64,000 bases of DNA from Sphingomonas kyeonggiensis (GTDB lineage Bacteria; Pseudomonadota; Alphaproteobacteria; Sphingomonadales; Sphingomonadaceae), in NCBI RefSeq assembly GCF_014204495.1, contig NZ_JACHLN010000002.1, positions 372,001 to 436,000 on the forward strand, read 5' to 3'. Shown piece by piece: positions 1 to 64,000 of this stretch. The position numbers and the translations under genes were made by a program. The notes under the pieces were generated by a model, which had not been told where the DNA came from, ran no database searches, and was given only the letters and a program-made list of their open reading frames with translations. Position 1 is the first letter of the stretch; every line of letters starts with the position of its first letter.

Positions 1-756
1 GGTGACGACCCACTGCTTCTCGGCGTCGAAATTGGTGTAGCTCTGCTCGTCCTTGAGCAGGTTGAGGACCTGGCCCGAGACACGCGCGGCGAAGGTCTTC
101 GCGGGAGGCGCTTCCCAGGCGTACATCGCCTCGACCTGCTTGCCGCCGACGACGCGGAACACGACCGCCTGGTCGAACGAGCGGTAATAGAGCTGCTGGA
201 GCAGGCTGCTCTGGAACGCCTGCGAATTGACCGGGATCTTGGGGAAATCGCCGGTGAGGTCATCGACCATGGTGCGCGCTTCGGTGGCCCAGCGCTGGGC
301 GACGAGGCCGCGACCCTCCTTGGCGAGGTCCGTCGTCGCGTCGAAGGCGTTGCGCGCGCGCTCCGAGCCCCAGAGCTGGACGCCCGACTGGAACATCACC
401 GATGCCGCGATCACGGTCAGCACAATCGGGATGCTCGCCATCAGGGTGAACACCGCGACGAGGCGGACATGGAGGCGCCCTCCCCCCGCCAGCGCCGACT
501 TGGCGGCGCGGTGGATGGCGATGCGGCGACCGATCAGCACGATCAGCGCGACATAGGGGAGCAGGTTCGCCAGCAGCAGCGATGCGGCGACGCCGGGATT
601 GAAGACCTGGTGCGAGAAATTGCGGACGAACAGGAATGTGGCGACCGGCGTGGCCACGGCCAGCGCCAGCACCACGATCTCCAGCAGCCGGATAGGCGCC
701 AACTGCCGCCCTTTCGGCGTTACCTCGATCAGGGAATCGGCGGTGACGGCATCCAT
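1..756 (-). CDS. ntrY: Nitrogen-regulation sensor kinase NtrY, N-terminal part (cut by window edge)
   Basis: The frame stays open from an ATG at 756 to the window edge, giving 252 codons. The N-terminus has a short cytoplasmic stretch, two closely spaced hydrophobic segments (about residues 20-70), a basic loop, a further hydrophobic segment near residues 85-105, and then a periplasmic-type domain. This is the known layout of NtrY, a membrane histidine kinase paired with NtrX. The kinase core and ntrX should lie to the left of the window. It follows ntrC on the same strand after a 60-base gap, as in the alphaproteobacterial ntrBCYX cluster. Identification rests on topology plus context because the catalytic domains are not visible. 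Confidence 0.85.
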   Translation of the reverse strand, partial: MDAVTADSLIEVTPKGRQLAPIRLLEIVVLALAVATPVATFLFVRNFSHQVFNPGVAASLLLANLLPYVALIVLIGRRIAIHRAAKSALAGGGRLHVRLVAVFTLMASIPIVLTVIAASVMFQSGVQLWGSERARNAFDATTDLAKEGRGLVAQRWATEARTMVDDLTGDFPKIPVNSQAFQSSLLQQLYYRSFDQAVVFRVVGGKQVEAMYAWEAPPAKTFAARVSGQVLNLLKDEQSYTNFDAEKQWVVT

Positions 757-816
757 CGTGGCCAAGCTAGATCGAGATTGTGGCAAAAAGAACACATAAT
801 CGTGCGCAGTCTGTCG

Positions 817-2258
<1,442 letters not shown>

Positions 2259-2262
<4 letters not shown>

Positions 2263-3362
2263 GCCCTGGCCCTTGGGAGAAGAATGCGGAAGACAGTCAT
2301 TTCAGGGGGGCGTTCCCGGGCATATTGGATGATCCCGCCCATGTCGCGGACCAGCTTCTCGACGAGCGGGAGGCCAAGCCCCTTCCCCTCCGGCTTGCCC
2401 GATACGAAGGGCTCGAACAGGTGCTCGGCAATGTCCTCGGGCGCGCCGGGGCCATTGTCCATGACGCAGATCTCGATCGGCAGCGGCACGCGCGGGCGAC
2501 CGGCGCCGGTGCTGACCGACATGCCGTGGCGATAGGCGGTGGTCAGCACGATGCGCGGCTGGGCGAGCCCGCCCAGCGCTTCGGCGGCATTCTTGAGCAG
2601 GTTCATCATCACCTGCTGGAAGGCATCGGGATCGATCAGCACCTGCGGTAGCGAGGGATCGAAGCGCTCCTCGATCACCATGCCGCGGGCAAAGCCGGCC
2701 AACGCAACGCGGCGGGCATGATCGAGCAGCGGATAGACATTGGTCGGCTCGAGCTTGAGCGGCCGCGTGTCGGTGAAGTCCTGCATCCGGTCGATCAGCG
2801 CGACGATGCGGTCGACTTCGGTGGTGATCAGGCCGGTGAGCTCACGGTCCTCGCCCGAGCTGGCGAGCAGCTGCGCGGCGCCGCGGATGCCCGAGAGCGG
2901 GTTCTTGATCTCATGCGCCAGCATCGCGGCGGCACCCACCGCGGCACGGGCGCCGGCGCTGCGGTCGGCGCCCTGCGCCACCCGCCGGGACTGCGGCGCG
3001 TGATGGAGGGTGACGATGCGCCAGCCCGGATGATCGGCGACCATCGTCTCGACGAAATCGACCCGGATGCGGGGGCCGCGGATCGCCTCGATCTCGATGT
3101 CGAAGGCGGCGAAGCCGTGTCCGTCACGCCGATCGACATAGCCGTCGGGCGGGCTGAGCACCGCGTCATAGGGCTGGCCGATCATCGTGGTCTCGGCATG
3201 GTTGAGCATCGCCTCGCACGCGGCATTGGCATGGGCGATGCGGCCGTCGGGATCGATGACGAGGACCGCGACGGGGAGCGCGGCGAACATCTCCGCGAAG
3301 CTGGGGCCGGTGGCGGGCGGCGCAGGCCGCAGCCGCCTCAGGCCGCCGCGCGGGAACGCCAC
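2259..3362 (-). CDS. ntrB: Nitrogen regulation sensor kinase NtrB
   Basis: Cytoplasmic histidine kinase that phosphorylates or dephosphorylates NtrC in response to PII signalling, 367 residues. A PAS domain covers about 20-125, the HisKA motif [11 protein letters not shown] carries phospho-acceptor H150, and the ATPase domain has DNGPGAP (N box region) and GKGLGLPLV (G2 box). There is no membrane segment, as expected for NtrB. The start is a GTG lying 25 bases inside the 3' end of dusB. The pair is therefore translationally overlapped, and a later start cannot be excluded. Confidence 0.96.
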
Positions 3363-4336
3363 GGCGCGTAGAATTCGTCGAGCATCGCCAGCACGGTCTT
3401 GGCGTCGGCTATCTGATTGACCTTGTTGCGGAATTCCGCCGAGCCGGTGAGGCCCTTGGTGTACCAGCCGAGATGCTTGCGCATCATGTTGACGCCGGTC
3501 ATCTCACCATAATGTTCGAGACTATCGACGTAATGCTCGATAATCACACGATATTGTTCGTCAATGCTCGGATCGGCGCGCTCGCCCTTGCCGGTCAGCG
3601 TGTCCATCACCTGGCGCAGCACCCAGGGCTTGCCGTACGCGCCGCGGCCGATCATCACCCCATCCGCGCCCGACTGGCGCAGCGCCTCGCGGGCATCCTC
3701 GACCGTGCAGATGTCGCCGTTGACGATCACCGGGATCTTCACCGCGTCCTTGACCGTGCGGACGAACGCCCAGTCGGCCGAGCCGCGATACATCTGGTTG
3801 CGGGTGCGGCCATGCACCGTGACCATCTTCACCCCGAGATCCTCGGCGATGCGGGCCAGCTCGGGCGCGTTGAGGCTGTCGTGGCACCAGCCCATGCGCA
3901 TCTTGAGCGTGACCGGCACGTCGACAGCCTTGACGCAGGCATCGATCAGCGAGGCGGCGTGCTTGAGGTCGCGCATCAGCGCCGAGCCGGCATCGCCGTT
4001 GGTGACCTTGCGGACCGGGCAGCCCATGTTGATGTCGATGATAGCGGCGCCGCGATCCTCGTTGAGCTTGGCGGCCTCCGCCATCTCGGCGGGCGAGCAG
4101 CCGACGAGCTGCATCGATACCGGCTCCTCGATCGGATCCCAGGCGGCCTTCTGGATCGACTGGCGCGTGTCGCGGATGGCGGCGGCGCTGGCGATCATCT
4201 CGGTGACGTTGAGACCCGAGCCGTAACGGCGCACGGCGCGGCGGAACGGCAAGTCGGTCACGCCGGTCATCGGCGCGAGGATGACCGGGTCTTCGACCGT
4301 CACCGGGCCGATCTGGATGGGGGCGAGTTCGCTCAT
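3338..4336 (-). CDS. dusB: tRNA-dihydrouridine synthase DusB (NifR3)
   Basis: FMN-dependent reductase that makes dihydrouridine in tRNA, 332 residues from the ATG at 4336 ([10 protein letters not shown]). The TIM-barrel start [12 protein letters not shown] is present. The catalytic cysteine is C106 in NMGCPVRKV, and the phosphate-binding signatures VNGDI and [11 protein letters not shown] are intact. An open frame continues 80 codons upstream, but that extension has shadow-type composition and no family precedent. First gene of the dusB-ntrBCYX operon, the arrangement that gave the family its old name nifR3. Confidence 0.95.
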
Positions 4337-4693
4337 AACTATGCCTGAAAAATAGGCAGGCGCACCTACAGGTACAAGCAGATATTGGCAAGTGGACGGT
4401 TCCGGACACGGAAGTTCGCGTTGGTTGCGCGCCAGGCGGGTTGCGCGGTGGCGTTCCGGGGAATGGAAAACGGCCAGGAAGGGCGGAAACACGCGGGTTT
4501 CCGCGGAGTCGATGCGCGCATTGCCTGACGCCTTGAACGCGGATGTTGGCACGGTGCCCTCGTAGCGTTGCGGCAAGCGGTTGCGCGGGCGCGGGAAATC
4601 CGGCGCTCGCTTCGGCGTATCGACAGTTCAAAGAGCGGCCGGCGGGAACCGGCTGAGCTTCGAGGTTGTCAGGGCAGTTCCTACATTGGAAGC
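4337..4693. other. Intergenic region upstream of dusB-ntrBC (357 bases)
   Basis: No convincing gene. The minus-strand TonB-domain gene ends at its right edge and dusB starts at its left edge, so it must hold the operon promoter of dusB-ntrBCYX and the 3' end of the TonB gene. The palindromic motif TTCCTACATTGGAA lies two bases beyond the TonB stop. I could not pick a promoter with confidence. Confidence 0.6.
4678..4691. repeat. Short palindromic motif TTCC-N6-GGAA next to a stop codon
   Basis: On the minus strand it reads TTCCAATGTAGGAA and begins 2 bases after the stop of the TonB-domain gene. The same 14-mer occurs at 62185-62198, and a variant occurs at 52571-52584. Function unknown. Confidence 0.5.
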
Positions 4694-5458
4694 CTATTGT
4701 GCGGTCGCGGGACCCCAGGAATAGCGATGCCACCACTCATTGCTGCGCCATTTTTCTTCGGCCTGCTTCTCGGGCTGGAAGCGGGCGCGGCGGCGGAGGA
4801 GCGCGCAGACCTGGCGATCCCATCTGCGTACGCTGCTCGAGACATCGATCCGGCACGAGCGGACCAACCCGTTCTTCGCGACCTTGAGGGTCACTTCGAT
4901 CTTGCCGCCCCGCTTCAGCAGCTCCGGCGGATAATCGGCCGGCTGGAGCCACAGATCGGGATCGCCAAGCGCCTCGGGCGCAGAGAGATGCTCCGTCGCA
5001 ATGACCGGCACATCGCCGTACACGCCATGATGGACGGTCGGATCTTCCCGGCGCGGCGGAAAGGGCGGCAGTTTCCAGTCGATGCTGACGTTCCAGCGAT
5101 CCGGCGCAGGCTTGCGGTCGCGGCCCAGCGCCGGCGTGAAGCGGGCGCGGCGGATCAGGATGCGGCAGCTGGCTCGGCCCAGCCACTCATATTCGCTGGA
5201 GAGCTGGGTGCAGGCATCGACGCGCCCATCGCTGGCGATATCGAGCAGCACGCCGGCATGCCCTTCCTGCTCGGCACGCATGGCGGCCAGCGGATAATCG
5301 CCATCCGCGAACCAGAGCGACGGGTCGATCCGGGGGCTGGCGCGGATGACGAGGCCGGAGGCCGGGGCGACATCGGGCGCAGCGGTTACGGTCTGGGCAA
5401 GCCCGGGCAGCGGCGCGGCGAGCGTGGCGATGGCCAGCAACGAGAACTGTCGGCGCAT
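4694..5458 (-). CDS. Secreted protein with two TonB C-terminal-like domains
   Basis: 254 residues with a cleavable signal peptide (MRRQFSLLAIATLAAPLPGLAQ, cut near residue 22). Two repeats of the TonB C-terminal fold follow. Each has a central GRV/GLV, then a Cys, then RRARFxP (DGRVDACTQL and RRARFTPA; NGLVRSCRI and RRRARFQPE). There is no N-terminal anchor or proline-rich spanner of classical TonB, so it is probably a periplasmic TonB-like protein rather than the energy transducer. A good ribosome site (GGAAGG) precedes the ATG. It is followed downstream by the TTCC-N6-GGAA motif and lies 14 bases behind a second TonB-domain gene. Confidence 0.8.
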   Translation of the reverse strand: MRRQFSLLAIATLAAPLPGLAQTVTAAPDVAPASGLVIRASPRIDPSLWFADGDYPLAAMRAEQEGHAGVLLDIASDGRVDACTQLSSEYEWLGRASCRILIRRARFTPALGRDRKPAPDRWNVSIDWKLPPFPPRREDPTVHHGVYGDVPVIATEHLSAPEALGDPDLWLQPADYPPELLKRGGKIEVTLKVAKNGLVRSCRIDVSSSVRRWDRQVCALLRRRARFQPEKQAEEKWRSNEWWHRYSWGPATAQ

Positions 5459-5472
5459 GATCCTTCCGGCTC

Positions 5473-5850
5473 CTATTCAGGCTCGCGGGCTTTTGGCGGC
5501 CAATGGAGGATCATGCGAAACTCCGTGGCAAGATTGCCCATCGGCGTGATGGCTGGGGTGAACTCGGCGCGCTTCAGCAGCAGCCTGCAGGTCTCGCGAT
5601 CGAGCCATCGCGATCCGCTGGACCTGACCACCTTGCATCCCCCCACCTGCCCCTGCTCGCCGACAGCCAGGGCAACCTTGACGCTTCGGCGCCCGAGCTT
5701 TCGGCGGATTTCCGCTGGATAGTCGTGATCGGTGATCCAGCTTTCGGGATGAAGGGGGCTCGCGCCGGTCGAGATCATCTCGCTTCGCCCATAGTCCTGC
5801 TCGGGGACATCCTGTTGGGCGAGGAGTGCGAGCACTGTGAGGATGAGCAT
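5473..5850 (-). CDS. Small secreted TonB C-terminal-like domain protein
   Basis: 125 residues from the ATG at 5850, preceded by GGAGG at ideal spacing; a TTG 12 bases upstream is less likely. A hydrophobic leader (MLILTVLALLAQ) is followed by one TonB-type domain with the same Cys/Arg pattern as its neighbour (GQVGGCKVV and LLLKRAEFTPA). It probably forms a two-gene unit with the double-domain protein at 4694-5458. Substrate and partner are unknown. Confidence 0.75.
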   Translation of the reverse strand: MLILTVLALLAQQDVPEQDYGRSEMISTGASPLHPESWITDHDYPAEIRRKLGRRSVKVALAVGEQGQVGGCKVVRSSGSRWLDRETCRLLLKRAEFTPAITPMGNLATEFRMILHWPPKAREPE

Positions 5851-5939
5851 GCGGGCCTCCAATGCCGGCAGATACTATGCGTGCAGTCGGGGAAATCAAA
5901 TGGTGGCAGCGCTACGGGGCATAGGCTAGGCGACTGGCG

Positions 5940-7064
5940 ATGAGGACTGTCGCCATTATCGTCGCCGCCGGGAGCGGCACCCGGGCCGGGGGGAGCGTGC
6001 CCAAGCAGTTCGCGCCGCTGGCCGGCAAGCCGATGCTCCAGCACAGCTTCGATGCCTTGACCTCTCATCCCGAAGTGGACGCTGTTGTCGTGGTAGTTGG
6101 CGAAGGCCAGGAAACGGCGCTGCACGCGGCGCTGGGCGACGTGCCCTTCGCGATCGGTGGGGCGACGCGGCGGGAGAGCGTAAAGAACGGACTGGTGCTG
6201 GCCGGGGATGCGGACCGCGTGCTGATCCACGATGCCGCCCGCCCCTTCCTATCGCACGCCGTTATCGACCGACTGCTGGCGGCGCTGGGCGATCATGTCG
6301 GGGCCATTCCGGGGCTGCCGGTGGCGGATACGCTTGTTTCCGCGTCCGGAGCGTCTGTTTCGCGCGAGGGGCTGGTGCGGGTGCAGACGCCGCAGGCGTT
6401 CCGTGGTGCCGATATCGCCGAGGCGCATGCTGCGTGGCCGGCGGATCAGGAAGCGACCGATGACGCGCAGATGGTGCGCGCGCTCGGCAAGACGGTTGCA
6501 GTCGTGGAAGGGAGCGCGATGCTCGAGAAGATCACCCACCCCAGTGATTTCGCCGCCGCCGAGGCGCGGTTCGGAGCGTCGATGCGGGTGCGGACCGCCA
6601 CCGGCTATGACGTGCACCGCTTTGCCGAGGGCGAGGAGCTCTGGCTGGGTGGGATCAGGGTGCCCCATTCGCGCGGGCTCTCGGGGCATAGCGACGCGGA
6701 TGTGGTGCTGCATGCGATCACCGATGCGCTGCTCGGCACGATCGGCGCGGGCGATATCGGCATGCACTTCCCGCCAAGCGACCCGAAATGGCGCGGCGCG
6801 GCCTCGGCGCAGTTCCTGCAGCATGCGGCCTCGCTGGTGGCAGCCGAGGGCGGTGTGATCGATTTCATCGACGTGACGATCATCTGCGAGGCGCCCAAGG
6901 TGGGCCCGCACCGTGAGGCGATCCGGGCGAGCATTGCCGCGATCCTGGGGCTGCGGGTTTCCGAAGTGAGCGTGAAGGCGACGACCACCGAGCGGCTGGG
7001 GTTCACCGGCCGCGGCGAGGGCATGGCTGCGCAAGCGGTGGCGACGGTGCGGGTGCCGGCCTGA
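5940..7064 (+). CDS. ispDF: Bifunctional IspD/IspF enzyme of the MEP isoprenoid pathway
   Basis: 374 residues, two enzymes in one chain, a fusion typical of alphaproteobacteria. Residues 1-220 are the cytidylyltransferase IspD (IVAAGSGTRAGG, VPKQFAPLAGKPMLQHS, IHDAARPF), which makes CDP-methylerythritol. Residues 220-374 are the cyclodiphosphate synthase IspF (GYDVHRF and GHSDADVVLHA supply the zinc-binding Asp/His residues; TTERLGFTGRGEG at the end). IspE is not in the window. An intergenic repeat arm and a hairpin follow the stop. Confidence 0.97.
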   Translation: MRTVAIIVAAGSGTRAGGSVPKQFAPLAGKPMLQHSFDALTSHPEVDAVVVVVGEGQETALHAALGDVPFAIGGATRRESVKNGLVLAGDADRVLIHDAARPFLSHAVIDRLLAALGDHVGAIPGLPVADTLVSASGASVSREGLVRVQTPQAFRGADIAEAHAAWPADQEATDDAQMVRALGKTVAVVEGSAMLEKITHPSDFAAAEARFGASMRVRTATGYDVHRFAEGEELWLGGIRVPHSRGLSGHSDADVVLHAITDALLGTIGAGDIGMHFPPSDPKWRGAASAQFLQHAASLVAAEGGVIDFIDVTIICEAPKVGPHREAIRASIAAILGLRVSEVSVKATTTERLGFTGRGEGMAAQAVATVRVPA

Positions 7065-7078
7065 GTGATGTCTTGCGG

Positions 7079-7125
7079 TTCCCCGGCGAAAGCCGGGGCC
7101 CAGGGTGTCGGCGCGCGGGACACCC
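7079..7125 (+). terminator. Hairpin behind ispDF, attached to a solitary REP-like arm
   Basis: 7079-7103 is one arm of the repeat family (TTCCCCGGCGAAAGCC and following), which folds on itself. It is followed by a second hairpin, GGGTGTC (7103-7109) pairing with GACACCC (7119-7125) around a 9-base loop. No U-tract is seen, so a terminator role is inferred from position. Confidence 0.45.
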
Positions 7126-7179
7126 TCCCCACCGCCTCAGGGAACGAACTGACTCGCGTCGGCAACATTACGGTGGCAC

Positions 7180-7737
7180 ATGCCCCGCCCTATGGACACG
7201 ATTCTCCCGCCGGAGCTGGTCGCCGCAGCGCGCAAGGTGCTTGAAGCCAATCGCGCAGCCGGGCGCCGCGTCGCCGTGGCCGAGAGCTGCACGGGCGGCC
7301 TCGTCTCGGCCGCGCTCACCGAGATCCCCGGCTCGTCCGACGTCTTCGACGCCGGGTTCGTCACCTATTCGAACGAAGCCAAGCACGATGTGCTCAAGGT
7401 CGGCAGCGACGTGCTGGAGACGTTCGGCTCGGTCTCGATCGCCGTGGCCTGGAGCATGGCGCAGGGCGCGCTGGCGCGGACCCATGCCGATGTCGCGGTG
7501 GCGATCACCGGGATCGCCGGTCCCGATGGCGGCAGCGAGAAGAAGCCGGTGGGCACGGTGGTGTTCGCCCAGGCGGTGCGCAACGCCGATCCCGATCACA
7601 TCGTCGCGGACGCCCGCCATTTCGAGAATAACGGCCGCGCCGGCATCCGCCTTCAGGCGGCGTTGTGCGCGCTCGAGCTGCTGATGCCCGGTGCCGCGGC
7701 CCCCGAGGCGGACGAAGCCGACGTCGAATCGCCGTAG
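7180..7737 (+). CDS. CinA-family nicotinamide-nucleotide amidohydrolase
   Basis: 185 residues, the stand-alone C-terminal CinA domain (PncC type), which deamidates NMN in pyridine nucleotide recycling. Family signatures are AVAESCTGGLVSAAL, the VTYSNEAK segment and GIAGPDGGSEKKPVGTV. The start is the ATG at 7180 or the in-frame ATG at 7192; neither has a strong ribosome site. Its last 85 bases overlap, tail to tail, the gene on the other strand. Confidence 0.92.
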   Translation: MPRPMDTILPPELVAAARKVLEANRAAGRRVAVAESCTGGLVSAALTEIPGSSDVFDAGFVTYSNEAKHDVLKVGSDVLETFGSVSIAVAWSMAQGALARTHADVAVAITGIAGPDGGSEKKPVGTVVFAQAVRNADPDHIVADARHFENNGRAGIRLQAALCALELLMPGAAAPEADEADVESP

Positions 7738-8159
7738 AGGCGGGCGGCGCGTTCCTCGAACGCGTTGATCATCTTGCGCAGTGCCCGGTCGAACATCTGG
7801 CCGGCGAGCATCTCGAACACGCGGTTCTTGAACGCGAAGTCGACGGTGAAGTCGACCAGGCAGCCCCCCTGCCCGTCGCTGCGGAAGCCCCAGTCATTGT
7901 TGAGGTGCTTGAGCGGGCCATCGACATATTCGATGTGCAGGCTGGCCGGGCGTGCCTTGGTGACACGCGAGGTGAAGGTCTCGCGCAGGCCCTTGAAGCC
8001 GACGATCATGTCCGCGAGCATCTGCGTGTCGCTGTTCGAGCGGACGCGGATCGCGCTGACCCAGGGCAGGAATTCCGGATATCTGGCGACGTCGGCCACC
8101 AGGTCGAACATCTGCTCCGGCGTATAGGGCAGCGGGCGGGTTTCGGAATGCTTGGGCAT
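7653..8159 (-). CDS. COQ10/RatA-like polyketide-cyclase (START fold) protein
   Basis: 168 residues. The N-terminal signature PYTPEQMFDLVADVARYPEFLPW and the later LKHLNNDWGF match the family annotated either as ubiquinone-binding COQ10 or as the ribosome-association toxin RatA. In alphaproteobacteria the quinone-chaperone role is the likelier one. The last 25-30 residues are Ser/Ala-rich and are encoded entirely within the overlap with cinA. It lies immediately downstream of lipA on the same strand, with a repeat element between them. Confidence 0.88.
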   Translation of the reverse strand: MPKHSETRPLPYTPEQMFDLVADVARYPEFLPWVSAIRVRSNSDTQMLADMIVGFKGLRETFTSRVTKARPASLHIEYVDGPLKHLNNDWGFRSDGQGGCLVDFTVDFAFKNRVFEMLAGQMFDRALRKMINAFEERAARLYGDSTSASSASGAAAPGISSSSAHNAA

Positions 8160-8169
8160 CGTATCAATT

Positions 8170-8251
8170 CGTCATCCCGGCGAAAGCCGGGATCCCAGGA
8201 GATGATGCGGGGAAAGAGCCGCATGAGATCCCGGCTTTCGCCGGGATGACG
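8170..8251. repeat. Inverted-repeat element (REP/BIME-like), GTCATCCCGG type
   Basis: Two 25-base arms (8170-8194 and 8227-8251) are perfect reverse complements around a 32-base centre. Each arm begins or ends with CGTCATCCCGG and contains its own small hairpin around GAAA. It sits between lipA and the COQ10-like gene. Same family as 20529-20610 and 29344-29426. Confidence 0.85.
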
Positions 8252-8255
8252 GGTA

Positions 8256-9182
8256 TCATTTTCCGGCCTTCGCCAGCTTCGCTTCGCGCGCGGCCTTCAT
8301 CTCGGCGAAGTCCTCGCCGGCGTGATAGCTCGAGCGGGTCAGCGGCGACGAGGCGACCTGGAGGAAGCCCTTGGCCCGGCCGATCGCGCCATATGCCTGG
8401 AAGGCGGCGGGGGTGACGAACTCCTCGACCTTGGCGTGGCGCGGGGTCGGCTGGAGATACTGGCCCATCGTCAGGAAATCGATGTCGGCCGAGCGCATGT
8501 CGTCCATCACCTGATGGACTTCCAGGCGCTGCTCGCCCAGGCCGAGCATGATGCCCGACTTGGTGAAGATCGTCGGATCGAGGCGCTTCACCGTCTCCAG
8601 CAGGCGCAGCGACGCATAGTAGCGCGCGCCCGGGCGGATCGTCGGGTAGAGCCTGGGGACGGTCTCGAGATTGTGGTTGTAGACGTCCGGGCGGGCGGCG
8701 ACGATCGCTTCGATCGCGGCTTCATGCTTGTTGCGGAAGTCCGGGGTCAGGATCTCGATCGTGGTGGTCGGGTTGGCCTTGCGGATCTCCTCGATCACCT
8801 TGACGAACTGGCTGGCGCCGCCGTCGGGCAGATCGTCACGATCGACCGAGGTGATGACGATGTGCTCGAGGCCCATCTGCGCGGCGGCCTCGGCGACGTG
8901 CTGCGGCTCCAGCGGATCGACCTTGCGCGGCATGCCGGTCTTGACGTTGCAGAAGCGGCAGGCGCGCGTGCAGACGTCGCCCAGGATCATCACCGTGGCG
9001 TGTTTCTTCGTCCAGCACTCGCCGATGTTCGGACAGGCCGCTTCCTCGCAGACGGTGACGAGGTTCTTCGAGCGCATCAGCGCCCGGGTCTTGGCGAAAC
9101 CTTCCGAGGTCGGGGCCTTTACGCGGATCCAGTCGGGCTTGCGCTGGCGTTCCGGGCGTGGTGCTGCGGAGAGATCGTTCAT
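8256..9182 (-). CDS. lipA: Lipoyl synthase
   Basis: Radical-SAM enzyme that inserts two sulfurs into octanoyl-lipoyl domains, 308 residues from the ATG at 9182 ([10 protein letters not shown]). Both iron-sulfur clusters are intact. The auxiliary cluster cysteines are C45, C50 and C56, and the radical-SAM cluster is CxxxCxxC at C71, C75 and C78. An in-frame extension of 19 codons upstream is possible but has no family support. LipB is not in the window. Confidence 0.97.
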
Positions 9183-9307
9183 GGGGGCCAGATAGAGCGG
9201 CTGGGCCGGCGTTTCCAGCCCTGGTTGCACTTTCGTCAAGCTGTGGCCTCCGCAACACTTCGATACAAACCTTGGCAGTCGGAAAAGCGGACGCTAGGGC
9301 ATCCGTC

Positions 9308-9937
9308 ATGACCGACTTCACCGACCTGCTCGACGGCTATCAGCGTTTCCGGACCAGCGAATATCGGCGGCATCGCGACCGCTGGTCGGGGCTGAGCGAG
9401 GGCCAGAGCCCGCGGGTGATGGTGATCGCCTGCTCGGACAGCCGGGTCGATCCGGCGCAGATCTTCGATACCGTGCCGGGCGAGATTTTCGTGGTGCGCA
9501 ACGTCGCCAACCTGGTGCCGCCGTTCGAGGACGATGCGAGCCGGCACGGCGTGTCCGCCGCGCTGGAGTTCGCGGTGAACCAGCTCGAGGTGCCGGAGAT
9601 CCTGGTGCTCGGCCATGGCGCGTGCGGCGGTGTCGGCGCGGCGCTGTCGCAGCGCTTCAAGGGCGCGGCGAACGGCGAAGGCGGGTTCATCGCCCACTGG
9701 GTCGACATGCTCGACGCGGCGCGCGAGCAGGTCGTCGCCAAATATGGCACCGGCCCCGAGGCGGTGCGTGCGCTCGAGCTGGAGACGGTGCGCGTCTCAC
9801 TGACCAACCTCACCACCTTCCCCTTCGTCAGCAAGCGGCTGGCCGAGGGGCGGCTGAAGATCCACGGCGCCTATTTCGCGATCGCGGACGGCGTGCTGCA
9901 CGTGATGGGCGACGACGGCGAGTTCGCGCCGGCCTGA
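9308..9937 (+). CDS. Beta-class carbonic anhydrase
   Basis: Zinc enzyme interconverting CO2 and bicarbonate, 209 residues from the ATG at 9308. The ligands are C42 in ACSDSRVDP (with the D44/R46 dyad) and H103 and C106 in LGHGACGGVGA. Divergent from lipA, with 125 bases between the two starts. The open frame extends upstream, but MTDFTDLLDGYQRF is the usual family N-terminus. Confidence 0.95.
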   Translation: MTDFTDLLDGYQRFRTSEYRRHRDRWSGLSEGQSPRVMVIACSDSRVDPAQIFDTVPGEIFVVRNVANLVPPFEDDASRHGVSAALEFAVNQLEVPEILVLGHGACGGVGAALSQRFKGAANGEGGFIAHWVDMLDAAREQVVAKYGTGPEAVRALELETVRVSLTNLTTFPFVSKRLAEGRLKIHGAYFAIADGVLHVMGDDGEFAPA

Positions 9938-9941
9938 GCGG

Positions 9942-10520
9942 CTAACGCGCCGCCGCGCCGAGGTCGGCGACTTCCTCCAGATAGCGTTTGCGCGGGGTCC
10001 AGCCGCCATCGACGCTGCCGATGATCTTGTGGCGGACCGGGCCGAGCCCGCAGAAGCGCAGGATGTTGCGCTCCAGGCTCTTGAGGCTGTGGGCGCGGTA
10101 GAGCCAGCTATAGACCGGCGCGGGCGTCTGCATCGTCACCACGACGCGCGCCGAGCGGCCCTGGAGCAACGGCTCGGGAAAGCCCTGCTTCACATAGCGG
10201 AACGCGAAATCGGGGCGGAGAAGCTGCTCGAGGAACGCCTTGAACCACGCCGGCACGTCGCCGAGCCAGAGCGGGTAGAAGATCGCGACATGCTCCGACC
10301 AGAGCAGGTCGCGCTGGATCGCCTCGATCACCGGAAGGACCGGCTCCTCGCGATATTCGGCCTGGGTGCGCAGGATCGGGAAATCGAGATCGGCGATGCG
10401 GACGCGGCGGACTTCGTGCCCCGCCCCAACCGCTCCCTCGACATAGGCATCGACCAGCGCATGGCCGTAGCGGGCGGGATCGGGGTCCGGATGGCCATCG
10501 AGCAGGAGGATGCGGGTCAT
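9942..10520 (-). CDS. NAD(P)H-dependent oxidoreductase, flavodoxin-like fold
   Basis: 192 residues from the ATG at 10520. The opening ILLLDGHPDPDPARYGHAL is the FMN-binding loop of the NQO1/KefF/MdaB-type quinone reductases, followed by FYPLWLGDVPAWFKAFLEQLLRP, a strongly conserved active-site segment of that family. Likely a two-electron quinone or nitro-compound reductase; the substrate cannot be told. Its stop lies 4 bases from the carbonic anhydrase stop (convergent). Confidence 0.88.
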   Translation of the reverse strand: MTRILLLDGHPDPDPARYGHALVDAYVEGAVGAGHEVRRVRIADLDFPILRTQAEYREEPVLPVIEAIQRDLLWSEHVAIFYPLWLGDVPAWFKAFLEQLLRPDFAFRYVKQGFPEPLLQGRSARVVVTMQTPAPVYSWLYRAHSLKSLERNILRFCGLGPVRHKIIGSVDGGWTPRKRYLEEVADLGAAAR

Positions 10521-10581
10521 GGCATGATCCTGCCCCGCCCTCTCCCGCTTCGCCTTGCGCAGGGTCAAATGGCCCGGGCGA

Positions 10582-11616
10582 TCAGAGCCCGGCGTCGGTC
10601 TTCAGCGTGCCTTCCGGATCGGCGATCGCGTCGGCGCGCTCCTGCTCGGACCTGGGCGTGGCGACCAGCGGCTTCGCGGCGGCGAGCGCGCGGCGATAGG
10701 CCTCGACCAGCGCGGCGCGCGGCTCGGTGCGGATATCGGGCTGGACGCCCTTGCCTTCCCAATTGTCATGAGTGGTCGGATGCTCGACCCGGCCATTGGG
10801 GACGAAGGCGCTCATGCCGGCACCGAGCTCGACCGGGCGGTTCTGCGGATTGGCGCCGCCGCGGGTGGGCTCGCCGACCAGTACGGCGCGGTGCGCGGCC
10901 TGGACGTCATAGGCGAAGCCTTCCGCCGCCGAGAAGGTGCGGTTGGCGGTGAGCACGAACACCGGCTTGTCGAGATAGAGCGATCCGGTGGCCGGGATAT
11001 CGGCATGGCGCTGCTCGACTTCGGTGGTGCCGTCCCGGTTGCGCCAGGTGATCTTCGCCATCGGGATCGGGGTGGCCGAGAGATGGCCGAGCAGGCGTGA
11101 ATCGGTGGTGCCGCCGCCGCCGGTATTCTCGCGCAGGTCGATGATCAGGGCGTTGGTGTCGCGGAGCATCTCCATCGCGCGATCGATCATCACCGCGCCA
11201 TCGGCGTCCTGGGCGAAGTAGCGCAGCTTGAGATAGCCGATATTGCCCGGCAGGCGGCGCACGCCCATCAGCCCGTGGGCGATATGCTTCTCGAGCAGTG
11301 CGGCTTCATTCGGGACCGGCGTGCGATCCGGCGTGATCGTGTTGATCCTGATCTTGAGATGCAGGTCATGGCTCTCGGCGAGCAGCGCGTTGACCTGGGT
11401 GACCAGGGCCTCCCGGTCGCGGAGCGCGATCAGGCGGCCGCGCTCCTTGCGGAGCAGCGCCTGGATGCGCGTGCCGACATCCGGATAGGAATAGGTATCG
11501 AGCCCGGCGATCAATGCATCGACCGCGCGGGTAGCGGCGGCCGGTGTCAGGTCATCGGGTGCCGCCGAGACGGGAGCGGCGAGCAGAAGCAGGGCAGCGG
11601 CGGCAAGGGAGCGCAT
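10582..11616 (-). CDS. Secreted S41-family (tail-specific) peptidase
   Basis: 344 residues from the ATG at 11616. The signal peptide is MRSLAAAALLLLAAPVSA. The S41 core carries the oxyanion-type segment LIIDLRENTGGGG and the nucleophile S229 in NRTFSAAEGFAYD. No PDZ domain is evident, which puts it with the short tricorn/IRBP-like S41 peptidases rather than CtpA. The frame is open 14 codons further upstream, but the signal peptide decides the start. Confidence 0.88.
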   Translation of the reverse strand: MRSLAAAALLLLAAPVSAAPDDLTPAAATRAVDALIAGLDTYSYPDVGTRIQALLRKERGRLIALRDREALVTQVNALLAESHDLHLKIRINTITPDRTPVPNEAALLEKHIAHGLMGVRRLPGNIGYLKLRYFAQDADGAVMIDRAMEMLRDTNALIIDLRENTGGGGTTDSRLLGHLSATPIPMAKITWRNRDGTTEVEQRHADIPATGSLYLDKPVFVLTANRTFSAAEGFAYDVQAAHRAVLVGEPTRGGANPQNRPVELGAGMSAFVPNGRVEHPTTHDNWEGKGVQPDIRTEPRAALVEAYRRALAAAKPLVATPRSEQERADAIADPEGTLKTDAGL

Positions 11617-11712
11617 CGGGGTTCCGAACCTGTGAAGTGTGTTGCTTGAACAAACCACTTCGGCGCGGAACGCGATTTCCTTGCGACGAAACTCAACTTT
11701 GCCGCGACCAGA

Positions 11713-12486
11713 TCAAAGGCCGAGTGCCTTTTTTGCGACCTTCTCCACCTCGGGATCGAGCTCGGGCGGGGTCATCGGCACATGCTTCTCCAGCGCATCG
11801 GCGATCGCGGTGAGCGCAGCGATGCGGGCGGACTTCTTGTCGTTGCCGTCGATCACGATCCAGGGCGCGTGCTCGGTATTGGTGCGCTTGAACATCTCGT
11901 GCATCGCGTCGAGATATTCGGGGCGCTTCGCCCGATTGCGATAATCGTCGAGCCCGGTCTTCCAGCGCTTCCAGGGGTGTTCGAGCCGGTCCTTGAGCCG
12001 CTTGTCCTGGGTCTTCTGGGTGACGTGGACGAAGACCTTCACCAGGGTGGTGCCGGCCGTGACCTGCTGGGCCTCGAAATCGTTGATCTCGTCATAGCCG
12101 CGTTCCCACTCGGCCTTGCCGGCAAAGCCCTCGACCCGCTCGACCAGGACGCGACCGTACCAGGTACGGTCGAAGATCGCGATATTGTGCTGGGCGGGCA
12201 GCCGGCGCCAGAAGCGCCAGAGGAAATGATGGGCAAGCTCTTCCTGGGTGGGCGCGGAGATCGGCCAGACCTCGTAATAGCGCGGGTCCCATTCGGCGGT
12301 GAGGCGCTGGATGATGCCGCCCTTCCCCGCCGCGTCCCACCCCTCGAACGCGACGATCGCGCGGCGGCGGTGGACGATGTGCGCGTAGTGGATGTGGCTC
12401 AGCCGTTTCTGGACCTTGGCCAGCGCCTTGTCATAATCGCCGTGGAGCTTCTCGCCCTTCTCATAGTCCGACAGATCGATCGTCAC
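11713..12486 (-). CDS. ppk2: Polyphosphate kinase 2 family protein
   Basis: 257 residues, GTG start. P-loop kinase that transfers phosphate between polyphosphate and nucleotides. Walker A is FEGWDAAGKGG, Walker B is AIFDRTWYGR, and the lid segment is RYYEVWPISAPTQEE, all signatures of PPK2. Single-domain length suggests class I (nucleoside diphosphate) or class III; sequence inspection cannot decide. It adds to PPK1, PPX and the Pho-boxed phosphate transporter elsewhere in the window. Confidence 0.93.
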   Translation of the reverse strand: MTIDLSDYEKGEKLHGDYDKALAKVQKRLSHIHYAHIVHRRRAIVAFEGWDAAGKGGIIQRLTAEWDPRYYEVWPISAPTQEELAHHFLWRFWRRLPAQHNIAIFDRTWYGRVLVERVEGFAGKAEWERGYDEINDFEAQQVTAGTTLVKVFVHVTQKTQDKRLKDRLEHPWKRWKTGLDDYRNRAKRPEYLDAMHEMFKRTNTEHAPWIVIDGNDKKSARIAALTAIADALEKHVPMTPPELDPEVEKVAKKALGL

Positions 12487-12544
12487 GCCGTTCCTCCATT
12501 CAGTGGGGGAACGATAGAGGCACGATAAGGCTGCGCCAACCGCC

Positions 12545-13096
12545 TCAGTCGGGGTTTTCGGCCGCGACCTTCGCGGTCTCGGCGCGCAGGGCCTTGAGTT
12601 CCTCGAGCGACATCGGCGCGTCCGGACCGGAGCCGCTGTCGCCGCAGCGGTTGTGCAGTGCCTGCGACGCGGTGAGCATCCGCTCGCTGAGCGCGAACTG
12701 GCGGTCCATCGCCTGATCCATCTCCTTCGGCATGCCGTTGCTGCCCATGCCGGCGGTTGCCGCGCTCGACATCAGCGAGCCACCCATCGACACCGCCGTG
12801 CCGACGCCGGGGATAAGTCCCGCCAGGCTGGAGAGCAGCCCGCCGGTACGCGCAGCCTTGGATCGCGCCTGCATCTTCTTGCGCATGTCCTCGGCCATCT
12901 TGGTCATGCCGATGCTCTCGGCCTGCATGTCGCGTTCGGCCTGGGCGACTTCGGCGCGCAGCTTGGTGCAGACCGGATCCTCCCCCGGCGCGCCAGGCGG
13001 CGTGGCCGGCGCGGGCACCTCCTGCGCGGCGGCGTTGGCCTGGGCGAGCAGCAGGGCGGCGGCGGTTAGGGCAAGCATGCGGGGGTGACGCTTCAT
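12545..13096 (-). CDS. Secreted protein of unknown function with glycine-zipper segment
   Basis: 183 residues. A signal peptide (about 1-25), a Pro/Ala linker, a charged probably coiled-coil stretch (45-85), then a Gly/Ala/Ser-rich hydrophobic segment (LAGLIPGVGTAVSMGGSLM, about 90-115) resembling a glycine zipper, then a second polar helix. Two cysteines (about 43 and 149) could form a disulfide. I do not recognise the family. It could be a periplasmic or outer-membrane-associated protein. Confidence 0.6.
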   Translation of the reverse strand: MKRHPRMLALTAAALLLAQANAAAQEVPAPATPPGAPGEDPVCTKLRAEVAQAERDMQAESIGMTKMAEDMRKKMQARSKAARTGGLLSSLAGLIPGVGTAVSMGGSLMSSAATAGMGSNGMPKEMDQAMDRQFALSERMLTASQALHNRCGDSGSGPDAPMSLEELKALRAETAKVAAENPD

Positions 13097-13110
13097 GGCA
13101 GGGCTCCCGG

Positions 13111-14484
13111 TCAGTCGTCCGAAGGTGGGTGGAGGTCGGTGATCCTGCCGGCGGCGTCGACGCCGAAGCGCCAGGTCATCGACTGGTTCTGGAAGGCGAT
13201 CGCATAGAGGCGGACATGGTCGTCCTTGCCGGGCGTATCCGCGACCAGGGTGACGCGCCGGACCGGGCCGAGCGCGGCGAGCAGCGGCTGGCCGTAATCC
13301 TCGAGGAACGGCACCGGCCCCGTGAGTGCGCTTTCGGCATAGCGCTTGCGATCGAGCTTGCCCGCTGCCGCTTCGGCCATCGCCTCGCGCATCAGCGCGG
13401 TGAGTTCGGGCTTCGTATCCGGCACCGCCTTGGGGGCGGCCGGCCTGGGCAGGTAGAAATCGGCGATGCCGCGCGCCAGCAGCGGATAGTAACGCTGCTG
13501 GTTGGTGAGGACGATCACCGTCAGCCCTTCGGCATCGGCATGGAGGATGTCGGCGAGCGCGGGGCCGCCGCTGTGCCCGACTACCTTGACGCCATGATAG
13601 GTGCCGACGGTCCAGCCCACACCGAAGCCGGCGGGCTTGCCGGTCTTGAGCAAGGGGGGCGTCTCGAGCAGCTTCTGGCTCTCGGGCCTGAGCAGTTCGC
13701 CGCGATCGAGCGCGGCGAACAGGGCGGCGAAATCGCGCGCCGAGCTGTGCAGGCCGCCGGCGGCATAGCCGGTCTCGCCATAGACGAAGCTGCTCATCCG
13801 CTGCTCGCCGTCGCGCCAGGCATGGATGGCGGCGCGGTGCGGGAGCGGCAGCGACGAACGGAAGGGACCGCCCTGGCGCTCGAAGTTGAAGCCGGTGTCC
13901 TTCAGGCCGAGCGGCGTGCAGATCTCGTCGCGGAAGATCGCGGCGATGTCCTTGCCCGCCACCTTCTCCATCACCGCGCGCAGCACGACGAAATCGGTGA
14001 AGCCATAGCGGCTCTCGGTGCCCGGCGCATAGGCGAGCGGGGCCTGCATCGCGGCGGCGAGCGTGTCGGCGACATTGTCCTTATGCTCGGGCAGCTTCTC
14101 GGACAGGCCGGAGCTGTGGCTCGCGAGGTTGAGGATCGTGATCTCGCGCCAGCTGGCGGGCGCATCCGGGAAGAAGCGATCGAGCGTGTCGTCGAGGCGG
14201 AGCTTGCCGGCCTCGACCAGCCGCATCAGCGCGATGCCGGTGAAGATCTTGGTGGCGGACGCGGTCTGGAAGCGCGTATCCGGCCCGACGGGTGCATTCC
14301 ATTCGAGATTGGCGAGCCCGTAGCTGCGCACCGTCTCGACCTTGCCCTTGCGGACCACGGCGACGGCGATGCCGGGGATGTGCCCGGCCTCCATCTGGGT
14401 GCGGACATAGTCATCGACGGCATCGGCGCCTGCGGGCGACGCTGCGAACAGGGCCATGGCGGCCACACCAGCCAGGTAACGCAT
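13111..14484 (-). CDS. Secreted serine hydrolase, beta-lactamase/class C fold
   Basis: 457 residues with signal peptide MRYLAGVAAMALFAASPAGA. The nucleophile motif SxxK is S76-A-T-K79 and the HSGG motif (VVGHSGGPALAD) stands for the KTG element. The second motif is unclear near YGFTDF. A C-terminal domain of about 130 residues follows the hydrolase core. Family members include esterases, D-amino peptidases and penicillin-binding-protein-like enzymes, so the substrate cannot be named. One of three such enzymes in the window. Confidence 0.85.
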   Translation of the reverse strand: MRYLAGVAAMALFAASPAGADAVDDYVRTQMEAGHIPGIAVAVVRKGKVETVRSYGLANLEWNAPVGPDTRFQTASATKIFTGIALMRLVEAGKLRLDDTLDRFFPDAPASWREITILNLASHSSGLSEKLPEHKDNVADTLAAAMQAPLAYAPGTESRYGFTDFVVLRAVMEKVAGKDIAAIFRDEICTPLGLKDTGFNFERQGGPFRSSLPLPHRAAIHAWRDGEQRMSSFVYGETGYAAGGLHSSARDFAALFAALDRGELLRPESQKLLETPPLLKTGKPAGFGVGWTVGTYHGVKVVGHSGGPALADILHADAEGLTVIVLTNQQRYYPLLARGIADFYLPRPAAPKAVPDTKPELTALMREAMAEAAAGKLDRKRYAESALTGPVPFLEDYGQPLLAALGPVRRVTLVADTPGKDDHVRLYAIAFQNQSMTWRFGVDAAGRITDLHPPSDD

Positions 14485-14576
14485 CCAACTCTCCCGACAC
14501 GAGCAAGACTGCCCGAAATCGGGCTAGCCGGGTCGGGAACGTGCCGGGAATGGCTATGCGATGAAAGTCGATCTGC

Positions 14577-15593
14577 TTACTTCGAAGTCGCGATCCGATC
14601 GGCATCGACGCGGTTCTGGAGCATCTTGCCCGCCTCGGCATCGGCGGCGCTGCGCAGCGTCGTCTCGGCGATGGCGGCCAGCGCTTCCTCGGTAAGGAAG
14701 GCCTGGTGGCCGGTGACCAGCACGTTGGGGAAGGTCAGCAGGCGCTGGAACAGGTCGTCGGAGACGATCTCGTTCGACAGGTCCTCGAAGAACAAATCGG
14801 CTTCCTGCTCATAGACGTCGAGCGCGACGGCGCCGATCTTGCGGGACTTGAGCCCCTCGATCAGCGCGGCGGTGTCGATCAGTGCGCCGCGGCTGGTGTT
14901 GACGATCATCAGGCCGTCACGGGCGGCGTCGATCGTCGCGGTATCGATCAGGTGGCGGGTGTCCGGGGTGAGCGGGCAATGGAGGGTGATGATCTCGGCG
15001 GTGCGCAGCAGTTCGTCGCGGGGGACGTAGCGGACGCCGATGCGCTCCAGCTCGGGATCGGGATAGAGGTCCGCGGCCAGCACCTCGCAGCCAAAGCCGA
15101 GCCTGAGGCCGCGGGCGACCAGCGCGCCGATCTTGCCGGTGCCGATCACGCCGACGGTGCGCCCGTGGAGATTGCGGCCGATCAGGCCGTCGAGCGCGAA
15201 ATTATTGTCGCGCACCCGCGCCCAGGCGCGCGGGATATGGCGATCTACCGCAAGCAGGAGCCCGATGGTGAACTCGGCAACGGCATGGGGGGAATAGGCG
15301 GGCACGCGGACCACGGCGATCCCGAGCCGATGCGCGGCGGCGAGATCGACATTGTTGAACCCGGCACAGCGTAGCGCGACCAGCCGCGTCCCCTGCCCGG
15401 CCAGCACTTCCAGCACCTCGGCATCGACGACATCGTTGACGAAGACGCACACCGCCTGGTGCCCGGCGGCGAGCGATGCGGTGGCGGGCTCGAGGCGGGG
15501 CTCGAGGAAATGCAGGTCATGGCCGAATGCCGCGTTCGCTTCGGTCAGGAAGCGGCGGTCATAGGACTTGGTGTTGAACACCGCGATACGCAT
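14577..15593 (-). CDS. D-2-hydroxyacid dehydrogenase (D-lactate dehydrogenase type)
   Basis: 338 residues from the ATG at 15593. MRIAVFNTKSYDRRFL is the typical start of fermentative D-lactate dehydrogenase LdhA. The NAD-binding motif is GVIGTGKIGALVARG, the substrate Arg lies in NTSRGALID, and the Glu/His catalytic dyad lies in the C-terminal third (VLVTGHQAFLTEEAL). It reduces pyruvate or a related 2-ketoacid with NADH. The upstream in-frame extension to 15680 looks non-coding. Confidence 0.9.
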   Translation of the reverse strand: MRIAVFNTKSYDRRFLTEANAAFGHDLHFLEPRLEPATASLAAGHQAVCVFVNDVVDAEVLEVLAGQGTRLVALRCAGFNNVDLAAAHRLGIAVVRVPAYSPHAVAEFTIGLLLAVDRHIPRAWARVRDNNFALDGLIGRNLHGRTVGVIGTGKIGALVARGLRLGFGCEVLAADLYPDPELERIGVRYVPRDELLRTAEIITLHCPLTPDTRHLIDTATIDAARDGLMIVNTSRGALIDTAALIEGLKSRKIGAVALDVYEQEADLFFEDLSNEIVSDDLFQRLLTFPNVLVTGHQAFLTEEALAAIAETTLRSAADAEAGKMLQNRVDADRIATSK

Positions 15594-15819
15594 GCATGTC
15601 TCCCGCCGGATGTGCCGGCCATTTCGGATACCGCAGCGGCCCGGCGGCGGCCAGTGGTGCCCGGACATGCGCCCTATCATGCGTCAACCACACCATTTCG
15701 GATGAAATTGGGCGCGTGACGAATGAAAATCGTCGCAACTTCCCTTGAATAATAGCTGAATTATATGCTTTTTTCGCTGCGGAGCTGCGCTCCGGGTTTC
15801 AGCGTTCTTGGGGGATTTC

Positions 15820-17052
15820 ATGAAAATCGGTTCGATGTGGCGTCTGGGCGCAGGCCCTTGCGCGTGCGTGATGGCGCTTGCCGCCTGCAGCGGCGGTGGC
15901 GGCACCGGCTCCGGACCCAGCGGCGGCGTTGCCGGCCCGACCCCGGCGCCGACGGTCAGCCCGACGCCGACTCCCACCCCCACGCCCACGCCGGTGCCCA
16001 AGGAAACCGCGACCACCAGCGACGGCGTGACCGTCGACATCGCGCCGATCGCTGCCTTCGAATATCCTTGGGCGATCAACTTCATTCCCGACGGGCGCCT
16101 CCTGGTGACCCAGGCCTTTGACGGGATCCGGCTGGTTGCCCAGAACGGGTCCTATTCCGCGCCGCTTGCCGGCCTGCCCAAGGGTTTCCGCGCGTTCGAC
16201 ATCATACTGAGCGCCGATTACGCCACGTCGCACAAGGTGGTCATCAGCTTCGACGAGCCGGGTACCAACGGAGCGGAAGGGCTCGCCGTGGCGACGGCCG
16301 AGCTCGTGTTGCCGACCGATGGCGAGCCGCGCTTCGAGAATTTCAAGACCATCTGGAGGCAGACCAAGACGACCACTGCCGGCCAGTTCGGCGGCAAGCT
16401 CGCCTTCTCGCCGGACGGCAAATATCTGTTCATCACCACCGGCGAGCGCGCGACCTTCGATCCGGCGCAGGACCTGTCCAATACGCTGGGCAAGACGATC
16501 CGGCTGTTCGCCGACGGCACGATCCCGCCGGACAATCCCTTTGTGAAGACGCCCGGTGCGATGCCGGAGATCTGGACGCTCGGGCATCGCAATCCCTATG
16601 GCATCGCGTTCGATGCCGCCGGGCGCCAGTGGCAGCACGAAATGGGTCCCAAGGGCGGCGACGAGCTCAACCTGATCGTTCCCGGCGGCAATTATGGCTG
16701 GCCGAAAGTCTCCTGGGGCAACAACTATGACGGCGGGCTGATCCCCAAGCCGGCGACCGGCGACGGCTATGTGGCGCCGGTGACCTATTGGGACCCGGTG
16801 ATCGCGCCGGCGGGCATGATCATCTATTCGGGCAAGATGTTCCGGCAATGGGCCGGCTATGCGATCATGGGCGGCCTGCAGTCGCAGGGGCTGGTGTTCG
16901 TCAAGTTCAACGGGACGAGCGCGGCCGAAGTCGCCCGGTTGCCGCTCCACGCGCGCATCCGCGATGTCCGCGAAGGCTCGGACGGGGCGATCTGGGTGCT
17001 CGAGGATACCGGCACCGGGCGCGTGCTGCGCGTCTCGCCCCGGCCGAACTGA
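15820..17052 (+). CDS. PQQ-dependent sugar dehydrogenase-like lipoprotein
   Basis: 410 residues from the ATG at 15820; a TTG four codons earlier is in frame. A lipobox LAAC (C23) marks it as a lipoprotein. A Gly-rich stretch and a Pro/Thr spacer of repeated TP dipeptides (about 40-60) act as a flexible tether. The rest is a six-bladed propeller of the soluble glucose/sorbosone dehydrogenase type (YPWAINFIPDGRLLVT, WTLGHRNPYGIAFD, GGDELNLIVPGGNYGWP). It likely oxidises sugars in the periplasm using PQQ. No PQQ biosynthesis genes are nearby. Confidence 0.87.
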   Translation: MKIGSMWRLGAGPCACVMALAACSGGGGTGSGPSGGVAGPTPAPTVSPTPTPTPTPTPVPKETATTSDGVTVDIAPIAAFEYPWAINFIPDGRLLVTQAFDGIRLVAQNGSYSAPLAGLPKGFRAFDIILSADYATSHKVVISFDEPGTNGAEGLAVATAELVLPTDGEPRFENFKTIWRQTKTTTAGQFGGKLAFSPDGKYLFITTGERATFDPAQDLSNTLGKTIRLFADGTIPPDNPFVKTPGAMPEIWTLGHRNPYGIAFDAAGRQWQHEMGPKGGDELNLIVPGGNYGWPKVSWGNNYDGGLIPKPATGDGYVAPVTYWDPVIAPAGMIIYSGKMFRQWAGYAIMGGLQSQGLVFVKFNGTSAAEVARLPLHARIRDVREGSDGAIWVLEDTGTGRVLRVSPRPN

Positions 17053-17058
17053 GCGGCC

Positions 17059-18450
17059 TCAGCAGGCGACGACGTTCACCGCCAGGCCGCCCTGGGCCGT
17101 CTCCTTGTACTTGGAGCGCATGTCCTCGCCGGTCTGGCGCATCGTCTCGATCACCGCGTCGAGGCTGACGACATGGCTGCCGTCGCCATGCATGGCGAGA
17201 TAGGCGGCGTTGATCGCCTTGATCGCGCCCATCGTGTTGCGCTCGATACAGGGGATCTGGACGAGGCCGCCGATCGGATCGCAGGTGAGGCCGAGATTAT
17301 GCTCCATGCCGATCTCGGCGGCGTTCTCGATCTGGGCGTTGGTTGCGCCGAGCGCCGCGGCCAGGCCGGCGGCGGCCATCGAGCAGGCGACGCCGACTTC
17401 GCCCTGGCAGCCCATCTCGGCTGCCGAGATCGAGGCGCGCTTCTTGTAGAGGAAACCGATCGCCGCGGTGGTCAGCAGGAAAGTCCGCGAACCCGCGGGC
17501 GTGGGGTTGGCGCAGAAGGTCTCGTAATAGCGCAGCACCGCCGGGATCACCCCCGCCGCGCCATTGGTCGGCGCGGTGACGACGCGGCCGCCGGCGGCAT
17601 TCTCCTCGTTCACCGCGAGCGCCCACAGGCTGACCCAGTCGAACACGAGCGACGGATCGCTGCGGGGCCCGCGTGCCATCAGCCGCTGGTGCAGGTCGCG
17701 GGCGCGGCGCTTGACCTTGAGGCCGCCGGGCAGCTCCCCCTCCCCGCGCATGCCGCGATCGATACAGGCCGACATGGCGGCGCGCAGGCTGTCGAGGAAG
17801 GCGTCGGTCTCGGCATCGTCGCGCCAGGCGGCTTCATTGGCCCGGACGATATCGGCGATGCTGGCGTCCTGCGCCGCCGCCACGGCGAGCAGCTCGGCGC
17901 CGGAGGTGAAGGCGAAGGGCAATTTGACGTTGGTCTGGGGCGGCTCGCAGCCACCTTCGACGATCGCGCCGCCGCCGATCGAATAATAGAAGGTCTCCCA
18001 GGGCTCGCCCTCGGGATAATGGGCGACGAAGCGCATGCCGTTCGGGTGCGCCGGCAGGAACTTGTCGTCGCGGAAGATCAGGTGGCGACCCTCGACGAAC
18101 GGCACCACGACATGGCCGCCCAGCGCCAGCTGCTGCTCGGCGCGGATCGTCTCGACGATGGTGTTCACCGCATCGGGATCGACGCTCTCGGGCTGGTAGC
18201 CGGCAAGGCCGAGGATCGTCGCGATATCCGTGGCGTGGCCGCGCCCGGTGAGCGCGAGCGAGCCGAACAGCTCGCAGGAGACGGCAGTCGGCGTGCCCTT
18301 GTCCAGCGCCTGCTCCGCGAAGGAAGCGGCGGCGCGCATCGGGCCGACAGTGTGCGAGCTCGACGGGCCGATACCGATGGTGAACAGGTCGGCGAGCCCA
18401 ATCGTCGCCTCCGCCCGGGCACGCGCCCGCGCGGTGTTGTCTTCAGACAT
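17059..18450 (-). CDS. sdaA: L-serine ammonia-lyase (iron-sulfur type)
   Basis: 463 residues, single-chain L-serine dehydratase that turns serine into pyruvate and ammonia. Markers are the start [22 protein letters not shown], the cysteine motif [16 protein letters not shown], and [18 protein letters not shown], with cysteines that ligate the 4Fe-4S cluster. The ribosome site AGGAG precedes the ATG. The stop is 6 bases from that of the convergent sugar dehydrogenase. A perfect dyad lies upstream at 18518-18537. Confidence 0.97.
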
Positions 18451-18517
18451 TGCTACTCCTGCGTCCCGACTCTGGCGGCCGGATTGCTGATCTTGGTTGT
18501 AGTTTTATGTCTGTACG

Positions 18518-18537
18518 TTGAAGTTTTATAACTTCAA
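18518..18537 (-). promoter_or_regulatory. Perfect inverted repeat upstream of sdaA
   Basis: TTGAAGTT (18518-18525) and AACTTCAA (18530-18537) around TTAT, 68 bases upstream of the sdaA ATG. It is AT-rich in an otherwise GC-rich intergenic region. On the sdaA strand TTGAAG could also serve as a -35 element. An operator or promoter role is inferred from position only. Confidence 0.45.
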
Positions 18538-18561
18538 GCGGGCGAGAGGCCTCTGGCTATT

Positions 18562-18644
18562 CTGTTCCCCGGCGAAAGCCGGGGCCCAGGGTCACAAGCG
18601 ACACGGAAAAGAAACCCTGGACCCCGGCTTTCGCCAGGGAACAG
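18562..18644. repeat. Inverted-repeat element (REP/BIME-like), TTCCCCGG type
   Basis: Arms at 18562-18592 and 18614-18644 are near-perfect reverse complements, each carrying CTGTTCCCCGGCGAAAGCC or its complement. It lies just behind the aspS stop and could terminate aspS transcription. Same type as 38989-39086 and 54184-54287. Confidence 0.85.
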
Positions 18645-18670
18645 AGCGGGCGGTTGCGCGACCGCGAAAC

Positions 18671-20509
18671 TCAGCCCGCCGCGGGATCGACGATGCCGTC
18701 GGTGCCCTTCTTGGCGAGGTCCGCCGCGACCTGCGGTGCCAGGCGGATGTTGAGTTCCTTGAGCTGCTTCTCGCTGACATAGGACGGGGCCTGCATCATC
18801 AGGTCCTCGGCCTTCTGCGTCATCGGGAAGACGATGACTTCGCGGATGTTCGGCTCGTCGGCGAGCAGCATCACGATGCGATCGACGCCCGGGGCCGAGC
18901 CGCCGTGCGGCGGGGCGCCGAACTTGAAGGCGTTGATCATGCCGGCGAAATTGGTGTCGACATCGGCCTGGGTGTAGCCGGCGATCTCAAACGCCTTGTA
19001 CATGATCTCCGGACGGTGGTTCCGGATCGCGCCCGACGACAGCTCGATGCCGTTGCAGACGATGTCGTACTGATAGGCGAGGATGTCGAGCGGGTCCTTG
19101 GTCTCCAGCGCTTCGAGTTCGCCCTGCGGCATCGAGAACGGGTTGTGGCTGAAGTCGACCTTCTTGGCGTCCTCGTCATACTCGAACATCGGGAAGTCGA
19201 CGATCCAGCAGAACTCGAAGCGCTTCTTGTCGATCAGCTCGAGCTGCTCGGCGGCGCGGGTGCGCGCGAGGCCGGCGAGCTTGGCGGCCTGGGCTTCCTT
19301 GCCAGCGGCGAAGAAGATGCCGTCGTTCGGGCCGAGGCCCATCGCCTGCGCAATGGCCTGCATGCCTTCCTGGCCGTGGTTGTTGGCGATCGGGCCGCCG
19401 AACACGCCGTCCTTCTGGGTGGCGTAGCCGAGGCCCGGGAAGCCTTCCGACTGGGCCCAGCTGTTCATGTCGTCGAAGAACTTGCGGCTCTTCTCATGCG
19501 TGTTGGGTGCCGGGACCGCGCGGACGACATCGCCGCCCTCGACGATCGAGGCGAAGCGACCGAAGCCCGAGCCCTTGAAGAACTCGCTGACGTCGGTGAT
19601 CAGCAGCGGGTTGCGCAGATCGGGCTTGTCGTTGCCGTACTTCAGCATCGATTCGCGGTACGGGATACGCTTGAACGGCAGAGCGGAAACACTGCGGCCC
19701 ATGCCTTCCCAATCGGCGAATTCCTCGAACACGCCGTGCAGCACCGGCTCGATCGCGGCGAACACGTCGTCCTGGGTGACGTAGCTCATCTCGAAATCGA
19801 GCTGGTAGAACTCGCCCGGCGAACGATCGGCGCGCGCGTCCTCGTCGCGGAAGCACGGCGCGATCTGGAAATACTTGTCGAAGCCGGCGACCATCAGCAG
19901 CTGCTTGAACATCTGCGGCGCCTGCGGGAGCGCGTAGAACTTGCCCGGGTGGACGCGCGACGGAACGAGATAGTCGCGGGCGCCTTCGGGCGACGACGCG
20001 GTGAGGATCGGCGTCTGGAACTCGGTGAAGCCCTGGTCGATCATCCGGCGGCGCAGCGAGGCGATGACGCTCGAGCGCAGCATGATGTTCTTGTGGACCT
20101 TCTCGCGGCGCAGATCGAGGAAGCGGTTCCGCAGGCGGATTTCCTCGGGGTACTCGGCATCGCCGAACACCGGCAGCGGCAGTTCCTGCGCCTGGCTCTG
20201 GATCTTCGCCTCGGTTACGCGGATCTCGACTTCGCCGGTCGGCAGGTTCGGGTTCACTGCCTCGGCCGAGCGGGCGACGACCTTGCCGGTCATCGTCACC
20301 ACCGATTCGCTGCGCAGCGACTCGATCACCTGGAAGGCCGGACCGTCCACTTCGGTGACGATCTGGGTGATGCCATAATGGTCGCGCAGGTCGATAAAGA
20401 CCAGGTCGCCATGGTCGCGCTTGCGATGGACCCAGCCCGAAAGGCGGACTTCCTGGCCGACATGTTCGGCGCGGAGCTGGGCGCAGGTGTGCGTGCGATA
20501 GGCGTGCAT
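18671..20509 (-). CDS. aspS: Aspartyl-tRNA synthetase
   Basis: 612 residues. An N-terminal OB-fold anticodon domain ([33 protein letters not shown]), a class II catalytic core with motif 2 [21 protein letters not shown], a bacterial insertion (GAD) domain, and motif 3 [15 protein letters not shown]. It charges tRNA-Asp. Whether it also charges tRNA-Asn depends on the presence of AsnRS and GatCAB elsewhere, which the window does not show. Repeat elements flank it on both sides. Confidence 0.97.
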
Positions 20510-20528
20510 TTCCGGTCTTTCCCTTGCT

Positions 20529-20610
20529 CGTCACCCCCGCGAAGGCGGGGGTCCAGGGTCACGAGCGATGTTGCCTTGGGCTCTGGATCCCCGCCTGCGC
20601 GGGGATGACG
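20529..20610. repeat. Inverted-repeat element (REP/BIME-like), GTCATCCCC type
   Basis: 28-base arms at 20529-20556 and 20583-20610 are reverse complements with three mismatches. It lies between the divergent aspS and rnd starts, so this copy is in promoter rather than terminator position. Confidence 0.8.
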
Positions 20611-20684
20611 AATAAATTAGCGTGGGCGCGCATTCCTTGCAGACCCCACTTTTGTCAACCCGAAGACCGGTCTATGGGCCTAGG

Positions 20685-21863
20685 ATGCATATCCATGGTC
20701 TGATTGAAGACAGCGCGACTCTCGCCAACCTCTGCGCCCGCCTCGCCAACAAGCCCTACGTGTGTGTGGACACCGAGTTCATGCGCGAAAACAGCTATTG
20801 GCCCGAACTCTGCCTGATCCAGATCGCCGACGACGAAGAAGCCGCGGCGATCGATCCCATGGCACCGGGAATCGATCTCACCCCCCTGCTCGACCTGATG
20901 GTCGACAATGAGGAGGTGCTGAAGGTCTTCCATGCCGGCGGCCAGGACATCGAGATCGTCTACAACCTCACCGGCAAGACGCCGCACCCGCTGTTCGACA
21001 CCCAGGTTGCCGCGATGGCGCTCGGGCTCGGCGAGCAGATCGGCTATTCCAACCTGGTCGACACCTATCTGGGCTTCACGATCGACAAGGGCGCCCGCTT
21101 CACCGACTGGAGCCGCCGCCCGCTCGACAAGCGCCAGATCGACTACGCCATCGCCGACGTGACCCATCTCTCCAAGATCTTCCCCAAGATGCTGGAGAAG
21201 CTGAAGAAAACCGGTCGCGGCGCCTGGCTGGACCAGGAGATGGAGCGGCTCGCCGACCCCGAGAACTATCATAACGACCCGGACGAGGCGTGGCAGCGCG
21301 TGCGCGTCTCCAGCCGCAAGCCCGAGGTGCTGGGCCGCCTGAAGGCACTCGCCCGCTGGCGCGAGCTCGAGGCGCAGGGCAAGGACCTGCCGCGCGGCCG
21401 CATCGTCAAGGACGAGACGCTGGCCGACCTCGCCGGCAACCCGCCGCGCAAGCAGAGCGACCTGGGCAAGGTACGCGGGCTTTCGGCTGCCTGGGCGGGC
21501 AACGACATCGGCGGGCGGCTGATGGCGGCGCTCGACGGTTCCGAGCCGATGTCGACCGCCGAGATGCCGCCGCGCGATGATCGCAAGCCCTCGCTCGGCA
21601 AGGACGGCGCGCTGGTCGCGGACCTGCTCAAGCTGCTGCTCAAGATCCGTGCCAAGGAGATCAACGTGGCGCCGCGCCTGCTCGCGCGCTCGGACGATCT
21701 CGAGTCGCTGGCGGCCGGGGTACGCGACGGTCTCGCGATCCTGGAGGGCTGGCGCTACGAGCAGTTCGGCCGCGACGCGCTCAACCTGGTCGAGGGTCAG
21801 CTGGGGTTCACCGTCAAGAATGGTAAGCTCAAGATGACCCGTACCGAGGAACCTGCTGCATGA
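20685..21863 (+). CDS. rnd: Ribonuclease D
   Basis: 3'-5' exoribonuclease for tRNA and stable RNA maturation, 392 residues from the ATG at 20685. DEDDy exonuclease motifs are D29/E31 in VDTEFMREN, the HAGGQDIEIVYNL segment, and YAIADVTHL. HRDC domains follow in the C-terminal half (about 215-290 and 310-375). The frame is open 21 codons upstream, but the family start is near MHIHGLIED. The stop overlaps the next gene in an ATGA. Confidence 0.95.
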   Translation: MHIHGLIEDSATLANLCARLANKPYVCVDTEFMRENSYWPELCLIQIADDEEAAAIDPMAPGIDLTPLLDLMVDNEEVLKVFHAGGQDIEIVYNLTGKTPHPLFDTQVAAMALGLGEQIGYSNLVDTYLGFTIDKGARFTDWSRRPLDKRQIDYAIADVTHLSKIFPKMLEKLKKTGRGAWLDQEMERLADPENYHNDPDEAWQRVRVSSRKPEVLGRLKALARWRELEAQGKDLPRGRIVKDETLADLAGNPPRKQSDLGKVRGLSAAWAGNDIGGRLMAALDGSEPMSTAEMPPRDDRKPSLGKDGALVADLLKLLLKIRAKEINVAPRLLARSDDLESLAAGVRDGLAILEGWRYEQFGRDALNLVEGQLGFTVKNGKLKMTRTEEPAA

Positions 21864-22150
21864 TTCGCCTCGTCCTGCCTGCCGCTGTTGCCCTGGTGAT
21901 GACCGGTGCCTGCACCCCGAAGACGCCGCCCGAGGCGATCCCGGGCGTGGAGTGCAATGCGTCGAAGCTGGGCGACCTGGTCGGCAAGACGCGCAGCCCC
22001 GAAGTCGAGGCCGAGGCGCGCAAGCTGTCGGGCGCGAAGACGGTGCGCTGGCTGACGCCGGAATCGATGATGACGATGGATTTCCGGCCCGACCGGCTGA
22101 ACCTGCATCTCGGCACCGACGGCAAGATCGGCTCGGCCCGCTGCGGGTAA
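21860..22150 (+). CDS. Small lipoprotein, I78 peptidase-inhibitor-like
   Basis: 96 residues. Lipoprotein signal with lipobox TGAC (C18). The core has the fold signature of the Elastase inhibitor/I78 family (C-N-A-S-K-L-G-D-L-V-G, then TVRWLTPESMMTMDFRPDRLN, then a terminal GKIGSARCG). Translation is coupled to rnd by a 4-base overlap. It may protect the envelope against proteases. A paralogue follows at 22238. Confidence 0.75.
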   Translation: MIRLVLPAAVALVMTGACTPKTPPEAIPGVECNASKLGDLVGKTRSPEVEAEARKLSGAKTVRWLTPESMMTMDFRPDRLNLHLGTDGKIGSARCG

Positions 22151-22237
22151 GCACCGGGTTAAGCACCTCGCGCCCTCCCCTTCGTTACGCATCCGGGCTA
22201 TAAGCCGCGGTGCCGGGGGGCGACCGAGGAGAGAGAC

Positions 22238-22525
22238 ATGCGCGCCATCGGAACGATCGCGACTGCCCTGCTGGTTGCCGGCTGCATGAACGACGGCAGG
22301 CCCACGCCGATGCCGGGACCGCGCATCTGCAATGCCGGTGCGGTGCAGCGCTTTATCGGCGCGCCGATGTCGCCGCAGCTCCAGCCACGGCTGCGGGCAC
22401 GCAGCGGTGCCTCGAGCGTCCGCGTGGTGCGTCCAGGCGAGGCCGTGACGATGGACTTCCGCCGCGACCGGCTGACGGTGGACGTCAACCAGCGCGGGCG
22501 GATCAGCGGGCTGCGCTGCGTCTAG
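22238..22525 (+). CDS. Small lipoprotein, I78 peptidase-inhibitor-like (paralogue)
   Basis: 95 residues with its own strong ribosome site (GAGGAGAGAG). Lipobox VAGC (C16). It repeats the pattern of its neighbour: C-N-A-G-A-V-Q-R-F-I-G, then SVRVVRPGEAVTMDFRRDRL, then GRISGLRCV with a Cys next to the end. It is likely a tandem duplicate that diverged. Its stop lies 6 bases from the convergent serine hydrolase gene. Confidence 0.75.
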   Translation: MRAIGTIATALLVAGCMNDGRPTPMPGPRICNAGAVQRFIGAPMSPQLQPRLRARSGASSVRVVRPGEAVTMDFRRDRLTVDVNQRGRISGLRCV

Positions 22526-22531
22526 CGGCGC

Positions 22532-23620
22532 TCAGGCCCTGGGCGCGGCGCCGAACAGGTCGTCGGCGAACAGGTCGATCGCCTTTTGCGAGATGCCGGT
22601 GTTGTTGAGCAGGACGATGCTTTCCTGCGTGTCGTAGCGGTGCGCGAGCAGGCTGCGATAGCCGGCGGTGCGGCCGGTTTCCCATGCCGCTTCGACCGGT
22701 TTGCCGGCGATCGTCATCGTCCGCACGCGTCCGCCGAGTGAATAGTCCTGTTCGGTGACGCGCACCGTCCGCAGCGCCTTGAGCGAGGTGGGCGATACGA
22801 ATCCCTTGTCGAACACCGCATGCCCGACGCGGAGCAGGTCGCCCGCATTGCTGAAATAGCCGCCCGAGGCCGCCATCACCGGCGTGCGCGGATTGGGCCA
22901 TTCGACCACCGGGTCGACGGTGCGATAGGACAGCGCCGAGCCGGTCTGGTTCTCGGTACCGATCGCAGCGGTGGTGTGCGCGAGGCCCAGCGGATCGAGC
23001 GTGATCTCGCGCATCGCCTGCTGGAAGGGCTTGCCGGTCACCGCCTCGACGATCGCGACGACGATGAACCAGTTGGTCAGCAGGTAATCGAACTTGGCTC
23101 CAGGCTCGAAGATCAGGTCGCCCGAGCAGAAGCGGCGGACTGATTCCGCGGTGCCGATGTCACGGGTGACCAGGTCGGGTTCCAGCTTGAGCTCGGGCAT
23201 GAAGCCGTTGGGGATGCCGCTGGTGTTCGACAGCAGATGCGCGAGCTGGACCTTGCCCCCGGTGTCAGGGCGGTAGCCGGGCAACAGCGTCGCGATCGGC
23301 GCGTCGAGCGCGAGCTTGCCGGCCTCGGCGAGCTTGAGGATCGTCACCGTGGTGAGGAACTTCGAGATCGAGGCGATGCCGTAGACCGTGTCGGTGGTGA
23401 CCGGTGCCTTGGTGGCGATGTTCGCCAGCCCGAAATTGCGGACATAGACTTGCTTGCCGGCCTTGGCGCGGAGGATCGTGCCGGCAAAGCCATTGGCCTT
23501 CACGAAGGCGTCGATCTTCGCATCGTCCGGATGGCCCTTGGCCCAGGCCGGCAGCGGTGCCAGCGCGGTCATTCCCATGGCCGCGCCACCCTGCAGCAGC
23601 GCGCGTCTATCGATCAGCAT
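22532..23620 (-). CDS. Secreted serine hydrolase, beta-lactamase fold, Tat-type signal
   Basis: 362 residues. The leader (IDRRALLQGGAAMGMTALAP) has the twin arginine of Tat export. The nucleophile is S84 in S-I-S-K87. The second motif is near YLLTN and a C-terminal segment (ETGRTAGYRSLLAH) takes the place of HSGG. The substrate is unknown; esterase or peptidase are both possible. It resembles the hydrolase at 62783 in having a Tat leader and SISK. Confidence 0.83.
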   Translation of the reverse strand: MLIDRRALLQGGAAMGMTALAPLPAWAKGHPDDAKIDAFVKANGFAGTILRAKAGKQVYVRNFGLANIATKAPVTTDTVYGIASISKFLTTVTILKLAEAGKLALDAPIATLLPGYRPDTGGKVQLAHLLSNTSGIPNGFMPELKLEPDLVTRDIGTAESVRRFCSGDLIFEPGAKFDYLLTNWFIVVAIVEAVTGKPFQQAMREITLDPLGLAHTTAAIGTENQTGSALSYRTVDPVVEWPNPRTPVMAASGGYFSNAGDLLRVGHAVFDKGFVSPTSLKALRTVRVTEQDYSLGGRVRTMTIAGKPVEAAWETGRTAGYRSLLAHRYDTQESIVLLNNTGISQKAIDLFADDLFGAAPRA

Positions 23621-23687
23621 CCGATCATCCCTCCCTACGCCTTTACCTGGGCGAATTCATTGCGGGGGCGACATGAACGCCATGTTA

Positions 23688-25187
23688 CTAGACCTCGAGG
23701 ATCGGCTCCTTGCCGAAGGCAGCGGCCAACGCCTTGTGGCGCTTCTCGACCGCTTCACCGTAAAGCGCCTCGTCCTCGGGATCCAGGCAGAGCGCCAGCG
23801 TCTCCTCGTCGATGTGCAGTTCCGAGCGCTTGATCGGCGCGGCGACGCCGCCCGACAGGCGCTGGCCGAGGCGGATCGCCAGGCCCCAGAGCTTGGCGCG
23901 CCACAGCGTGTCGTCATCGGCGAGCTGGGGCAGCGGTGCCGGCGTGTCGAGCCCGCCGCCGAGCGCGGTGTAGAGCGCCTGGCCGAGCGCGGCGCGGCCC
24001 ATCGAGTCGATCGCCACCCAATTGCCGTGCAGCGCGGCATCAAGGCCGCGTTCGGCGCGGAATTCGGGGTTGGCGTGCCAGCCGACATCGACGAGCTGGC
24101 AGGCGGCATGGCGCAGCCGGGCCATCTCGGGCGGCTCTCCGGCGAAGAGCGGGGCGATCCACTGGTCGAGCAGGTCGCCATGCTCGGGGAAACGGCCGAG
24201 CCGTTCGCCTTCGTCGCGGGTAGCGGCGATCAGCGGGTCCTGCTGGCGCAACTCGGGCGACAGGCGCTGGTAGAGCAGCCCCTCGCGCAGACCATAGGCT
24301 GAGACGATGGTCCCCTTGCTGCCAAGCTGCTTGAGCACCTGGGACAGGAGCAGAGCGGCGTCCTCCAGCGAGCCGGCGCGGGCGCTGGAGAGATTCGGAA
24401 TTGCCTTGAGGTCCGCCTTGGGCATGGCCGCAATCGAGCTCGCAAGCTCGCCAATTCGCGCCACGGCCATCGGGTATTGGTGCGCGATCGGCAGCGGATA
24501 ATGCTTAAGATGCATGTCGAGCCGGGCCAGGCTGCGCCACGAGCCGCCGACCAGATAGAAGGGCAGCCCCTTCCCCCGCCCCTTCCACCCGGCATCGCCG
24601 AGCAGCTTCGCGACCTTGCGCTCCAGCGCGGCCTTGCCCTCCGCGCGGATCGCCCCGAGGCGCAGGACGCCGAGCGGGAAGGACACGCGATCGGTAACCG
24701 TGCCGGCAACGACCCGGACCAGCTCGAGCGAGCCGCCACCGAGATCGCCGACGATGCCGTCCGCCTCGGGAATGCCCGAGAGCACGCCGAGGCCGGCGGC
24801 CATCGCCTCTTCCTCGCCCGACAGCGTCTCGACCTCGAGCCCGAGGTTGCGCGCCGTCTCGATCAGCTCGCGTCCGTTGGAAGCATCGCGGACGGCGGCG
24901 GTGGCGACGGTGCGAAGCTCGCCGACCTGCATCTCGCGGGCGAGCGCCGAGAAGCGCGACAACGCGCCGCGGGCGGCCGCCATGCTGGCGGGCTCGATCG
25001 CCCCGGTCTCGGCCAGGCCGCGGCCGAGGCCGGCCATCACCTTCTCGTTGAACAGCGTCGCCGGCAGGCGCGCGGAGCCCTGATAGACCACGAGGCGCAC
25101 CGAGTTGGAGCCGATATCGATGATCGCGGTACGATCGTCGACAACGGATGGCTTCGTGCGCGCCTTGCGGAACGGCAATGTCGTCAT
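23688..25187 (-). CDS. ppx: Exopolyphosphatase / pppGpp phosphohydrolase
   Basis: 499 residues. Ppx/GppA phosphatase with the ASKHA start AIIDIGSNSVRLVVYQG, GEEEAMAAGLG (catalytic Glu region) and VGDLGGGSLELV. A C-terminal HD-like extension follows. It hydrolyses inorganic polyphosphate from the end and may also act on pppGpp. The ATG overlaps the ppk1 stop by 4 bases, so synthesis and breakdown enzymes are made from one message. Confidence 0.95.
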   Translation of the reverse strand: MTTLPFRKARTKPSVVDDRTAIIDIGSNSVRLVVYQGSARLPATLFNEKVMAGLGRGLAETGAIEPASMAAARGALSRFSALAREMQVGELRTVATAAVRDASNGRELIETARNLGLEVETLSGEEEAMAAGLGVLSGIPEADGIVGDLGGGSLELVRVVAGTVTDRVSFPLGVLRLGAIRAEGKAALERKVAKLLGDAGWKGRGKGLPFYLVGGSWRSLARLDMHLKHYPLPIAHQYPMAVARIGELASSIAAMPKADLKAIPNLSSARAGSLEDAALLLSQVLKQLGSKGTIVSAYGLREGLLYQRLSPELRQQDPLIAATRDEGERLGRFPEHGDLLDQWIAPLFAGEPPEMARLRHAACQLVDVGWHANPEFRAERGLDAALHGNWVAIDSMGRAALGQALYTALGGGLDTPAPLPQLADDDTLWRAKLWGLAIRLGQRLSGGVAAPIKRSELHIDEETLALCLDPEDEALYGEAVEKRHKALAAAFGKEPILEV

Positions 25188-27325
25188 GCCTTGGCCCTGG
25201 TCCTCGCCTTGCGCTTCAGCTGGAGCTTGGGAACTGGCTTGCGCGCGTCGAGCGCGGCGCCGCGGCCCGAAAGCGATGGGTTGGTCATGAAATAGCGGTG
25301 CAGGTTGAAGCTCGCATCCTCGCCGGGGGCGATGCGGGTATAGTGCCCGTCGCTGCGGAGCACCCAGCTCTGCTCATTGTCCAGCAGGTTCGCCACCATC
25401 ACCTGATCGAGCACCTGATCGTGCACCGTCTTGTTGAGGATCGGGAGCATGAATTCCACCCGGCGATCGAAGTTGCGCTGCATCCAGTCGGCCGAGGAGA
25501 TGTAGACCTTGGCGCCGTCATTGGGCAGGGCCTTGCCGTTGCCGAACGCCCAGATGCGGCTGTGCTCGAGGAAGCGGCCGACGATCGACTTGACCTTGAT
25601 GTTCTCGGACATGCCGGGAACGCCGGGGCGCAGGCAGCAGATGCCGCGGATCACCAGCTCGATCTCCACTCCGGCATTGCTCGCCTCGTAGAGCTTCTCG
25701 ATCACCGCGGGATCGACCAGCGAGTTCATCTTGGCCCAGAGCTGGCCCGGCCGGCCGGCGCGGGCATGGGCGATCTCGTCATCGATCAGCCCGACCAGCC
25801 GGTTGCGCAGGTCGCGCGGGGAGATGCCGATCAGCTCCAGCCCGTGCGGCTCCACATAGCCGGTGACATAGTTGAAGATCTGCGCGGCATCGCGGCCCAC
25901 CCGCGGATCGGCGGTGAAGAAGCTGATGTCGGTGTAGATGCGGGCCGTGATCGGGTGGTAGTTGCCGGTGCCGAAGTGGCAATAGGTGCGATAGCCATTG
26001 CCCTCGCGGCGCACGACCATCGAGACCTTGGCATGGGTCTTCCAGTCGATGAAGCCATAGACGACCTGGACGCCCGCCCGCTCCAGCGCCGTCGCCCAAT
26101 AGAGGTTCTGCTCCTCGTCGAAGCGGGCCTTGAGCTCGACCACCGCGGTGACCGACTTGCCGGCCTCGGCCGCGGCGATCAGCGCGTTGATGACGGCGGG
26201 CTGCTTGCCGGCGCGGTAGAGCGTCTGCTTGATCGCCACCACGTCGGGATCCGACGCCGCCTGCTGCAGGAACGAGATGACGACGTCGAAGCTCTCATAG
26301 GGGTGGTGGACGACGATGTCCTTGGCCTTGATCGCCGCGAAGCAGTCGCCGCCATATTCGCGGATCCGCTCGGGGAAGCGCGGCGTATAGGGAGTGAACT
26401 TCAGGTCGGGCCGGTCCTCGTCGACCAGCATCGCCAGGTCGCCGATGCCGAGGAAGCCACCGGTCTCGGTGAGCAGCGCTTCGCTGCCGCCAAGTTCCTC
26501 CTTGAGCACCGCCTCCAGCTCGGGCGAGATGCTCTCCTCCATCTCGAGACGGATCACCCGGCCGCGGCGGCGGCGCTTGATCGCCGAGCGGAAGGTCAGG
26601 ACCAGGTCCTCGGCCTCTTCCTCGATCTCGATGTCGCTGTCGCGCAGCACGCGGAAGGCGGCGGCGCCGAGCGAGGTGTAGCCCGGGAAGAGCAGGTGCG
26701 AGAAATGCTTGAGCACAGCCTCGACCGCGACATAGCGCGCCGGGTTGCCGGGAAGCCGGACGAAGCGCTTGATCGCGGTGGGCAGCAGGACCAGCTCGCG
26801 CACCGGCTCGCGATCCGACTTGCGGACGAGATCGAAGATCACGCTCGATCCCTGGTTCGGGATGAACGGGAACGGGTGGGCCGGGTCGAGCGCCTGGGGC
26901 GTCAGGATCGGGAAGATCTGGTCGCGGAAATGGGTTTCCAGCCAGGCCTCGGTCTCGCCTTCGATCGCATTGGCATCGAGGACATGGATATCGGTCTCGA
27001 GCAGATCGGCGCGGATGCTCGTCCACACCGCCTGCTGGTTGTCGGCCAGCGCCTCGGCCTCGGCCGAGATGGCATCGAGCTGCTGGCCGGGCGTCAGGCC
27101 GTCGACCGAGCGGGTCTCCACCTTCTGCAGCTGCTGGCCCATCAGGCCGGCGACGCGGACCATGAAGAATTCGTCGAAGTTCGAGCCGGAGATCGACAGG
27201 AAGCGCAGCCGCTCGAGCAGCGGATGGGCGGGGTTGGTCGCTTCTTCCATCACCCGGCGGTTGAAGGCCAGCCAGCTCAGCTCGCGATTGAAGTAACGTA
27301 CGGAAGTGTCCGGCAATTCGGTCAT
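25184..27325 (-). CDS. ppk1: Polyphosphate kinase 1
   Basis: 713 residues from the ATG at 27325 (MTELPDTSVRYFNRELSWLAF). It makes polyphosphate from ATP. Of the two conserved histidines, H431 in DWKTHAKV corresponds to the phosphorylated residue of the E. coli enzyme, and H450 in YCHFGTGNYH lies 19 residues on, the same spacing as in E. coli. Phospholipase-D-like domains form the C-terminal half. Operon order is DUF2066-like, hdaA, ppk1, ppx. Confidence 0.97.
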   Translation of the reverse strand: MTELPDTSVRYFNRELSWLAFNRRVMEEATNPAHPLLERLRFLSISGSNFDEFFMVRVAGLMGQQLQKVETRSVDGLTPGQQLDAISAEAEALADNQQAVWTSIRADLLETDIHVLDANAIEGETEAWLETHFRDQIFPILTPQALDPAHPFPFIPNQGSSVIFDLVRKSDREPVRELVLLPTAIKRFVRLPGNPARYVAVEAVLKHFSHLLFPGYTSLGAAAFRVLRDSDIEIEEEAEDLVLTFRSAIKRRRRGRVIRLEMEESISPELEAVLKEELGGSEALLTETGGFLGIGDLAMLVDEDRPDLKFTPYTPRFPERIREYGGDCFAAIKAKDIVVHHPYESFDVVISFLQQAASDPDVVAIKQTLYRAGKQPAVINALIAAAEAGKSVTAVVELKARFDEEQNLYWATALERAGVQVVYGFIDWKTHAKVSMVVRREGNGYRTYCHFGTGNYHPITARIYTDISFFTADPRVGRDAAQIFNYVTGYVEPHGLELIGISPRDLRNRLVGLIDDEIAHARAGRPGQLWAKMNSLVDPAVIEKLYEASNAGVEIELVIRGICCLRPGVPGMSENIKVKSIVGRFLEHSRIWAFGNGKALPNDGAKVYISSADWMQRNFDRRVEFMLPILNKTVHDQVLDQVMVANLLDNEQSWVLRSDGHYTRIAPGEDASFNLHRYFMTNPSLSGRGAALDARKPVPKLQLKRKARTRAKA

Positions 27326-27371
27326 CGAAACCCCTTCATCGGCACGCTGTTTCGCTGCCTTGACCATGCCG

Positions 27372-27977
27372 TTAGTCGCCCTCCGTTGCGGTTATGAGAC
27401 CAGCTTCGATCAATGTGGCGCGCACGCTCGGGATCGACAAGCGCCGGCTTTCCTCCAGCTCCAGCGCATCGGCAACGCGCAGGATCGCGATATGGCTGCG
27501 CTCGATGCGCTTCGCGATCCAGGCGATCACGTCGGGCTTGGCGTGGAGCAGGTGCCGCTCGAAGGCGCGTTCGAGCAGCTGGGGGATGAGTTCGTCGTCC
27601 GGTGGGCCGATCTCGAGCAGCGGCGAGGCGGCGAGGCGCGACCTGAGATCGGGCAGCTTGACCGCCCATGCCGGCGGCGCGGCCTGGGCGATGATCAGCA
27701 GCGGGCGATGATCGGCCTGGGCCTGGTTCCAGGCGTGGAACACTTCCGCTTCCTTGCCGAGATCGGCATCGTCGAAGATGCGCGCGCCCGTCTTCGCCGC
27801 GAAGATGCGCGCGAGCAGGCTGCGGCCGGACTTGCGCGGCCCCACGAGCAGCGCCGACATGACGGGCCAGGTGCCCCAATGTTCGAGCTGATGGACCGCG
27901 CGGGCGTTGGAGTCGCTGACCAGGAATTCCGTCTCGCGCGCCTCCGGCAGTCCAAGCGGCAGGCGAAGCTGCGTCAT
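27372..27977 (-). CDS. hdaA: DnaA-related regulator HdaA (Hda type) with altered P-loop
   Basis: 201 residues. It begins with a clamp-binding motif (QLRLPLGL), as in Hda, which works with the replication clamp to inactivate DnaA-ATP. The AAA+ core resembles DnaA, but the P-loop reads GPRKSGRSLL with Arg where Walker A needs Lys. The Walker B region (LLIIAQAAP) also lacks the usual acidic pair. It may therefore not hydrolyse ATP in the normal way. Its start overlaps the stop of the upstream gene (ATGA), and it precedes ppk1 by about 50 bases. Confidence 0.85.
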   Translation of the reverse strand: MTQLRLPLGLPEARETEFLVSDSNARAVHQLEHWGTWPVMSALLVGPRKSGRSLLARIFAAKTGARIFDDADLGKEAEVFHAWNQAQADHRPLLIIAQAAPPAWAVKLPDLRSRLAASPLLEIGPPDDELIPQLLERAFERHLLHAKPDVIAWIAKRIERSHIAILRVADALELEESRRLSIPSVRATLIEAGLITATEGD

Positions 27978-29269
27978 CCGCCGTTCGGAGCTGGTGTGCC
28001 GGTGCCGGTGGGGGCCGGTATCGGCTGTTGCCCTGCCCCGCCCCCGCTATTGCCCGGGCGGCGGATGCGGAGGACCCCTACCCCTTCCTGGACGCTCCAT
28101 CCGCGTGCCTCGAGCTGGGCGCGCAGCGAGGCGATCTGGCCGTCGAACGAGACGCGCATCACCGAGATTCCGCCCAGCGCAAGGCTGGAAGTGACCGCCG
28201 AGCGCACGCCCGGAATGCCGCGGAGCGCCGCCTCGCCGGCATTGACCGCGCCGACATTGGGCGTGTCGAACTGGATGTTCACACCGCTGGTGCTGGCGGT
28301 GTTGATCGCGCCGGCATCGGGCGTGGGCGTCGCGATGTCGGTCGCCTCGTCCTCGGGCTTCTCTTCCTCGGTCTTGGGCGCAGGCGGACGGGTCGAGAGC
28401 AGCCGGTCGGTATGGAGCAGGCCGAGCGCCAGCGCCTGCTGATAGGCCTTGTCGAGCCGCTGCACGCCCGCGTCCATCAGCGTGTCGAGCGAATCGCCAT
28501 TGTCGACGCGGAGCGCGAAGTCCGCGATCTTCTGGCGATCGGGACCATGGGTGGCGGAGAAGATGCCGATGATCGGCCCGCCCGGATATTCGCGGCGGAT
28601 CTGCACTTCGGCGATGAGCACGTCGGCGGCGCCATATTGGTCGAGCACCGAACGCCACCAGTTGCGGCCGCGGCGCAGCACCTGGCCGGCGTTGAGCAGC
28701 ATCGAATCGGGGCCGTTGCCCTGCACGCGGACATAGTCGACCGTGCTGCCGCCGCTCTTGAAGCGGTTCCATGCCTTGGCCCAGGCGGTCTCGCGCTCGA
28801 AGACGAGGCCCGATCCGCCCGAATATTCGAGCGGGACGATCAGCATCGGCGGCGATTGGTTCACCGCGACCGACACGCCGAGGATGCTGCCCGCCTTGTT
28901 GCGATCGAACAGCACGCTGAGGCGCGCGATATAGCGCGTCGGGCCGATCTGCTCCTTCTCGACGACGATGCCGGTTACCAGCGAATCGAGCGCCGAATCG
29001 GACATGCTGGAAGGCTTGCCGGTCAGCTTGCGCGACAGCATCTCCCAGCCCTTGCGCTGGGCGAGCCGCCAGCCGCCATAGCGCGCGGCATCGGCATCCT
29101 TGCCCTTGACGTCGACATCGACGCCCGAGACTTCGAAGCTGCCCGAGGCGTCGATCGGCACGGCGCTGCCGCCCGCGGCCTTTTCCCCTTCGGCGAGCAC
29201 GGCGCCGAGCCCCGCAAGCGCGAGCGCGGAGGCAATGCCGATGGTGAGGGATTTGCGGGCAAGGGTCAT
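27974..29269 (-). CDS. Secreted DUF2066-like protein
   Basis: 431 residues from the ATG at 29269; the frame runs 36 codons further up, through a repeat element, and is rejected there. A signal peptide covers 1-27. The middle has the DUF2066 style (GGWRLAQRKGWEMLSRKL, then YIARLSVLFDRNKAGSIL, later RGRNWWRSVLDQYGAADVLIAEVQI). The tail is a small domain ending in VLRIRRPGN and a Gly/Pro-rich stretch. Function unknown. Conserved next to hdaA and purM in sphingomonads as far as I recall. Confidence 0.72.
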   Translation of the reverse strand: MTLARKSLTIGIASALALAGLGAVLAEGEKAAGGSAVPIDASGSFEVSGVDVDVKGKDADAARYGGWRLAQRKGWEMLSRKLTGKPSSMSDSALDSLVTGIVVEKEQIGPTRYIARLSVLFDRNKAGSILGVSVAVNQSPPMLIVPLEYSGGSGLVFERETAWAKAWNRFKSGGSTVDYVRVQGNGPDSMLLNAGQVLRRGRNWWRSVLDQYGAADVLIAEVQIRREYPGGPIIGIFSATHGPDRQKIADFALRVDNGDSLDTLMDAGVQRLDKAYQQALALGLLHTDRLLSTRPPAPKTEEEKPEDEATDIATPTPDAGAINTASTSGVNIQFDTPNVGAVNAGEAALRGIPGVRSAVTSSLALGGISVMRVSFDGQIASLRAQLEARGWSVQEGVGVLRIRRPGNSGGGAGQQPIPAPTGTGTPAPNGG

Positions 29270-29343
29270 GCGACGGCCCTTTTGGCGAAGGGCGCGGGGA
29301 AATCCAAGCATGATGTGCAGAGCGCAGCGCAACACGCCTTTCC

Positions 29344-29426
29344 CGTCATCCCCGCGAAGGCGGGGATCCAGGGTCACAAAGGTCTGCGCTGCCTGGCTCT
29401 GGATCCCCGCCTTCGCGGGGATGACG
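29344..29426. repeat. Inverted-repeat element (REP/BIME-like), perfect 28-base arms
   Basis: Arms 29344-29371 and 29399-29426 are perfect reverse complements, starting CGTCATCCCCGCGAAGG. It lies between the divergent starts of the DUF2066-like gene and purM. Confidence 0.88.
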
Positions 29427-29492
29427 CTTATTGGGTGGCGGTTGCGGCACTGCCGGGGTGACGCGGGGCGAAGTTGGCGCTAAGCGCGCGCC

Positions 29493-30587
29493 ATGAGCGA
29501 CCAGAAGAACTATACCTACGCCCAGGCGGGTGTCTCGATCGCGGCCGGCAACGCGCTGGTCCGGGCGATCGGCCCGCTCGCCAAGTCCACGCGCCGCGCC
29601 GGCGCCGATGCCGATCTCGGCGGGTTCGGCGGCGTGTTCGACCTGAAGGCGGCGGGGTTCACCGATCCGCTGCTGGTCGCGGCGAATGACGGCGTGGGCA
29701 CCAAGCTCAAGCTCGCGATCGATTACAACGCGCATGACGGCGTCGGCGTCGACCTGGTCGCGATGTGCGCCAACGATCTGATCGTCCAGGGCGCCGAGCC
29801 TTTGTTCTTCCTCGACTATTATGCCAGCGGCAAGCTGGTGCCAGAGACCGCCGAGCGCGTGATCGCCAGCATCGCCGAGGGCTGCCGCCAGGCCGGCTGC
29901 GCGCTGATCGGCGGCGAGACCGCCGAGATGCCGGGCATGTACGCCGATGAGGACTATGACCTGGCCGGCTTCTGCGTCGGCGCGGTGGAGCGCAGCCAGC
30001 TGCTCGACGGCAGCAAGATCCGCCCCGGCGACGTGCTGCTCGGCCTGGGCTCGACCGGCGTGCACTCGAACGGCTTCTCGCTGGTCCGCCGCCTTGCCGC
30101 CGACAAGGGCTGGAAGATGGATCGCCCCGCGCTGTTCGACCAGGAAGTGATCCTGCTCGATGCGCTGATGGCACCGACCCGCATCTATGTGCAAAGCCTG
30201 CTTCCGCAACTTCGCAAGGGCACGATCCACGGCCTGGCGCACATCACCGGCGGCGGCCTGCTTGAGAATGTCCCGCGCGTGCTGCCCGAGGGCTGCCATG
30301 CGAAGATCGATGCCGGTTCCTGGCCGCTGCCGCGCCTGATGGCCTTCCTCCAGGCACAGGGAAATATCGAGCCCGAGGAAATGGCGCGCACCTTCAACTG
30401 CGGCATCGGCATGGTCGCGGTGGTCTCGCCCGACGTGGCGGAAGCGGTGAAGACGGAACTCTACGATGCGGGCGAGGAAGTGTTCGTGATCGGCGAAGTC
30501 GTCGAAGGCGAGCGCGGCTGCACCGTGTTCGGTGACGGCGAGACCTGGAGCGCGCGCGGGGAGTGGTCCGCCACCCACAATGCGTAA
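29493..30587 (+). CDS. purM: Phosphoribosylformylglycinamidine cyclo-ligase
   Basis: AIR synthetase, step 5 of purine synthesis, 364 residues. Signatures are [44 protein letters not shown] and [18 protein letters not shown]. Its last 8 bases overlap purN, which carries out an earlier step of the same pathway (step 3). Confidence 0.98.
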
Positions 30588-31146
30588 GAAGCTCGGTATC
30601 CTGATTTCCGGGCGCGGATCGAACATGGCCGCGCTCGTCGAGGCCGCCAAGGCTGCCGACTGCCCGTACGAAGTCGCGCTCGTCGCCAGCGACAAGCCGG
30701 CCGCCGAGGGGCTTGCCTGGGCGGCGGCGCAGGGCGTCGCGACCTTCGCGCAGAGCCCCAAGGGCATGGCCAAGGCCGAATATGAGGCGAAGATCGACGC
30801 GGCGCTGCGCGAGGCCGGCGTCGAGGCGATCGCGCTTGCCGGATACATGCGCCTGCTCACCGACGATTTCGTTGCGCGCTGGCGTGGCCGGATCCTCAAC
30901 ATCCACCCCTCGCTGCTGCCCAAGTACAAGGGCCTCGATACCCATGCCCGGGCGATCGCGGCGGGGGACAGCCATGGCGGCGCATCGGTGCACATCGTCA
31001 CCGAGGAGCTCGATGCCGGCGAAGTGCTCGGCCAGGCCGAAGTGGCGATCCTGCCCGGCGACACGGTGGAAAGCCTTGCGCAGCGCGTGCTGAAGGAGGA
31101 ACATCGGCTCTACCCGAGGGTAGTCGCCGAGTTCCTATGCCGCTGA
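30580..31146 (+). CDS. purN: Phosphoribosylglycinamide formyltransferase
   Basis: Adds formyl from 10-formyl-THF to GAR, 188 residues from the ATG at 30580. [15 protein letters not shown] binds phosphate; [19 protein letters not shown] holds the catalytic Asn/His region, and [14 protein letters not shown] the catalytic Asp. It overlaps purM by 8 bases and the next gene by 10, so the three are likely cotranscribed. Confidence 0.97.
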
Positions 31147-31631
31147 ACCGAAACTCGATCCTGATCTCCGCCATCGCTGGCCTTGCCTGCGCGCTGATCG
31201 CGCCGGCGGTCGCTTCTGCCCAGACCGCCCCGCCCCGCACTACCGGGGACGCTAACCGGCCCGGGGGCTTTGTCACGGCGCCGACCGCGCGCCCGGCGGT
31301 GCCCATGCCGGCGGCGCGCAAGCGCGCCAAGCGTCCGCTGAAGGAACCGATCTCGCCGCGCCTGCTTGGGCTGGCGATCGGGCCGGATGATTATCCCGTC
31401 TCCCTTATTCGTGCCGGTGCGCAGGGCCGCGTCATTGCCGTCGTCCAGATCTCCGCCTCCGGGCAGGCGACCGGGTGCGAGATCGCCCAGAGCACGGGCT
31501 ATCCCGATCTCGATGCCCATAGCTGTGCGATCATCCTGCAGCGTGCCCAGTTCGAACCGGCACGGGACGAATATGGCGACCCCGTTGCCAGTTCCGTCAG
31601 GGCGCCCATCAACTGGCAAATCCCCGAATGA
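31137..31631 (+). CDS. Secreted TonB C-terminal-like domain protein
   Basis: 164 residues. A signal peptide (SAIAGLACALIAPAVASA) is followed by a Pro/Arg-rich linker and one TonB-type domain with the Cys/Arg pattern seen in the proteins at 4694-5850 (GQATGCEIAQ, CAIILQRAQFEPA). The start overlaps the 3' end of purN by 10 bases. Function unknown; probably periplasmic. Confidence 0.75.
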   Translation: MPLNRNSILISAIAGLACALIAPAVASAQTAPPRTTGDANRPGGFVTAPTARPAVPMPAARKRAKRPLKEPISPRLLGLAIGPDDYPVSLIRAGAQGRVIAVVQISASGQATGCEIAQSTGYPDLDAHSCAIILQRAQFEPARDEYGDPVASSVRAPINWQIPE

Positions 31632-31641
31632 AGGAGCGCAT

Positions 31642-32019
31642 ATGCCGTTGAGCCCCGATCCGGCCGTCGCCCTTACCCAGGTCCGCGCGATCGCGCTGGA
31701 GCTTCCCGAAAGCGAGGAGCGGCCCAGCCATGGCCAGCCGACCTTCTTCGTTGCCGGCAAGCAGTTCGCCCAGTTCCGCCACGATCATCATGGCGACGGC
31801 CGCACCATCGTCGCGGTGAAGACCGCCGATGACGAGGAAGGGCCGAACCTGATCGGGATCGCGCCGGAGACCTATTCGAAGGTCGCCTATTTCGGTGTGG
31901 GCTGGGTCGGCATCGCGCTCGGCGGGCCCGATATAGACTGGGACTTTGTCGGCGACCGGATCGCACGGAGCTGGGAGCTCGCCGCGCCGCGCCGGCTGCT
32001 CGAGGCGGGCGGCCGCTGA
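31642..32019 (+). CDS. MmcQ/YjbR-family protein
   Basis: 125 residues from the ATG at 31642, with the ribosome site AAGGAG in front. It carries the family pattern EERPSHGQPTFFVAGKQFA and, near the end, a Trp-containing segment (VGWVGIAL, DIDWDFVGDRI). YjbR-like proteins have a double-wing fold sometimes called DNA-binding; their role is not established. Confidence 0.82.
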   Translation: MPLSPDPAVALTQVRAIALELPESEERPSHGQPTFFVAGKQFAQFRHDHHGDGRTIVAVKTADDEEGPNLIGIAPETYSKVAYFGVGWVGIALGGPDIDWDFVGDRIARSWELAAPRRLLEAGGR

Positions 32020-32110
32020 AATCTCCGGAAATCTTGGATATTTTCCCGTTCATCCGAGTTACTTCCCCATTCATCGCTCCTGTGCCGGGAACGGCGGACA
32101 AGGAAGAAAC

Positions 32111-32311
32111 ATGGGACAGAAGATCTCGCCCGCGGAGCCGGAAGAAGTGGCCGGCGTAGCCACCGCGGAGCAAGGCGTGGTGCTGCTCGACGGACCGAAC
32201 GGCGTCGCCATCGCGATGACGCCCCAGGCGGCGGAAGAAACCGGCCGCCGGCTGGTCGCGGCGGCGCAGGAAGCAGCCAGCCAGGGCAGCGCAGAGGCGC
32301 ATCCGAGCTGA
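32111..32311 (+). CDS. Small acidic conserved-type protein (66 residues)
   Basis: ATG at 32111 behind a good ribosome site (AAGGAAGAA). The sequence is polar, with MGQKISPAEPEEVAGV at the front, a hydrophobic strand-like middle and an Ala/Glu-rich helix at the end. No signal, TM or known motif. Codon use fits the neighbours. I do not recognise the family. Confidence 0.6.
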   Translation: MGQKISPAEPEEVAGVATAEQGVVLLDGPNGVAIAMTPQAAEETGRRLVAAAQEAASQGSAEAHPS

Positions 32312-32368
32312 GCCCATGTCGCCGTCCATGTTGACCCCCTGCCCCCGCGCCCGCGATAAGGGGCGCCG

Positions 32369-33064
32369 ATGATCAAGGTCGCCAGCTACAATATGCGCAA
32401 GTCGATCGGCACCGACCGTCGTCGACGCCCGGAGCGCACGCTGCAGGTGCTTTGCGAGATCGGCGCCGACATCGTCGCGCTCCAGGAAGCCGATCGTCGT
32501 TTCGGCGAGCGTTCGGCGGTGCTTACCCAGCACCTTCTCTCCGAGCATAGCGACTACAAGCCCGTGCCCTTCGGCACCAAGGCGCGCTCGATGGGCTGGC
32601 ACGGCAATGCGCTGCTGGTCCGCAAGGACGCGACGGTCCTCGATTGCGAAGCGATCCATTTGCCCGCGTTGGAGCCGCGCGGCGCGGTGATGGCCGATGT
32701 GCGCCTCGCCGGCGGAACGGTGGTGCGGGTGGTCGGCATGCATCTCGACCTGTCCGGCCTGTGGCGGCGGCGCCAGGCGCATGCGATCATCACGCATCTC
32801 CAGGCGAGCACCCACCAGTATCCGACGATCCTGATGGGCGACCTGAACGAATGGAGCGCCCAGTCCGGCTGCCTGCGCGATTTCTCCAGCCACTATGCCT
32901 TCGCCAGCACCGGCAAGAGCTTCCATGCCCGCCGCCCGATGGCGCGGCTCGACCGGATCATGGCCAGTCCGGAGTTGACCATAACCGATGCCGGGGTGCA
33001 CGACAGCCTGCAGGCGCGCACCGCGTCCGACCACCTGCCCATCTGGGCGACTATAAAGGTCTAA
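32369..33064 (+). CDS. Endonuclease/exonuclease/phosphatase family protein
   Basis: 231 residues, one EEP domain. Catalytic motifs are ASYNMRKS (Asn), LQEADRRFG (Glu), LMGDLNEWS (Asp-Asn) and a final ASDHLPIWATI (Asp-His). Possible roles are phosphodiesterase, nuclease or lipid phosphatase. Its stop overlaps the start of the patatin-like gene (TAATG), which suggests that the two act together. Confidence 0.87.
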   Translation: MIKVASYNMRKSIGTDRRRRPERTLQVLCEIGADIVALQEADRRFGERSAVLTQHLLSEHSDYKPVPFGTKARSMGWHGNALLVRKDATVLDCEAIHLPALEPRGAVMADVRLAGGTVVRVVGMHLDLSGLWRRRQAHAIITHLQASTHQYPTILMGDLNEWSAQSGCLRDFSSHYAFASTGKSFHARRPMARLDRIMASPELTITDAGVHDSLQARTASDHLPIWATIKV

Positions 33065-35355
33065 TGGCCGAAACGCGCGACAAGGAACTGCGGCTCGCAC
33101 TGGTCTGCTACGGCGGGATCAGCCTGGCCGTGTACATGCACGGCATCACCAAGGAGATCTGGCGCCTCGCCCGAGCAAGCTGCGCCGAGCGCGACGGCGC
33201 CAATGGCGGGCCCGATGTCTATCGCGAATTGCTCGAGGAGATCCGCGAGAGCTGCGGGGTGAACCTGCGCGTGCTGGTCGATATCCTCGCCGGCGCCAGC
33301 GCCGGCGGGATCAACACGGTTTTCCTGGCCCAGGCGATCGCCACCGGCCAGTCGCTCGATCCGCTGACCGATCTGTGGATGGACAATGCGGATGTCGAGG
33401 CTCTGCTGGAGCCGCGCCAGCGCCCGTCGCACCGCTTCGCCAAGCTCTGGGCGGTGCCGATCGCCTGGCTGGTCGCCAATCGCTCCAAGACGGTCGACGA
33501 GACAGTGGAAGCCGGCGCGCGTGAGGAAGTGCGCACCAAGCTTGAGCACTTCGTCCGCTCGCGCTGGTTCGAGCCGCCCTTTGGTGGCAAGCGGCTGGCC
33601 AACACGATCCTCGACGCCTTTGGCGCGATGGCCAAGGGGCCGAAGGAGAAGCGCCTGCTGCCCGAGGGGCAGCCGCTCGACCTGTTCGTCACCGTCACCG
33701 ATTTCCGCGGCCATCCCGAGGCGCTGCGGCTCAATTCGCCGGCCAGCGTGATGGAGAATGAGCACCGGCTGGTCTTCTCCTTCACCGATCGCGGCTATCC
33801 GGACGAGAAGTTCGCCGACGCGCCCAGCCTGACCTTCGCCGCGCGCGCCACGTCGAGCTTCCCGGGCGCCTTCCCGCCGATGACCCTGGCCGAGATGGAC
33901 GACCTGCTCGCCGAACGGAAACAGGCCTGGCCGCAGCGCAACGCGTTCCTTGAGCGGGTGCTGCCGCGCCAATGGGCGGAGAACAAGGCCGAGAAGGCGG
34001 TGCTGATCGACGGGTCGGTGCTCGCCAACGCGCCCTTCCGCCCGGCGATGGAAGCGCTGAAGGAGCGCCCCGCCCGCCGCCAGGTCGATCGGCGCTTCGT
34101 CTTCGTCGACCCCTTCCCCAATTTCCGCTTCGATTTCTACGGTGGGGACGAAGGGACGCCCGGCTTCTTCGCGACGATCATCGGCGCGCTGTCCGAGCTG
34201 CCGCGCGAGCAGCCGATCCGCGACAATCTCGACGAGATCGCGCGGCGCTCGCACCGGATCGAGCGGATGCTGGGCATCCTGGCCGAGATCCGCGCCGATG
34301 TCGAAACCCAGGTCGAGGCGCTGTTCGGCTACACGCTGTGGCTCGACTATCCCAACCCAAAGCGGCTCGCCGCCTGGCGCAAGCGCGCCCAGGTCTCGGC
34401 GGCGGCCAAGGCGGGCTATGGGCACACGGCCTATGGTCTGCTCAAGGTGGAGGGCGCGATCGATCGCACCGCGCGGCTGCTCTATACGGTCGGCGAGCAG
34501 CACGGTCCCGAGCGACTGCACGAGATCCGCGAAGCGCTGGCCGCCGCGGTCCAGTCGCGCGGGGCGGACCGGTTCGGCGCGATGCATTCCAATGGCGCTT
34601 CGCCCGAGACGCTGGAGTTCCTGCGCGCGCACGACCTCGGCTTCCGCATTCGCCGGCTCCGGCTGCTCGCGCGCCGCCTGACCGAGATCGACTTGCCGAC
34701 CAGCCATGGCGAGCTGAAGCCGATGCGCGAGGCGATCTATGATTCGCTGGCCAGCTATCTCGAGCTCAAGCGCGCCGACACCTTCGCCGATCTGCGCGAC
34801 GAGATACGGATGATGACCGACGATGCCGGTCCGATCCTCGATCGGCTGGCGGAGCGGATGCAGCTCAAGAAGCTCGACGGCGAGACCGATGCGCGGTTGG
34901 CCGAGGGGCTGAGCACCTTGTCGAAGGAGCTGCGCCGCCCGATGCTGCTCGCGCATCTCGGCTTCCCCTTCTACGACATCGCAACGTTGCCCCTGCTCCA
35001 GGGCGAGGGCGTCGACGAGTTCGACCCGATCCGGGTGGACCGCATCGCCCCCGATGACGCTACCGCGATCCGCACCGGCGGCGCCGAGGCGACACTCAAG
35101 GGCATCCAGTTCAACAGCTTCGGCGCGTTCTTCAGCCGTGCATACCGCGAGAACGACTATCTGTGGGGGCGCCTGCACGGCGCGGACCGGCTGATCGACA
35201 TCGTCCTCTCCACCCTCGACCCCGCGGTGCGGCTGTCGGAGGAGCGGACGGCGGCGATCAAGCGGCGGATGTTCCATGCGATCCTCGACGAGGAGGAACC
35301 GCGGCTGACCAGGATCCCAGGGCTGTTCGCGGAGCTGCGGGCGGAGATCGGGTAG
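33064..35355 (+). CDS. Large patatin-like phospholipase (DUF3376/TIGR03607 type)
   Basis: 763 residues. The patatin core starts LRLALVCYGGISLAVYMHG, unusual for having YGG in place of the GGG oxyanion loop. The Ser/Asp dyad is S79 in G-A-S-A-G and D316 in LIDGSVLANAPF. About 430 further residues follow the catalytic domain, matching the long patatin-related family. It likely hydrolyses acyl lipids. No signal peptide. Coupled by a TAATG overlap to the EEP-family gene upstream. Confidence 0.87.
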   Translation: MAETRDKELRLALVCYGGISLAVYMHGITKEIWRLARASCAERDGANGGPDVYRELLEEIRESCGVNLRVLVDILAGASAGGINTVFLAQAIATGQSLDPLTDLWMDNADVEALLEPRQRPSHRFAKLWAVPIAWLVANRSKTVDETVEAGAREEVRTKLEHFVRSRWFEPPFGGKRLANTILDAFGAMAKGPKEKRLLPEGQPLDLFVTVTDFRGHPEALRLNSPASVMENEHRLVFSFTDRGYPDEKFADAPSLTFAARATSSFPGAFPPMTLAEMDDLLAERKQAWPQRNAFLERVLPRQWAENKAEKAVLIDGSVLANAPFRPAMEALKERPARRQVDRRFVFVDPFPNFRFDFYGGDEGTPGFFATIIGALSELPREQPIRDNLDEIARRSHRIERMLGILAEIRADVETQVEALFGYTLWLDYPNPKRLAAWRKRAQVSAAAKAGYGHTAYGLLKVEGAIDRTARLLYTVGEQHGPERLHEIREALAAAVQSRGADRFGAMHSNGASPETLEFLRAHDLGFRIRRLRLLARRLTEIDLPTSHGELKPMREAIYDSLASYLELKRADTFADLRDEIRMMTDDAGPILDRLAERMQLKKLDGETDARLAEGLSTLSKELRRPMLLAHLGFPFYDIATLPLLQGEGVDEFDPIRVDRIAPDDATAIRTGGAEATLKGIQFNSFGAFFSRAYRENDYLWGRLHGADRLIDIVLSTLDPAVRLSEERTAAIKRRMFHAILDEEEPRLTRIPGLFAELRAEIG

Positions 35356-35458
35356 CTCCCTTTCCCCCTCGCGCAAAAGCGGGACAGGGATTGCTAGGCT
35401 GGCCAAACCGGCGTTCCCGACATAGAACCATCACCACCTAACGCGGGAAGGGAGACGG

Positions 35459-35806
35459 ATGCGGTTTCTGAAGGTGCTGTTCTGGCTGTTGCTGGGCGGC
35501 CTTGTCGCAGGCTTCGTGATCTACAATGGCGACGAGCGCGTGAACGTGCACCTGTGGAGCGGGTTGATCGCCGATTTCAGCCTGCCGCTGCTCCTGATCC
35601 TCGTCTTCCTCGCCGGGTTGCTGCCGGTGCTGCTTGCCTATCATGCGCTGCGCTGGCGGATGCGCCAGCGGATCACCGGGCTGGAGCGCGCGCTGAACGA
35701 TGTGCGTGCGATCAATGCGATGCCCGAGCCCGCGCCGGTAACGCCCGAGCCCGTACCTGCCCTTCCTGCTTCGCCCCAGGGCGGCCTGCCGCTGGGAGAC
35801 GCATGA
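35459..35806 (+). CDS. LapA-like (DUF1049) inner-membrane protein
   Basis: 115 residues with two transmembrane helices (about 5-22 and 40-65), the second followed by a basic segment (WRMRQRITGLERAL) in LapA style and a Pro-rich tail. In other bacteria LapA works with LapB in lipopolysaccharide control; no LapB is adjacent. It overlaps pyrF by 4 bases. Confidence 0.8.
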   Translation: MRFLKVLFWLLLGGLVAGFVIYNGDERVNVHLWSGLIADFSLPLLLILVFLAGLLPVLLAYHALRWRMRQRITGLERALNDVRAINAMPEPAPVTPEPVPALPASPQGGLPLGDA

Positions 35807-36477
35807 TGAGCCCGATCTATGTCGCGATCGACACGCCCGACCTGGAGCGCGCGAAAACCATTGCACAGCGCGTGAAGGCGCATGTTGGGGGCATCAAGCT
35901 CGGCCTCGAATTCTTCATGGCGAATGGTCGCGCCGGCGTGCACGAGATGCATGACATCGGCCTGCCGATCTTCCTCGACCTCAAGTTCCACGACATCCCC
36001 AACACCGTCGCCAAGGCGATCCAGGCGCTTCGCCCGCTCGAGCCGGCGATCCTGACCGTGCACGCAGCCGGCGGCCGCGCGATGCTGGAGGACGCCAAGG
36101 CCGCGGCACCGACCGGCACCAAGGTCGTCGCGGTGACGATGCTCACCAGCCTCGACGACAGTGACCTGACCTCGATCGGCCTCAAGCCCGATCCGCATGA
36201 GCAGGTGATGCGGCTGACCGAACTGGCCAAGTCCTCGGGCGTCGACGGCATCGTCTGTTCGGGCAACGAAGTCGCGGCGGCCAAGAAGATCTGGCACGAT
36301 GGCTTCTTCGTCATTCCCGGCGTCCGCCCGGCGAATGGCGTGATCGGCGACCAGAAGCGCGTGGTCACCCCGCGCGCCGCGCTCGATGCCGGCGCCTCGA
36401 TCCTGGTGGTCGGCCGCCCGATCACCCAGGCCGCCGACCCGGATCTCGCCGCGCGCGAGATCGAGGCGACGCTCTGA
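35803..36477 (+). CDS. pyrF: Orotidine 5'-phosphate decarboxylase
   Basis: Last step of UMP synthesis, 224 residues counting from the first of two adjacent ATGs (35803, 35806). The catalytic array DxKxxD is D59, K61 and D64 in LDLKFHDIPNTVA. PGVRPANGVIGDQKRVVTP and VVGRPIT are the phosphate-binding signatures. The start overlaps the lapA-like stop as ATGA. Confidence 0.97.
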   Translation: MMSPIYVAIDTPDLERAKTIAQRVKAHVGGIKLGLEFFMANGRAGVHEMHDIGLPIFLDLKFHDIPNTVAKAIQALRPLEPAILTVHAAGGRAMLEDAKAAAPTGTKVVAVTMLTSLDDSDLTSIGLKPDPHEQVMRLTELAKSSGVDGIVCSGNEVAAAKKIWHDGFFVIPGVRPANGVIGDQKRVVTPRAALDAGASILVVGRPITQAADPDLAAREIEATL

Positions 36478-36481
36478 GCCG

Positions 36482-36955
36482 ATGGGCAGCGCCGCACTCC
36501 TGCTGGCGCTGCTGATAGGAGCGGCCCCGCCGCAATCCGAAGACTATACGGTCCTGCCGCCGGACATGGCGGCCGGGCTGCTGAAGCAATGCTCCCGCGC
36601 CACACCCAAGCCCGGCGAGAGCGGCTGGACGCCCGGCAAGGACGACATCGCCCGGCTGGAGGCGCGAATCCCCGGGTTCCTCGCCCTGGCCGCGGAGCTG
36701 ACGAGCTGGGACGCGAAGTCCCGCAGCGAGCTCAAGGACGCGCCGAAGGGTTGGCTTCGCCAATATGTCGGCATCGTGCGCGGCGGAAAGCGCTTCATCT
36801 ACGGCAATTTCCTGCCCGCGAAGCATGGCGACTGGGGCGAGTGGCGGACCGAGCCGATGATCGTCTGCGATGGCGGCCCGGTCTTTTTCGGGCTGGAATA
36901 TGATGTCGAGAAGGACCGGATCACCGATCTCGCCTTCAACGGCAGCATCGCCTGA
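36482..36955 (+). CDS. Hypothetical secreted protein (157 residues)
   Basis: ATG at 36482, 4 bases past the pyrF stop. Short hydrophobic leader (MGSAALLLALLIGAAPPQ). The body contains LRQYVGIVRGGKRFIYGNF and ends in a strand-rich part (GGPVFFGLEYDVEKDRITDLAFNG), suggesting a compact periplasmic beta domain. Family not recognised. Confidence 0.62.
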   Translation: MGSAALLLALLIGAAPPQSEDYTVLPPDMAAGLLKQCSRATPKPGESGWTPGKDDIARLEARIPGFLALAAELTSWDAKSRSELKDAPKGWLRQYVGIVRGGKRFIYGNFLPAKHGDWGEWRTEPMIVCDGGPVFFGLEYDVEKDRITDLAFNGSIA

Positions 36956-37005
36956 GCGCGATGCATTCGGGAGCAAGACCAGGACCATAGACGCGGGAGG
37001 CAGTG

Positions 37006-37704
37006 ATGATGCGGATTGCGGCTTTCGGACTCTTCGCCCTTTTCCTCGCATTCTTCGGCCTTCACGCCGCCGCGCCACCACCGCCGCAACAGGCGAGTTT
37101 CGATTGCGCCAAGGCCAGCCACCCGCTCGAAAAGACGATCTGCGCCAGTCCGAAGCTGCGTGCGCTCGATGGCGAGGTTGCGGCGCTCTACAAGGCGAAG
37201 CTCGCCCTGCTGTTCGACAAGCAGGGCTTCCGCGGCCAGCAGCGCGACTGGCAGCAGATCCTGCGCACTCGCTGCGCCGGGAAGTGCGATGCAGCTTCGG
37301 TGGAGGCGGACTATACCGTCCAGCGCAATTCGCTGCGCGGCTTCAACGAGGAGACGTGGGAGGCGAGCTACAAGACCGCCGATATCGAGCGGCTCGCGAT
37401 CACCCATGTCGATGCCAGGCAGTTCGACTTCACCCTGACCCGCGATCTCGACGGCCAGATCCTGTGCAAGCTCCCCGCCGACGATGGCGAGGCGGGCGCG
37501 ATCGCCCGCTTCACCACGCCGGACAAGGCGAGCTGGAGCGCCGGCACCTGTCGGATCGACTTCACGCTGGAGCGCGACAAGACCGGTCATGTCACCGAGA
37601 TCGCGGCCGTCGCCTCGCCCGGTTGCAAGCGCTACTGCAAGGCAAACCAGGTGCTGAGCGACAATTTCACGCCGGCCAACAACTGGGTCGCCAGCAATCA
37701 ATAA
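37006..37704 (+). CDS. Secreted LprI/DUF1311-like protein
   Basis: 232 residues. Of three possible starts in a row (GTG 37003, ATG 37006, ATG 37009), the ATGs fit the ribosome site GGGAGG better. Signal peptide to about residue 25. The N-terminal domain has the LprI pattern FDCAKASHPLEKTICASPKLRALDG with paired cysteines. The C-terminal half is unknown and Cys-containing (GCKRYCKAN). LprI relatives bind lysozyme, but this is only a family-level hint. Confidence 0.72.
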   Translation: MMRIAAFGLFALFLAFFGLHAAAPPPPQQASFDCAKASHPLEKTICASPKLRALDGEVAALYKAKLALLFDKQGFRGQQRDWQQILRTRCAGKCDAASVEADYTVQRNSLRGFNEETWEASYKTADIERLAITHVDARQFDFTLTRDLDGQILCKLPADDGEAGAIARFTTPDKASWSAGTCRIDFTLERDKTGHVTEIAAVASPGCKRYCKANQVLSDNFTPANNWVASNQ

Positions 37705-37744
37705 GGGTGGTCCCCCGAAACTACCGGCTCCCCGGCGAGGGCAA

Positions 37745-38494
37745 TCAGTGCGTGCCGTCGTTGAGGATGGCGAACACCTGCGCATAGTCCCCGCGCGCCT
37801 CGGCGAAGCGGAGGAACTTGACCCGCTCCGTCAGGTTCTCGGCGGCACCCGCCTCGAACTGCGCCATCGTCTCGGCGATATAGTCGGCGAGCGGCATCGA
37901 ATTGGGGTTCTGGGCGTGGCCCGGCATCAGGTCGGTCGCCACCGCCGGCGGGGCGATCTCGATCACTTCGACGCTGGTGCCCTTGAGCTGGTGGCGCAGC
38001 GACTGGCTCCAGCTGTGGATCGCCGCCTTGGTCGCCGAATAGGTGGGCGTGGCGGTGAGCGGGACAAAGGCCAGGCCCGAGCTCACGGTGGCGACTGTCG
38101 CCTTGGGCTGGGCCAGCAGGTGTGGCAGCAACGCGGCGTTGAGGCGGATCGGCCCGAGCAGGTTGGTGGCGATCGTCGCCTCGGCGATGGCCAGGTCAGA
38201 CCCCGGGGCGATCAGCGTCTCGGCCTGCATGATCCCGGCATTGTGGATCACGACGTTGAGCGCGGGATGCACCGCGACGATCTCGCGGGCGAAGCGGGCG
38301 ATGTCCGCAGCATCGGCGACGTCGAGCGTCGCGGTGGCGATGCCAGGATTGGCGGCGGCGACTTCCTCGAGCGCGCTCGCGCGGCGACCCGAGACGATCA
38401 CCTTGTTGCCCCGCGCATGCAGCGCCTCGGCGAGGGCGCGGCCGATGCCGGTGCCGCCGCCGGTGATCAGGATGGTGTTGCCGGTGATGTCCAT
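37745..38494 (-). CDS. Short-chain dehydrogenase, DltE-like
   Basis: 249 residues from the ATG at 38494. The NAD(P) motif is TGGGTGIGRALAEAL and the catalytic triad lies in SSGLAF (Ser) and YSATKAA (Tyr/Lys). Extended DltE-type features include HNAGIMQAE. The substrate is unknown. Transcribed away from an HxlR regulator, which probably controls it. Confidence 0.9.
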   Translation of the reverse strand: MDITGNTILITGGGTGIGRALAEALHARGNKVIVSGRRASALEEVAAANPGIATATLDVADAADIARFAREIVAVHPALNVVIHNAGIMQAETLIAPGSDLAIAEATIATNLLGPIRLNAALLPHLLAQPKATVATVSSGLAFVPLTATPTYSATKAAIHSWSQSLRHQLKGTSVEVIEIAPPAVATDLMPGHAQNPNSMPLADYIAETMAQFEAGAAENLTERVKFLRFAEARGDYAQVFAILNDGTH

Positions 38495-38530
38495 GGTCGA
38501 GCTCCTTTCGAATGTCTGGACGCCGGATAT

Positions 38531-38566
38531 CGTAGCATGGTACCCATTGGGGAGTAGGCACCCAAA
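38531..38566. promoter_or_regulatory. Candidate operator between SDR and HxlR genes
   Basis: In the 98-base divergent spacer, GTAG-N4-GGTACCCA is followed by a second related unit GTAGG-CACCCA. The first also contains ATGG-TAC-CCAT. Paired sites between divergent HxlR and reductase genes are common for this regulator class. The match is by eye only. Confidence 0.35.
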
Positions 38567-38592
38567 ATATTCATACACACCTTTTGGAAACC

Positions 38593-38982
38593 ATGGCGAC
38601 CAATCCCCATCACGACTATCCCGATCTCGACCCGCGGGTGGAGGCGCTCGTCACCGAGATCATCGGCCGCGTCGCCGACAAATGGACGATGATCGTGCTC
38701 GAGGCGCTGACCGAGCATGGTGAGCTGCGCTTCTCGAAGCTGCGCGCCGAATGCGGCGGGATCAGCCAGAAGATGCTCACCCAGACGGTGCGCGCGATGG
38801 AGCGCGACGGGCTGCTGGTCCGCACCGTCCACCCGGTGATCCCGCCGCGTGTGGAATATCGCCTCACCGAGCTGGGCGGCAGCTTGGCCGAGGCGTTCTG
38901 CGGCGTCTGGGTCTGGGCGGCGCGCAACCTGGAGCGGATCGAGAGCTCGCGTGAAGCCTTCGACGCGCGCGCCATCGACTGA
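38593..38982 (+). CDS. HxlR-family transcriptional regulator
   Basis: 129 residues from the ATG at 38593; a TTG three codons earlier is in frame. Winged helix of the HxlR type (ADKWTMIVLEALTEHGELRFSKL, GISQKMLTQTVRAMERDGLLVRTV, VEYRLTELGGSLAEAF). No Cys near the start, so redox sensing of the YodB type is not indicated. Likely represses itself and the divergent SDR gene. Confidence 0.92.
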   Translation: MATNPHHDYPDLDPRVEALVTEIIGRVADKWTMIVLEALTEHGELRFSKLRAECGGISQKMLTQTVRAMERDGLLVRTVHPVIPPRVEYRLTELGGSLAEAFCGVWVWAARNLERIESSREAFDARAID

Positions 38983-38988
38983 AATCCG

Positions 38989-39086
38989 TTCCCCGGCGAA
39001 GGCCGGGGCCCAGTTGCCACGTCGTTCGAGAGGCCCCCGCGCCATCGATAGTGCGCCGAGACTGGGCCCCGGCCTTCGCCGGGGAA
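38989..39086. repeat. Inverted-repeat element (REP/BIME-like), perfect 26-base arms
   Basis: Arms 38989-39014 and 39061-39086 are perfect reverse complements (TTCCCCGGCGAAGGCC and following). It lies 7 bases behind the HxlR stop and upstream of the GNAT gene on the same strand. Confidence 0.88.
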
Positions 39087-39135
39087 CAGATTAGGTGTAC
39101 TTGCCAAACACGGCCTGTCGTCCGACAGGAGCGCC

Positions 39136-39645
39136 ATGCCCGAACCGACCATCCGCCCCGCCACGCGCGACGACCTGCCCGCGATCCACCCGATCATCGA
39201 ACGCGCCTATCGCGGCGAGACCGCGCGCGCCGGATGGACGCATGAGGCGGACCTCATCATCGACAGCCCGCGCACCGATATCGCGACGCTCGCCGCCATC
39301 GTCGACGACCCGGCCCAGCGCCTGCTGATCGCGGATAGCGGCGCTGGCCTGCTCGGCTGCGTCCAGGTGACCAGCAAGGGCGATGGCCTCGCCTATCTCG
39401 GCCTGCTCTGCGTCGATCCGACGCTCCAGTCGGCCGGGCTCGGCAAGCAACTCGTCACCGCCGCCGAGGATTGCGCGCGCGAGGCATTCGGCGCCAGCGT
39501 GATGGAGATGACGGTGATCGACAAGCGTGCCGAGCTGATCGCCTTCTACGAGCGCCGCGGCTATCGCAATTCGGGCGAGAAGCGCGATTTCCCGGTGCCG
39601 CTCGATCCGCCCCTGTTCATGGTCGTGCTGGTCAAGGATCTCTGA
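39136..39645 (+). CDS. GNAT-family N-acetyltransferase
   Basis: 169 residues. The acetyl-CoA loop is LQSAGLGKQLVTAAE (QxxGxG/A type) after strand LAYLGLLCVDP, and the closing motif is VIDKRAELIAFYERRGYRNSGE. The substrate is unknown. Its stop overlaps the trpF start (TGATG), which places it in the trp operon. Confidence 0.9.
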   Translation: MPEPTIRPATRDDLPAIHPIIERAYRGETARAGWTHEADLIIDSPRTDIATLAAIVDDPAQRLLIADSGAGLLGCVQVTSKGDGLAYLGLLCVDPTLQSAGLGKQLVTAAEDCAREAFGASVMEMTVIDKRAELIAFYERRGYRNSGEKRDFPVPLDPPLFMVVLVKDL

Positions 39646-40283
39646 TGCCGGTCACCGCCAAGATCTGTGGCCTGTCCACGCCCGATACGCTCGATGCGGC
39701 GGTGCAGGGCGGCGCGAGCCATGTCGGCTTCGTCTTCTTCCCGCCTTCCCCGCGCAATGTCGGGATCGAGCAGGCGCGGGCGCTGGCGGCCCGGGTGCCG
39801 GATCACGTCACGAAGGTGGGCGTGTTCGTCGATCCCGACGATGCGCTGATCGACGCCGTGACGGCAGCGACCGGCATCCGCACGCTGCAGCTCCACAAGA
39901 CCGCGTTCGAGCGCGTCGCCGAGCTGGACGGTCGCGGCCACCATGTCTGGCCGGCGATTTCGGTGAAGCGCGCATCCGACCTGGACGAATCCGCGCGCTT
40001 CGCGGCCATCCCGGTCGACCGCATCGTGTACGATGCCAAGACGCCCGACGATGCGCTGCTGCCGGGCGGCATGGGGCTGCGCTTCGACTGGACGATGCTG
40101 AGCGGCTATCGCCATCCCGGCCCGTGGATGCTGGCCGGTGGGCTCGATCCGCAGAACGTGATCCCGGCCATCCAGATGACCGGCGCCAGACTGGTCGATG
40201 TCTCCTCGGGCGTGGAAAGCGCGCCGGGCGTCAAGGATGTTGCCAAGATCGCTGCATTCCTTAAAGCGGTCGCGCAATGTTGA
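39645..40283 (+). CDS. trpF: Phosphoribosylanthranilate isomerase
   Basis: Third step of tryptophan synthesis, 212 residues. TIM barrel with catalytic C8 in AKICGLSTPD and the Asp in RLVDVSSGVE. HVGFVFFPPSPRNVG is the family signature. An in-frame upstream extension lies inside the GNAT gene and is discarded. Confidence 0.96.
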   Translation: MPVTAKICGLSTPDTLDAAVQGGASHVGFVFFPPSPRNVGIEQARALAARVPDHVTKVGVFVDPDDALIDAVTAATGIRTLQLHKTAFERVAELDGRGHHVWPAISVKRASDLDESARFAAIPVDRIVYDAKTPDDALLPGGMGLRFDWTMLSGYRHPGPWMLAGGLDPQNVIPAIQMTGARLVDVSSGVESAPGVKDVAKIAAFLKAVAQC

Positions 40284-40373
40284 GGCCGTTTGTCCCTGTC
40301 CGCATCGAGTTTCGATGGCGTTGATCGCTCGCTCCCACGCCAGCGCCCGCCATCCGAAATCATGAGAGACGCA

Positions 40374-41593
<1,220 letters not shown>

Positions 41594-41597
<4 letters not shown>

Positions 41598-41785
41598 GCC
41601 GTCGCGTCGCTCGGATCGCCTTCATCATAACCCTTGTCGCCATGGGCATTGTACTTGGCATCGTGATCGGCTTGCCGCTCCTCGGTTGGGGAGGCGGCAT
41701 GGGCGCCGTGCTTGGCACAGCGGCCCTGCTGACGGCAGGAACGATGTTTGATCGTCTTTTCCCCTGCGCCGGAGCCGCCAAATGA
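41594..41785 (+). CDS. Small membrane protein between trpB and trpA (63 residues)
   Basis: GTG start overlapping the trpB stop (GTGA), stop overlapping the trpA start (ATGA). The protein has a basic N-terminus (MSRRVAR), then two hydrophobic stretches (about 8-30 and 33-52) rich in Gly, and a short tail with one Cys. The tight coupling on both sides argues that it is translated. No known trp function; family not recognised. Confidence 0.7.
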
Positions 41786-42570
41786 GCCGCCTCGCCAACG
41801 CCTTCCCGGCTGACCGCGCCGCGTTGGTCACCTTCATCACCGCGGGTGACGGCGACACCGCCGCCAATCTCGACGCGCTGGTCGCGAGCGGTGCGGACGT
41901 GATCGAGCTGGGCATGCCCTTCACCGATCCGATGGCCGATGGTCCGGCGATCCAGGCGGCGAACCTGCGCGCGCTCGGTGCCGGCACGCGCACCGCCGAT
42001 GTGCTCGCCATCGCCAGCGGGTTCCGCGCGCGTCACCCGAACGTGCCGCTGGTGCTGATGGGCTATGCCAACACGATGACCCGGCCCACGCCCGAAGCCT
42101 TTGCCGCCAAGGCGGCCGAGGCCGGTGCGGACGGCGTCATCATCGTCGATATCCCGCCCGAGGAAGCACCCGAAGTCGCGCCCTTCACGGCGAACGGCAT
42201 CGACGTGATCCGCCTTGCTACCCCCACCACCAATGCCGGGCGCCTGCCGGCGGTGCTCGAGGGTGCGTCGGGCTTTCTCTATTATGTCTCGGTCGCCGGG
42301 ATCACCGGGCTGCAACAGGCTGCCCAGGGATCGATCGAGGATGCCGTGGCGCGCCTCAAGGCCGCTACCGATATCCCCGTCGCGGTCGGTTTCGGCGTCC
42401 GCACGCCGGAACAGGCCGAGGCGATCGCACGCGTGGCCGACGGTGTCGTCGTCGGCTCCGCAATCGTTGAACTTGTCGGAAAACACGGGAAGGATGCGCC
42501 GGAAGCTATCCGCGCCTATATCCACTCCCTCAAGACGGCCGTGGAGGCCGCAAGGAAAGAAGTCGCATGA
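41782..42570 (+). CDS. trpA: Tryptophan synthase alpha chain
   Basis: 262 residues. Catalytic E42 in [11 protein letters not shown] and D53 in PMADGPAIQ; the barrel phosphate site is [10 protein letters not shown] and [10 protein letters not shown]. It releases indole for TrpB. It overlaps accD by 4 bases. Confidence 0.98.
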
Positions 42571-43421
42571 GCTGGATCGATCGCGTCCGCAACGTCCTGG
42601 CCTTCACGCCCAAGAAGGACACCCCCGACAATCTCTGGCACAAGTGCAAGGGTTGCGGGCAGATGACCTTCATGAAGGAGCTGGAAGCCAACCAGCATGT
42701 TTGCCCGCATTGCGATCATCACGATCGCATCGGCCCGGCCGAGCGCTTCGCCTATCTGTTCGACGAGGGCAGCTACACCGTGCTCGCCACGCCGAAGGTA
42801 GCCGAGGACCCGCTCAAGTTCCGCGACCAGAAGCCCTACCCTGCGCGCCTCAAGGCCGCGCGGACCAGCACCGGCGAGCAGGACGCGTTCATCAACGCTT
42901 CGGGCAAGATCCTTGGCCGCAAGGCCGTGATCGGCGTGCAGGACTTCGCCTTCATGGGCGGCTCGATGGGCCAGGCCGTGGGCGAGGCGTTCATCCAGGG
43001 CGTCGAGGCGGCGATCGCGGCTCGCGCGCCGTTCATCGCCTTCACCGCCTCGGGCGGCGCGCGCATGCAGGAGGGCATCCTGTCGCTGATGCAGATGCCG
43101 CGCACCACCGTGGCGATCGAGATGCTCCACGATGCCGGCCTGCCCTATATTGTCGTTCTGACCGATCCGACTTCGGGCGGCGTGATGGCCGCCTATGCGA
43201 TGCTGGGCGACGTCCAGATCGCCGAGCCGCGCGCCACCCTGGCCTTTACCGGCCGCCGCGTGATCGAGAACACGATCCGCGAGAAGCTGCCCGACGATTT
43301 CCAGACCTCGGAATATTATCGCGAGCACGGCCTGATCGACATGGTCACCCACCGCAAGGACCTGCGCGAGACGCTTGGCCAGCTGATCGGGCTGCTCTGC
43401 GAGGGCAAGAAGGCAGCGTGA
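42567..43421 (+). CDS. accD: Acetyl-CoA carboxylase carboxyltransferase beta subunit
   Basis: 284 residues. An N-terminal zinc ribbon with C27, C30, C46 and C49, then the crotonase-type core with [11 protein letters not shown] and [17 protein letters not shown]. Works with AccA to make malonyl-CoA. Coupled to trpA (ATGA), as in other proteobacteria with trpFBA-accD-folC order. Confidence 0.97.
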
Positions 43422-43431
43422 TCCTAATTAA

Positions 43432-43580
43432 CCCCTCCCTTTCAAGGGAGGGGCGAGGGGTGGGTTTGCGAGGGGCGAGGCTCGATGCCTCGACCATCGC
43501 TTTTCGGGATGGCGGCAATGAGTCTTTTGAGCGCGCAGACGCGCGCACCCACCCCCGTCCCCTCCCTTGAAAGGGAGGGG
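43432..43580. repeat. MITE-like palindromic element between accD and folC
   Basis: About 150 bases. Each end carries CCCCTCCCTT-CAAGGGAGGGG, itself a palindrome, and the outer about 32 bases of both ends are inverted copies, including GGGGTGGG/CCCACCCC. The centre has two more short dyads (GAGGC/GCCTC, GCGCG/CGCGC). No open reading frame. Found between two coupled housekeeping genes, so it is readthrough-tolerant or processed. Confidence 0.8.
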
Positions 43581-43586
43581 CTTTAA

Positions 43587-44894
43587 GTGGCCGACCACGC
43601 CGTCTCCTCCGATCCGCACGTCCAGCGCCAGCTCGACCGGCTGACCGCGCTCTCGCCGGGTGCCGATATTCTCGGGCTCGACCGGATCACCCGGCTGCTC
43701 GAGCGCGTCGGCAGCCCGCAGCTTGCACTGCCGCCGGTGCTCCACGTCGCCGGCACCAACGGCAAGGGCTCGACCTGTGCCTTCCTGCGCGGTGCGATCG
43801 AGGCTTCGGGCATGCGCGCGCATGTCTATTCGAGCCCGCATCTCGTCCGCTTCAACGAGCGTATCCGCCTGTCGGGCGAGCTGATCGCCGATGCGATCCT
43901 GGCGCCGTTGCTGGAGGAAGTGCTCGACGCGGGCGGCGATATCGGCGCGAGCTTCTTCGAAGTGACCACCGCCGCCGCCTTCCTCGCCTTTGCCCGGGTG
44001 CCGGCGGATGCGCTGATCCTCGAAGTTGGCCTGGGCGGGCGGCTCGATGCGACCAATGTGATCGATCAGCCGGCAGTGACCGGCATCGCCCAGCTCGGCA
44101 TCGACCACCAGTTCTTCCTCGGCGACACGCTGGAGAAGATCGCGGCGGAGAAGGCCGGTATCGCCAAGCCCGGCGTGCCGCTGGTGACGATGCGCTATGC
44201 CCCGCATATCGCCGAGATCGTCGCCGCTGCCGGCGCGCCGGTGTTCGCGCAAGGGACCGCCTGGGACTTCGAGACGCGCGATGACCGGCTCGTCTACCGC
44301 GATACCCGCGGGGAGGTGGAAACACCCCTTCCCGCCATGGCCGGGCCGCACCAGCCCGCCAACCTCTCGCTCGCCATCGCGATGTTGCGCCACCAGCAGG
44401 CGTTGGACGTACCGGACGCCGCCTTCGCCGCCACGGCGAGCGGCACACGCTGGCCCGCGCGCATGCAGAAGCTCGGCGACGGCCCCCTCCTCCACCTCTT
44501 GCCCCCGGGCAGCGAGCTGTGGCTCGACGGCGGGCACAATGAAGCCGCCGCCGCCGCGGTGAGTGCCACGCTCGCCCAGGTCGCGCAGGGCCGCCCGGTG
44601 CAGCTCGTGCTCGGCATGCTCGCCAACAAGGATGCGCAGGGCCTGCTCGCGCCCTTCGCGAAGCTGGCTTCCGGGCTGCACGCGGTACCGGTGCCCGGCC
44701 ATGAGCACCACGCCCCCGCCCGGCTCGCCGAAGTCGCGCAGGCGCTCGGCATCCCCCATGCCTCGGTCGCGCCCGACGTGCCCCGCGCGCTCACCGCGAT
44801 CGCCCGCGAGGGTGGTGCACCGCTCGTGCTGGTGCTCGGCTCGCTCTACCTCGCCGGCACCGTGCTCGCGGCGAACGAGGAGCTGCCCAGCTGA
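43587..44894 (+). CDS. folC: Bifunctional folylpolyglutamate / dihydrofolate synthase
   Basis: 435 residues. Mur-ligase fold with the P-loop VAGTNGKGSTCAFLRGA, SSPHLVRFNERIR, and EVGLGGRLDATNVI. It adds glutamate to folates. The C-terminal domain begins near residue 280 (WPARMQKL). The start lies right behind the MITE-like element. Confidence 0.96.
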   Translation: MADHAVSSDPHVQRQLDRLTALSPGADILGLDRITRLLERVGSPQLALPPVLHVAGTNGKGSTCAFLRGAIEASGMRAHVYSSPHLVRFNERIRLSGELIADAILAPLLEEVLDAGGDIGASFFEVTTAAAFLAFARVPADALILEVGLGGRLDATNVIDQPAVTGIAQLGIDHQFFLGDTLEKIAAEKAGIAKPGVPLVTMRYAPHIAEIVAAAGAPVFAQGTAWDFETRDDRLVYRDTRGEVETPLPAMAGPHQPANLSLAIAMLRHQQALDVPDAAFAATASGTRWPARMQKLGDGPLLHLLPPGSELWLDGGHNEAAAAAVSATLAQVAQGRPVQLVLGMLANKDAQGLLAPFAKLASGLHAVPVPGHEHHAPARLAEVAQALGIPHASVAPDVPRALTAIAREGGAPLVLVLGSLYLAGTVLAANEELPS

Positions 44895-44901
44895 TCCTGC
44901 T

Positions 44902-44921
44902 CCCGGTTTTCGCCGGGGAAC
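44902..44921 (+). terminator. Hairpin behind folC (solitary repeat arm)
   Basis: CCCGG-TTTTCG-CCGGG, a degenerate single arm of the TTCCCCGG repeat family, 8 bases past the folC stop. Could act as a terminator; no U-tract. Confidence 0.35.
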
Positions 44922-44957
44922 GGTTCAGCAAACACGACCAGTCGCATCCCGCATTCT

Positions 44958-44984
44958 TTGCTAATGCGATTGACTATCAATAGC
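44958..44984 (+). promoter_or_regulatory. Possible Fur-type iron box upstream of the DUF6628-like gene
   Basis: AT-rich island in GC-rich DNA, reading TTGCTAATGCG then ATTGA-CTA-TCAAT (perfect dyad 44969-44981). It lies about 43 bases before the next ATG. The look is that of Fur-controlled promoters in proteobacteria, but the match to the classical 19-base box is partial. Confidence 0.4.
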
Positions 44985-45023
44985 GGATGCGCAAGATTTC
45001 CGGTCATAGTGATCGGAGTCCCC

Positions 45024-45455
45024 ATGACCGTCAGCGCAACCCTCACCGCCCTGCCCGAACTCCAGCCCGAGGATCCCGGCGCGCGGCTGCTGCTGTTCGG
45101 CGTCCGCCAGATGGGCGCGCACGGCATCCATGACGCCTGCACCGCGCATGCCTTCGTCACCGCCTTCGGCAAGAGCTTCCAGCGCCCGCTGGTGCTGCTG
45201 CGCGCGCTGATGCAGGAGATGTCGGCGCTCTCCGCCGGGCCGATCCAGATCGCGCCCTGGTGCTGCGCCCGGATGACCGGCGCGGAAGCCGCGCTGCTCC
45301 AGGTGCTCGGCCGCGTCCGCACCCAGCCCCAGCTCTCCGCGGTGCTGCTCGCCGACATGCTCGGCGTGCGCGACGCCACCGGCGTGCTGATCACCGCCCA
45401 TGCACTCGCCAACAGCTTCGCCGACATGGGGCTGGCGCTCGACGCCGAGGACTAG
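45024..45455 (+). CDS. DUF6628-like protein
   Basis: 143 residues from the ATG at 45024. Soluble, Ala/Leu-rich, mostly helical, with three cysteines (about 40, 83 and 84, in WCCARMTGAEA). I recall similar proteins in sphingomonads under DUF6628, with no known function. The possible iron box in front suggests a role linked to iron status; that is inference. Confidence 0.7.
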   Translation: MTVSATLTALPELQPEDPGARLLLFGVRQMGAHGIHDACTAHAFVTAFGKSFQRPLVLLRALMQEMSALSAGPIQIAPWCCARMTGAEAALLQVLGRVRTQPQLSAVLLADMLGVRDATGVLITAHALANSFADMGLALDAED

Positions 45456-45514
45456 CTTGTACCGATTTCAAAAGGCCGTGCTGGCCTGGCTGTTCGCCGG
45501 CAAGTCGCGCCGGG

Positions 45515-46000
45515 CTAGAACACGTCCGGCGGCAGCTGGATCGCCTCCAGCTTCCACGCCATCCCCCGCATCCGGAACTGCAGTGCCGCCCCGTCGCTCC
45601 GGGTCAGCTCGAAGCGATTGAGCGAGATCCGGTGGTAGCGCATCTCGTTCGCCTTGAGCTTGATCGTCCCCGGGCGCTCGGTCTCGGCCAGCGGCGCGGC
45701 GGCGAAGATGAAGCGCATCCCCTCGGGCGAGACCGCGGCATCGACCACCGTATCGCCGATCCCCGAGCGCACCAGCGCGCCCAGCACGCCGCCGCCCTCG
45801 CCCGGCAGATGCGCGGCGATCTGGTTCTTCACGCTGCCGCGCACCGCGTCGAAATCGACATGGCTGGCCAGCGCATCGATATCCCGCGCCTCGGCCGCCC
45901 GCTTCATCTGCCACAGCGTGTAATAGGGCGAACCCCATAGCCAGCCGCCCGCGCCGAGCACGGCCACCACCAGCAGGACGAGGATCCAGCGCTTCCTCAC
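45515..46000 (-). CDS. DUF2939-like membrane-anchored protein
   Basis: 161 residues, GTG start overlapping the TPR gene stop (GTGA). One N-terminal transmembrane helix (5-25), then YTLWQMKRAAEARDIDALASHVDFDAVRGSVK, the DUF2939 pattern, and a beta-rich periplasmic end. Function unknown. Operon with the TPR protein and the AmpG-like permease. Confidence 0.75.
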   Translation of the reverse strand: MRKRWILVLLVVAVLGAGGWLWGSPYYTLWQMKRAAEARDIDALASHVDFDAVRGSVKNQIAAHLPGEGGGVLGALVRSGIGDTVVDAAVSPEGMRFIFAAAPLAETERPGTIKLKANEMRYHRISLNRFELTRSDGAALQFRMRGMAWKLEAIQLPPDVF

Positions 46001-46758
46001 GCGGTCACGCCTCGCGAGCGCAGCCCGGCCAGCGTCTCGGTCGCCCAGCGATACATGTCCGCTTCCGCCGCGCGTTGCTGGCGATCCATCCGCTTCATCC
46101 GTTTCTCGACCTCTTCAAGCACCACCAGCGCCTTGCGATCCCAGCCCTGGTCGATCAGCAGCGCGGCATAGCGGCAGCGCGCTTCCTCGCCCGGCATGCG
46201 GGTGACGATATCGGCATAGACGTCCAGCGCCTCGTCCTTGCGGTCCAGGTGCTCGAGGATCTTGGCGCGCAGCAGCGCCTGGCGATCGCGTTCGCTCTGG
46301 CCCATCGGCGCGGGCACCTCGTCGAGCAGCGCCAATGCCTCCGCGCCCTTGCCGACCTCGTACAGCGTGTTGGCAAGCTTGCCCTGCGTCCGCACGTCGG
46401 GATCGCCCACCGTCATCCGCAGGGACTCGCGATAGAGCGGCTCGGCCTCGTCATGCCGGCCCAGCGCGGCCAGCGCATCGGCGACGCGCAGCCGGTTGCC
46501 GGCGGTGTCGGCGAGGTCGAGCGCGCTCCGGGCGGCGCGCAGCTCGCGCTCGGGATCGAGCGCGGCCACCGCCTTGGCCCGCGCGGTGCGGACATGCCGG
46601 TTCTGCCCCAGGCCGGGGAGGATCTCGACGAAGAAATAGGCGATGGCGCTGACCACGGGCAGGAAGATCAACGCGGTAACCCATAGCGGGTTTCCGCCCC
46701 GCCGCATCAGGTGGACGATGCACGCCACCTGCAGCGCGATTACGAGGAGATAGGGCAT
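45997..46758 (-). CDS. Membrane protein with tetratricopeptide-like repeats
   Basis: 253 residues from the ATG at 46758, whose A overlaps the AmpG-like gene stop. Two transmembrane helices (2-18 and 26-50) precede a cytoplasmic helical-repeat region (about 75-245) with TPR-like units (AALGRHDEAEPLYRESLRM, KLANTLYEVGKGAEALALLDE, DKALDVYADIV-like). Resembles small scaffold proteins near cell-wall genes. No enzyme motif. Confidence 0.78.
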   Translation of the reverse strand: MPYLLVIALQVACIVHLMRRGGNPLWVTALIFLPVVSAIAYFFVEILPGLGQNRHVRTARAKAVAALDPERELRAARSALDLADTAGNRLRVADALAALGRHDEAEPLYRESLRMTVGDPDVRTQGKLANTLYEVGKGAEALALLDEVPAPMGQSERDRQALLRAKILEHLDRKDEALDVYADIVTRMPGEEARCRYAALLIDQGWDRKALVVLEEVEKRMKRMDRQQRAAEADMYRWATETLAGLRSRGVTA

Positions 46759-48506
46759 CAGGAGGCCTTCGCTTCCCCGCCTTCGCCTTCGGTGCCTGCC
46801 GTGCCGATCGAGCGGTCGACAAGGCCCGTGCGCATCATCCACCAGTAGATGAACACGCCCGGCAGCGCGATCAGCGTGGTCAGCAGGTAGAAGTTCACAT
46901 AGCCCATCGCCTCGATCAGGCTGCCCGCCGTCGTGCCGGTCAGGAAGCGGCCGAGGATGCTCGCGCCCGCCGAGATCAGCGCATATTGCGCGGCGGTGAA
47001 ACGCAGGTCGGTAAGCGCCGAGAAATAGGCGATGACGACCACGCCACCAAAGCCGCTGGCGATGTTCTCGAAGCCGATCGCGCCGGCCATGCCCAGGTTG
47101 GAATGGCCCGCCGCCGCGAGCGCCGCGAAGCTCAGGTTCGAGATCGCCATCAGCACCAGGCTGAGCAGCACCGAACGCTTCATCCCCATCCGCGCATAGA
47201 GCATGCCGCCGATGAACACGCCGATCATATAGGCGAAGAAGCCCAGCGCCACGTCGTAGAAGGCGATCTCGTCATTGGTGAAGCCGAGATCGTCGAACAG
47301 CAGGCGGAAGGTCAGGTTCGCCAGCGTGTCGCCGATCTTGTGGACCAGGATGAAGATCAGCACGATCCACGCGCCCTGGCGCTGGAAGAACTCGACGAAC
47401 GGTCCCCAGATCGACTTGAGCACGGTCGCCAGGCCCTTGCGTTCGGCGGGCGGGCGGTGGCGCTCGGGTTCGCCGAGGATCAGGCCGGCGATGATCGCGG
47501 GCAATGCGAACAGCGCGCAGACCAGATAGGCCGCTTCCCAGCCGAACCGCGCCGCGACGACCAGCGCGACCGCGCCGGCACCGGCGGAGCCGATCCGCCA
47601 GCCATATTGCGACATGCCCGAGCCATAGCCGAGCTGGCGCGGCTCGAGGATCTCGATCCGGTAGCCGTCGATGACGATGTCATAGGTCGCGCCGGCCAGG
47701 CCGACGAGCACCGCGGCGGTCACCATCGGCCAGATATTGTTCGGATCGGCCTGGGTGAACGCCATGTTGGCGACGGCGGCGACCACCAGGATGCCGGCGA
47801 CGATCAGCCAGGACACGCGCTGCCCCAGCCGGCCGAGGATCGGCAGCTTCACGCCGTCGATGATCCAGGCCCAGAGGAACTTCAGGTTGTAGACCAGGAT
47901 GGCGAGCGCGAACGCCGTGATCGTCGCCTTGTCGATCCCGTCCTGCTTCAGCCGGCTGGTCAGCGTCGCGCCGATCATCGCGAAGGGGAAGCCCGAGCTC
48001 AGCCCCAGCGCGAAGGAGGCGAGCGGTGCATTCTCGAAATAGGGGCGCACGCCCTCGGGCAGGTCGGCGCGCCAGTCCTCGGGGGCTGCCTTGCGCCCGG
48101 CGAAGAAGGCCGCGAGCAGGGCGACAAGGGCCAGCCAATAGCCGATCGCGGGCTGGATCGCGCTCGTCGCCAGCGCCTTGGGCGGGGAGAAGGCGGCGAA
48201 CAGCACCGCCAGGATCACCAGCAGGCCACCCACCGCGGCGCCGCCGACCATCAGGCTCGCGCCGCCACGCTGGCGCCATACGAAGCTCAGCACCAGGCTG
48301 GCGACCACGACCAGCATGCCGAGCACGAAGGTCATCGACGGCTTGAACGCATCCACGCCGAGCAGGAAGTCATAGCCATGCACCGCCAGCGGCGCCGAAC
48401 CCGGCGTCGCCACGGTCAGCCAGGGCAAGGCGAGCAGCGCCAAGGCCACCGCCAATGCCAGCTGCGCCGCCGGATAAGTCCATTGCGGCCGCTTCACCTG
48501 CTCCAT
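46758..48506 (-). CDS. AmpG-like muropeptide permease (MFS)
   Basis: 582 residues, about 12-14 membrane segments. The motif YDIVIDGYRIEILEPRQLGYGSGMSQYGWRIG matches the AmpG/PAT acetyl-CoA transporter group. Imports GlcNAc-anhydroMurNAc peptides for recycling. First gene of a three-gene minus-strand unit with the TPR and DUF2939-like genes. The extra hydrophobic segments near residues 75-130 make it somewhat longer than E. coli AmpG. Confidence 0.85.
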   Translation of the reverse strand: MEQVKRPQWTYPAAQLALAVALALLALPWLTVATPGSAPLAVHGYDFLLGVDAFKPSMTFVLGMLVVVASLVLSFVWRQRGGASLMVGGAAVGGLLVILAVLFAAFSPPKALATSAIQPAIGYWLALVALLAAFFAGRKAAPEDWRADLPEGVRPYFENAPLASFALGLSSGFPFAMIGATLTSRLKQDGIDKATITAFALAILVYNLKFLWAWIIDGVKLPILGRLGQRVSWLIVAGILVVAAVANMAFTQADPNNIWPMVTAAVLVGLAGATYDIVIDGYRIEILEPRQLGYGSGMSQYGWRIGSAGAGAVALVVAARFGWEAAYLVCALFALPAIIAGLILGEPERHRPPAERKGLATVLKSIWGPFVEFFQRQGAWIVLIFILVHKIGDTLANLTFRLLFDDLGFTNDEIAFYDVALGFFAYMIGVFIGGMLYARMGMKRSVLLSLVLMAISNLSFAALAAAGHSNLGMAGAIGFENIASGFGGVVVIAYFSALTDLRFTAAQYALISAGASILGRFLTGTTAGSLIEAMGYVNFYLLTTLIALPGVFIYWWMMRTGLVDRSIGTAGTEGEGGEAKAS

Positions 48507-48578
48507 TCCTTCTTGCCCCCACGTACTTCCGGCGCGAAACTAGCCAAAAATACCAGGAAGGCCATAGGGAGGAATGCC

Positions 48579-49703
48579 ATGAATGCGCCGACCGAGGGGC
48601 AATTGGCGCTGGCCGGAGCGCTGGCGCGGGGTGGATCGAAGGGCGAAGGCGAAATCGCCCATGTCGCGGCCTCGGTCTATACCAGCCCGGAACGCTTCGC
48701 CGACGAACAGGCCTGTATCTTCTCGCGGGTCCCGCTGGTCATCGCGCCCTCCGCGCTGCTGCCCGAAGCGAACATGGCGATCCCGCATGACGGCTTCGGC
48801 AAGCCGCTGCTCATCACCCGCGACAAGGCGGGCCAGGCGCATGTCTTCCTCAACGTCTGCCGGCACCGCGGCACCAGGCTGGTAGAGGGCTGCGATGCGG
48901 TAAAGGGCGGTCGCCTGGTCTGCCCTTATCATGCCTGGACCTATAATTTTGACGGGCGGCTGATCGGCCTGCCCCGCCCCGATACCTTTCCCGGCCTCGA
49001 CAAGGGCGAGTACGGCCTCAGGCGCCTGCCCACGCACGAGGCCGGCGGGCTGATCTGGTTCTCCTTCGCCGAGGACGCCGATTTCGCCGAGGCCGACCTG
49101 CTCGCCCGCGACTTCGAGGCGTTCGACCTGTCCGCCCAGCATCTGTTCCGCCGGCGCACCCACAGCGTCAACGCCAACTGGAAGCTGATCATGGACGCCT
49201 TTCTCGAGGCGTACCACGTCCAGCGCCTCCACGCCGCGACGATCGCGCCCTTCTTCCAGGATGGCGTGTCGACCGCCGACACGATCGGCGCGCATCAGCG
49301 TTCGGCGGTCGGGCGCGAGGCAGCGCTGGCGGCGCTCTCCTCCAGCGACTGGGCGACGCTGCGCGCGGCGATCACCTACACTTACCAGATGTTCCCTGGC
49401 ACGGTGCTGGTGGTCAGCCCCGACTACATCAACCTCATGGTGCTCATGCCCCAGTCCGAAGGCCGGGTGCTGGTCGAGGATTTCATGCTAATCCCCGAGC
49501 TGCCCAGCACCGAAAAGGCTCTCGCCCATTGGGAGAAGAGCTGGGAGCTGCTCGACGGCGGCGTCTTCGCATCGGAGGATTTCCGTGCCTGCGAACTCGG
49601 CCAGCAGGGCCTGTCCTCGGGGGCGGTCGAACGGGTCACTCTGGGCACGCTCGAGCTGGGCATCCGGCACTTCCACGATGCGGTTAATGCACATCTCCGG
49701 TAG
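48579..49703 (+). CDS. Rieske-type aromatic-ring hydroxylating dioxygenase, alpha subunit
   Basis: 374 residues from the ATG at 48579. The Rieske cluster is C94-x-H96 and C115-x2-H118. The mononuclear iron site has H213 and H218 in FLEAYHVQRLHAAT after N200/D206. It hydroxylates a substrate that cannot be named; no beta subunit, ferredoxin or reductase gene is adjacent. Divergent from the AmpG-like gene. Confidence 0.9.
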   Translation: MNAPTEGQLALAGALARGGSKGEGEIAHVAASVYTSPERFADEQACIFSRVPLVIAPSALLPEANMAIPHDGFGKPLLITRDKAGQAHVFLNVCRHRGTRLVEGCDAVKGGRLVCPYHAWTYNFDGRLIGLPRPDTFPGLDKGEYGLRRLPTHEAGGLIWFSFAEDADFAEADLLARDFEAFDLSAQHLFRRRTHSVNANWKLIMDAFLEAYHVQRLHAATIAPFFQDGVSTADTIGAHQRSAVGREAALAALSSSDWATLRAAITYTYQMFPGTVLVVSPDYINLMVLMPQSEGRVLVEDFMLIPELPSTEKALAHWEKSWELLDGGVFASEDFRACELGQQGLSSGAVERVTLGTLELGIRHFHDAVNAHLR

Positions 49704-49782
49704 AGCCCTGAGGGTAATTCCTCTGTATATCCTCCGTTCCCGCGCGGGCGTACCTAAATTGGGTATTCGAGAGGATCATCCC

Positions 49783-49932
49783 ATGCCGCTTCCGCTGCCA
49801 CCCCGCGAGTTCCTGGACGTCAACGAGGAAGACCGCCTGCCGCGCGGCACCGGCCTGATGATTGCCTTCGGTATCGGCGCGGTGAGCTGGGCGATCATCG
49901 TCGCGGCCGCACTGGTGCTGCTGCGCCACTGA
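49783..49932 (+). CDS. Small single-helix membrane protein (49 residues)
   Basis: ATG at 49783 with GAGAGGA 8-12 bases before. A Pro-rich start (MPLPLPPREFLDVNEEDRL) then one transmembrane helix (about 23-46). No known family recognised; codon use fits the genome. Confidence 0.62.
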   Translation: MPLPLPPREFLDVNEEDRLPRGTGLMIAFGIGAVSWAIIVAAALVLLRH

Positions 49933-49954
49933 GCTCCAATTCGGGCTCGGCCGC

Positions 49955-50389
49955 CTAAGCCGGGCTCAGGAACAGGCTGAAACTGCCCGGCAGCCGCCGC
50001 GGCGCCTTTGCTCCCTCCAGCACCGCCTCGATCGCATCGATCGCCGCCAGCAGGTCCCGCTGCGGATAGGGCTTGGCCAGGCATCCAGCCGCCAGCACCT
50101 TGGCTTCCTCGGGGAAGCTTCCCGTCACGAACAGCACCGGAAGGCCCCGCCCCTGCGCGGCGCGCGCGACTTCGATGCCGCTGCCATCGGCCAGCCGCAC
50201 ATCTGCGAGCACCAGGTCGAGATCCTTGTCCGCCGCGAGCACGCGGAGCGCCTCGGCCACGGTATCGACCGTCGCGGCAACCGCGAAACCCTCACCGCTC
50301 AGGAAATGCTCGGTATCGAATGCGAGCAGCGGTTCGTCCTCCACCACCAGGAGTCGCGCAATCCGCCGCTTTTTCCGTCCGAACAACAT
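49955..50389 (-). CDS. Stand-alone response-regulator receiver protein
   Basis: 144 residues from the ATG at 50389. Receiver domain with acidic E17/D18 (VVEDEPLL), phospho-acceptor D63 in LVLADVRLADGSG, and LAKPYPQ (Lys). No output domain. It could serve a phosphorelay or an unlinked histidine kinase; no kinase is adjacent. Confidence 0.9.
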   Translation of the reverse strand: MLFGRKKRRIARLLVVEDEPLLAFDTEHFLSGEGFAVAATVDTVAEALRVLAADKDLDLVLADVRLADGSGIEVARAAQGRGLPVLFVTGSFPEEAKVLAAGCLAKPYPQRDLLAAIDAIEAVLEGAKAPRRLPGSFSLFLSPA

Positions 50390-50496
50390 GCCGCCTGAAG
50401 CCCGCCAAGTCTCTGAACCCACTGCGCTAACGCGCGAATCCCTTTCGAGGGCGCAATAATTTTTGAAGCGACCGCGACAATCGCTATATCGCCCCT

Positions 50497-51780
50497 GTGT
50501 CTCCATCCAATCCCAAAGAAGCGCAGCGCATCGCGAAGCTGCTGGCCCGTGCAGGAATCGCGTCCCGTCGCGATATCGAGCGCATGATCACCGACGGGCG
50601 AATCGCCCTGGACGGCAAGGTGCTCGATACGCCGGCCACGCTGCTGACCTCGCTGCGCGGCGTCACCGTCGACGGCAAGCCCGTCGCCGCGCCCGCTCCC
50701 GCCCGCCTGTTCCGCTATCACAAGCCCGCCGGCCTGCTCACCACCGAGCGCGACCCCAAGGGCCGCCCGACCATCTATGACAATCTCCCCGAGGGGCTGC
50801 CCCGGGTGATGCCGGTCGGCCGACTCGACCTCAGCACCGAGGGGCTGCTGCTGCTCACCACAGATGGCGAGCTCAAGCGCGAGCTGGAACTGCCCGCTAC
50901 CGGTGTCGAGCGCAGCTACCGCGCCCGCGCCTATGGCAACGTCACCCAGGCCCAGCTCGAATCGCTGATGCTCGGCGTCGAGATCGAGGGCATCCGCTAT
51001 GGCTCGATCAACGCCAATATCGAGCGGCGCACCGGCGCCAATGTCTGGATCGAGATGACCCTGACCGAGGGCAAGAACCGCGAAGTGCGCCGTGTGCTCG
51101 AATATCTCGGGCTCGAGGTGAACCGGCTGATCCGCACCCGCTACGGCCCCTTCTACCTTGGCGACATGCCTCCGGGCGATGTCGACGAGATCCGCAAGGC
51201 CGATCTCATCACCTTCCGCACCGTGATGTCCAAGCCCGGCGGCGGCAAGGCGGCCTCGAACCTGCAGTTCGCGGTGCGCTCGCGCGTCGTCGAGCCGGCG
51301 CCGCGCCCCAAGCCGGTGCCGACCGGCGGCGTCGAGCCGGAGGGGCGCCGCAAGGTCGCCAAGCCGGTGGCGGCGCCGAAGAAGCCGGTATTCACCGCAC
51401 GCATCACGCCTGAGGCGAAGCGCGGCGACGAGGCCCAGGAGCGTCCGCGTGCGCCCGGCAAGCCCGGCTTCGCTCCGCGTGGCGACCGCGCCGAGCAGCG
51501 GCCGCGGGGCCCGGGCAAGCCGGGTTTCGCCCGCAATCGCGACGAGGCTCCCGGCGAGCGGTCGCGCGGTCCCGGCAAGCCCGGCCCGCGCAAGCCGCGC
51601 GAGGAAGCGCCGGCCAATCCGGCTCGCGCCGCCCGCGCGCGTGCGCACCGCGAGGCGCGTGAGCCGCAGACCGGTGATTTCGTCGATCGGCCCAAGGGGC
51701 CGCGTCGCCCGGATCGCGGGCCTGCCGGCGGTCGTGGGAAACCGGGCAAGCCCGCCCGCCCGCCAAGGACGCGCAAGTAA
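50497..51780 (+). CDS. RluB-like 23S rRNA pseudouridine synthase with long basic tail
   Basis: 427 residues, GTG start. An S4 domain (10-60), then the RsuA/RluB catalytic core with D111 in VGRLDLSTEGLLLL and EGKNREVRRVLEYLGLEVNRLIR. The last about 170 residues are a low-complexity Arg/Pro/Gly-rich tail with at least three copies of RGPGKPG-F/P. The core length fits RluB/RluE. The tail is expected to be unstructured and RNA-binding. It overlaps rsmD as TAATG. Confidence 0.92.
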   Translation: MSPSNPKEAQRIAKLLARAGIASRRDIERMITDGRIALDGKVLDTPATLLTSLRGVTVDGKPVAAPAPARLFRYHKPAGLLTTERDPKGRPTIYDNLPEGLPRVMPVGRLDLSTEGLLLLTTDGELKRELELPATGVERSYRARAYGNVTQAQLESLMLGVEIEGIRYGSINANIERRTGANVWIEMTLTEGKNREVRRVLEYLGLEVNRLIRTRYGPFYLGDMPPGDVDEIRKADLITFRTVMSKPGGGKAASNLQFAVRSRVVEPAPRPKPVPTGGVEPEGRRKVAKPVAAPKKPVFTARITPEAKRGDEAQERPRAPGKPGFAPRGDRAEQRPRGPGKPGFARNRDEAPGERSRGPGKPGPRKPREEAPANPARAARARAHREAREPQTGDFVDRPKGPRRPDRGPAGGRGKPGKPARPPRTRK

Positions 51781-52319
51781 TGCGGATCATCGCCGGAGAA
51801 TGGCGCGGCCGCCCGCTCGTCGCGCCCAAGGGGGACACCACCCGCCCCACTGCCGACCGTTCGCGCGAGGCCTTGTTCTCGATGCTCGCCAGCCGCCTCG
51901 GCAGCTTCGAGGAACTCGCGGTTGCGGACCTGTTTGCGGGTTCGGGCGCCCTGGGTCTCGAATCCCTCTCCCGCGGCGCGGCGACCTGTCTTTTCGTCGA
52001 GCAGGACAAGGCAGCGCTCGATGCCTTGCGCGCCAATATCGCCAAGCTGGGCGCCAAGGGTGCCGAGGTGCGCGCCGGGTCGGTGATGGCGCTTGGCCCG
52101 GCGCGGGCGCCGCTCGACCTGATCCTGATGGACCCGCCCTATGGCACCGGCGCGGGCAGCGTCGCGCTCGACAAGCTCGGCCGTCTCGGCTGGGCCGGCC
52201 CGGCCACCTGGATCAGCATCGAAACGGCGAAGGACGAAGTGCCCGATATCGCGGGCTTCACCGTCGATGTCAGCCGCACCCACGGCAAGGCGCGGCTCAC
52301 CTTGCTGCGGATGGCCTGA
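51780..52319 (+). CDS. rsmD: 16S rRNA (guanine-966-N2) methyltransferase
   Basis: 179 residues. MRIIAGEWRGRPL and TADRSREALFSML open the family; AdoMet site is LFAGSGALGLESLSRG, and the catalytic motif is LMDPPYGTGAG. Coupled to the pseudouridine synthase upstream, so two rRNA-modifying enzymes share a message. Confidence 0.95.
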   Translation: MRIIAGEWRGRPLVAPKGDTTRPTADRSREALFSMLASRLGSFEELAVADLFAGSGALGLESLSRGAATCLFVEQDKAALDALRANIAKLGAKGAEVRAGSVMALGPARAPLDLILMDPPYGTGAGSVALDKLGRLGWAGPATWISIETAKDEVPDIAGFTVDVSRTHGKARLTLLRMA

Positions 52320-52335
52320 CCGCTCATCTCCACCG

Positions 52336-52357
52336 TTCCCCGGCCTTTGCCGGGGAA
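52336..52357 (+). terminator. Perfect hairpin behind rsmD
   Basis: TTCCCCGGC (52336-52344), loop CTTT, GCCGGGGAA (52349-52357), 16 bases past the rsmD stop. It is a compact single unit of the TTCCCCGG repeat family. Confidence 0.5.
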
Positions 52358-52570
52358 CTGACGAGCCGACTTCCTACAGTGCCTGGACCGCGACTCGCCA
52401 AAGTACACAAAGTACAGGCCAAGATGCGGTTTTAGTGCCGCTCGATCACCCCAATTCGAGGCTGGCGTCGCGTGCCGCGCAATATGATTGCGTGCGCGTG
52501 ATCCTATTTTCGCCAACCGCGTCAAAGAGCAGCCGGCCCGAAGGCTGGCTGCGCGAGCCCAGCAGGCTAA

Positions 52571-52584
52571 ATCCTACATTGCAA
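52571..52584. repeat. Variant of the TTCC-N6-GGAA motif across the MFS stop
   Basis: On the minus strand TTGCAATGTAGGAT; its TAG is the stop of the MFS gene. Compare 4678-4691 and 62185-62198. Confidence 0.4.
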
Positions 52585-53842
52585 GCCGGCGCTTCTGCAC
52601 GAGCAGCAGCCCGACCAGGCTCAGCATCCCGGCCCCGGCGAGATAATAGCCGACCAGTTCCAACCCGCCCTGCTGGACCAGCCAGGCCGCGATCAGCGGG
52701 GTGAGGCCGCCGCCGAGGATGCCGCCCAGGTTGAAGGTCACCGACACGCCGGTATAGCGCACGCGCGCCGGGAACAGGCTCGGCAGCCAGGCGCCGAGCG
52801 GGCCATAGACGAACCCCATCACGAACAGCGCGAAGGCGAGCCAGATCGCGACGCTGGGCAGCGAGTCCGGCCCGAGCATGAGGGTCATCGTCAGACCCAC
52901 CGGCACGGTGAACAGGCAGCCTAGCATCAGCACGCTGTTGGCGGTGCGCTTGTCCGCGCTGATCCCGGCGACGGCGATGCCCGCAGCCATGAACAGGATG
53001 GCGATCAGCTCGATCCCCAGGAACGTCTCGCGGTCATAGCCGAGCGTCTTGGTGCCGTAGCCGATGATGAACACGGTCGAGATGTAGAACAGCGCGAAGC
53101 AGGCGATCGTGCCTACGGTGCCGGCGAAAGCGGCGAGCGCGCTGGTGCGGAACAGCTCGCCGATCGGCACGGCGGGCGGCGCTTCCTTCTCGGTCGCCGC
53201 GACATATTCGGGCGTCTCGGTGATCTTGAGGCGTACCCACAGGCCGAGGAATACCAGTACCGCGCTCGCCAGGAACGGCAGGCGCCAGCCCCATTCGCGG
53301 AAGGTCGCCTCGTCCATCAACGCGCCCAGCACCAGGAAGAAGCCATTGGCGAAGATGAAGCCCACCGGCGCGCCCATCGGCGGGAAGCTGCCATAGCGGT
53401 TCGCCCAGCCCGGCGGCGCGTTCTCCACCGCAAGCAGGCTGGCCCCGCCCCATTCGCCACCGAGCCCGAGCCCCTGGCCGAAGCGCAGCAGGCACAGCAG
53501 GATCGGTGCGGTGACGCCGACCAGCGCATAGCCGGGCAGGAAGCCGATCAGCACGGTCGAGATGCCCATCAGCATCAGTGAGGCGACCAGCGTCGACTTG
53601 CGGCCCAGCCGGTCGCCGAAATGACCGAACAGCACCCCGCCGAGCGGTCGCGCGAAGAAGGCGACCGAGAAGCTGGCATAGCTGGCGAGCTGGGCGATCC
53701 AGGGCTCGCTGGCGGGAAAGAACAGGTCGGGGAACACCAGCGCCGCCGCGGTCGCATAGATGTAGAAATCGTAGAATTCGACCGAGGTGCCCACCAGGCT
53801 GGCGAACAGGATGCGGCGGTGCGATGCGGCGGCTTTGGTCAT
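52574..53842 (-). CDS. MFS transporter, metabolite:proton symporter type
   Basis: 422 residues from the ATG at 53842. Twelve membrane segments. The start ILFASLVGTSVEFYDFYIYATAAAL and GGVLFGHFGDRLGRKSTL mark the MHS subfamily (shikimate, proline/betaine, alpha-ketoglutarate transporters). GQGLGLGGEWGGASLLAVENAP is a second signature. The substrate cannot be named. Confidence 0.9.
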   Translation of the reverse strand: MTKAAASHRRILFASLVGTSVEFYDFYIYATAAALVFPDLFFPASEPWIAQLASYASFSVAFFARPLGGVLFGHFGDRLGRKSTLVASLMLMGISTVLIGFLPGYALVGVTAPILLCLLRFGQGLGLGGEWGGASLLAVENAPPGWANRYGSFPPMGAPVGFIFANGFFLVLGALMDEATFREWGWRLPFLASAVLVFLGLWVRLKITETPEYVAATEKEAPPAVPIGELFRTSALAAFAGTVGTIACFALFYISTVFIIGYGTKTLGYDRETFLGIELIAILFMAAGIAVAGISADKRTANSVLMLGCLFTVPVGLTMTLMLGPDSLPSVAIWLAFALFVMGFVYGPLGAWLPSLFPARVRYTGVSVTFNLGGILGGGLTPLIAAWLVQQGGLELVGYYLAGAGMLSLVGLLLVQKRRLAM

Positions 53843-53966
53843 GCCCTCTCCCCTTTGATCCTCTCCTTGGATCGATTGACCGCAAAGGGGAAGCCCGTTC
53901 ATCGGCCGGACAGTTTCGCCCGCGTACCGGAAAATCCTCAGCGACCGGAAGTCAGGGAGACGGGCG

Positions 53967-54152
53967 ATGCGCGAATCGGCAGGCAGGCGGCTGGCTTATG
54001 CCACGCTGTTCGCAATCCTGGCCGGGCTGCTCGTCGCCTTCTGGAACCCGATCGAGCATTTCAAGGCGGATCTGCGGGCTGATGGCCAGGGATTCAAGTT
54101 CAGCATCGAGCTGGCGAGCCATTTGCTCGAACTGGGCGCAAAACGGCTTTAA
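53967..54152 (+). CDS. Small single-helix membrane protein (61 residues)
   Basis: ATG at 53967 with GGGAGACGGG just upstream. Basic N-terminus, one hydrophobic helix (about 11-27), then a mixed soluble tail (FKADLRADGQGFKFSIELA). Not recognised. A repeat element follows. Confidence 0.5.
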   Translation: MRESAGRRLAYATLFAILAGLLVAFWNPIEHFKADLRADGQGFKFSIELASHLLELGAKRL

Positions 54153-54183
54153 GCAACACCGACATTAGAAACCCCATGTCCAA

Positions 54184-54287
54184 CTGTTCCCCGGCGAAGG
54201 CCGGGGCCCGGTTTCGGCGTATCTGGACAGGGCGGGCAAACCTCTCGAGCGACATTGCAACTGGGCCCCGGCCTTCCCGGGGAACAG
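54184..54287. repeat. Inverted-repeat element (REP/BIME-like), TTCCCCGG type
   Basis: Arms at about 54184-54209 and 54263-54287; the second lacks two bases inside its hairpin. The centre differs from other copies. Confidence 0.8.
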
Positions 54288-54369
54288 GGAGGTTGCACAT
54301 CGGCGAGCCTTATCCTCTTCGCCGCGATAAGGGGATGGCGATAGGCTCGCAGAAAATCGAGAGGACAAT

Positions 54370-55329
54370 ATGCGCATCACCGGCCTGGCGGCATTCGCCC
54401 CGCTCCTCCTCGCTTCCGCTGCCCCGGCACCGCATTACGCCGTCGTCCATGGCTGGCCGAGCCTGCCCGAGGGGCGCGTGCTCGGTCCCTGTTCGGGCGT
54501 CGCGGTGACCAGCAAGGGCGAAGTGCTGGTCCTCCACCGGGGCAATCGCGGTACCGATGCCAAGGGGCTGGTGCCGGTGAAGGAGCCGGTGGTCGAAGTG
54601 TTCGACGCGGTGACCGGCAAGCTCAAGCGCGAATGGGGCGCCGGGCTGTTCGTCGTGCCGCATGGGATCAGCGTGGGCCCCGGCGATCATGTCTGGATCA
54701 CCGATACCGGTACCAGCCAGGTCTTCGAGTTCGCCCCCGACGGCACCTTGCTCCGCACGCTGGGCGAGCGGGGTGTGCCGGGTGCGGATGCAACGCATTT
54801 CGATCGCCCCACCGATGTCGCGCCGATGGCGGACGGGAGCTTCTACATCGCGGACGGCTATGGCAATTCGCGCGTCGCGCGGTTCGCCGCTGATGGGAAG
54901 CTGCTGTTCCAATGGGGCACGCGCGGTACCGGGACGGGCCAGTTCAATATCCCGCATGCACTGGCAGTGGATCGATCGGGCCGCGTCTATGTCGCCGACC
55001 GGGTGAACGACCGCGTCCAGGTCTTCGACCCCAGGGGCCGCTATCTAACCGAATGGAAGTCGCCGGCGATCGGCCGCCCCTTCGGCCTGGCGCTGCTTCC
55101 CGGCAACCGGATGGCGATACTCGACGGGGGATCGAACCCGGACAAGGTGCCCGATCATGACGGCGTGACGATCGCCGGTCTCGATGGCCGTCAGGTCGAG
55201 CATTTCGGGCGGATGGGCAACCAGGACGGCCAGTTCTGGATCGCCCATGACATCGCCGCGGACCGGGCCGGCAATATCTATGTCGTCGATATCGCCGGCC
55301 AGCGCGTGCAGAAGTTCGCGCGGCGTTGA
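54370..55329 (+). CDS. Secreted NHL-repeat beta-propeller protein
   Basis: 319 residues with a signal peptide (to about 19). NHL-type repeats (VVPHGISVGPGDHVWITDTG, FDRPTDVAPMADGSFYIADG, FNIPHALAVDRSGRVYVADR, FWIAHDIAADRAGNIYVVD), as in the peptidyl-alpha-hydroxyglycine amidating lyase group. Six blades are plausible. An enzymatic role is not established for bacterial members. Convergent with pit, 3 bases apart. Confidence 0.83.
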   Translation: MRITGLAAFAPLLLASAAPAPHYAVVHGWPSLPEGRVLGPCSGVAVTSKGEVLVLHRGNRGTDAKGLVPVKEPVVEVFDAVTGKLKREWGAGLFVVPHGISVGPGDHVWITDTGTSQVFEFAPDGTLLRTLGERGVPGADATHFDRPTDVAPMADGSFYIADGYGNSRVARFAADGKLLFQWGTRGTGTGQFNIPHALAVDRSGRVYVADRVNDRVQVFDPRGRYLTEWKSPAIGRPFGLALLPGNRMAILDGGSNPDKVPDHDGVTIAGLDGRQVEHFGRMGNQDGQFWIAHDIAADRAGNIYVVDIAGQRVQKFARR

Positions 55330-55332
55330 GGC

Positions 55333-56976
55333 TTAGAGCCCCAGCACCTTCACGCCGTTGAGCATCGCCCAGTAGAGGCAGCCCGAGAGCGCCATCGCCG
55401 CAGGCAGGGTGAGCAGCCAGGCGAGCGCCAGGTTGCGCACCGTGCGGCCCTGCAGGCCCGCGCCGCTTGCCACCGATGCGCCGGCGACGCCCGAGGACAG
55501 GATGTGCGTGGTCGACACCGGCAGGCCGAAGCGATCGGCCGCCAGGATCGTGCCGGCCGCGACCAGCTCGGCCGAGGCGCCCATCGCATAGGTCATGTGC
55601 TGCTTGCCGATCTTCTCGCCGACGGTGACGACGATCCGCTTCCAGCCGATCATCGTGCCGAGGCCGAGCGCGAGCGCGACGACGATCTTCACCCAGAGCG
55701 GGATGAAGCGCGTGCCGGCTTCCAGCTTCTTCTGATAGTCGCCCAGCGCGGTCAGCTCCTCGGCCTTGTAGCCCTCGGGCTTCTTGGTCGCGAGCTTGGT
55801 GGTGTCGAGCACCAGGTACATGTCGTTGCGGACATTGCCGGTGGCTTCCGCCGGCACCTTGCTCAGCGCGCCATAGCCCTGGACGCGGCCGGTAAGGTCC
55901 TTCGACAGGCCCTCGAGCGCGGCGAACACCTCGGGCGTCTCGGCCTTGCGCTGCTGGAGCGCGGTGGTGAGCACGGTGCGGGCCTGGGCCGGCGCCATGT
56001 CCGGCAGGCCGCCGCTGCGCGCGTCGAACACGGCCTCGGCGATATTGGCGGTCTGGACATAGGCGGGCGTGGCGCTCGCCGACTGGGTGCGGTTGAGCGC
56101 ATAGGCGGTGGGCGCACAGCCGATCAGGATCAGCATGATCAGGCCCATGCCCTTCTGGCCGTCGTTCGAGCCGTGGCTGAACGAGACCGCGGTGCAGGTG
56201 AAGATCAGCGCGCTGCGGATGCCGATCGGCGGCGCGGTGTTCGGCATCGGCGAGGTGTAGAGCTTCTGGTTGCGCAGGAAGACGCGCATCACCAGCAGCA
56301 GCGCGATCGCGGCGAAGAAGCCGATCAGCGGCGCCATCCACAGGCCGGTGAGGATCTTGGTCGCCTGGCTCCAGTCGACACCCGCGGTGCCGCCGCGCGA
56401 GCCGGCGTTGATCAGCTGGTTGGCGAAGCCGACGCCGAGCACCGAGCCGATCAGCGTGTGCGACGACGAGTTGGGCAGGCCGATATACCAGGTGCCGAGG
56501 TTCCACAGCACTGCCGCGAGCAGCAGCGCGAAGATCATCGCGAACCCGCCCGAGGATCCCACGTTGAGGATCAGCTCGACCGGCAGCAGCGTGATGATCG
56601 AATAGGCGACCGCGCCCGACGACAGCATCACGCCCAGGAAGTTCCAGAAGCCCGACCAGACGACGGCGAAATGGGCAGGCATCGAATTGGTGTAGATCAC
56701 CGTCGCGACGGCGTTGGCGGTATCGTGGAAGCCGTTCACGAACTCGAAGCCGAGCGCGATCAGCAGCGCCAGGCCGAGGAAGAGGAACACGCCGGTGGCC
56801 AGCTCCTCCCCTACCCCCTTGGTGTCGGTCAAAACGCTCCAGCCGGCAAAGGCCAGCCCGCCCACCATGATCGCCGCGAACAGCAATTTGGCGAGGGGAT
56901 GCGTCTTGTAGTCGAATCGGGGGCCGGGCTGCGGTTGGTCAACCGGTGCGGCTTGGTCCAGAGCGAGTGATGCCAT
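55333..56976 (-). CDS. pit: Inorganic phosphate transporter, PiT family
   Basis: 547 residues. Two PiT signatures: GFHDTANAVATVIYTNSMPA near residue 85 and SHGSNDGQKGMGLIML near residue 270. About 10-12 membrane segments, with a hydrophilic middle loop (about 310-420) that is longer than in E. coli PitA. Proton- or cation-coupled low-affinity phosphate uptake. A Pho box sits 27 bases before the start, so expression is expected to respond to phosphate starvation, which is less usual for pit. Confidence 0.93.
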   Translation of the reverse strand: MASLALDQAAPVDQPQPGPRFDYKTHPLAKLLFAAIMVGGLAFAGWSVLTDTKGVGEELATGVFLFLGLALLIALGFEFVNGFHDTANAVATVIYTNSMPAHFAVVWSGFWNFLGVMLSSGAVAYSIITLLPVELILNVGSSGGFAMIFALLLAAVLWNLGTWYIGLPNSSSHTLIGSVLGVGFANQLINAGSRGGTAGVDWSQATKILTGLWMAPLIGFFAAIALLLVMRVFLRNQKLYTSPMPNTAPPIGIRSALIFTCTAVSFSHGSNDGQKGMGLIMLILIGCAPTAYALNRTQSASATPAYVQTANIAEAVFDARSGGLPDMAPAQARTVLTTALQQRKAETPEVFAALEGLSKDLTGRVQGYGALSKVPAEATGNVRNDMYLVLDTTKLATKKPEGYKAEELTALGDYQKKLEAGTRFIPLWVKIVVALALGLGTMIGWKRIVVTVGEKIGKQHMTYAMGASAELVAAGTILAADRFGLPVSTTHILSSGVAGASVASGAGLQGRTVRNLALAWLLTLPAAMALSGCLYWAMLNGVKVLGL

Positions 56977-57002
56977 GATGTGCGCGCCTCTGGCCGGAGG
57001 GT

Positions 57003-57031
57003 GTGACAGCCATATGACAAACGCATGACAG
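57003..57031 (-). promoter_or_regulatory. Pho box (three direct repeats) upstream of pit
   Basis: On the minus strand three heptamers, CTGTCAT, TTGTCAT and CTGTCAC, spaced exactly 11 bases apart (57025-57031, 57014-57020, 57003-57009). This is the established PhoB-binding pattern (CTGTCAT-N4 direct repeats). It ends 27 bases upstream of the pit ATG. Confidence 0.85.
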
Positions 57032-57184
57032 GGCCATGGATCGGCTGTTTTGCGTCATTTCGGCACGCGATCATGGGCACGCGCGGCCGGGGGCGGATTA
57101 GCACCGAAAGGGGCCCAACTCACTTTGCCAAAACCCGCGCGGCGTCGGACAACCGGAGCGCCTGATGTTGGCAAGGAGACAAGA

Positions 57185-57454
57185 ATGAAGGAACTTTCAT
57201 TGCTCGCCGCCTGTGCAACGCTTGCCCTGATGGGCTCCGCGATGCTTCCCTCTTCGCAAGCCATGGCGCAGACCAATCCGAACTGCCTGCCTGAGCTGAC
57301 CCCGGACGCGCCGCCGCCGAACCCCGAGGATAATTGCGACGAGGTCGGCAATCCCGAGGAAGGCGGCACCGACAATCCGCCGCCCCCGCCGCCGATTCCG
57401 CCCAGTGCCTTCGCACGGGTCGACGCGGTCGCGCTCCGCGAGATCTACGTCTAG
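57185..57454 (+). CDS. Small secreted Pro-rich protein (89 residues)
   Basis: ATG at 57185 behind AAGGAGA. Signal peptide cut near AMAQ (residue 29). The mature part has two cysteines, an acidic Pro/Asn/Glu-rich middle and a run of six prolines. Function unknown. Divergent from pit, with the Pho box in the spacer but over 150 bases away. Confidence 0.6.
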   Translation: MKELSLLAACATLALMGSAMLPSSQAMAQTNPNCLPELTPDAPPPNPEDNCDEVGNPEEGGTDNPPPPPPIPPSAFARVDAVALREIYV

Positions 57455-57534
57455 ATCCGCTCCTGGCGAGACGGTTGGGCGGGATCGCGCAACCGTCTCC
57501 ATCCGCCGCCGTCAGCGCGGCGTGTCCATCAGGT

Positions 57535-58026
57535 TCAGAAGCGCAGCTGCATATAGGCCTTGGGCCCTGGCTTGATCCCGCGATTGCCGCCCGGCGCGCT
57601 CATGAAGCCCCGCCCGCGCAGCCGCCGCAGCCAGGCGAAGCCCAGCTCGACCTTGTCCGACGCCTCGAAGCTCAGCCGCGCGCCGGCATAATGGCGGGCA
57701 TCGCGCACCATGCCGCGATCCGCGTCGAAGCGCGGCGTCTGCGCCACGGCGCTCAGCCCCAGCCAGGTGTGCCCCAGCACTTCCTTCTGCACGGAGAAGC
57801 CATAAGAGGCCTTGGTCTCGTCCGCCCGCCAGGCTTCGCTCGGCTCGCGCACTGTCGCGCTGGTCCGCAGCCACAGGCCGGAGACATGCTCCTCGTTCTT
57901 CACCCGGATTTCCGGCCGTAGTACCAGATAGGCGGTCTGCGCCGCCGCAATCGCCTGAGCACATGCCGGCGCACAGGCGAAAACCGCCCCCGCCGCCACA
58001 ATCAGACCCGCCCCCCGAATCATCAT
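57535..58026 (-). CDS. Secreted, possibly outer-membrane, hypothetical protein
   Basis: 163 residues starting at two adjacent ATGs (58026, 58023). Signal peptide cut near ACAQ (about residue 24). The rest alternates polar and hydrophobic residues (AYLVLRPEIRVK, GLWLRTSATV, ARLSFEASDKVELGFAWL) and ends YMQLRF. A terminal Phe is usual for outer-membrane beta-barrels. No family recognised. Confidence 0.6.
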   Translation of the reverse strand: MMIRGAGLIVAAGAVFACAPACAQAIAAAQTAYLVLRPEIRVKNEEHVSGLWLRTSATVREPSEAWRADETKASYGFSVQKEVLGHTWLGLSAVAQTPRFDADRGMVRDARHYAGARLSFEASDKVELGFAWLRRLRGRGFMSAPGGNRGIKPGPKAYMQLRF

Positions 58027-58187
58027 TATCCCAGCTCCCCAGCTGCGGGATTTGGCCGCCAACCGATGGTTGACGGCAATTAGGTATTATTGCGGGTTTG
58101 TTGCAGGCGCTAGTGCATTGTTGCGACTGTATTTCCGATGCCTGTGCATAACTGCTCCCGCGCGCGGAGCTTGCGGCCGCCCAAAGC

Positions 58188-58202
58188 GTTCCCTAGTTGT
58201 TC
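58188..58202 (+). promoter_or_regulatory. SOS (LexA) box in front of uvrD
   Basis: GTTC-CCTAGTT-GTTC, an exact match to the direct-repeat LexA site of alphaproteobacteria (GTTC-N7-GTTC). Three bases separate it from the uvrD ATG, so it must overlap the transcript start or the leader. No ribosome site is visible between them. Confidence 0.7.
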
Positions 58203-58205
58203 GCC

Positions 58206-60515
58206 ATGACCCTGCCCGTAGAGACCGACAACAACGCCCCCTATCTGAGCGGCCTGAACCCGCCCCAGCGCGAGGCGGTGCTCACCTCCGAGGGGCCGGT
58301 GCTCGTCCTCGCCGGTGCCGGCACGGGCAAGACCGCGGCGCTCACCGCCCGCCTCGCCCATCTGCTCTGGACGCGCCGTGCCTTCCCGTCCGAGATCCTG
58401 GCGGTCACCTTCACCAACAAGGCGGCGCGCGAGATGAAGGAGCGCGTCGGGCGCCTGGTCGGCGCCGCGGTCGAGGGCATGCCCTGGCTCGGCACCTTCC
58501 ATGCGATCGGCGCCAAGATGCTGCGCCGCCATGCCGAGCTGGTCGGGCTGCAATCGAACTTCACCATCCTCGACACCGACGACCAGCTGCGCCTGATCAA
58601 GCAGCTGATCCTCGCCGCCGATCTGGACGAGAAGCGCTGGCCCGCCCGCCAGCTCGCCGGGCTGATCGACGAATGGAAGAACAAGGGCCTGACGCCCGCC
58701 GAGATCGGTGCCGGCGAGTCCGAGCGCTATGGGGGTGGCCGCGGCGCCGCGCTCTACTTTCTTTACCAGGAGCGGCTGAAGGCGCTCAACGCCTGCGACT
58801 TCGGCGACCTGCTGCTCCACATGCTGGTGATCCTAAGGACCCACCGCGATGTGCTGGAAAGCTATCAGCAGCGCTTCCGCTACATCCTGGTCGACGAGTA
58901 CCAGGACACCAACGCCGTCCAGTATCTCTGGCTGCGGCTGCTCGCCCAGGAGCGCAAGAACATCTGCTGCGTCGGCGACGACGACCAGTCGATCTATTCC
59001 TGGCGTGGCGCGCTGGTCGAGAACATCCTGAAGTTCGAGAAGGACTTCCCCGGCGCCAAGGTGATCAAGCTTGAGCAGAATTACCGCTCGACCCCGCACA
59101 TCCTCGCGGCGGCCAGTGGCGTGATCGCCAACAATAGCGGCCGCCTCGGCAAGACCTTGTGGACCGACAAGGACGAGGGCGAGAAGGTCAAGGTGCTCGG
59201 CGTATGGGACGGGCCCGAGGAAGCGCGGCGCGTCGGCGAGGAGATGGAAGGCCTCAACCGCGGCGGCAAGTCGTTCGACGACATGGCGATCCTCGTCCGC
59301 GCCCAGCACCAGACCCGCGAGTTCGAAGACCGGTTCATCGCGATCGGCCTGCCCCACCGCATCCTGGGCGGCCAGCGCTTCTACGAGCGCATGGAGATCC
59401 GCGACGCCGTCGCCTATCTCCGCGTCATCGCCCAGCCGGCCGACGACCTCGCCTTCGAGCGCATCGTCAACACGCCCAAGCGCGGCTTGGGCGACAAGGC
59501 GCTGGCGAAGGTCCACCAATATGCCCGCGCGGCGCAGGTGCCGCTCACCGTGGCGGCGGCACGCATCCTCGACACCGACGAGCTGACGCCCCAGGCCCGC
59601 CGCGCGCTCGGCAATCTGGTCGGCGACATGGCGCGCTGGCGCAGCATGGGCAACGACCTTCAGCACCCGGACCTCGCCCGCATCGTCCTGGACGAGAGTG
59701 GCTATACCGCGATGTGGCAGGCCGACCGCACCGCCGAGGCCGCAGGCCGCCTCGAGAACCTCAACGAGCTCGTCCGCGCGATGGAGGAGTATGAGACGCT
59801 TGGCGCCTTCCTCGAGCACGTCTCGCTCGTCATGGACAACGAGACCAATGCCGACGAGCCCAAGGTGACGATCATGACGATCCACGCCGCCAAGGGCCTG
59901 GAGTTCGACACCGTGTTCCTGGTCGGCTGGGAAGAGGGCATCTTCCCCTCGCAGCGCGCGCTCGACGAAGGCGGCCTGGCGTCGCTGGAGGAGGAACGCC
60001 GCCTGGCCTATGTCGCGATCACCCGCGCGCGGCGGAAGGCCTTCATTCTCCACGCTGCCAATCGCCGCATCTACGGCCAGTGGAACTCGTCGATCCCGAG
60101 CCGCTTCGTCGCCGAGCTGCCCGAGGCGCATATCGACAGCGAAAGCACGATGACCGGCGGTGCGAGCCTGTGGCAGGCGAACTGGAGCGAACGCAGCGAC
60201 CCCTTCGCCGACGTCTCGCGCGGGACCGGCCGAGGACCTGGCTGGCAGCGCGCCGCGGGCGTCGACATGAAGAACCCCGGCGGCGCCTTCACTTCCCGCA
60301 CCTTCAGCCGCGAGCCGGCCCGCGTGGTGGAGAGCCGCGCCTCGGCGGTGAGCTTCGGCGCCAAGGCCCGCGACGACCTGTCGCTGGGCATGCGCGTGTT
60401 CCACCAGAAGTTCGGCTATGGCGTGATCGCCGAGATCGAAGGCAACAAGCTGGAGATCGATTTCGAGCAGGCCGGGCGGAAGCGGGTTATGGATAGTTTT
60501 GTGACGGTGGGGTGA
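58206..60515 (+). CDS. uvrD: UvrD/PcrA-family ATP-dependent DNA helicase
   Basis: 769 residues. Superfamily 1A helicase with Walker A GAGTGKT (37-43), motif II VDEYQDTNAVQY, motif III DDDQSIYSWRGA, IV/V VTIMTIHAAKGLEFDTVFLVG and VI AYVAITRARRKAF, and a C-terminal tail ending in the Tudor-like module FHQKFGYGVIAEIEGNKLEI. It acts in nucleotide excision and mismatch repair. An SOS box lies directly upstream. Its stop is 3 bases from the stop of the convergent TIR gene. Confidence 0.97.
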   Translation: MTLPVETDNNAPYLSGLNPPQREAVLTSEGPVLVLAGAGTGKTAALTARLAHLLWTRRAFPSEILAVTFTNKAAREMKERVGRLVGAAVEGMPWLGTFHAIGAKMLRRHAELVGLQSNFTILDTDDQLRLIKQLILAADLDEKRWPARQLAGLIDEWKNKGLTPAEIGAGESERYGGGRGAALYFLYQERLKALNACDFGDLLLHMLVILRTHRDVLESYQQRFRYILVDEYQDTNAVQYLWLRLLAQERKNICCVGDDDQSIYSWRGALVENILKFEKDFPGAKVIKLEQNYRSTPHILAAASGVIANNSGRLGKTLWTDKDEGEKVKVLGVWDGPEEARRVGEEMEGLNRGGKSFDDMAILVRAQHQTREFEDRFIAIGLPHRILGGQRFYERMEIRDAVAYLRVIAQPADDLAFERIVNTPKRGLGDKALAKVHQYARAAQVPLTVAAARILDTDELTPQARRALGNLVGDMARWRSMGNDLQHPDLARIVLDESGYTAMWQADRTAEAAGRLENLNELVRAMEEYETLGAFLEHVSLVMDNETNADEPKVTIMTIHAAKGLEFDTVFLVGWEEGIFPSQRALDEGGLASLEEERRLAYVAITRARRKAFILHAANRRIYGQWNSSIPSRFVAELPEAHIDSESTMTGGASLWQANWSERSDPFADVSRGTGRGPGWQRAAGVDMKNPGGAFTSRTFSREPARVVESRASAVSFGAKARDDLSLGMRVFHQKFGYGVIAEIEGNKLEIDFEQAGRKRVMDSFVTVG

Positions 60516-60518
60516 GTT

Positions 60519-61397
60519 CTACGCCATCTCAGCTCTGCCTCTTCTCACTCTAGCAACCATTTCAGCTAAACGTTCCGCGATTTCTTCGGTGGAAAGATCA
60601 GCGGTTCTAAGAGCGAGCGTACCCGAGAGCGTTGGAGCGTACTTTGCGATCTCATCTCGAGTAAGCTTGTGCCAAATGGGCAATATTCTTCCCGTTCCAG
60701 AAACTTCTTTTTCCAAGAGTGCGTCCAGTTCAATCTGAGGCCATTCCTTCTTAAAGAAATTCTCAGATAGTACGACAACACCAAAATAAGATCCCGAGAG
60801 GCCACGATCGATGGATCTTCGAAGTTTATCGCCCCAACTCAGCGAAAACTCATCGTACCATACCCGCAGCCCCTTCGATCTGGCTTGCTCGGCAAGGGAG
60901 GCAACAAAATCAGTCTTGTCCTCAGAGGCGTGCGAGATGAAGACGTCATATGTTTCGGCCTCGCCTTCAGCTACCAATCGCCCTATCGGTACACCGGTGG
61001 CAATCTTTTCGGCGAGCTGATTCTCCAATTCCTGAATCCGACGCTCCGCTTCTCTTTGTCTCTTTTGATCCTGCGAAAATTGCTTTTGCCTATTCTCCAA
61101 ATCTGATTTGAGAATACGCTGCTGAAGGTTCGAAGCTTCCTCCGTCTTTCTTGCTAACTTTTGGGTATAATCCGCCCGCCTCTCGCGGGCCTTCTGCGCA
61201 TCAGCCATGTATCTTTCAGCGGCGGAAAGATACGACTTGGCGGAGGAGATGCTGGTAGCCCGAGAGGCCTGACCCTGTGCTTGCAGACCCCTCTTAGTGA
61301 GGTCCGCTTCTCGCTTAGATTCGTCAGCTATTTTACGATGAAGGTCAGCAATTTCTCGATTGATGCTGTTAAGCCGACTCTGATCAAATGATGACAT
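60519..61397 (-). CDS. Coiled-coil plus TIR-domain protein (candidate phage-defence NADase)
   Basis: 292 residues. Residues 5-140 form a long charged helix/coiled-coil (Lys/Glu/Gln-rich, repeated EAD/KRxxE patterns). Residues 149-285 are a TIR domain: YDVFISHASEDK (beta-A and BB-loop region), GLRVWYDEFSLSWGDKLRRSID, FGVVVLSENFFKKEWPQIEL. E223 is in the place of the catalytic glutamate of NAD-cleaving TIR domains. Two sampled 60-base lines hold 42-43% G+C, against about 80% in a sampled line of uvrD, so the gene is foreign. Neither a signal nor a transmembrane part is seen. TIR NADases defend against phage by depleting NAD or by making a signal molecule; which applies is unknown. Confidence 0.85.
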   Translation of the reverse strand: MSSFDQSRLNSINREIADLHRKIADESKREADLTKRGLQAQGQASRATSISSAKSYLSAAERYMADAQKARERRADYTQKLARKTEEASNLQQRILKSDLENRQKQFSQDQKRQREAERRIQELENQLAEKIATGVPIGRLVAEGEAETYDVFISHASEDKTDFVASLAEQARSKGLRVWYDEFSLSWGDKLRRSIDRGLSGSYFGVVVLSENFFKKEWPQIELDALLEKEVSGTGRILPIWHKLTRDEIAKYAPTLSGTLALRTADLSTEEIAERLAEMVARVRRGRAEMA

Positions 61398-61457
61398 GTC
61401 GCCCTCACAATTTAGCTCCGCCGAATATCATGTTCCCAATATGTACTCAACCCAAGG

Positions 61458-61755
<298 letters not shown>

Positions 61756-61756
<1 letters not shown>

Positions 61757-62178
61757 TGTTCTACCTGGACGCTTCCGCCGCCGTCGCCGCGATTGCGCAG
61801 GAGACGCATAGCGAAGCGATCTGGGGGTGGCTCGGTGAGCATGCCGCCGAACCGATCCTGTGCAGCGGCTGGACCGCAACCGAAGTTGCCAGCGCGCTTT
61901 CGATCAAGGTCCGCACCGGCGCCTATACGATGGAAGACCGGGTTACCGCCTGGAACAACTGGCGGCGCTTCCGGCAGGACAATCTCGCGGAAATCTCCGT
62001 CGCGCCTGACCATTTCGAAACCGCCGCGCGCTTCCTTGACCGCCCTGATCTCGGCCTGCGCGCGGGAGATGCGCTTCATATCGCCATTGCCGAGAGTGCC
62101 GGATTGCGGCTCGTTACGTTCGACACCCGCATGGCCGACGCCGCCCTGCAGCTCGGAATCCCCGTCGAGCGGATCTAA
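61756..62178 (+). CDS. VapC-type PIN-domain toxin ribonuclease
   Basis: 140 residues. The four metal-binding acids are D5 (YLDASAAVA), E43 (WTATEVASAL), D105 (RAGDALHIAIAE) and D123 (TFDTRMADAA). It would cleave RNA (tRNA or rRNA in known cases) when freed from the antitoxin. Pairing a PIN toxin with a Phd-type antitoxin is a known mix. Confidence 0.92.
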
Positions 62179-62184
62179 AAACCC

Positions 62185-62198
62185 TTCCAATGTAGGAA
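62185..62198. repeat. Palindromic motif TTCCAATGTAGGAA behind the toxin gene
   Basis: TTCC-AATGTA-GGAA, 6 bases past the toxin stop and 22 before the HTH gene. Identical to the site at 4678-4691 (opposite strand). Confidence 0.5.
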
Positions 62199-62220
62199 AT
62201 CGTCTGATCTACCCTCGTAG

Positions 62221-62655
62221 ATGGACGACACTCTCGACAATCCGCCTGATGACGGGCCCAGCCGGCTCGACTTCATTCCCGTACCGCTGGCCAATGTTCG
62301 CCATGACGGCTGGACGGAGCAGCGACAGCGCGACTTCGTCAAGGCTCTCCTCGCGATGGGCTCGGTGCGTCACGCCTGCCGCGCCGTCGGCAAGACCCGG
62401 CAATCGGCGTACAAGCTTCGCGATCGGCCCGGGGCCGAAAGCTTCGCCGAAGCCTGGGATGTCGCGCTCTCGATGGGCTATTGCGATGCCTTCGATCGCG
62501 CGCTCGAACGCGCGACGGTCGGCATCACGACGCCGCGCTTTTACAAGGGCAAGCAGGTCGGCACGCGTCATCGGATCGATTGGCGCCTTGCCATGGCAGC
62601 GCTCAACGGCATGCCGCCCGTCCCTCCGCAACTGCGCAAGAATGTTACGAGATGA
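62221..62655 (+). CDS. Small HTH (terminase-small-subunit-like) protein, possibly frameshifted
   Basis: 144 residues. The middle (GWTEQRQRDFVKALLAMGSV, then HACRAVGKTRQSAYKLRDRP) is a helix-turn-helix of the type seen in phage terminase small subunits and many sphingomonad orphan proteins. Near the end RFYKGKQVGTRHRIDWRLAMAAL is conserved-looking. The frame stops just where a second frame (62642-62734) starts an Arg/Glu-rich helix (RDEERLRELCQLLAA) that reads like its natural continuation. No phage genes are near. Confidence 0.62.
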   Translation: MDDTLDNPPDDGPSRLDFIPVPLANVRHDGWTEQRQRDFVKALLAMGSVRHACRAVGKTRQSAYKLRDRPGAESFAEAWDVALSMGYCDAFDRALERATVGITTPRFYKGKQVGTRHRIDWRLAMAALNGMPPVPPQLRKNVTR

Positions 62656-62706
62656 AGAGCGTTTGCGGGAACTATGTCAACTTCTCGCGGCCCGCACGAC
62701 ACCAAT

Positions 62707-62757
62707 GTGTATTACACAATCATTACACCCTTGACGCATGCCGCGCTACAAATGTAG
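62707..62757 (+). promoter_or_regulatory. BlaI/MecI-type operator and promoter before the last serine hydrolase
   Basis: CTACAAATGTAG at 62746-62757 is a perfect dyad, TACA-N2-TGTA, the established core of BlaI/MecI operators. A second dyad, GTGTA-T-TACAC, lies at 62707-62717. Candidate -35 TTGACG at 62731-62736 puts the -10 inside the first dyad. No blaI/blaR1 gene is in the window. Confidence 0.55.
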
Positions 62758-62782
62758 CCTCGCAGGCGAAAGGGATCAAACC

Positions 62783-64000
62783 ATGCAGCACAACGCCACC
62801 CGACCCCGTCTCAACCGCCGTCAGCTCCTCGCGCTGATGCCTGCTACCGCCGGCGCCGCGCTCCTGCCCTCGCTCGCCCGTGCCACGACCTCCGCCGATC
62901 CGGTGCAGGCGCTGGTCGACGAATTCGTGAAGAGCGGCAAGGCGCCCAGCGTGTCGGTCGCGGTGATCCGGGACGGGCGCACCCGCTTTCACAATGCCGG
63001 CATCGCCAATCGCGCCACCGGTGCGCCGGCCAGCGAGCATATGGTCTATGAGATCGGCTCGATCTCCAAGACCTTCACTTCGCTGATCCTAGCCCATGCG
63101 ATCCGCGAGGGCCGGGCCAGTCTCGACGACGATGTCCGCAAATATCTTCCGGCGGGCTATGACAATCTGGTGCGCGACGGCCGCCCGGTGCGGCTGGCGG
63201 ACATGGTCACCACCACTTCCGCTTTGCCCGACAATGTGCCCGACTGGATGGCCCGCTTCAGCAAGCTACCGCCGAACGAGCTGGCCTTCGCGGTGGCGAA
63301 GCTGCTCGACGGCTATGACCAGCCGCAGTTCCTCGCCGATCTCAAGGGCGCGCTGCTGGTCGATGTGCCCGGGCACCTGCCGCGCCACAGCAATGTCGCC
63401 TCGCAGCTCCAGGGCGTGGTCGCCGAGCGGATCTATGGCGCTCCCTATGACGCGCTGCTCGCCCGCTTCGTCGAGAAGCCGCTGGGCATGCGCGCCGGCG
63501 GGGCGTCGGTGCCCCCCGCGCTGTTCGCCATCGGCTATGCGACGGACGGCACCGAGCGGCCGACGCTGGCGATGCCGGTGATCCGTGCGGCGGGCGGGCT
63601 CCATTATTCGGCGGCGGACATGGCGCGCTATCTCGCGGGCCAGATCGCCGCGACCGATCCCGCCATCGCCCTCACCCACCAGCCCCTGTTCGGCGCGGCC
63701 GATGCCGCGCGGATCGGCTTCCACTGGGTGATCGGCAAGACGGCGGACAGCCAGACCTATCTGCGCCATTCCGGGGGCACGCTCGGCTTCTCCAGCTATT
63801 GCGACTTCTATCCCGCCCAGCGCTACGGCGTGGTCGTGCTCGCCAACAGCTCCGGCGCGCAGAGCACCGCGCAGGGGCTTGCCGATGCGATCCATGCAGC
63901 GCTTTTCGGCGCACCCAAGGGGCTGGTGGCGCTCGAGGCCGCGCTCGAGAAGAGCGACTATGCCGATGTGCCCGGCACGATCGCGTTGACAAAGGCCCGC
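62783..64000 (+). CDS. Serine hydrolase, beta-lactamase fold, Tat-exported (3' end beyond window)
   Basis: 406 codons from the ATG at 62783, still open at the window edge. Tat-type leader (RPRLNRRQLLALMPATAGAA). The nucleophile is S93 in S-I-S-K96. A second-motif candidate is RHSNVAS and the third is RHSGGTLGFSSY. Architecture is like class C beta-lactamase AmpC, but the normal YxN tyrosine is not evident (S-N instead). The BlaI-like operator in front supports a cell-wall or beta-lactam link. Alternatives are an esterase or D-aminopeptidase. Confidence 0.82.
   Translation, partial: MQHNATRPRLNRRQLLALMPATAGAALLPSLARATTSADPVQALVDEFVKSGKAPSVSVAVIRDGRTRFHNAGIANRATGAPASEHMVYEIGSISKTFTSLILAHAIREGRASLDDDVRKYLPAGYDNLVRDGRPVRLADMVTTTSALPDNVPDWMARFSKLPPNELAFAVAKLLDGYDQPQFLADLKGALLVDVPGHLPRHSNVASQLQGVVAERIYGAPYDALLARFVEKPLGMRAGGASVPPALFAIGYATDGTERPTLAMPVIRAAGGLHYSAADMARYLAGQIAATDPAIALTHQPLFGAADAARIGFHWVIGKTADSQTYLRHSGGTLGFSSYCDFYPAQRYGVVVLANSSGAQSTAQGLADAIHAALFGAPKGLVALEAALEKSDYADVPGTIALTKAR

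Follow-up and report, generated by a model that had tools for sequence, protein, structure and literature searches.

A conserved Pho box upstream of a long PiT phosphate carrier gene in Sphingomonas and its probable use in activation by PhoB

Introduction

Uptake of phosphate in bacteria is usually divided between two systems, Pst for phosphate hunger and PiT for phosphate plenty. The textbook Pho box is formed of TGTCA repeats at 11-base spacing. An earlier note on the DNA described here started from the view that PiT carriers are mostly constitutive. This view agrees with the passages cited for Agrobacterium Pit (PMC12501420) and for Pseudomonas aeruginosa pitA (PMC12506140), both of which are called constitutive there, but omits two regulated cases. 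In Sinorhizobium meliloti, the pit gene is described in the cited passages as repressed in phosphate stress (PMC8829014, PMC3131613). In Streptomyces coelicolor, according to the part of the source cited, pitH2 carries Pho repeats and is induced by PhoP in low phosphate, whereas pap-pitH1 is without a Pho box and not regulated by phosphate (PMC7866108). For E. coli PitA expressed in Caulobacter, a KM of 1.9 uM is given in the cited passage (PMC11208175), so that low phosphate is within the working range of a PiT. Among the literature matches listed, a coverage that leaves out most subscription journals, no PhoB-activated PiT was reported for sphingomonads, nor were PhoB binding at such a gene or a rise of its transcript in low phosphate.

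Results

The Pho box upstream of the long pit gene

The DNA under study is a stretch of 64,000 nucleotides of a Sphingomonas genome (hereafter the window), corresponding to positions 372001-436000 of contig C2. It carries on the minus strand a gene for a long-type PiT carrier, the product of which belongs to the PF01384 (PHO4) family, with 286.3 bits against a curated cut-off of 33.7 over residues 81-531. Its nearest named match, 94% identical, is from Sphingomonas kyeonggiensis, and, of the 121 Sphingomonas genomes sampled, 90 gave homologues at E<=1e-100. Upstream of this gene, the minus strand between 57031 and 57003 reads CTGTCAT GCGT TTGTCAT ATGG CTGTCAC, that is, three CTGTCAT-like heptamers exactly 11 bases apart, with the letters and the spacing that the earlier note had read. 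The last heptamer is separated by 26 bases from the pit ATG (first base at 56976); the 27 bases given before hold if the count begins at the A that closes the last TGTCA, but not from the end of the heptamer. The elements of the promoter region are as follows.

55333..56976, minus strand: pit, long-type PiT phosphate carrier, 547 aa (PF01384, PHO4)
57025..57031, minus strand: Pho-box repeat 1, CTGTCAT, the distal one, lacking conservation across the genus
57014..57020, minus strand: Pho-box repeat 2, TTGTCAT, conserved core
57003..57009, minus strand: Pho-box repeat 3, CTGTCAC, conserved core, occupying the -35 place
56987..56992, minus strand: -10-like hexamer CAGAGG, 11 bases past TGTCA, with the invariant A at 56991
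56979..56981, minus strand: predicted transcription start, placed from the position of the -10-like hexamer, giving a leader of 3-5 bases

The pit promoter thus has at least two CTGTCAT-like repeats at 11 bases, with the box at the -35 place and the putative -10 eleven bases downstream. The order in the E. coli phoA promoter is TGTCA, N11, TATAGT, and the invariant A of pit corresponds to the second base of that -10. The pit hexamer itself is non-canonical, and T is absent at both -12 and -7 in nearly all species.

Search patterns were drawn up after the box was seen. Within the window, the three-repeat pattern with up to three mismatches gave a single match, at 0 mismatches, against 0.01 expected; the two-repeat pattern with up to two mismatches gave two matches, both being the pit box, against 2.09 expected, which is not above chance. 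The genome-wide scan that the earlier note had proposed was run with box patterns, and the only exact CTGTCAYN5TGTCAY in the 4.96-Mb genome was the pit box. With one mismatch, seven matches were found, two of them being the pit box, and the reversed pattern gave one. Downstream of the other one-mismatch sites (L002, L003, L004, L005 and L007), no phosphate gene was recognised by eye, without a family scan.

As had been pointed out before, three polyphosphate genes lie in the same window.

11713-12486, minus strand: ppk2
23688-25187, minus strand: ppx
25184-27367, minus strand: ppk1

Their closeness to pit carries little weight, since they are about 30-45 kb away and the pit-promoter model described below finds just two sites in the window at E<=1, one at pit and the other within a coding region at 14906.

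Conservation of the box and its spacing among relatives

Long pit genes gave 94 rows in Sphingomonas, of which 90 were used (the second copy of G105 and of G145, and both halves in G146, were omitted), and four rows from other genera were added to make a set of 94 upstream regions. TGTCA-N6-TGTCA with at least nine of ten letters was present in the sense direction in 74 of the 94 and on the opposite strand in one. At the level of at least eight of ten letters, the sense count rose to 87, seven regions remaining below it, but 37 of the 94 regions also had such a repeat on the opposite strand; what counts as evidence is therefore how high the score is, where the repeat stands and how it is spaced. 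The observed repeat score was reached by 91 of 1880 letter shuffles, and in 76 of the 87 regions the box ended 23-28 bases before the ATG, as counted from the last TGTCA.

For alignment, 86 regions with at least eight of ten letters within 80 bases were reduced to 83 distinct ones, and 73 were kept for a box end 20-29 bases before the ATG, without selection on position +12 past the box. The conserved core is of two repeats, not three; a distal third repeat (at least four of the five TGTCA letters) was found in 13 of the 73, against a background of about 0.9%. Position +12 past the box was A in all 73 distinct regions, +15 was G in 88%, about 95% had C or G at +11 and likewise at +16, and no fixed base was seen at +13 or +14. 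When the same regions were aligned on the ATG, this signal dissolved, with no base from -17 to -9 above 60%, indicating that the -10-like element belongs to the box. The spacing from box to A is fixed and the distance from box to ATG ranges from 23 to 28, the ATG being located at +23, +24, +25, +26, +27 and +28 in 14, 11, 9, 18, 17 and 4 of the 73 regions, respectively.

More distant long pits showed one clear repeat only, with TGTCA-N11-TA in all eight and TAnnG in the place of the -10-like element in seven, at 32-51 bases from box to ATG; three Methylobacterium pits carry box-N11-TAATCC. In a set of 52 boxes collected as unrelated, A was found at +12 in 31 and the full [C/G]AnnG in 2, as compared with 60 of the 73 pit regions, although this set is unfit as a control because many of its members are pit boxes or Pho-like sites of Pseudomonas or of short-PiT loci. 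Strong Pho-box-like repeats, N11 and then hexamers such as AATGAT, AATTAT or GATGAT were observed in Pseudomonas loci such as L172, L178 and L195 (at about 1630-1710), 1.2-1.4 kb upstream of a long pit. Closer to the Pseudomonas pit, roughly 30-50 bases ahead of its start, a conserved motif resembling CTGTAACATTTNGCAAYGATCATG occurs, for example in L164 and L170; it may be a degenerate Pho box.

The pit-promoter model elsewhere in the genome and at pstS

A model was built from 34-base pit-promoter cores (66 distinct). With 150 of 1345 candidates scored, it found four sites in the own genome at E<=10.

Hit 1: pit, 16.5 bits, E 0.087
Hit 2: L003, where no phosphate gene was recognised, 16.2 bits
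Hit 3: before the gene for a PhoD phosphatase, 13.4-13.5 bits
Hit 4: a coding-region site, window position 14906, 12.7 bits

Within these scored candidates, the lead of pit over the second hit was narrow (16.5 against 16.2 bits), and the own pstS was not among the four hits. The phosphatase gene of the third hit was assigned by PF09423 (264 bits). In an unfiltered scan, model positions 1-34 were matched before this gene, and positions 1-33 before the own pstS at 12.4 bits.

The study of pstS covered 21 of 113 loci, the model scan being performed on the 20 loci of relatives, with the own locus apart. A match at E<=0.5 was obtained in 15 of the 20, and five were without one. The pstS promoters of three close relatives matched end to end or nearly so (20.5-24.2 bits), and those of L303 and L306 over nearly the whole model; as for the other matches, one reached position 30, that of L297 covered the 3' part only, and eight covered the box part only. 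Several of these box-only loci have a third repeat in place of the -10. Position +12 was A in 17 of 17 pstS promoters; since a third repeat overlaps +12 in many of them, this A gives independent support mainly in the three close relatives. The own pstS promoter also admits a reading as a box of three repeats. The own pstS (L044, about 4950) may start at ATT (GGGAGACGAGAC ATT TTC), and a lipoprotein-like signal comes next.

PhoB, PhoR and Pst in this genome and in relatives

The genes phoR, pstS, pstC, pstA, pstB, phoU and phoB are arranged in one run at about 11.7-18.9 kb of contig C4. At the head of the run is phoR, a histidine kinase gene (L044, 3675-4877), and phoB (C4:18170-18838) was assigned by TIGR02154 at 339 bits. 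The presence of pst genes and phoB, which the earlier note had wished to see checked, is thereby confirmed. That note had placed pit under PhoB as a starvation transporter used perhaps in place of, or beside, PstSCAB. Control by PhoB gains good support from the conservation and the activation-type geometry of the box. The complete pst cluster leaves the long pit to act beside Pst, and its use as a substitute was rejected for this genome.

PstB was found in 113 of 121 Sphingomonas genomes. Of the others, three (G152, G120 and G135) are explained by assembly gaps, their pst genes lying where contigs end, and G065 was put in neither class. Four genomes (G161, G086, G143 and G070) were counted as pst-less. 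In these, phoR, phoU and phoB stand side by side without intervening pst genes (L253/L258, L251/L260, L249 and L254, respectively), and no PstC or PstB homologue scored above the curated cut-off elsewhere in the genome; G161 and G086 are 99% complete, and G143 and G070 are fragmented drafts of 90% and 85%. Pst appears to have been lost from these four genomes, with the sensor system retained. The long pit is present in only one of the four, G161, where it is boxed (L115), and replacement of pst by the long pit as a trend was rejected on this count.

The second, DUF47-linked PiT

A second PiT, of 337 residues, follows a DUF47 gene (PF01865) on contig C3. Using cut-offs of 1e-100 for the long and 1e-60 for the short PiT, both were found in 77 of the 121 genomes, the long one only in 13, the short one only in 24, and neither in 7. 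From the 101 genomes with a short PiT, 30 loci were analysed, 20 of them by the model scan. In the 150 bases before DUF47, a repeat with at least eight of ten letters was found in none of the 30 loci; the operon start lies further upstream. The operon opens with a NUDIX-like gene (so named from its sequence), about 1.2 kb before the short pit. The NUDIX-like gene (L045 at 2379, contig C3; L261-L290) seems to start with ATT or ATC in 30 of 30 loci (23 ATT, 7 ATC), and 17 of the 30, the own locus included, have no in-frame upstream ATG, GTG or TTG. The own protein begins IRQIAALPYR.

Before the NUDIX-like gene, the pattern TTG[C/A]-N16-19-NGTAAY, a constitutive-looking promoter by its letters, was detected in 13 of 30 loci, against 1 of 1500 shuffles. 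A repeat with at least eight of ten letters was present in 12 of the 30, eleven at one place and the twelfth (L267) apart. A at +12 was seen in none of the eleven but in L267, and the second half of the repeat was GTAA[C/T] in 10 of the 11, 7 of the 11 having the promoter pattern as well. Within 95 bases of the NUDIX start, repeats at this level showed no excess of sense over antisense (12 against 10 of 30 loci), and those with at least nine of ten letters were five in sense and one in antisense. The pit model matched these promoters with its box part only, in 5 of 20 loci. These observations altogether indicate that the second PiT lacks the promoter layout of the long pit. The arrangement resembles that of S. 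meliloti orfA-pit and gives a weak hint that PhoB may repress the DUF47-PiT operon; the sense-antisense recount (12 against 10) lowers the odds of an opposite wiring of both PiTs to PhoB.

Discussion

A candidate mode of pit regulation

Given the box, its conservation and fixed spacing, and the presence of phoR, pst and phoB, activation of the long pit by PhoB under phosphate starvation is the best reading of this promoter, and we regard it as probable. Upon starvation, PhoR would phosphorylate PhoB, and dimers of PhoB~P would bind the two core repeats, and the third as well in this genome, at the usual -35 place. PhoB~P would then recruit RNA polymerase to the weak -10 located 11 bases downstream, CAGAGG in this genome and [C/G]A-N-N-G in general form. 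Transcription is predicted to begin some 23 bases beyond the box; with 0-5 bases of leader ahead of the ATG, the pit mRNA would be nearly leaderless. The long PiT would serve as a starvation-induced second importer of phosphate beside PstSCAB, and the DUF47-linked PiT as the carrier for plentiful phosphate.

The serious rival is that PhoB represses pit. A constitutive promoter would then be located further upstream, and PhoB bound beside the start codon would block it, as reported for S. meliloti orfA-pit. In the cited passages, S. meliloti pit drops under phosphate stress (PMC8829014) and the orfA-pit box also lies just before the translation start (PMC3131613), and the Sphingomonas box is likewise near the ATG. 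Against this stands the invariant spacing from box to A while the ATG lies anywhere from 23 to 28 bases away, and the same composite precedes the phosphatase gene and, in near relatives, pstS. The 33 bases upstream of the core contain no conserved -35- or -10-like columns, although a promoter at variable distance would escape this alignment. In addition, the S. meliloti carrier is of the type with a partner gene, orfA, unlike the long Sphingomonas pit. Repression is in our judgement improbable.

The same fixed spacing bears on the nature of CAGAGG, which could be taken for a Shine-Dalgarno sequence with the promoter elsewhere, as AGAGG, AAAGG and GAAGG, some 10 bases ahead of the ATG, do look like ribosome-binding sequences. 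The element is fixed relative to the box and not to the ATG, variants such as CAACGC, GACTGC and CACCGG do not fit a ribosome site, and the distant clade keeps TAnnG in seven of eight at 32-51 bases from box to ATG; this reading was rejected on spacing and is given a very small chance. The gene next upstream of pit is divergent (57185-57454, plus strand) and encodes a proline-rich, secreted-looking small protein of 89 residues without a Pfam match, and not a DUF47 partner of orfA type. The box is situated in the intergenic region common to both genes and might serve the small one, which, however, is found in 3 of the 33 related loci searched, all of close relatives and two probably of the same genome, while in the majority of the 94 regions the box keeps its position ahead of pit. 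The small gene was rejected as the target for want of wide conservation, and a chance repeat was rejected on the uniqueness of the box in the genome, the rarity of three repeats, and the conservation and fixed place in relatives; we give hardly any credence to either.

If activation of the long pit by PhoB holds across Sphingomonas, this lineage would have drawn a member of the PiT family into its starvation response; of the alphaproteobacterial PiTs in the cited passages, that of Agrobacterium is constitutive (PMC12501420) and that of S. meliloti is repressed when phosphate is short. A wider scheme can also be drawn, which we hold to be doubtful as a whole. PhoB would turn the long PiT on, from a -10 that lacks the usual Ts and is silent without PhoB, to give a leaderless mRNA, and would turn the DUF47-linked PiT off; in the pst-less relatives with phoR-phoU-phoB, a boxed PiT could be the starvation importer, PhoR sensing phosphate without Pst. 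With such genomes, what PhoR senses in the absence of Pst becomes directly testable.

Comparison with known systems

The pit promoter resembles that of E. coli phoA in having two TGTCA repeats at 11-base spacing and, 11 bases past the second of them, a -10 hexamer. It differs from phoA, with its TATAGT and leader of normal length, in having [C/G]AnnG and, as predicted, almost no leader. S. meliloti orfA-pit, as far as the cited passages go, shares an alphaproteobacterial PiT with a Pho box near the translation start; it has a partner gene in front and is repressed when phosphate is low, whereas the long Sphingomonas pit has the geometry of an activated promoter. Streptomyces coelicolor, in the part of the source cited, likewise has two PiTs, a solitary one with Pho repeats and a partnered one without a Pho box. 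The differences are an actinobacterial PhoP, another promoter and a measured rise in Streptomyces, as against a predicted PhoB layout of the Gram-negative type with a near-leaderless start in Sphingomonas. The pitH2-pitH1 pair is a precedent for the induction of one PiT through Pho next to another that has a partner gene and no box.
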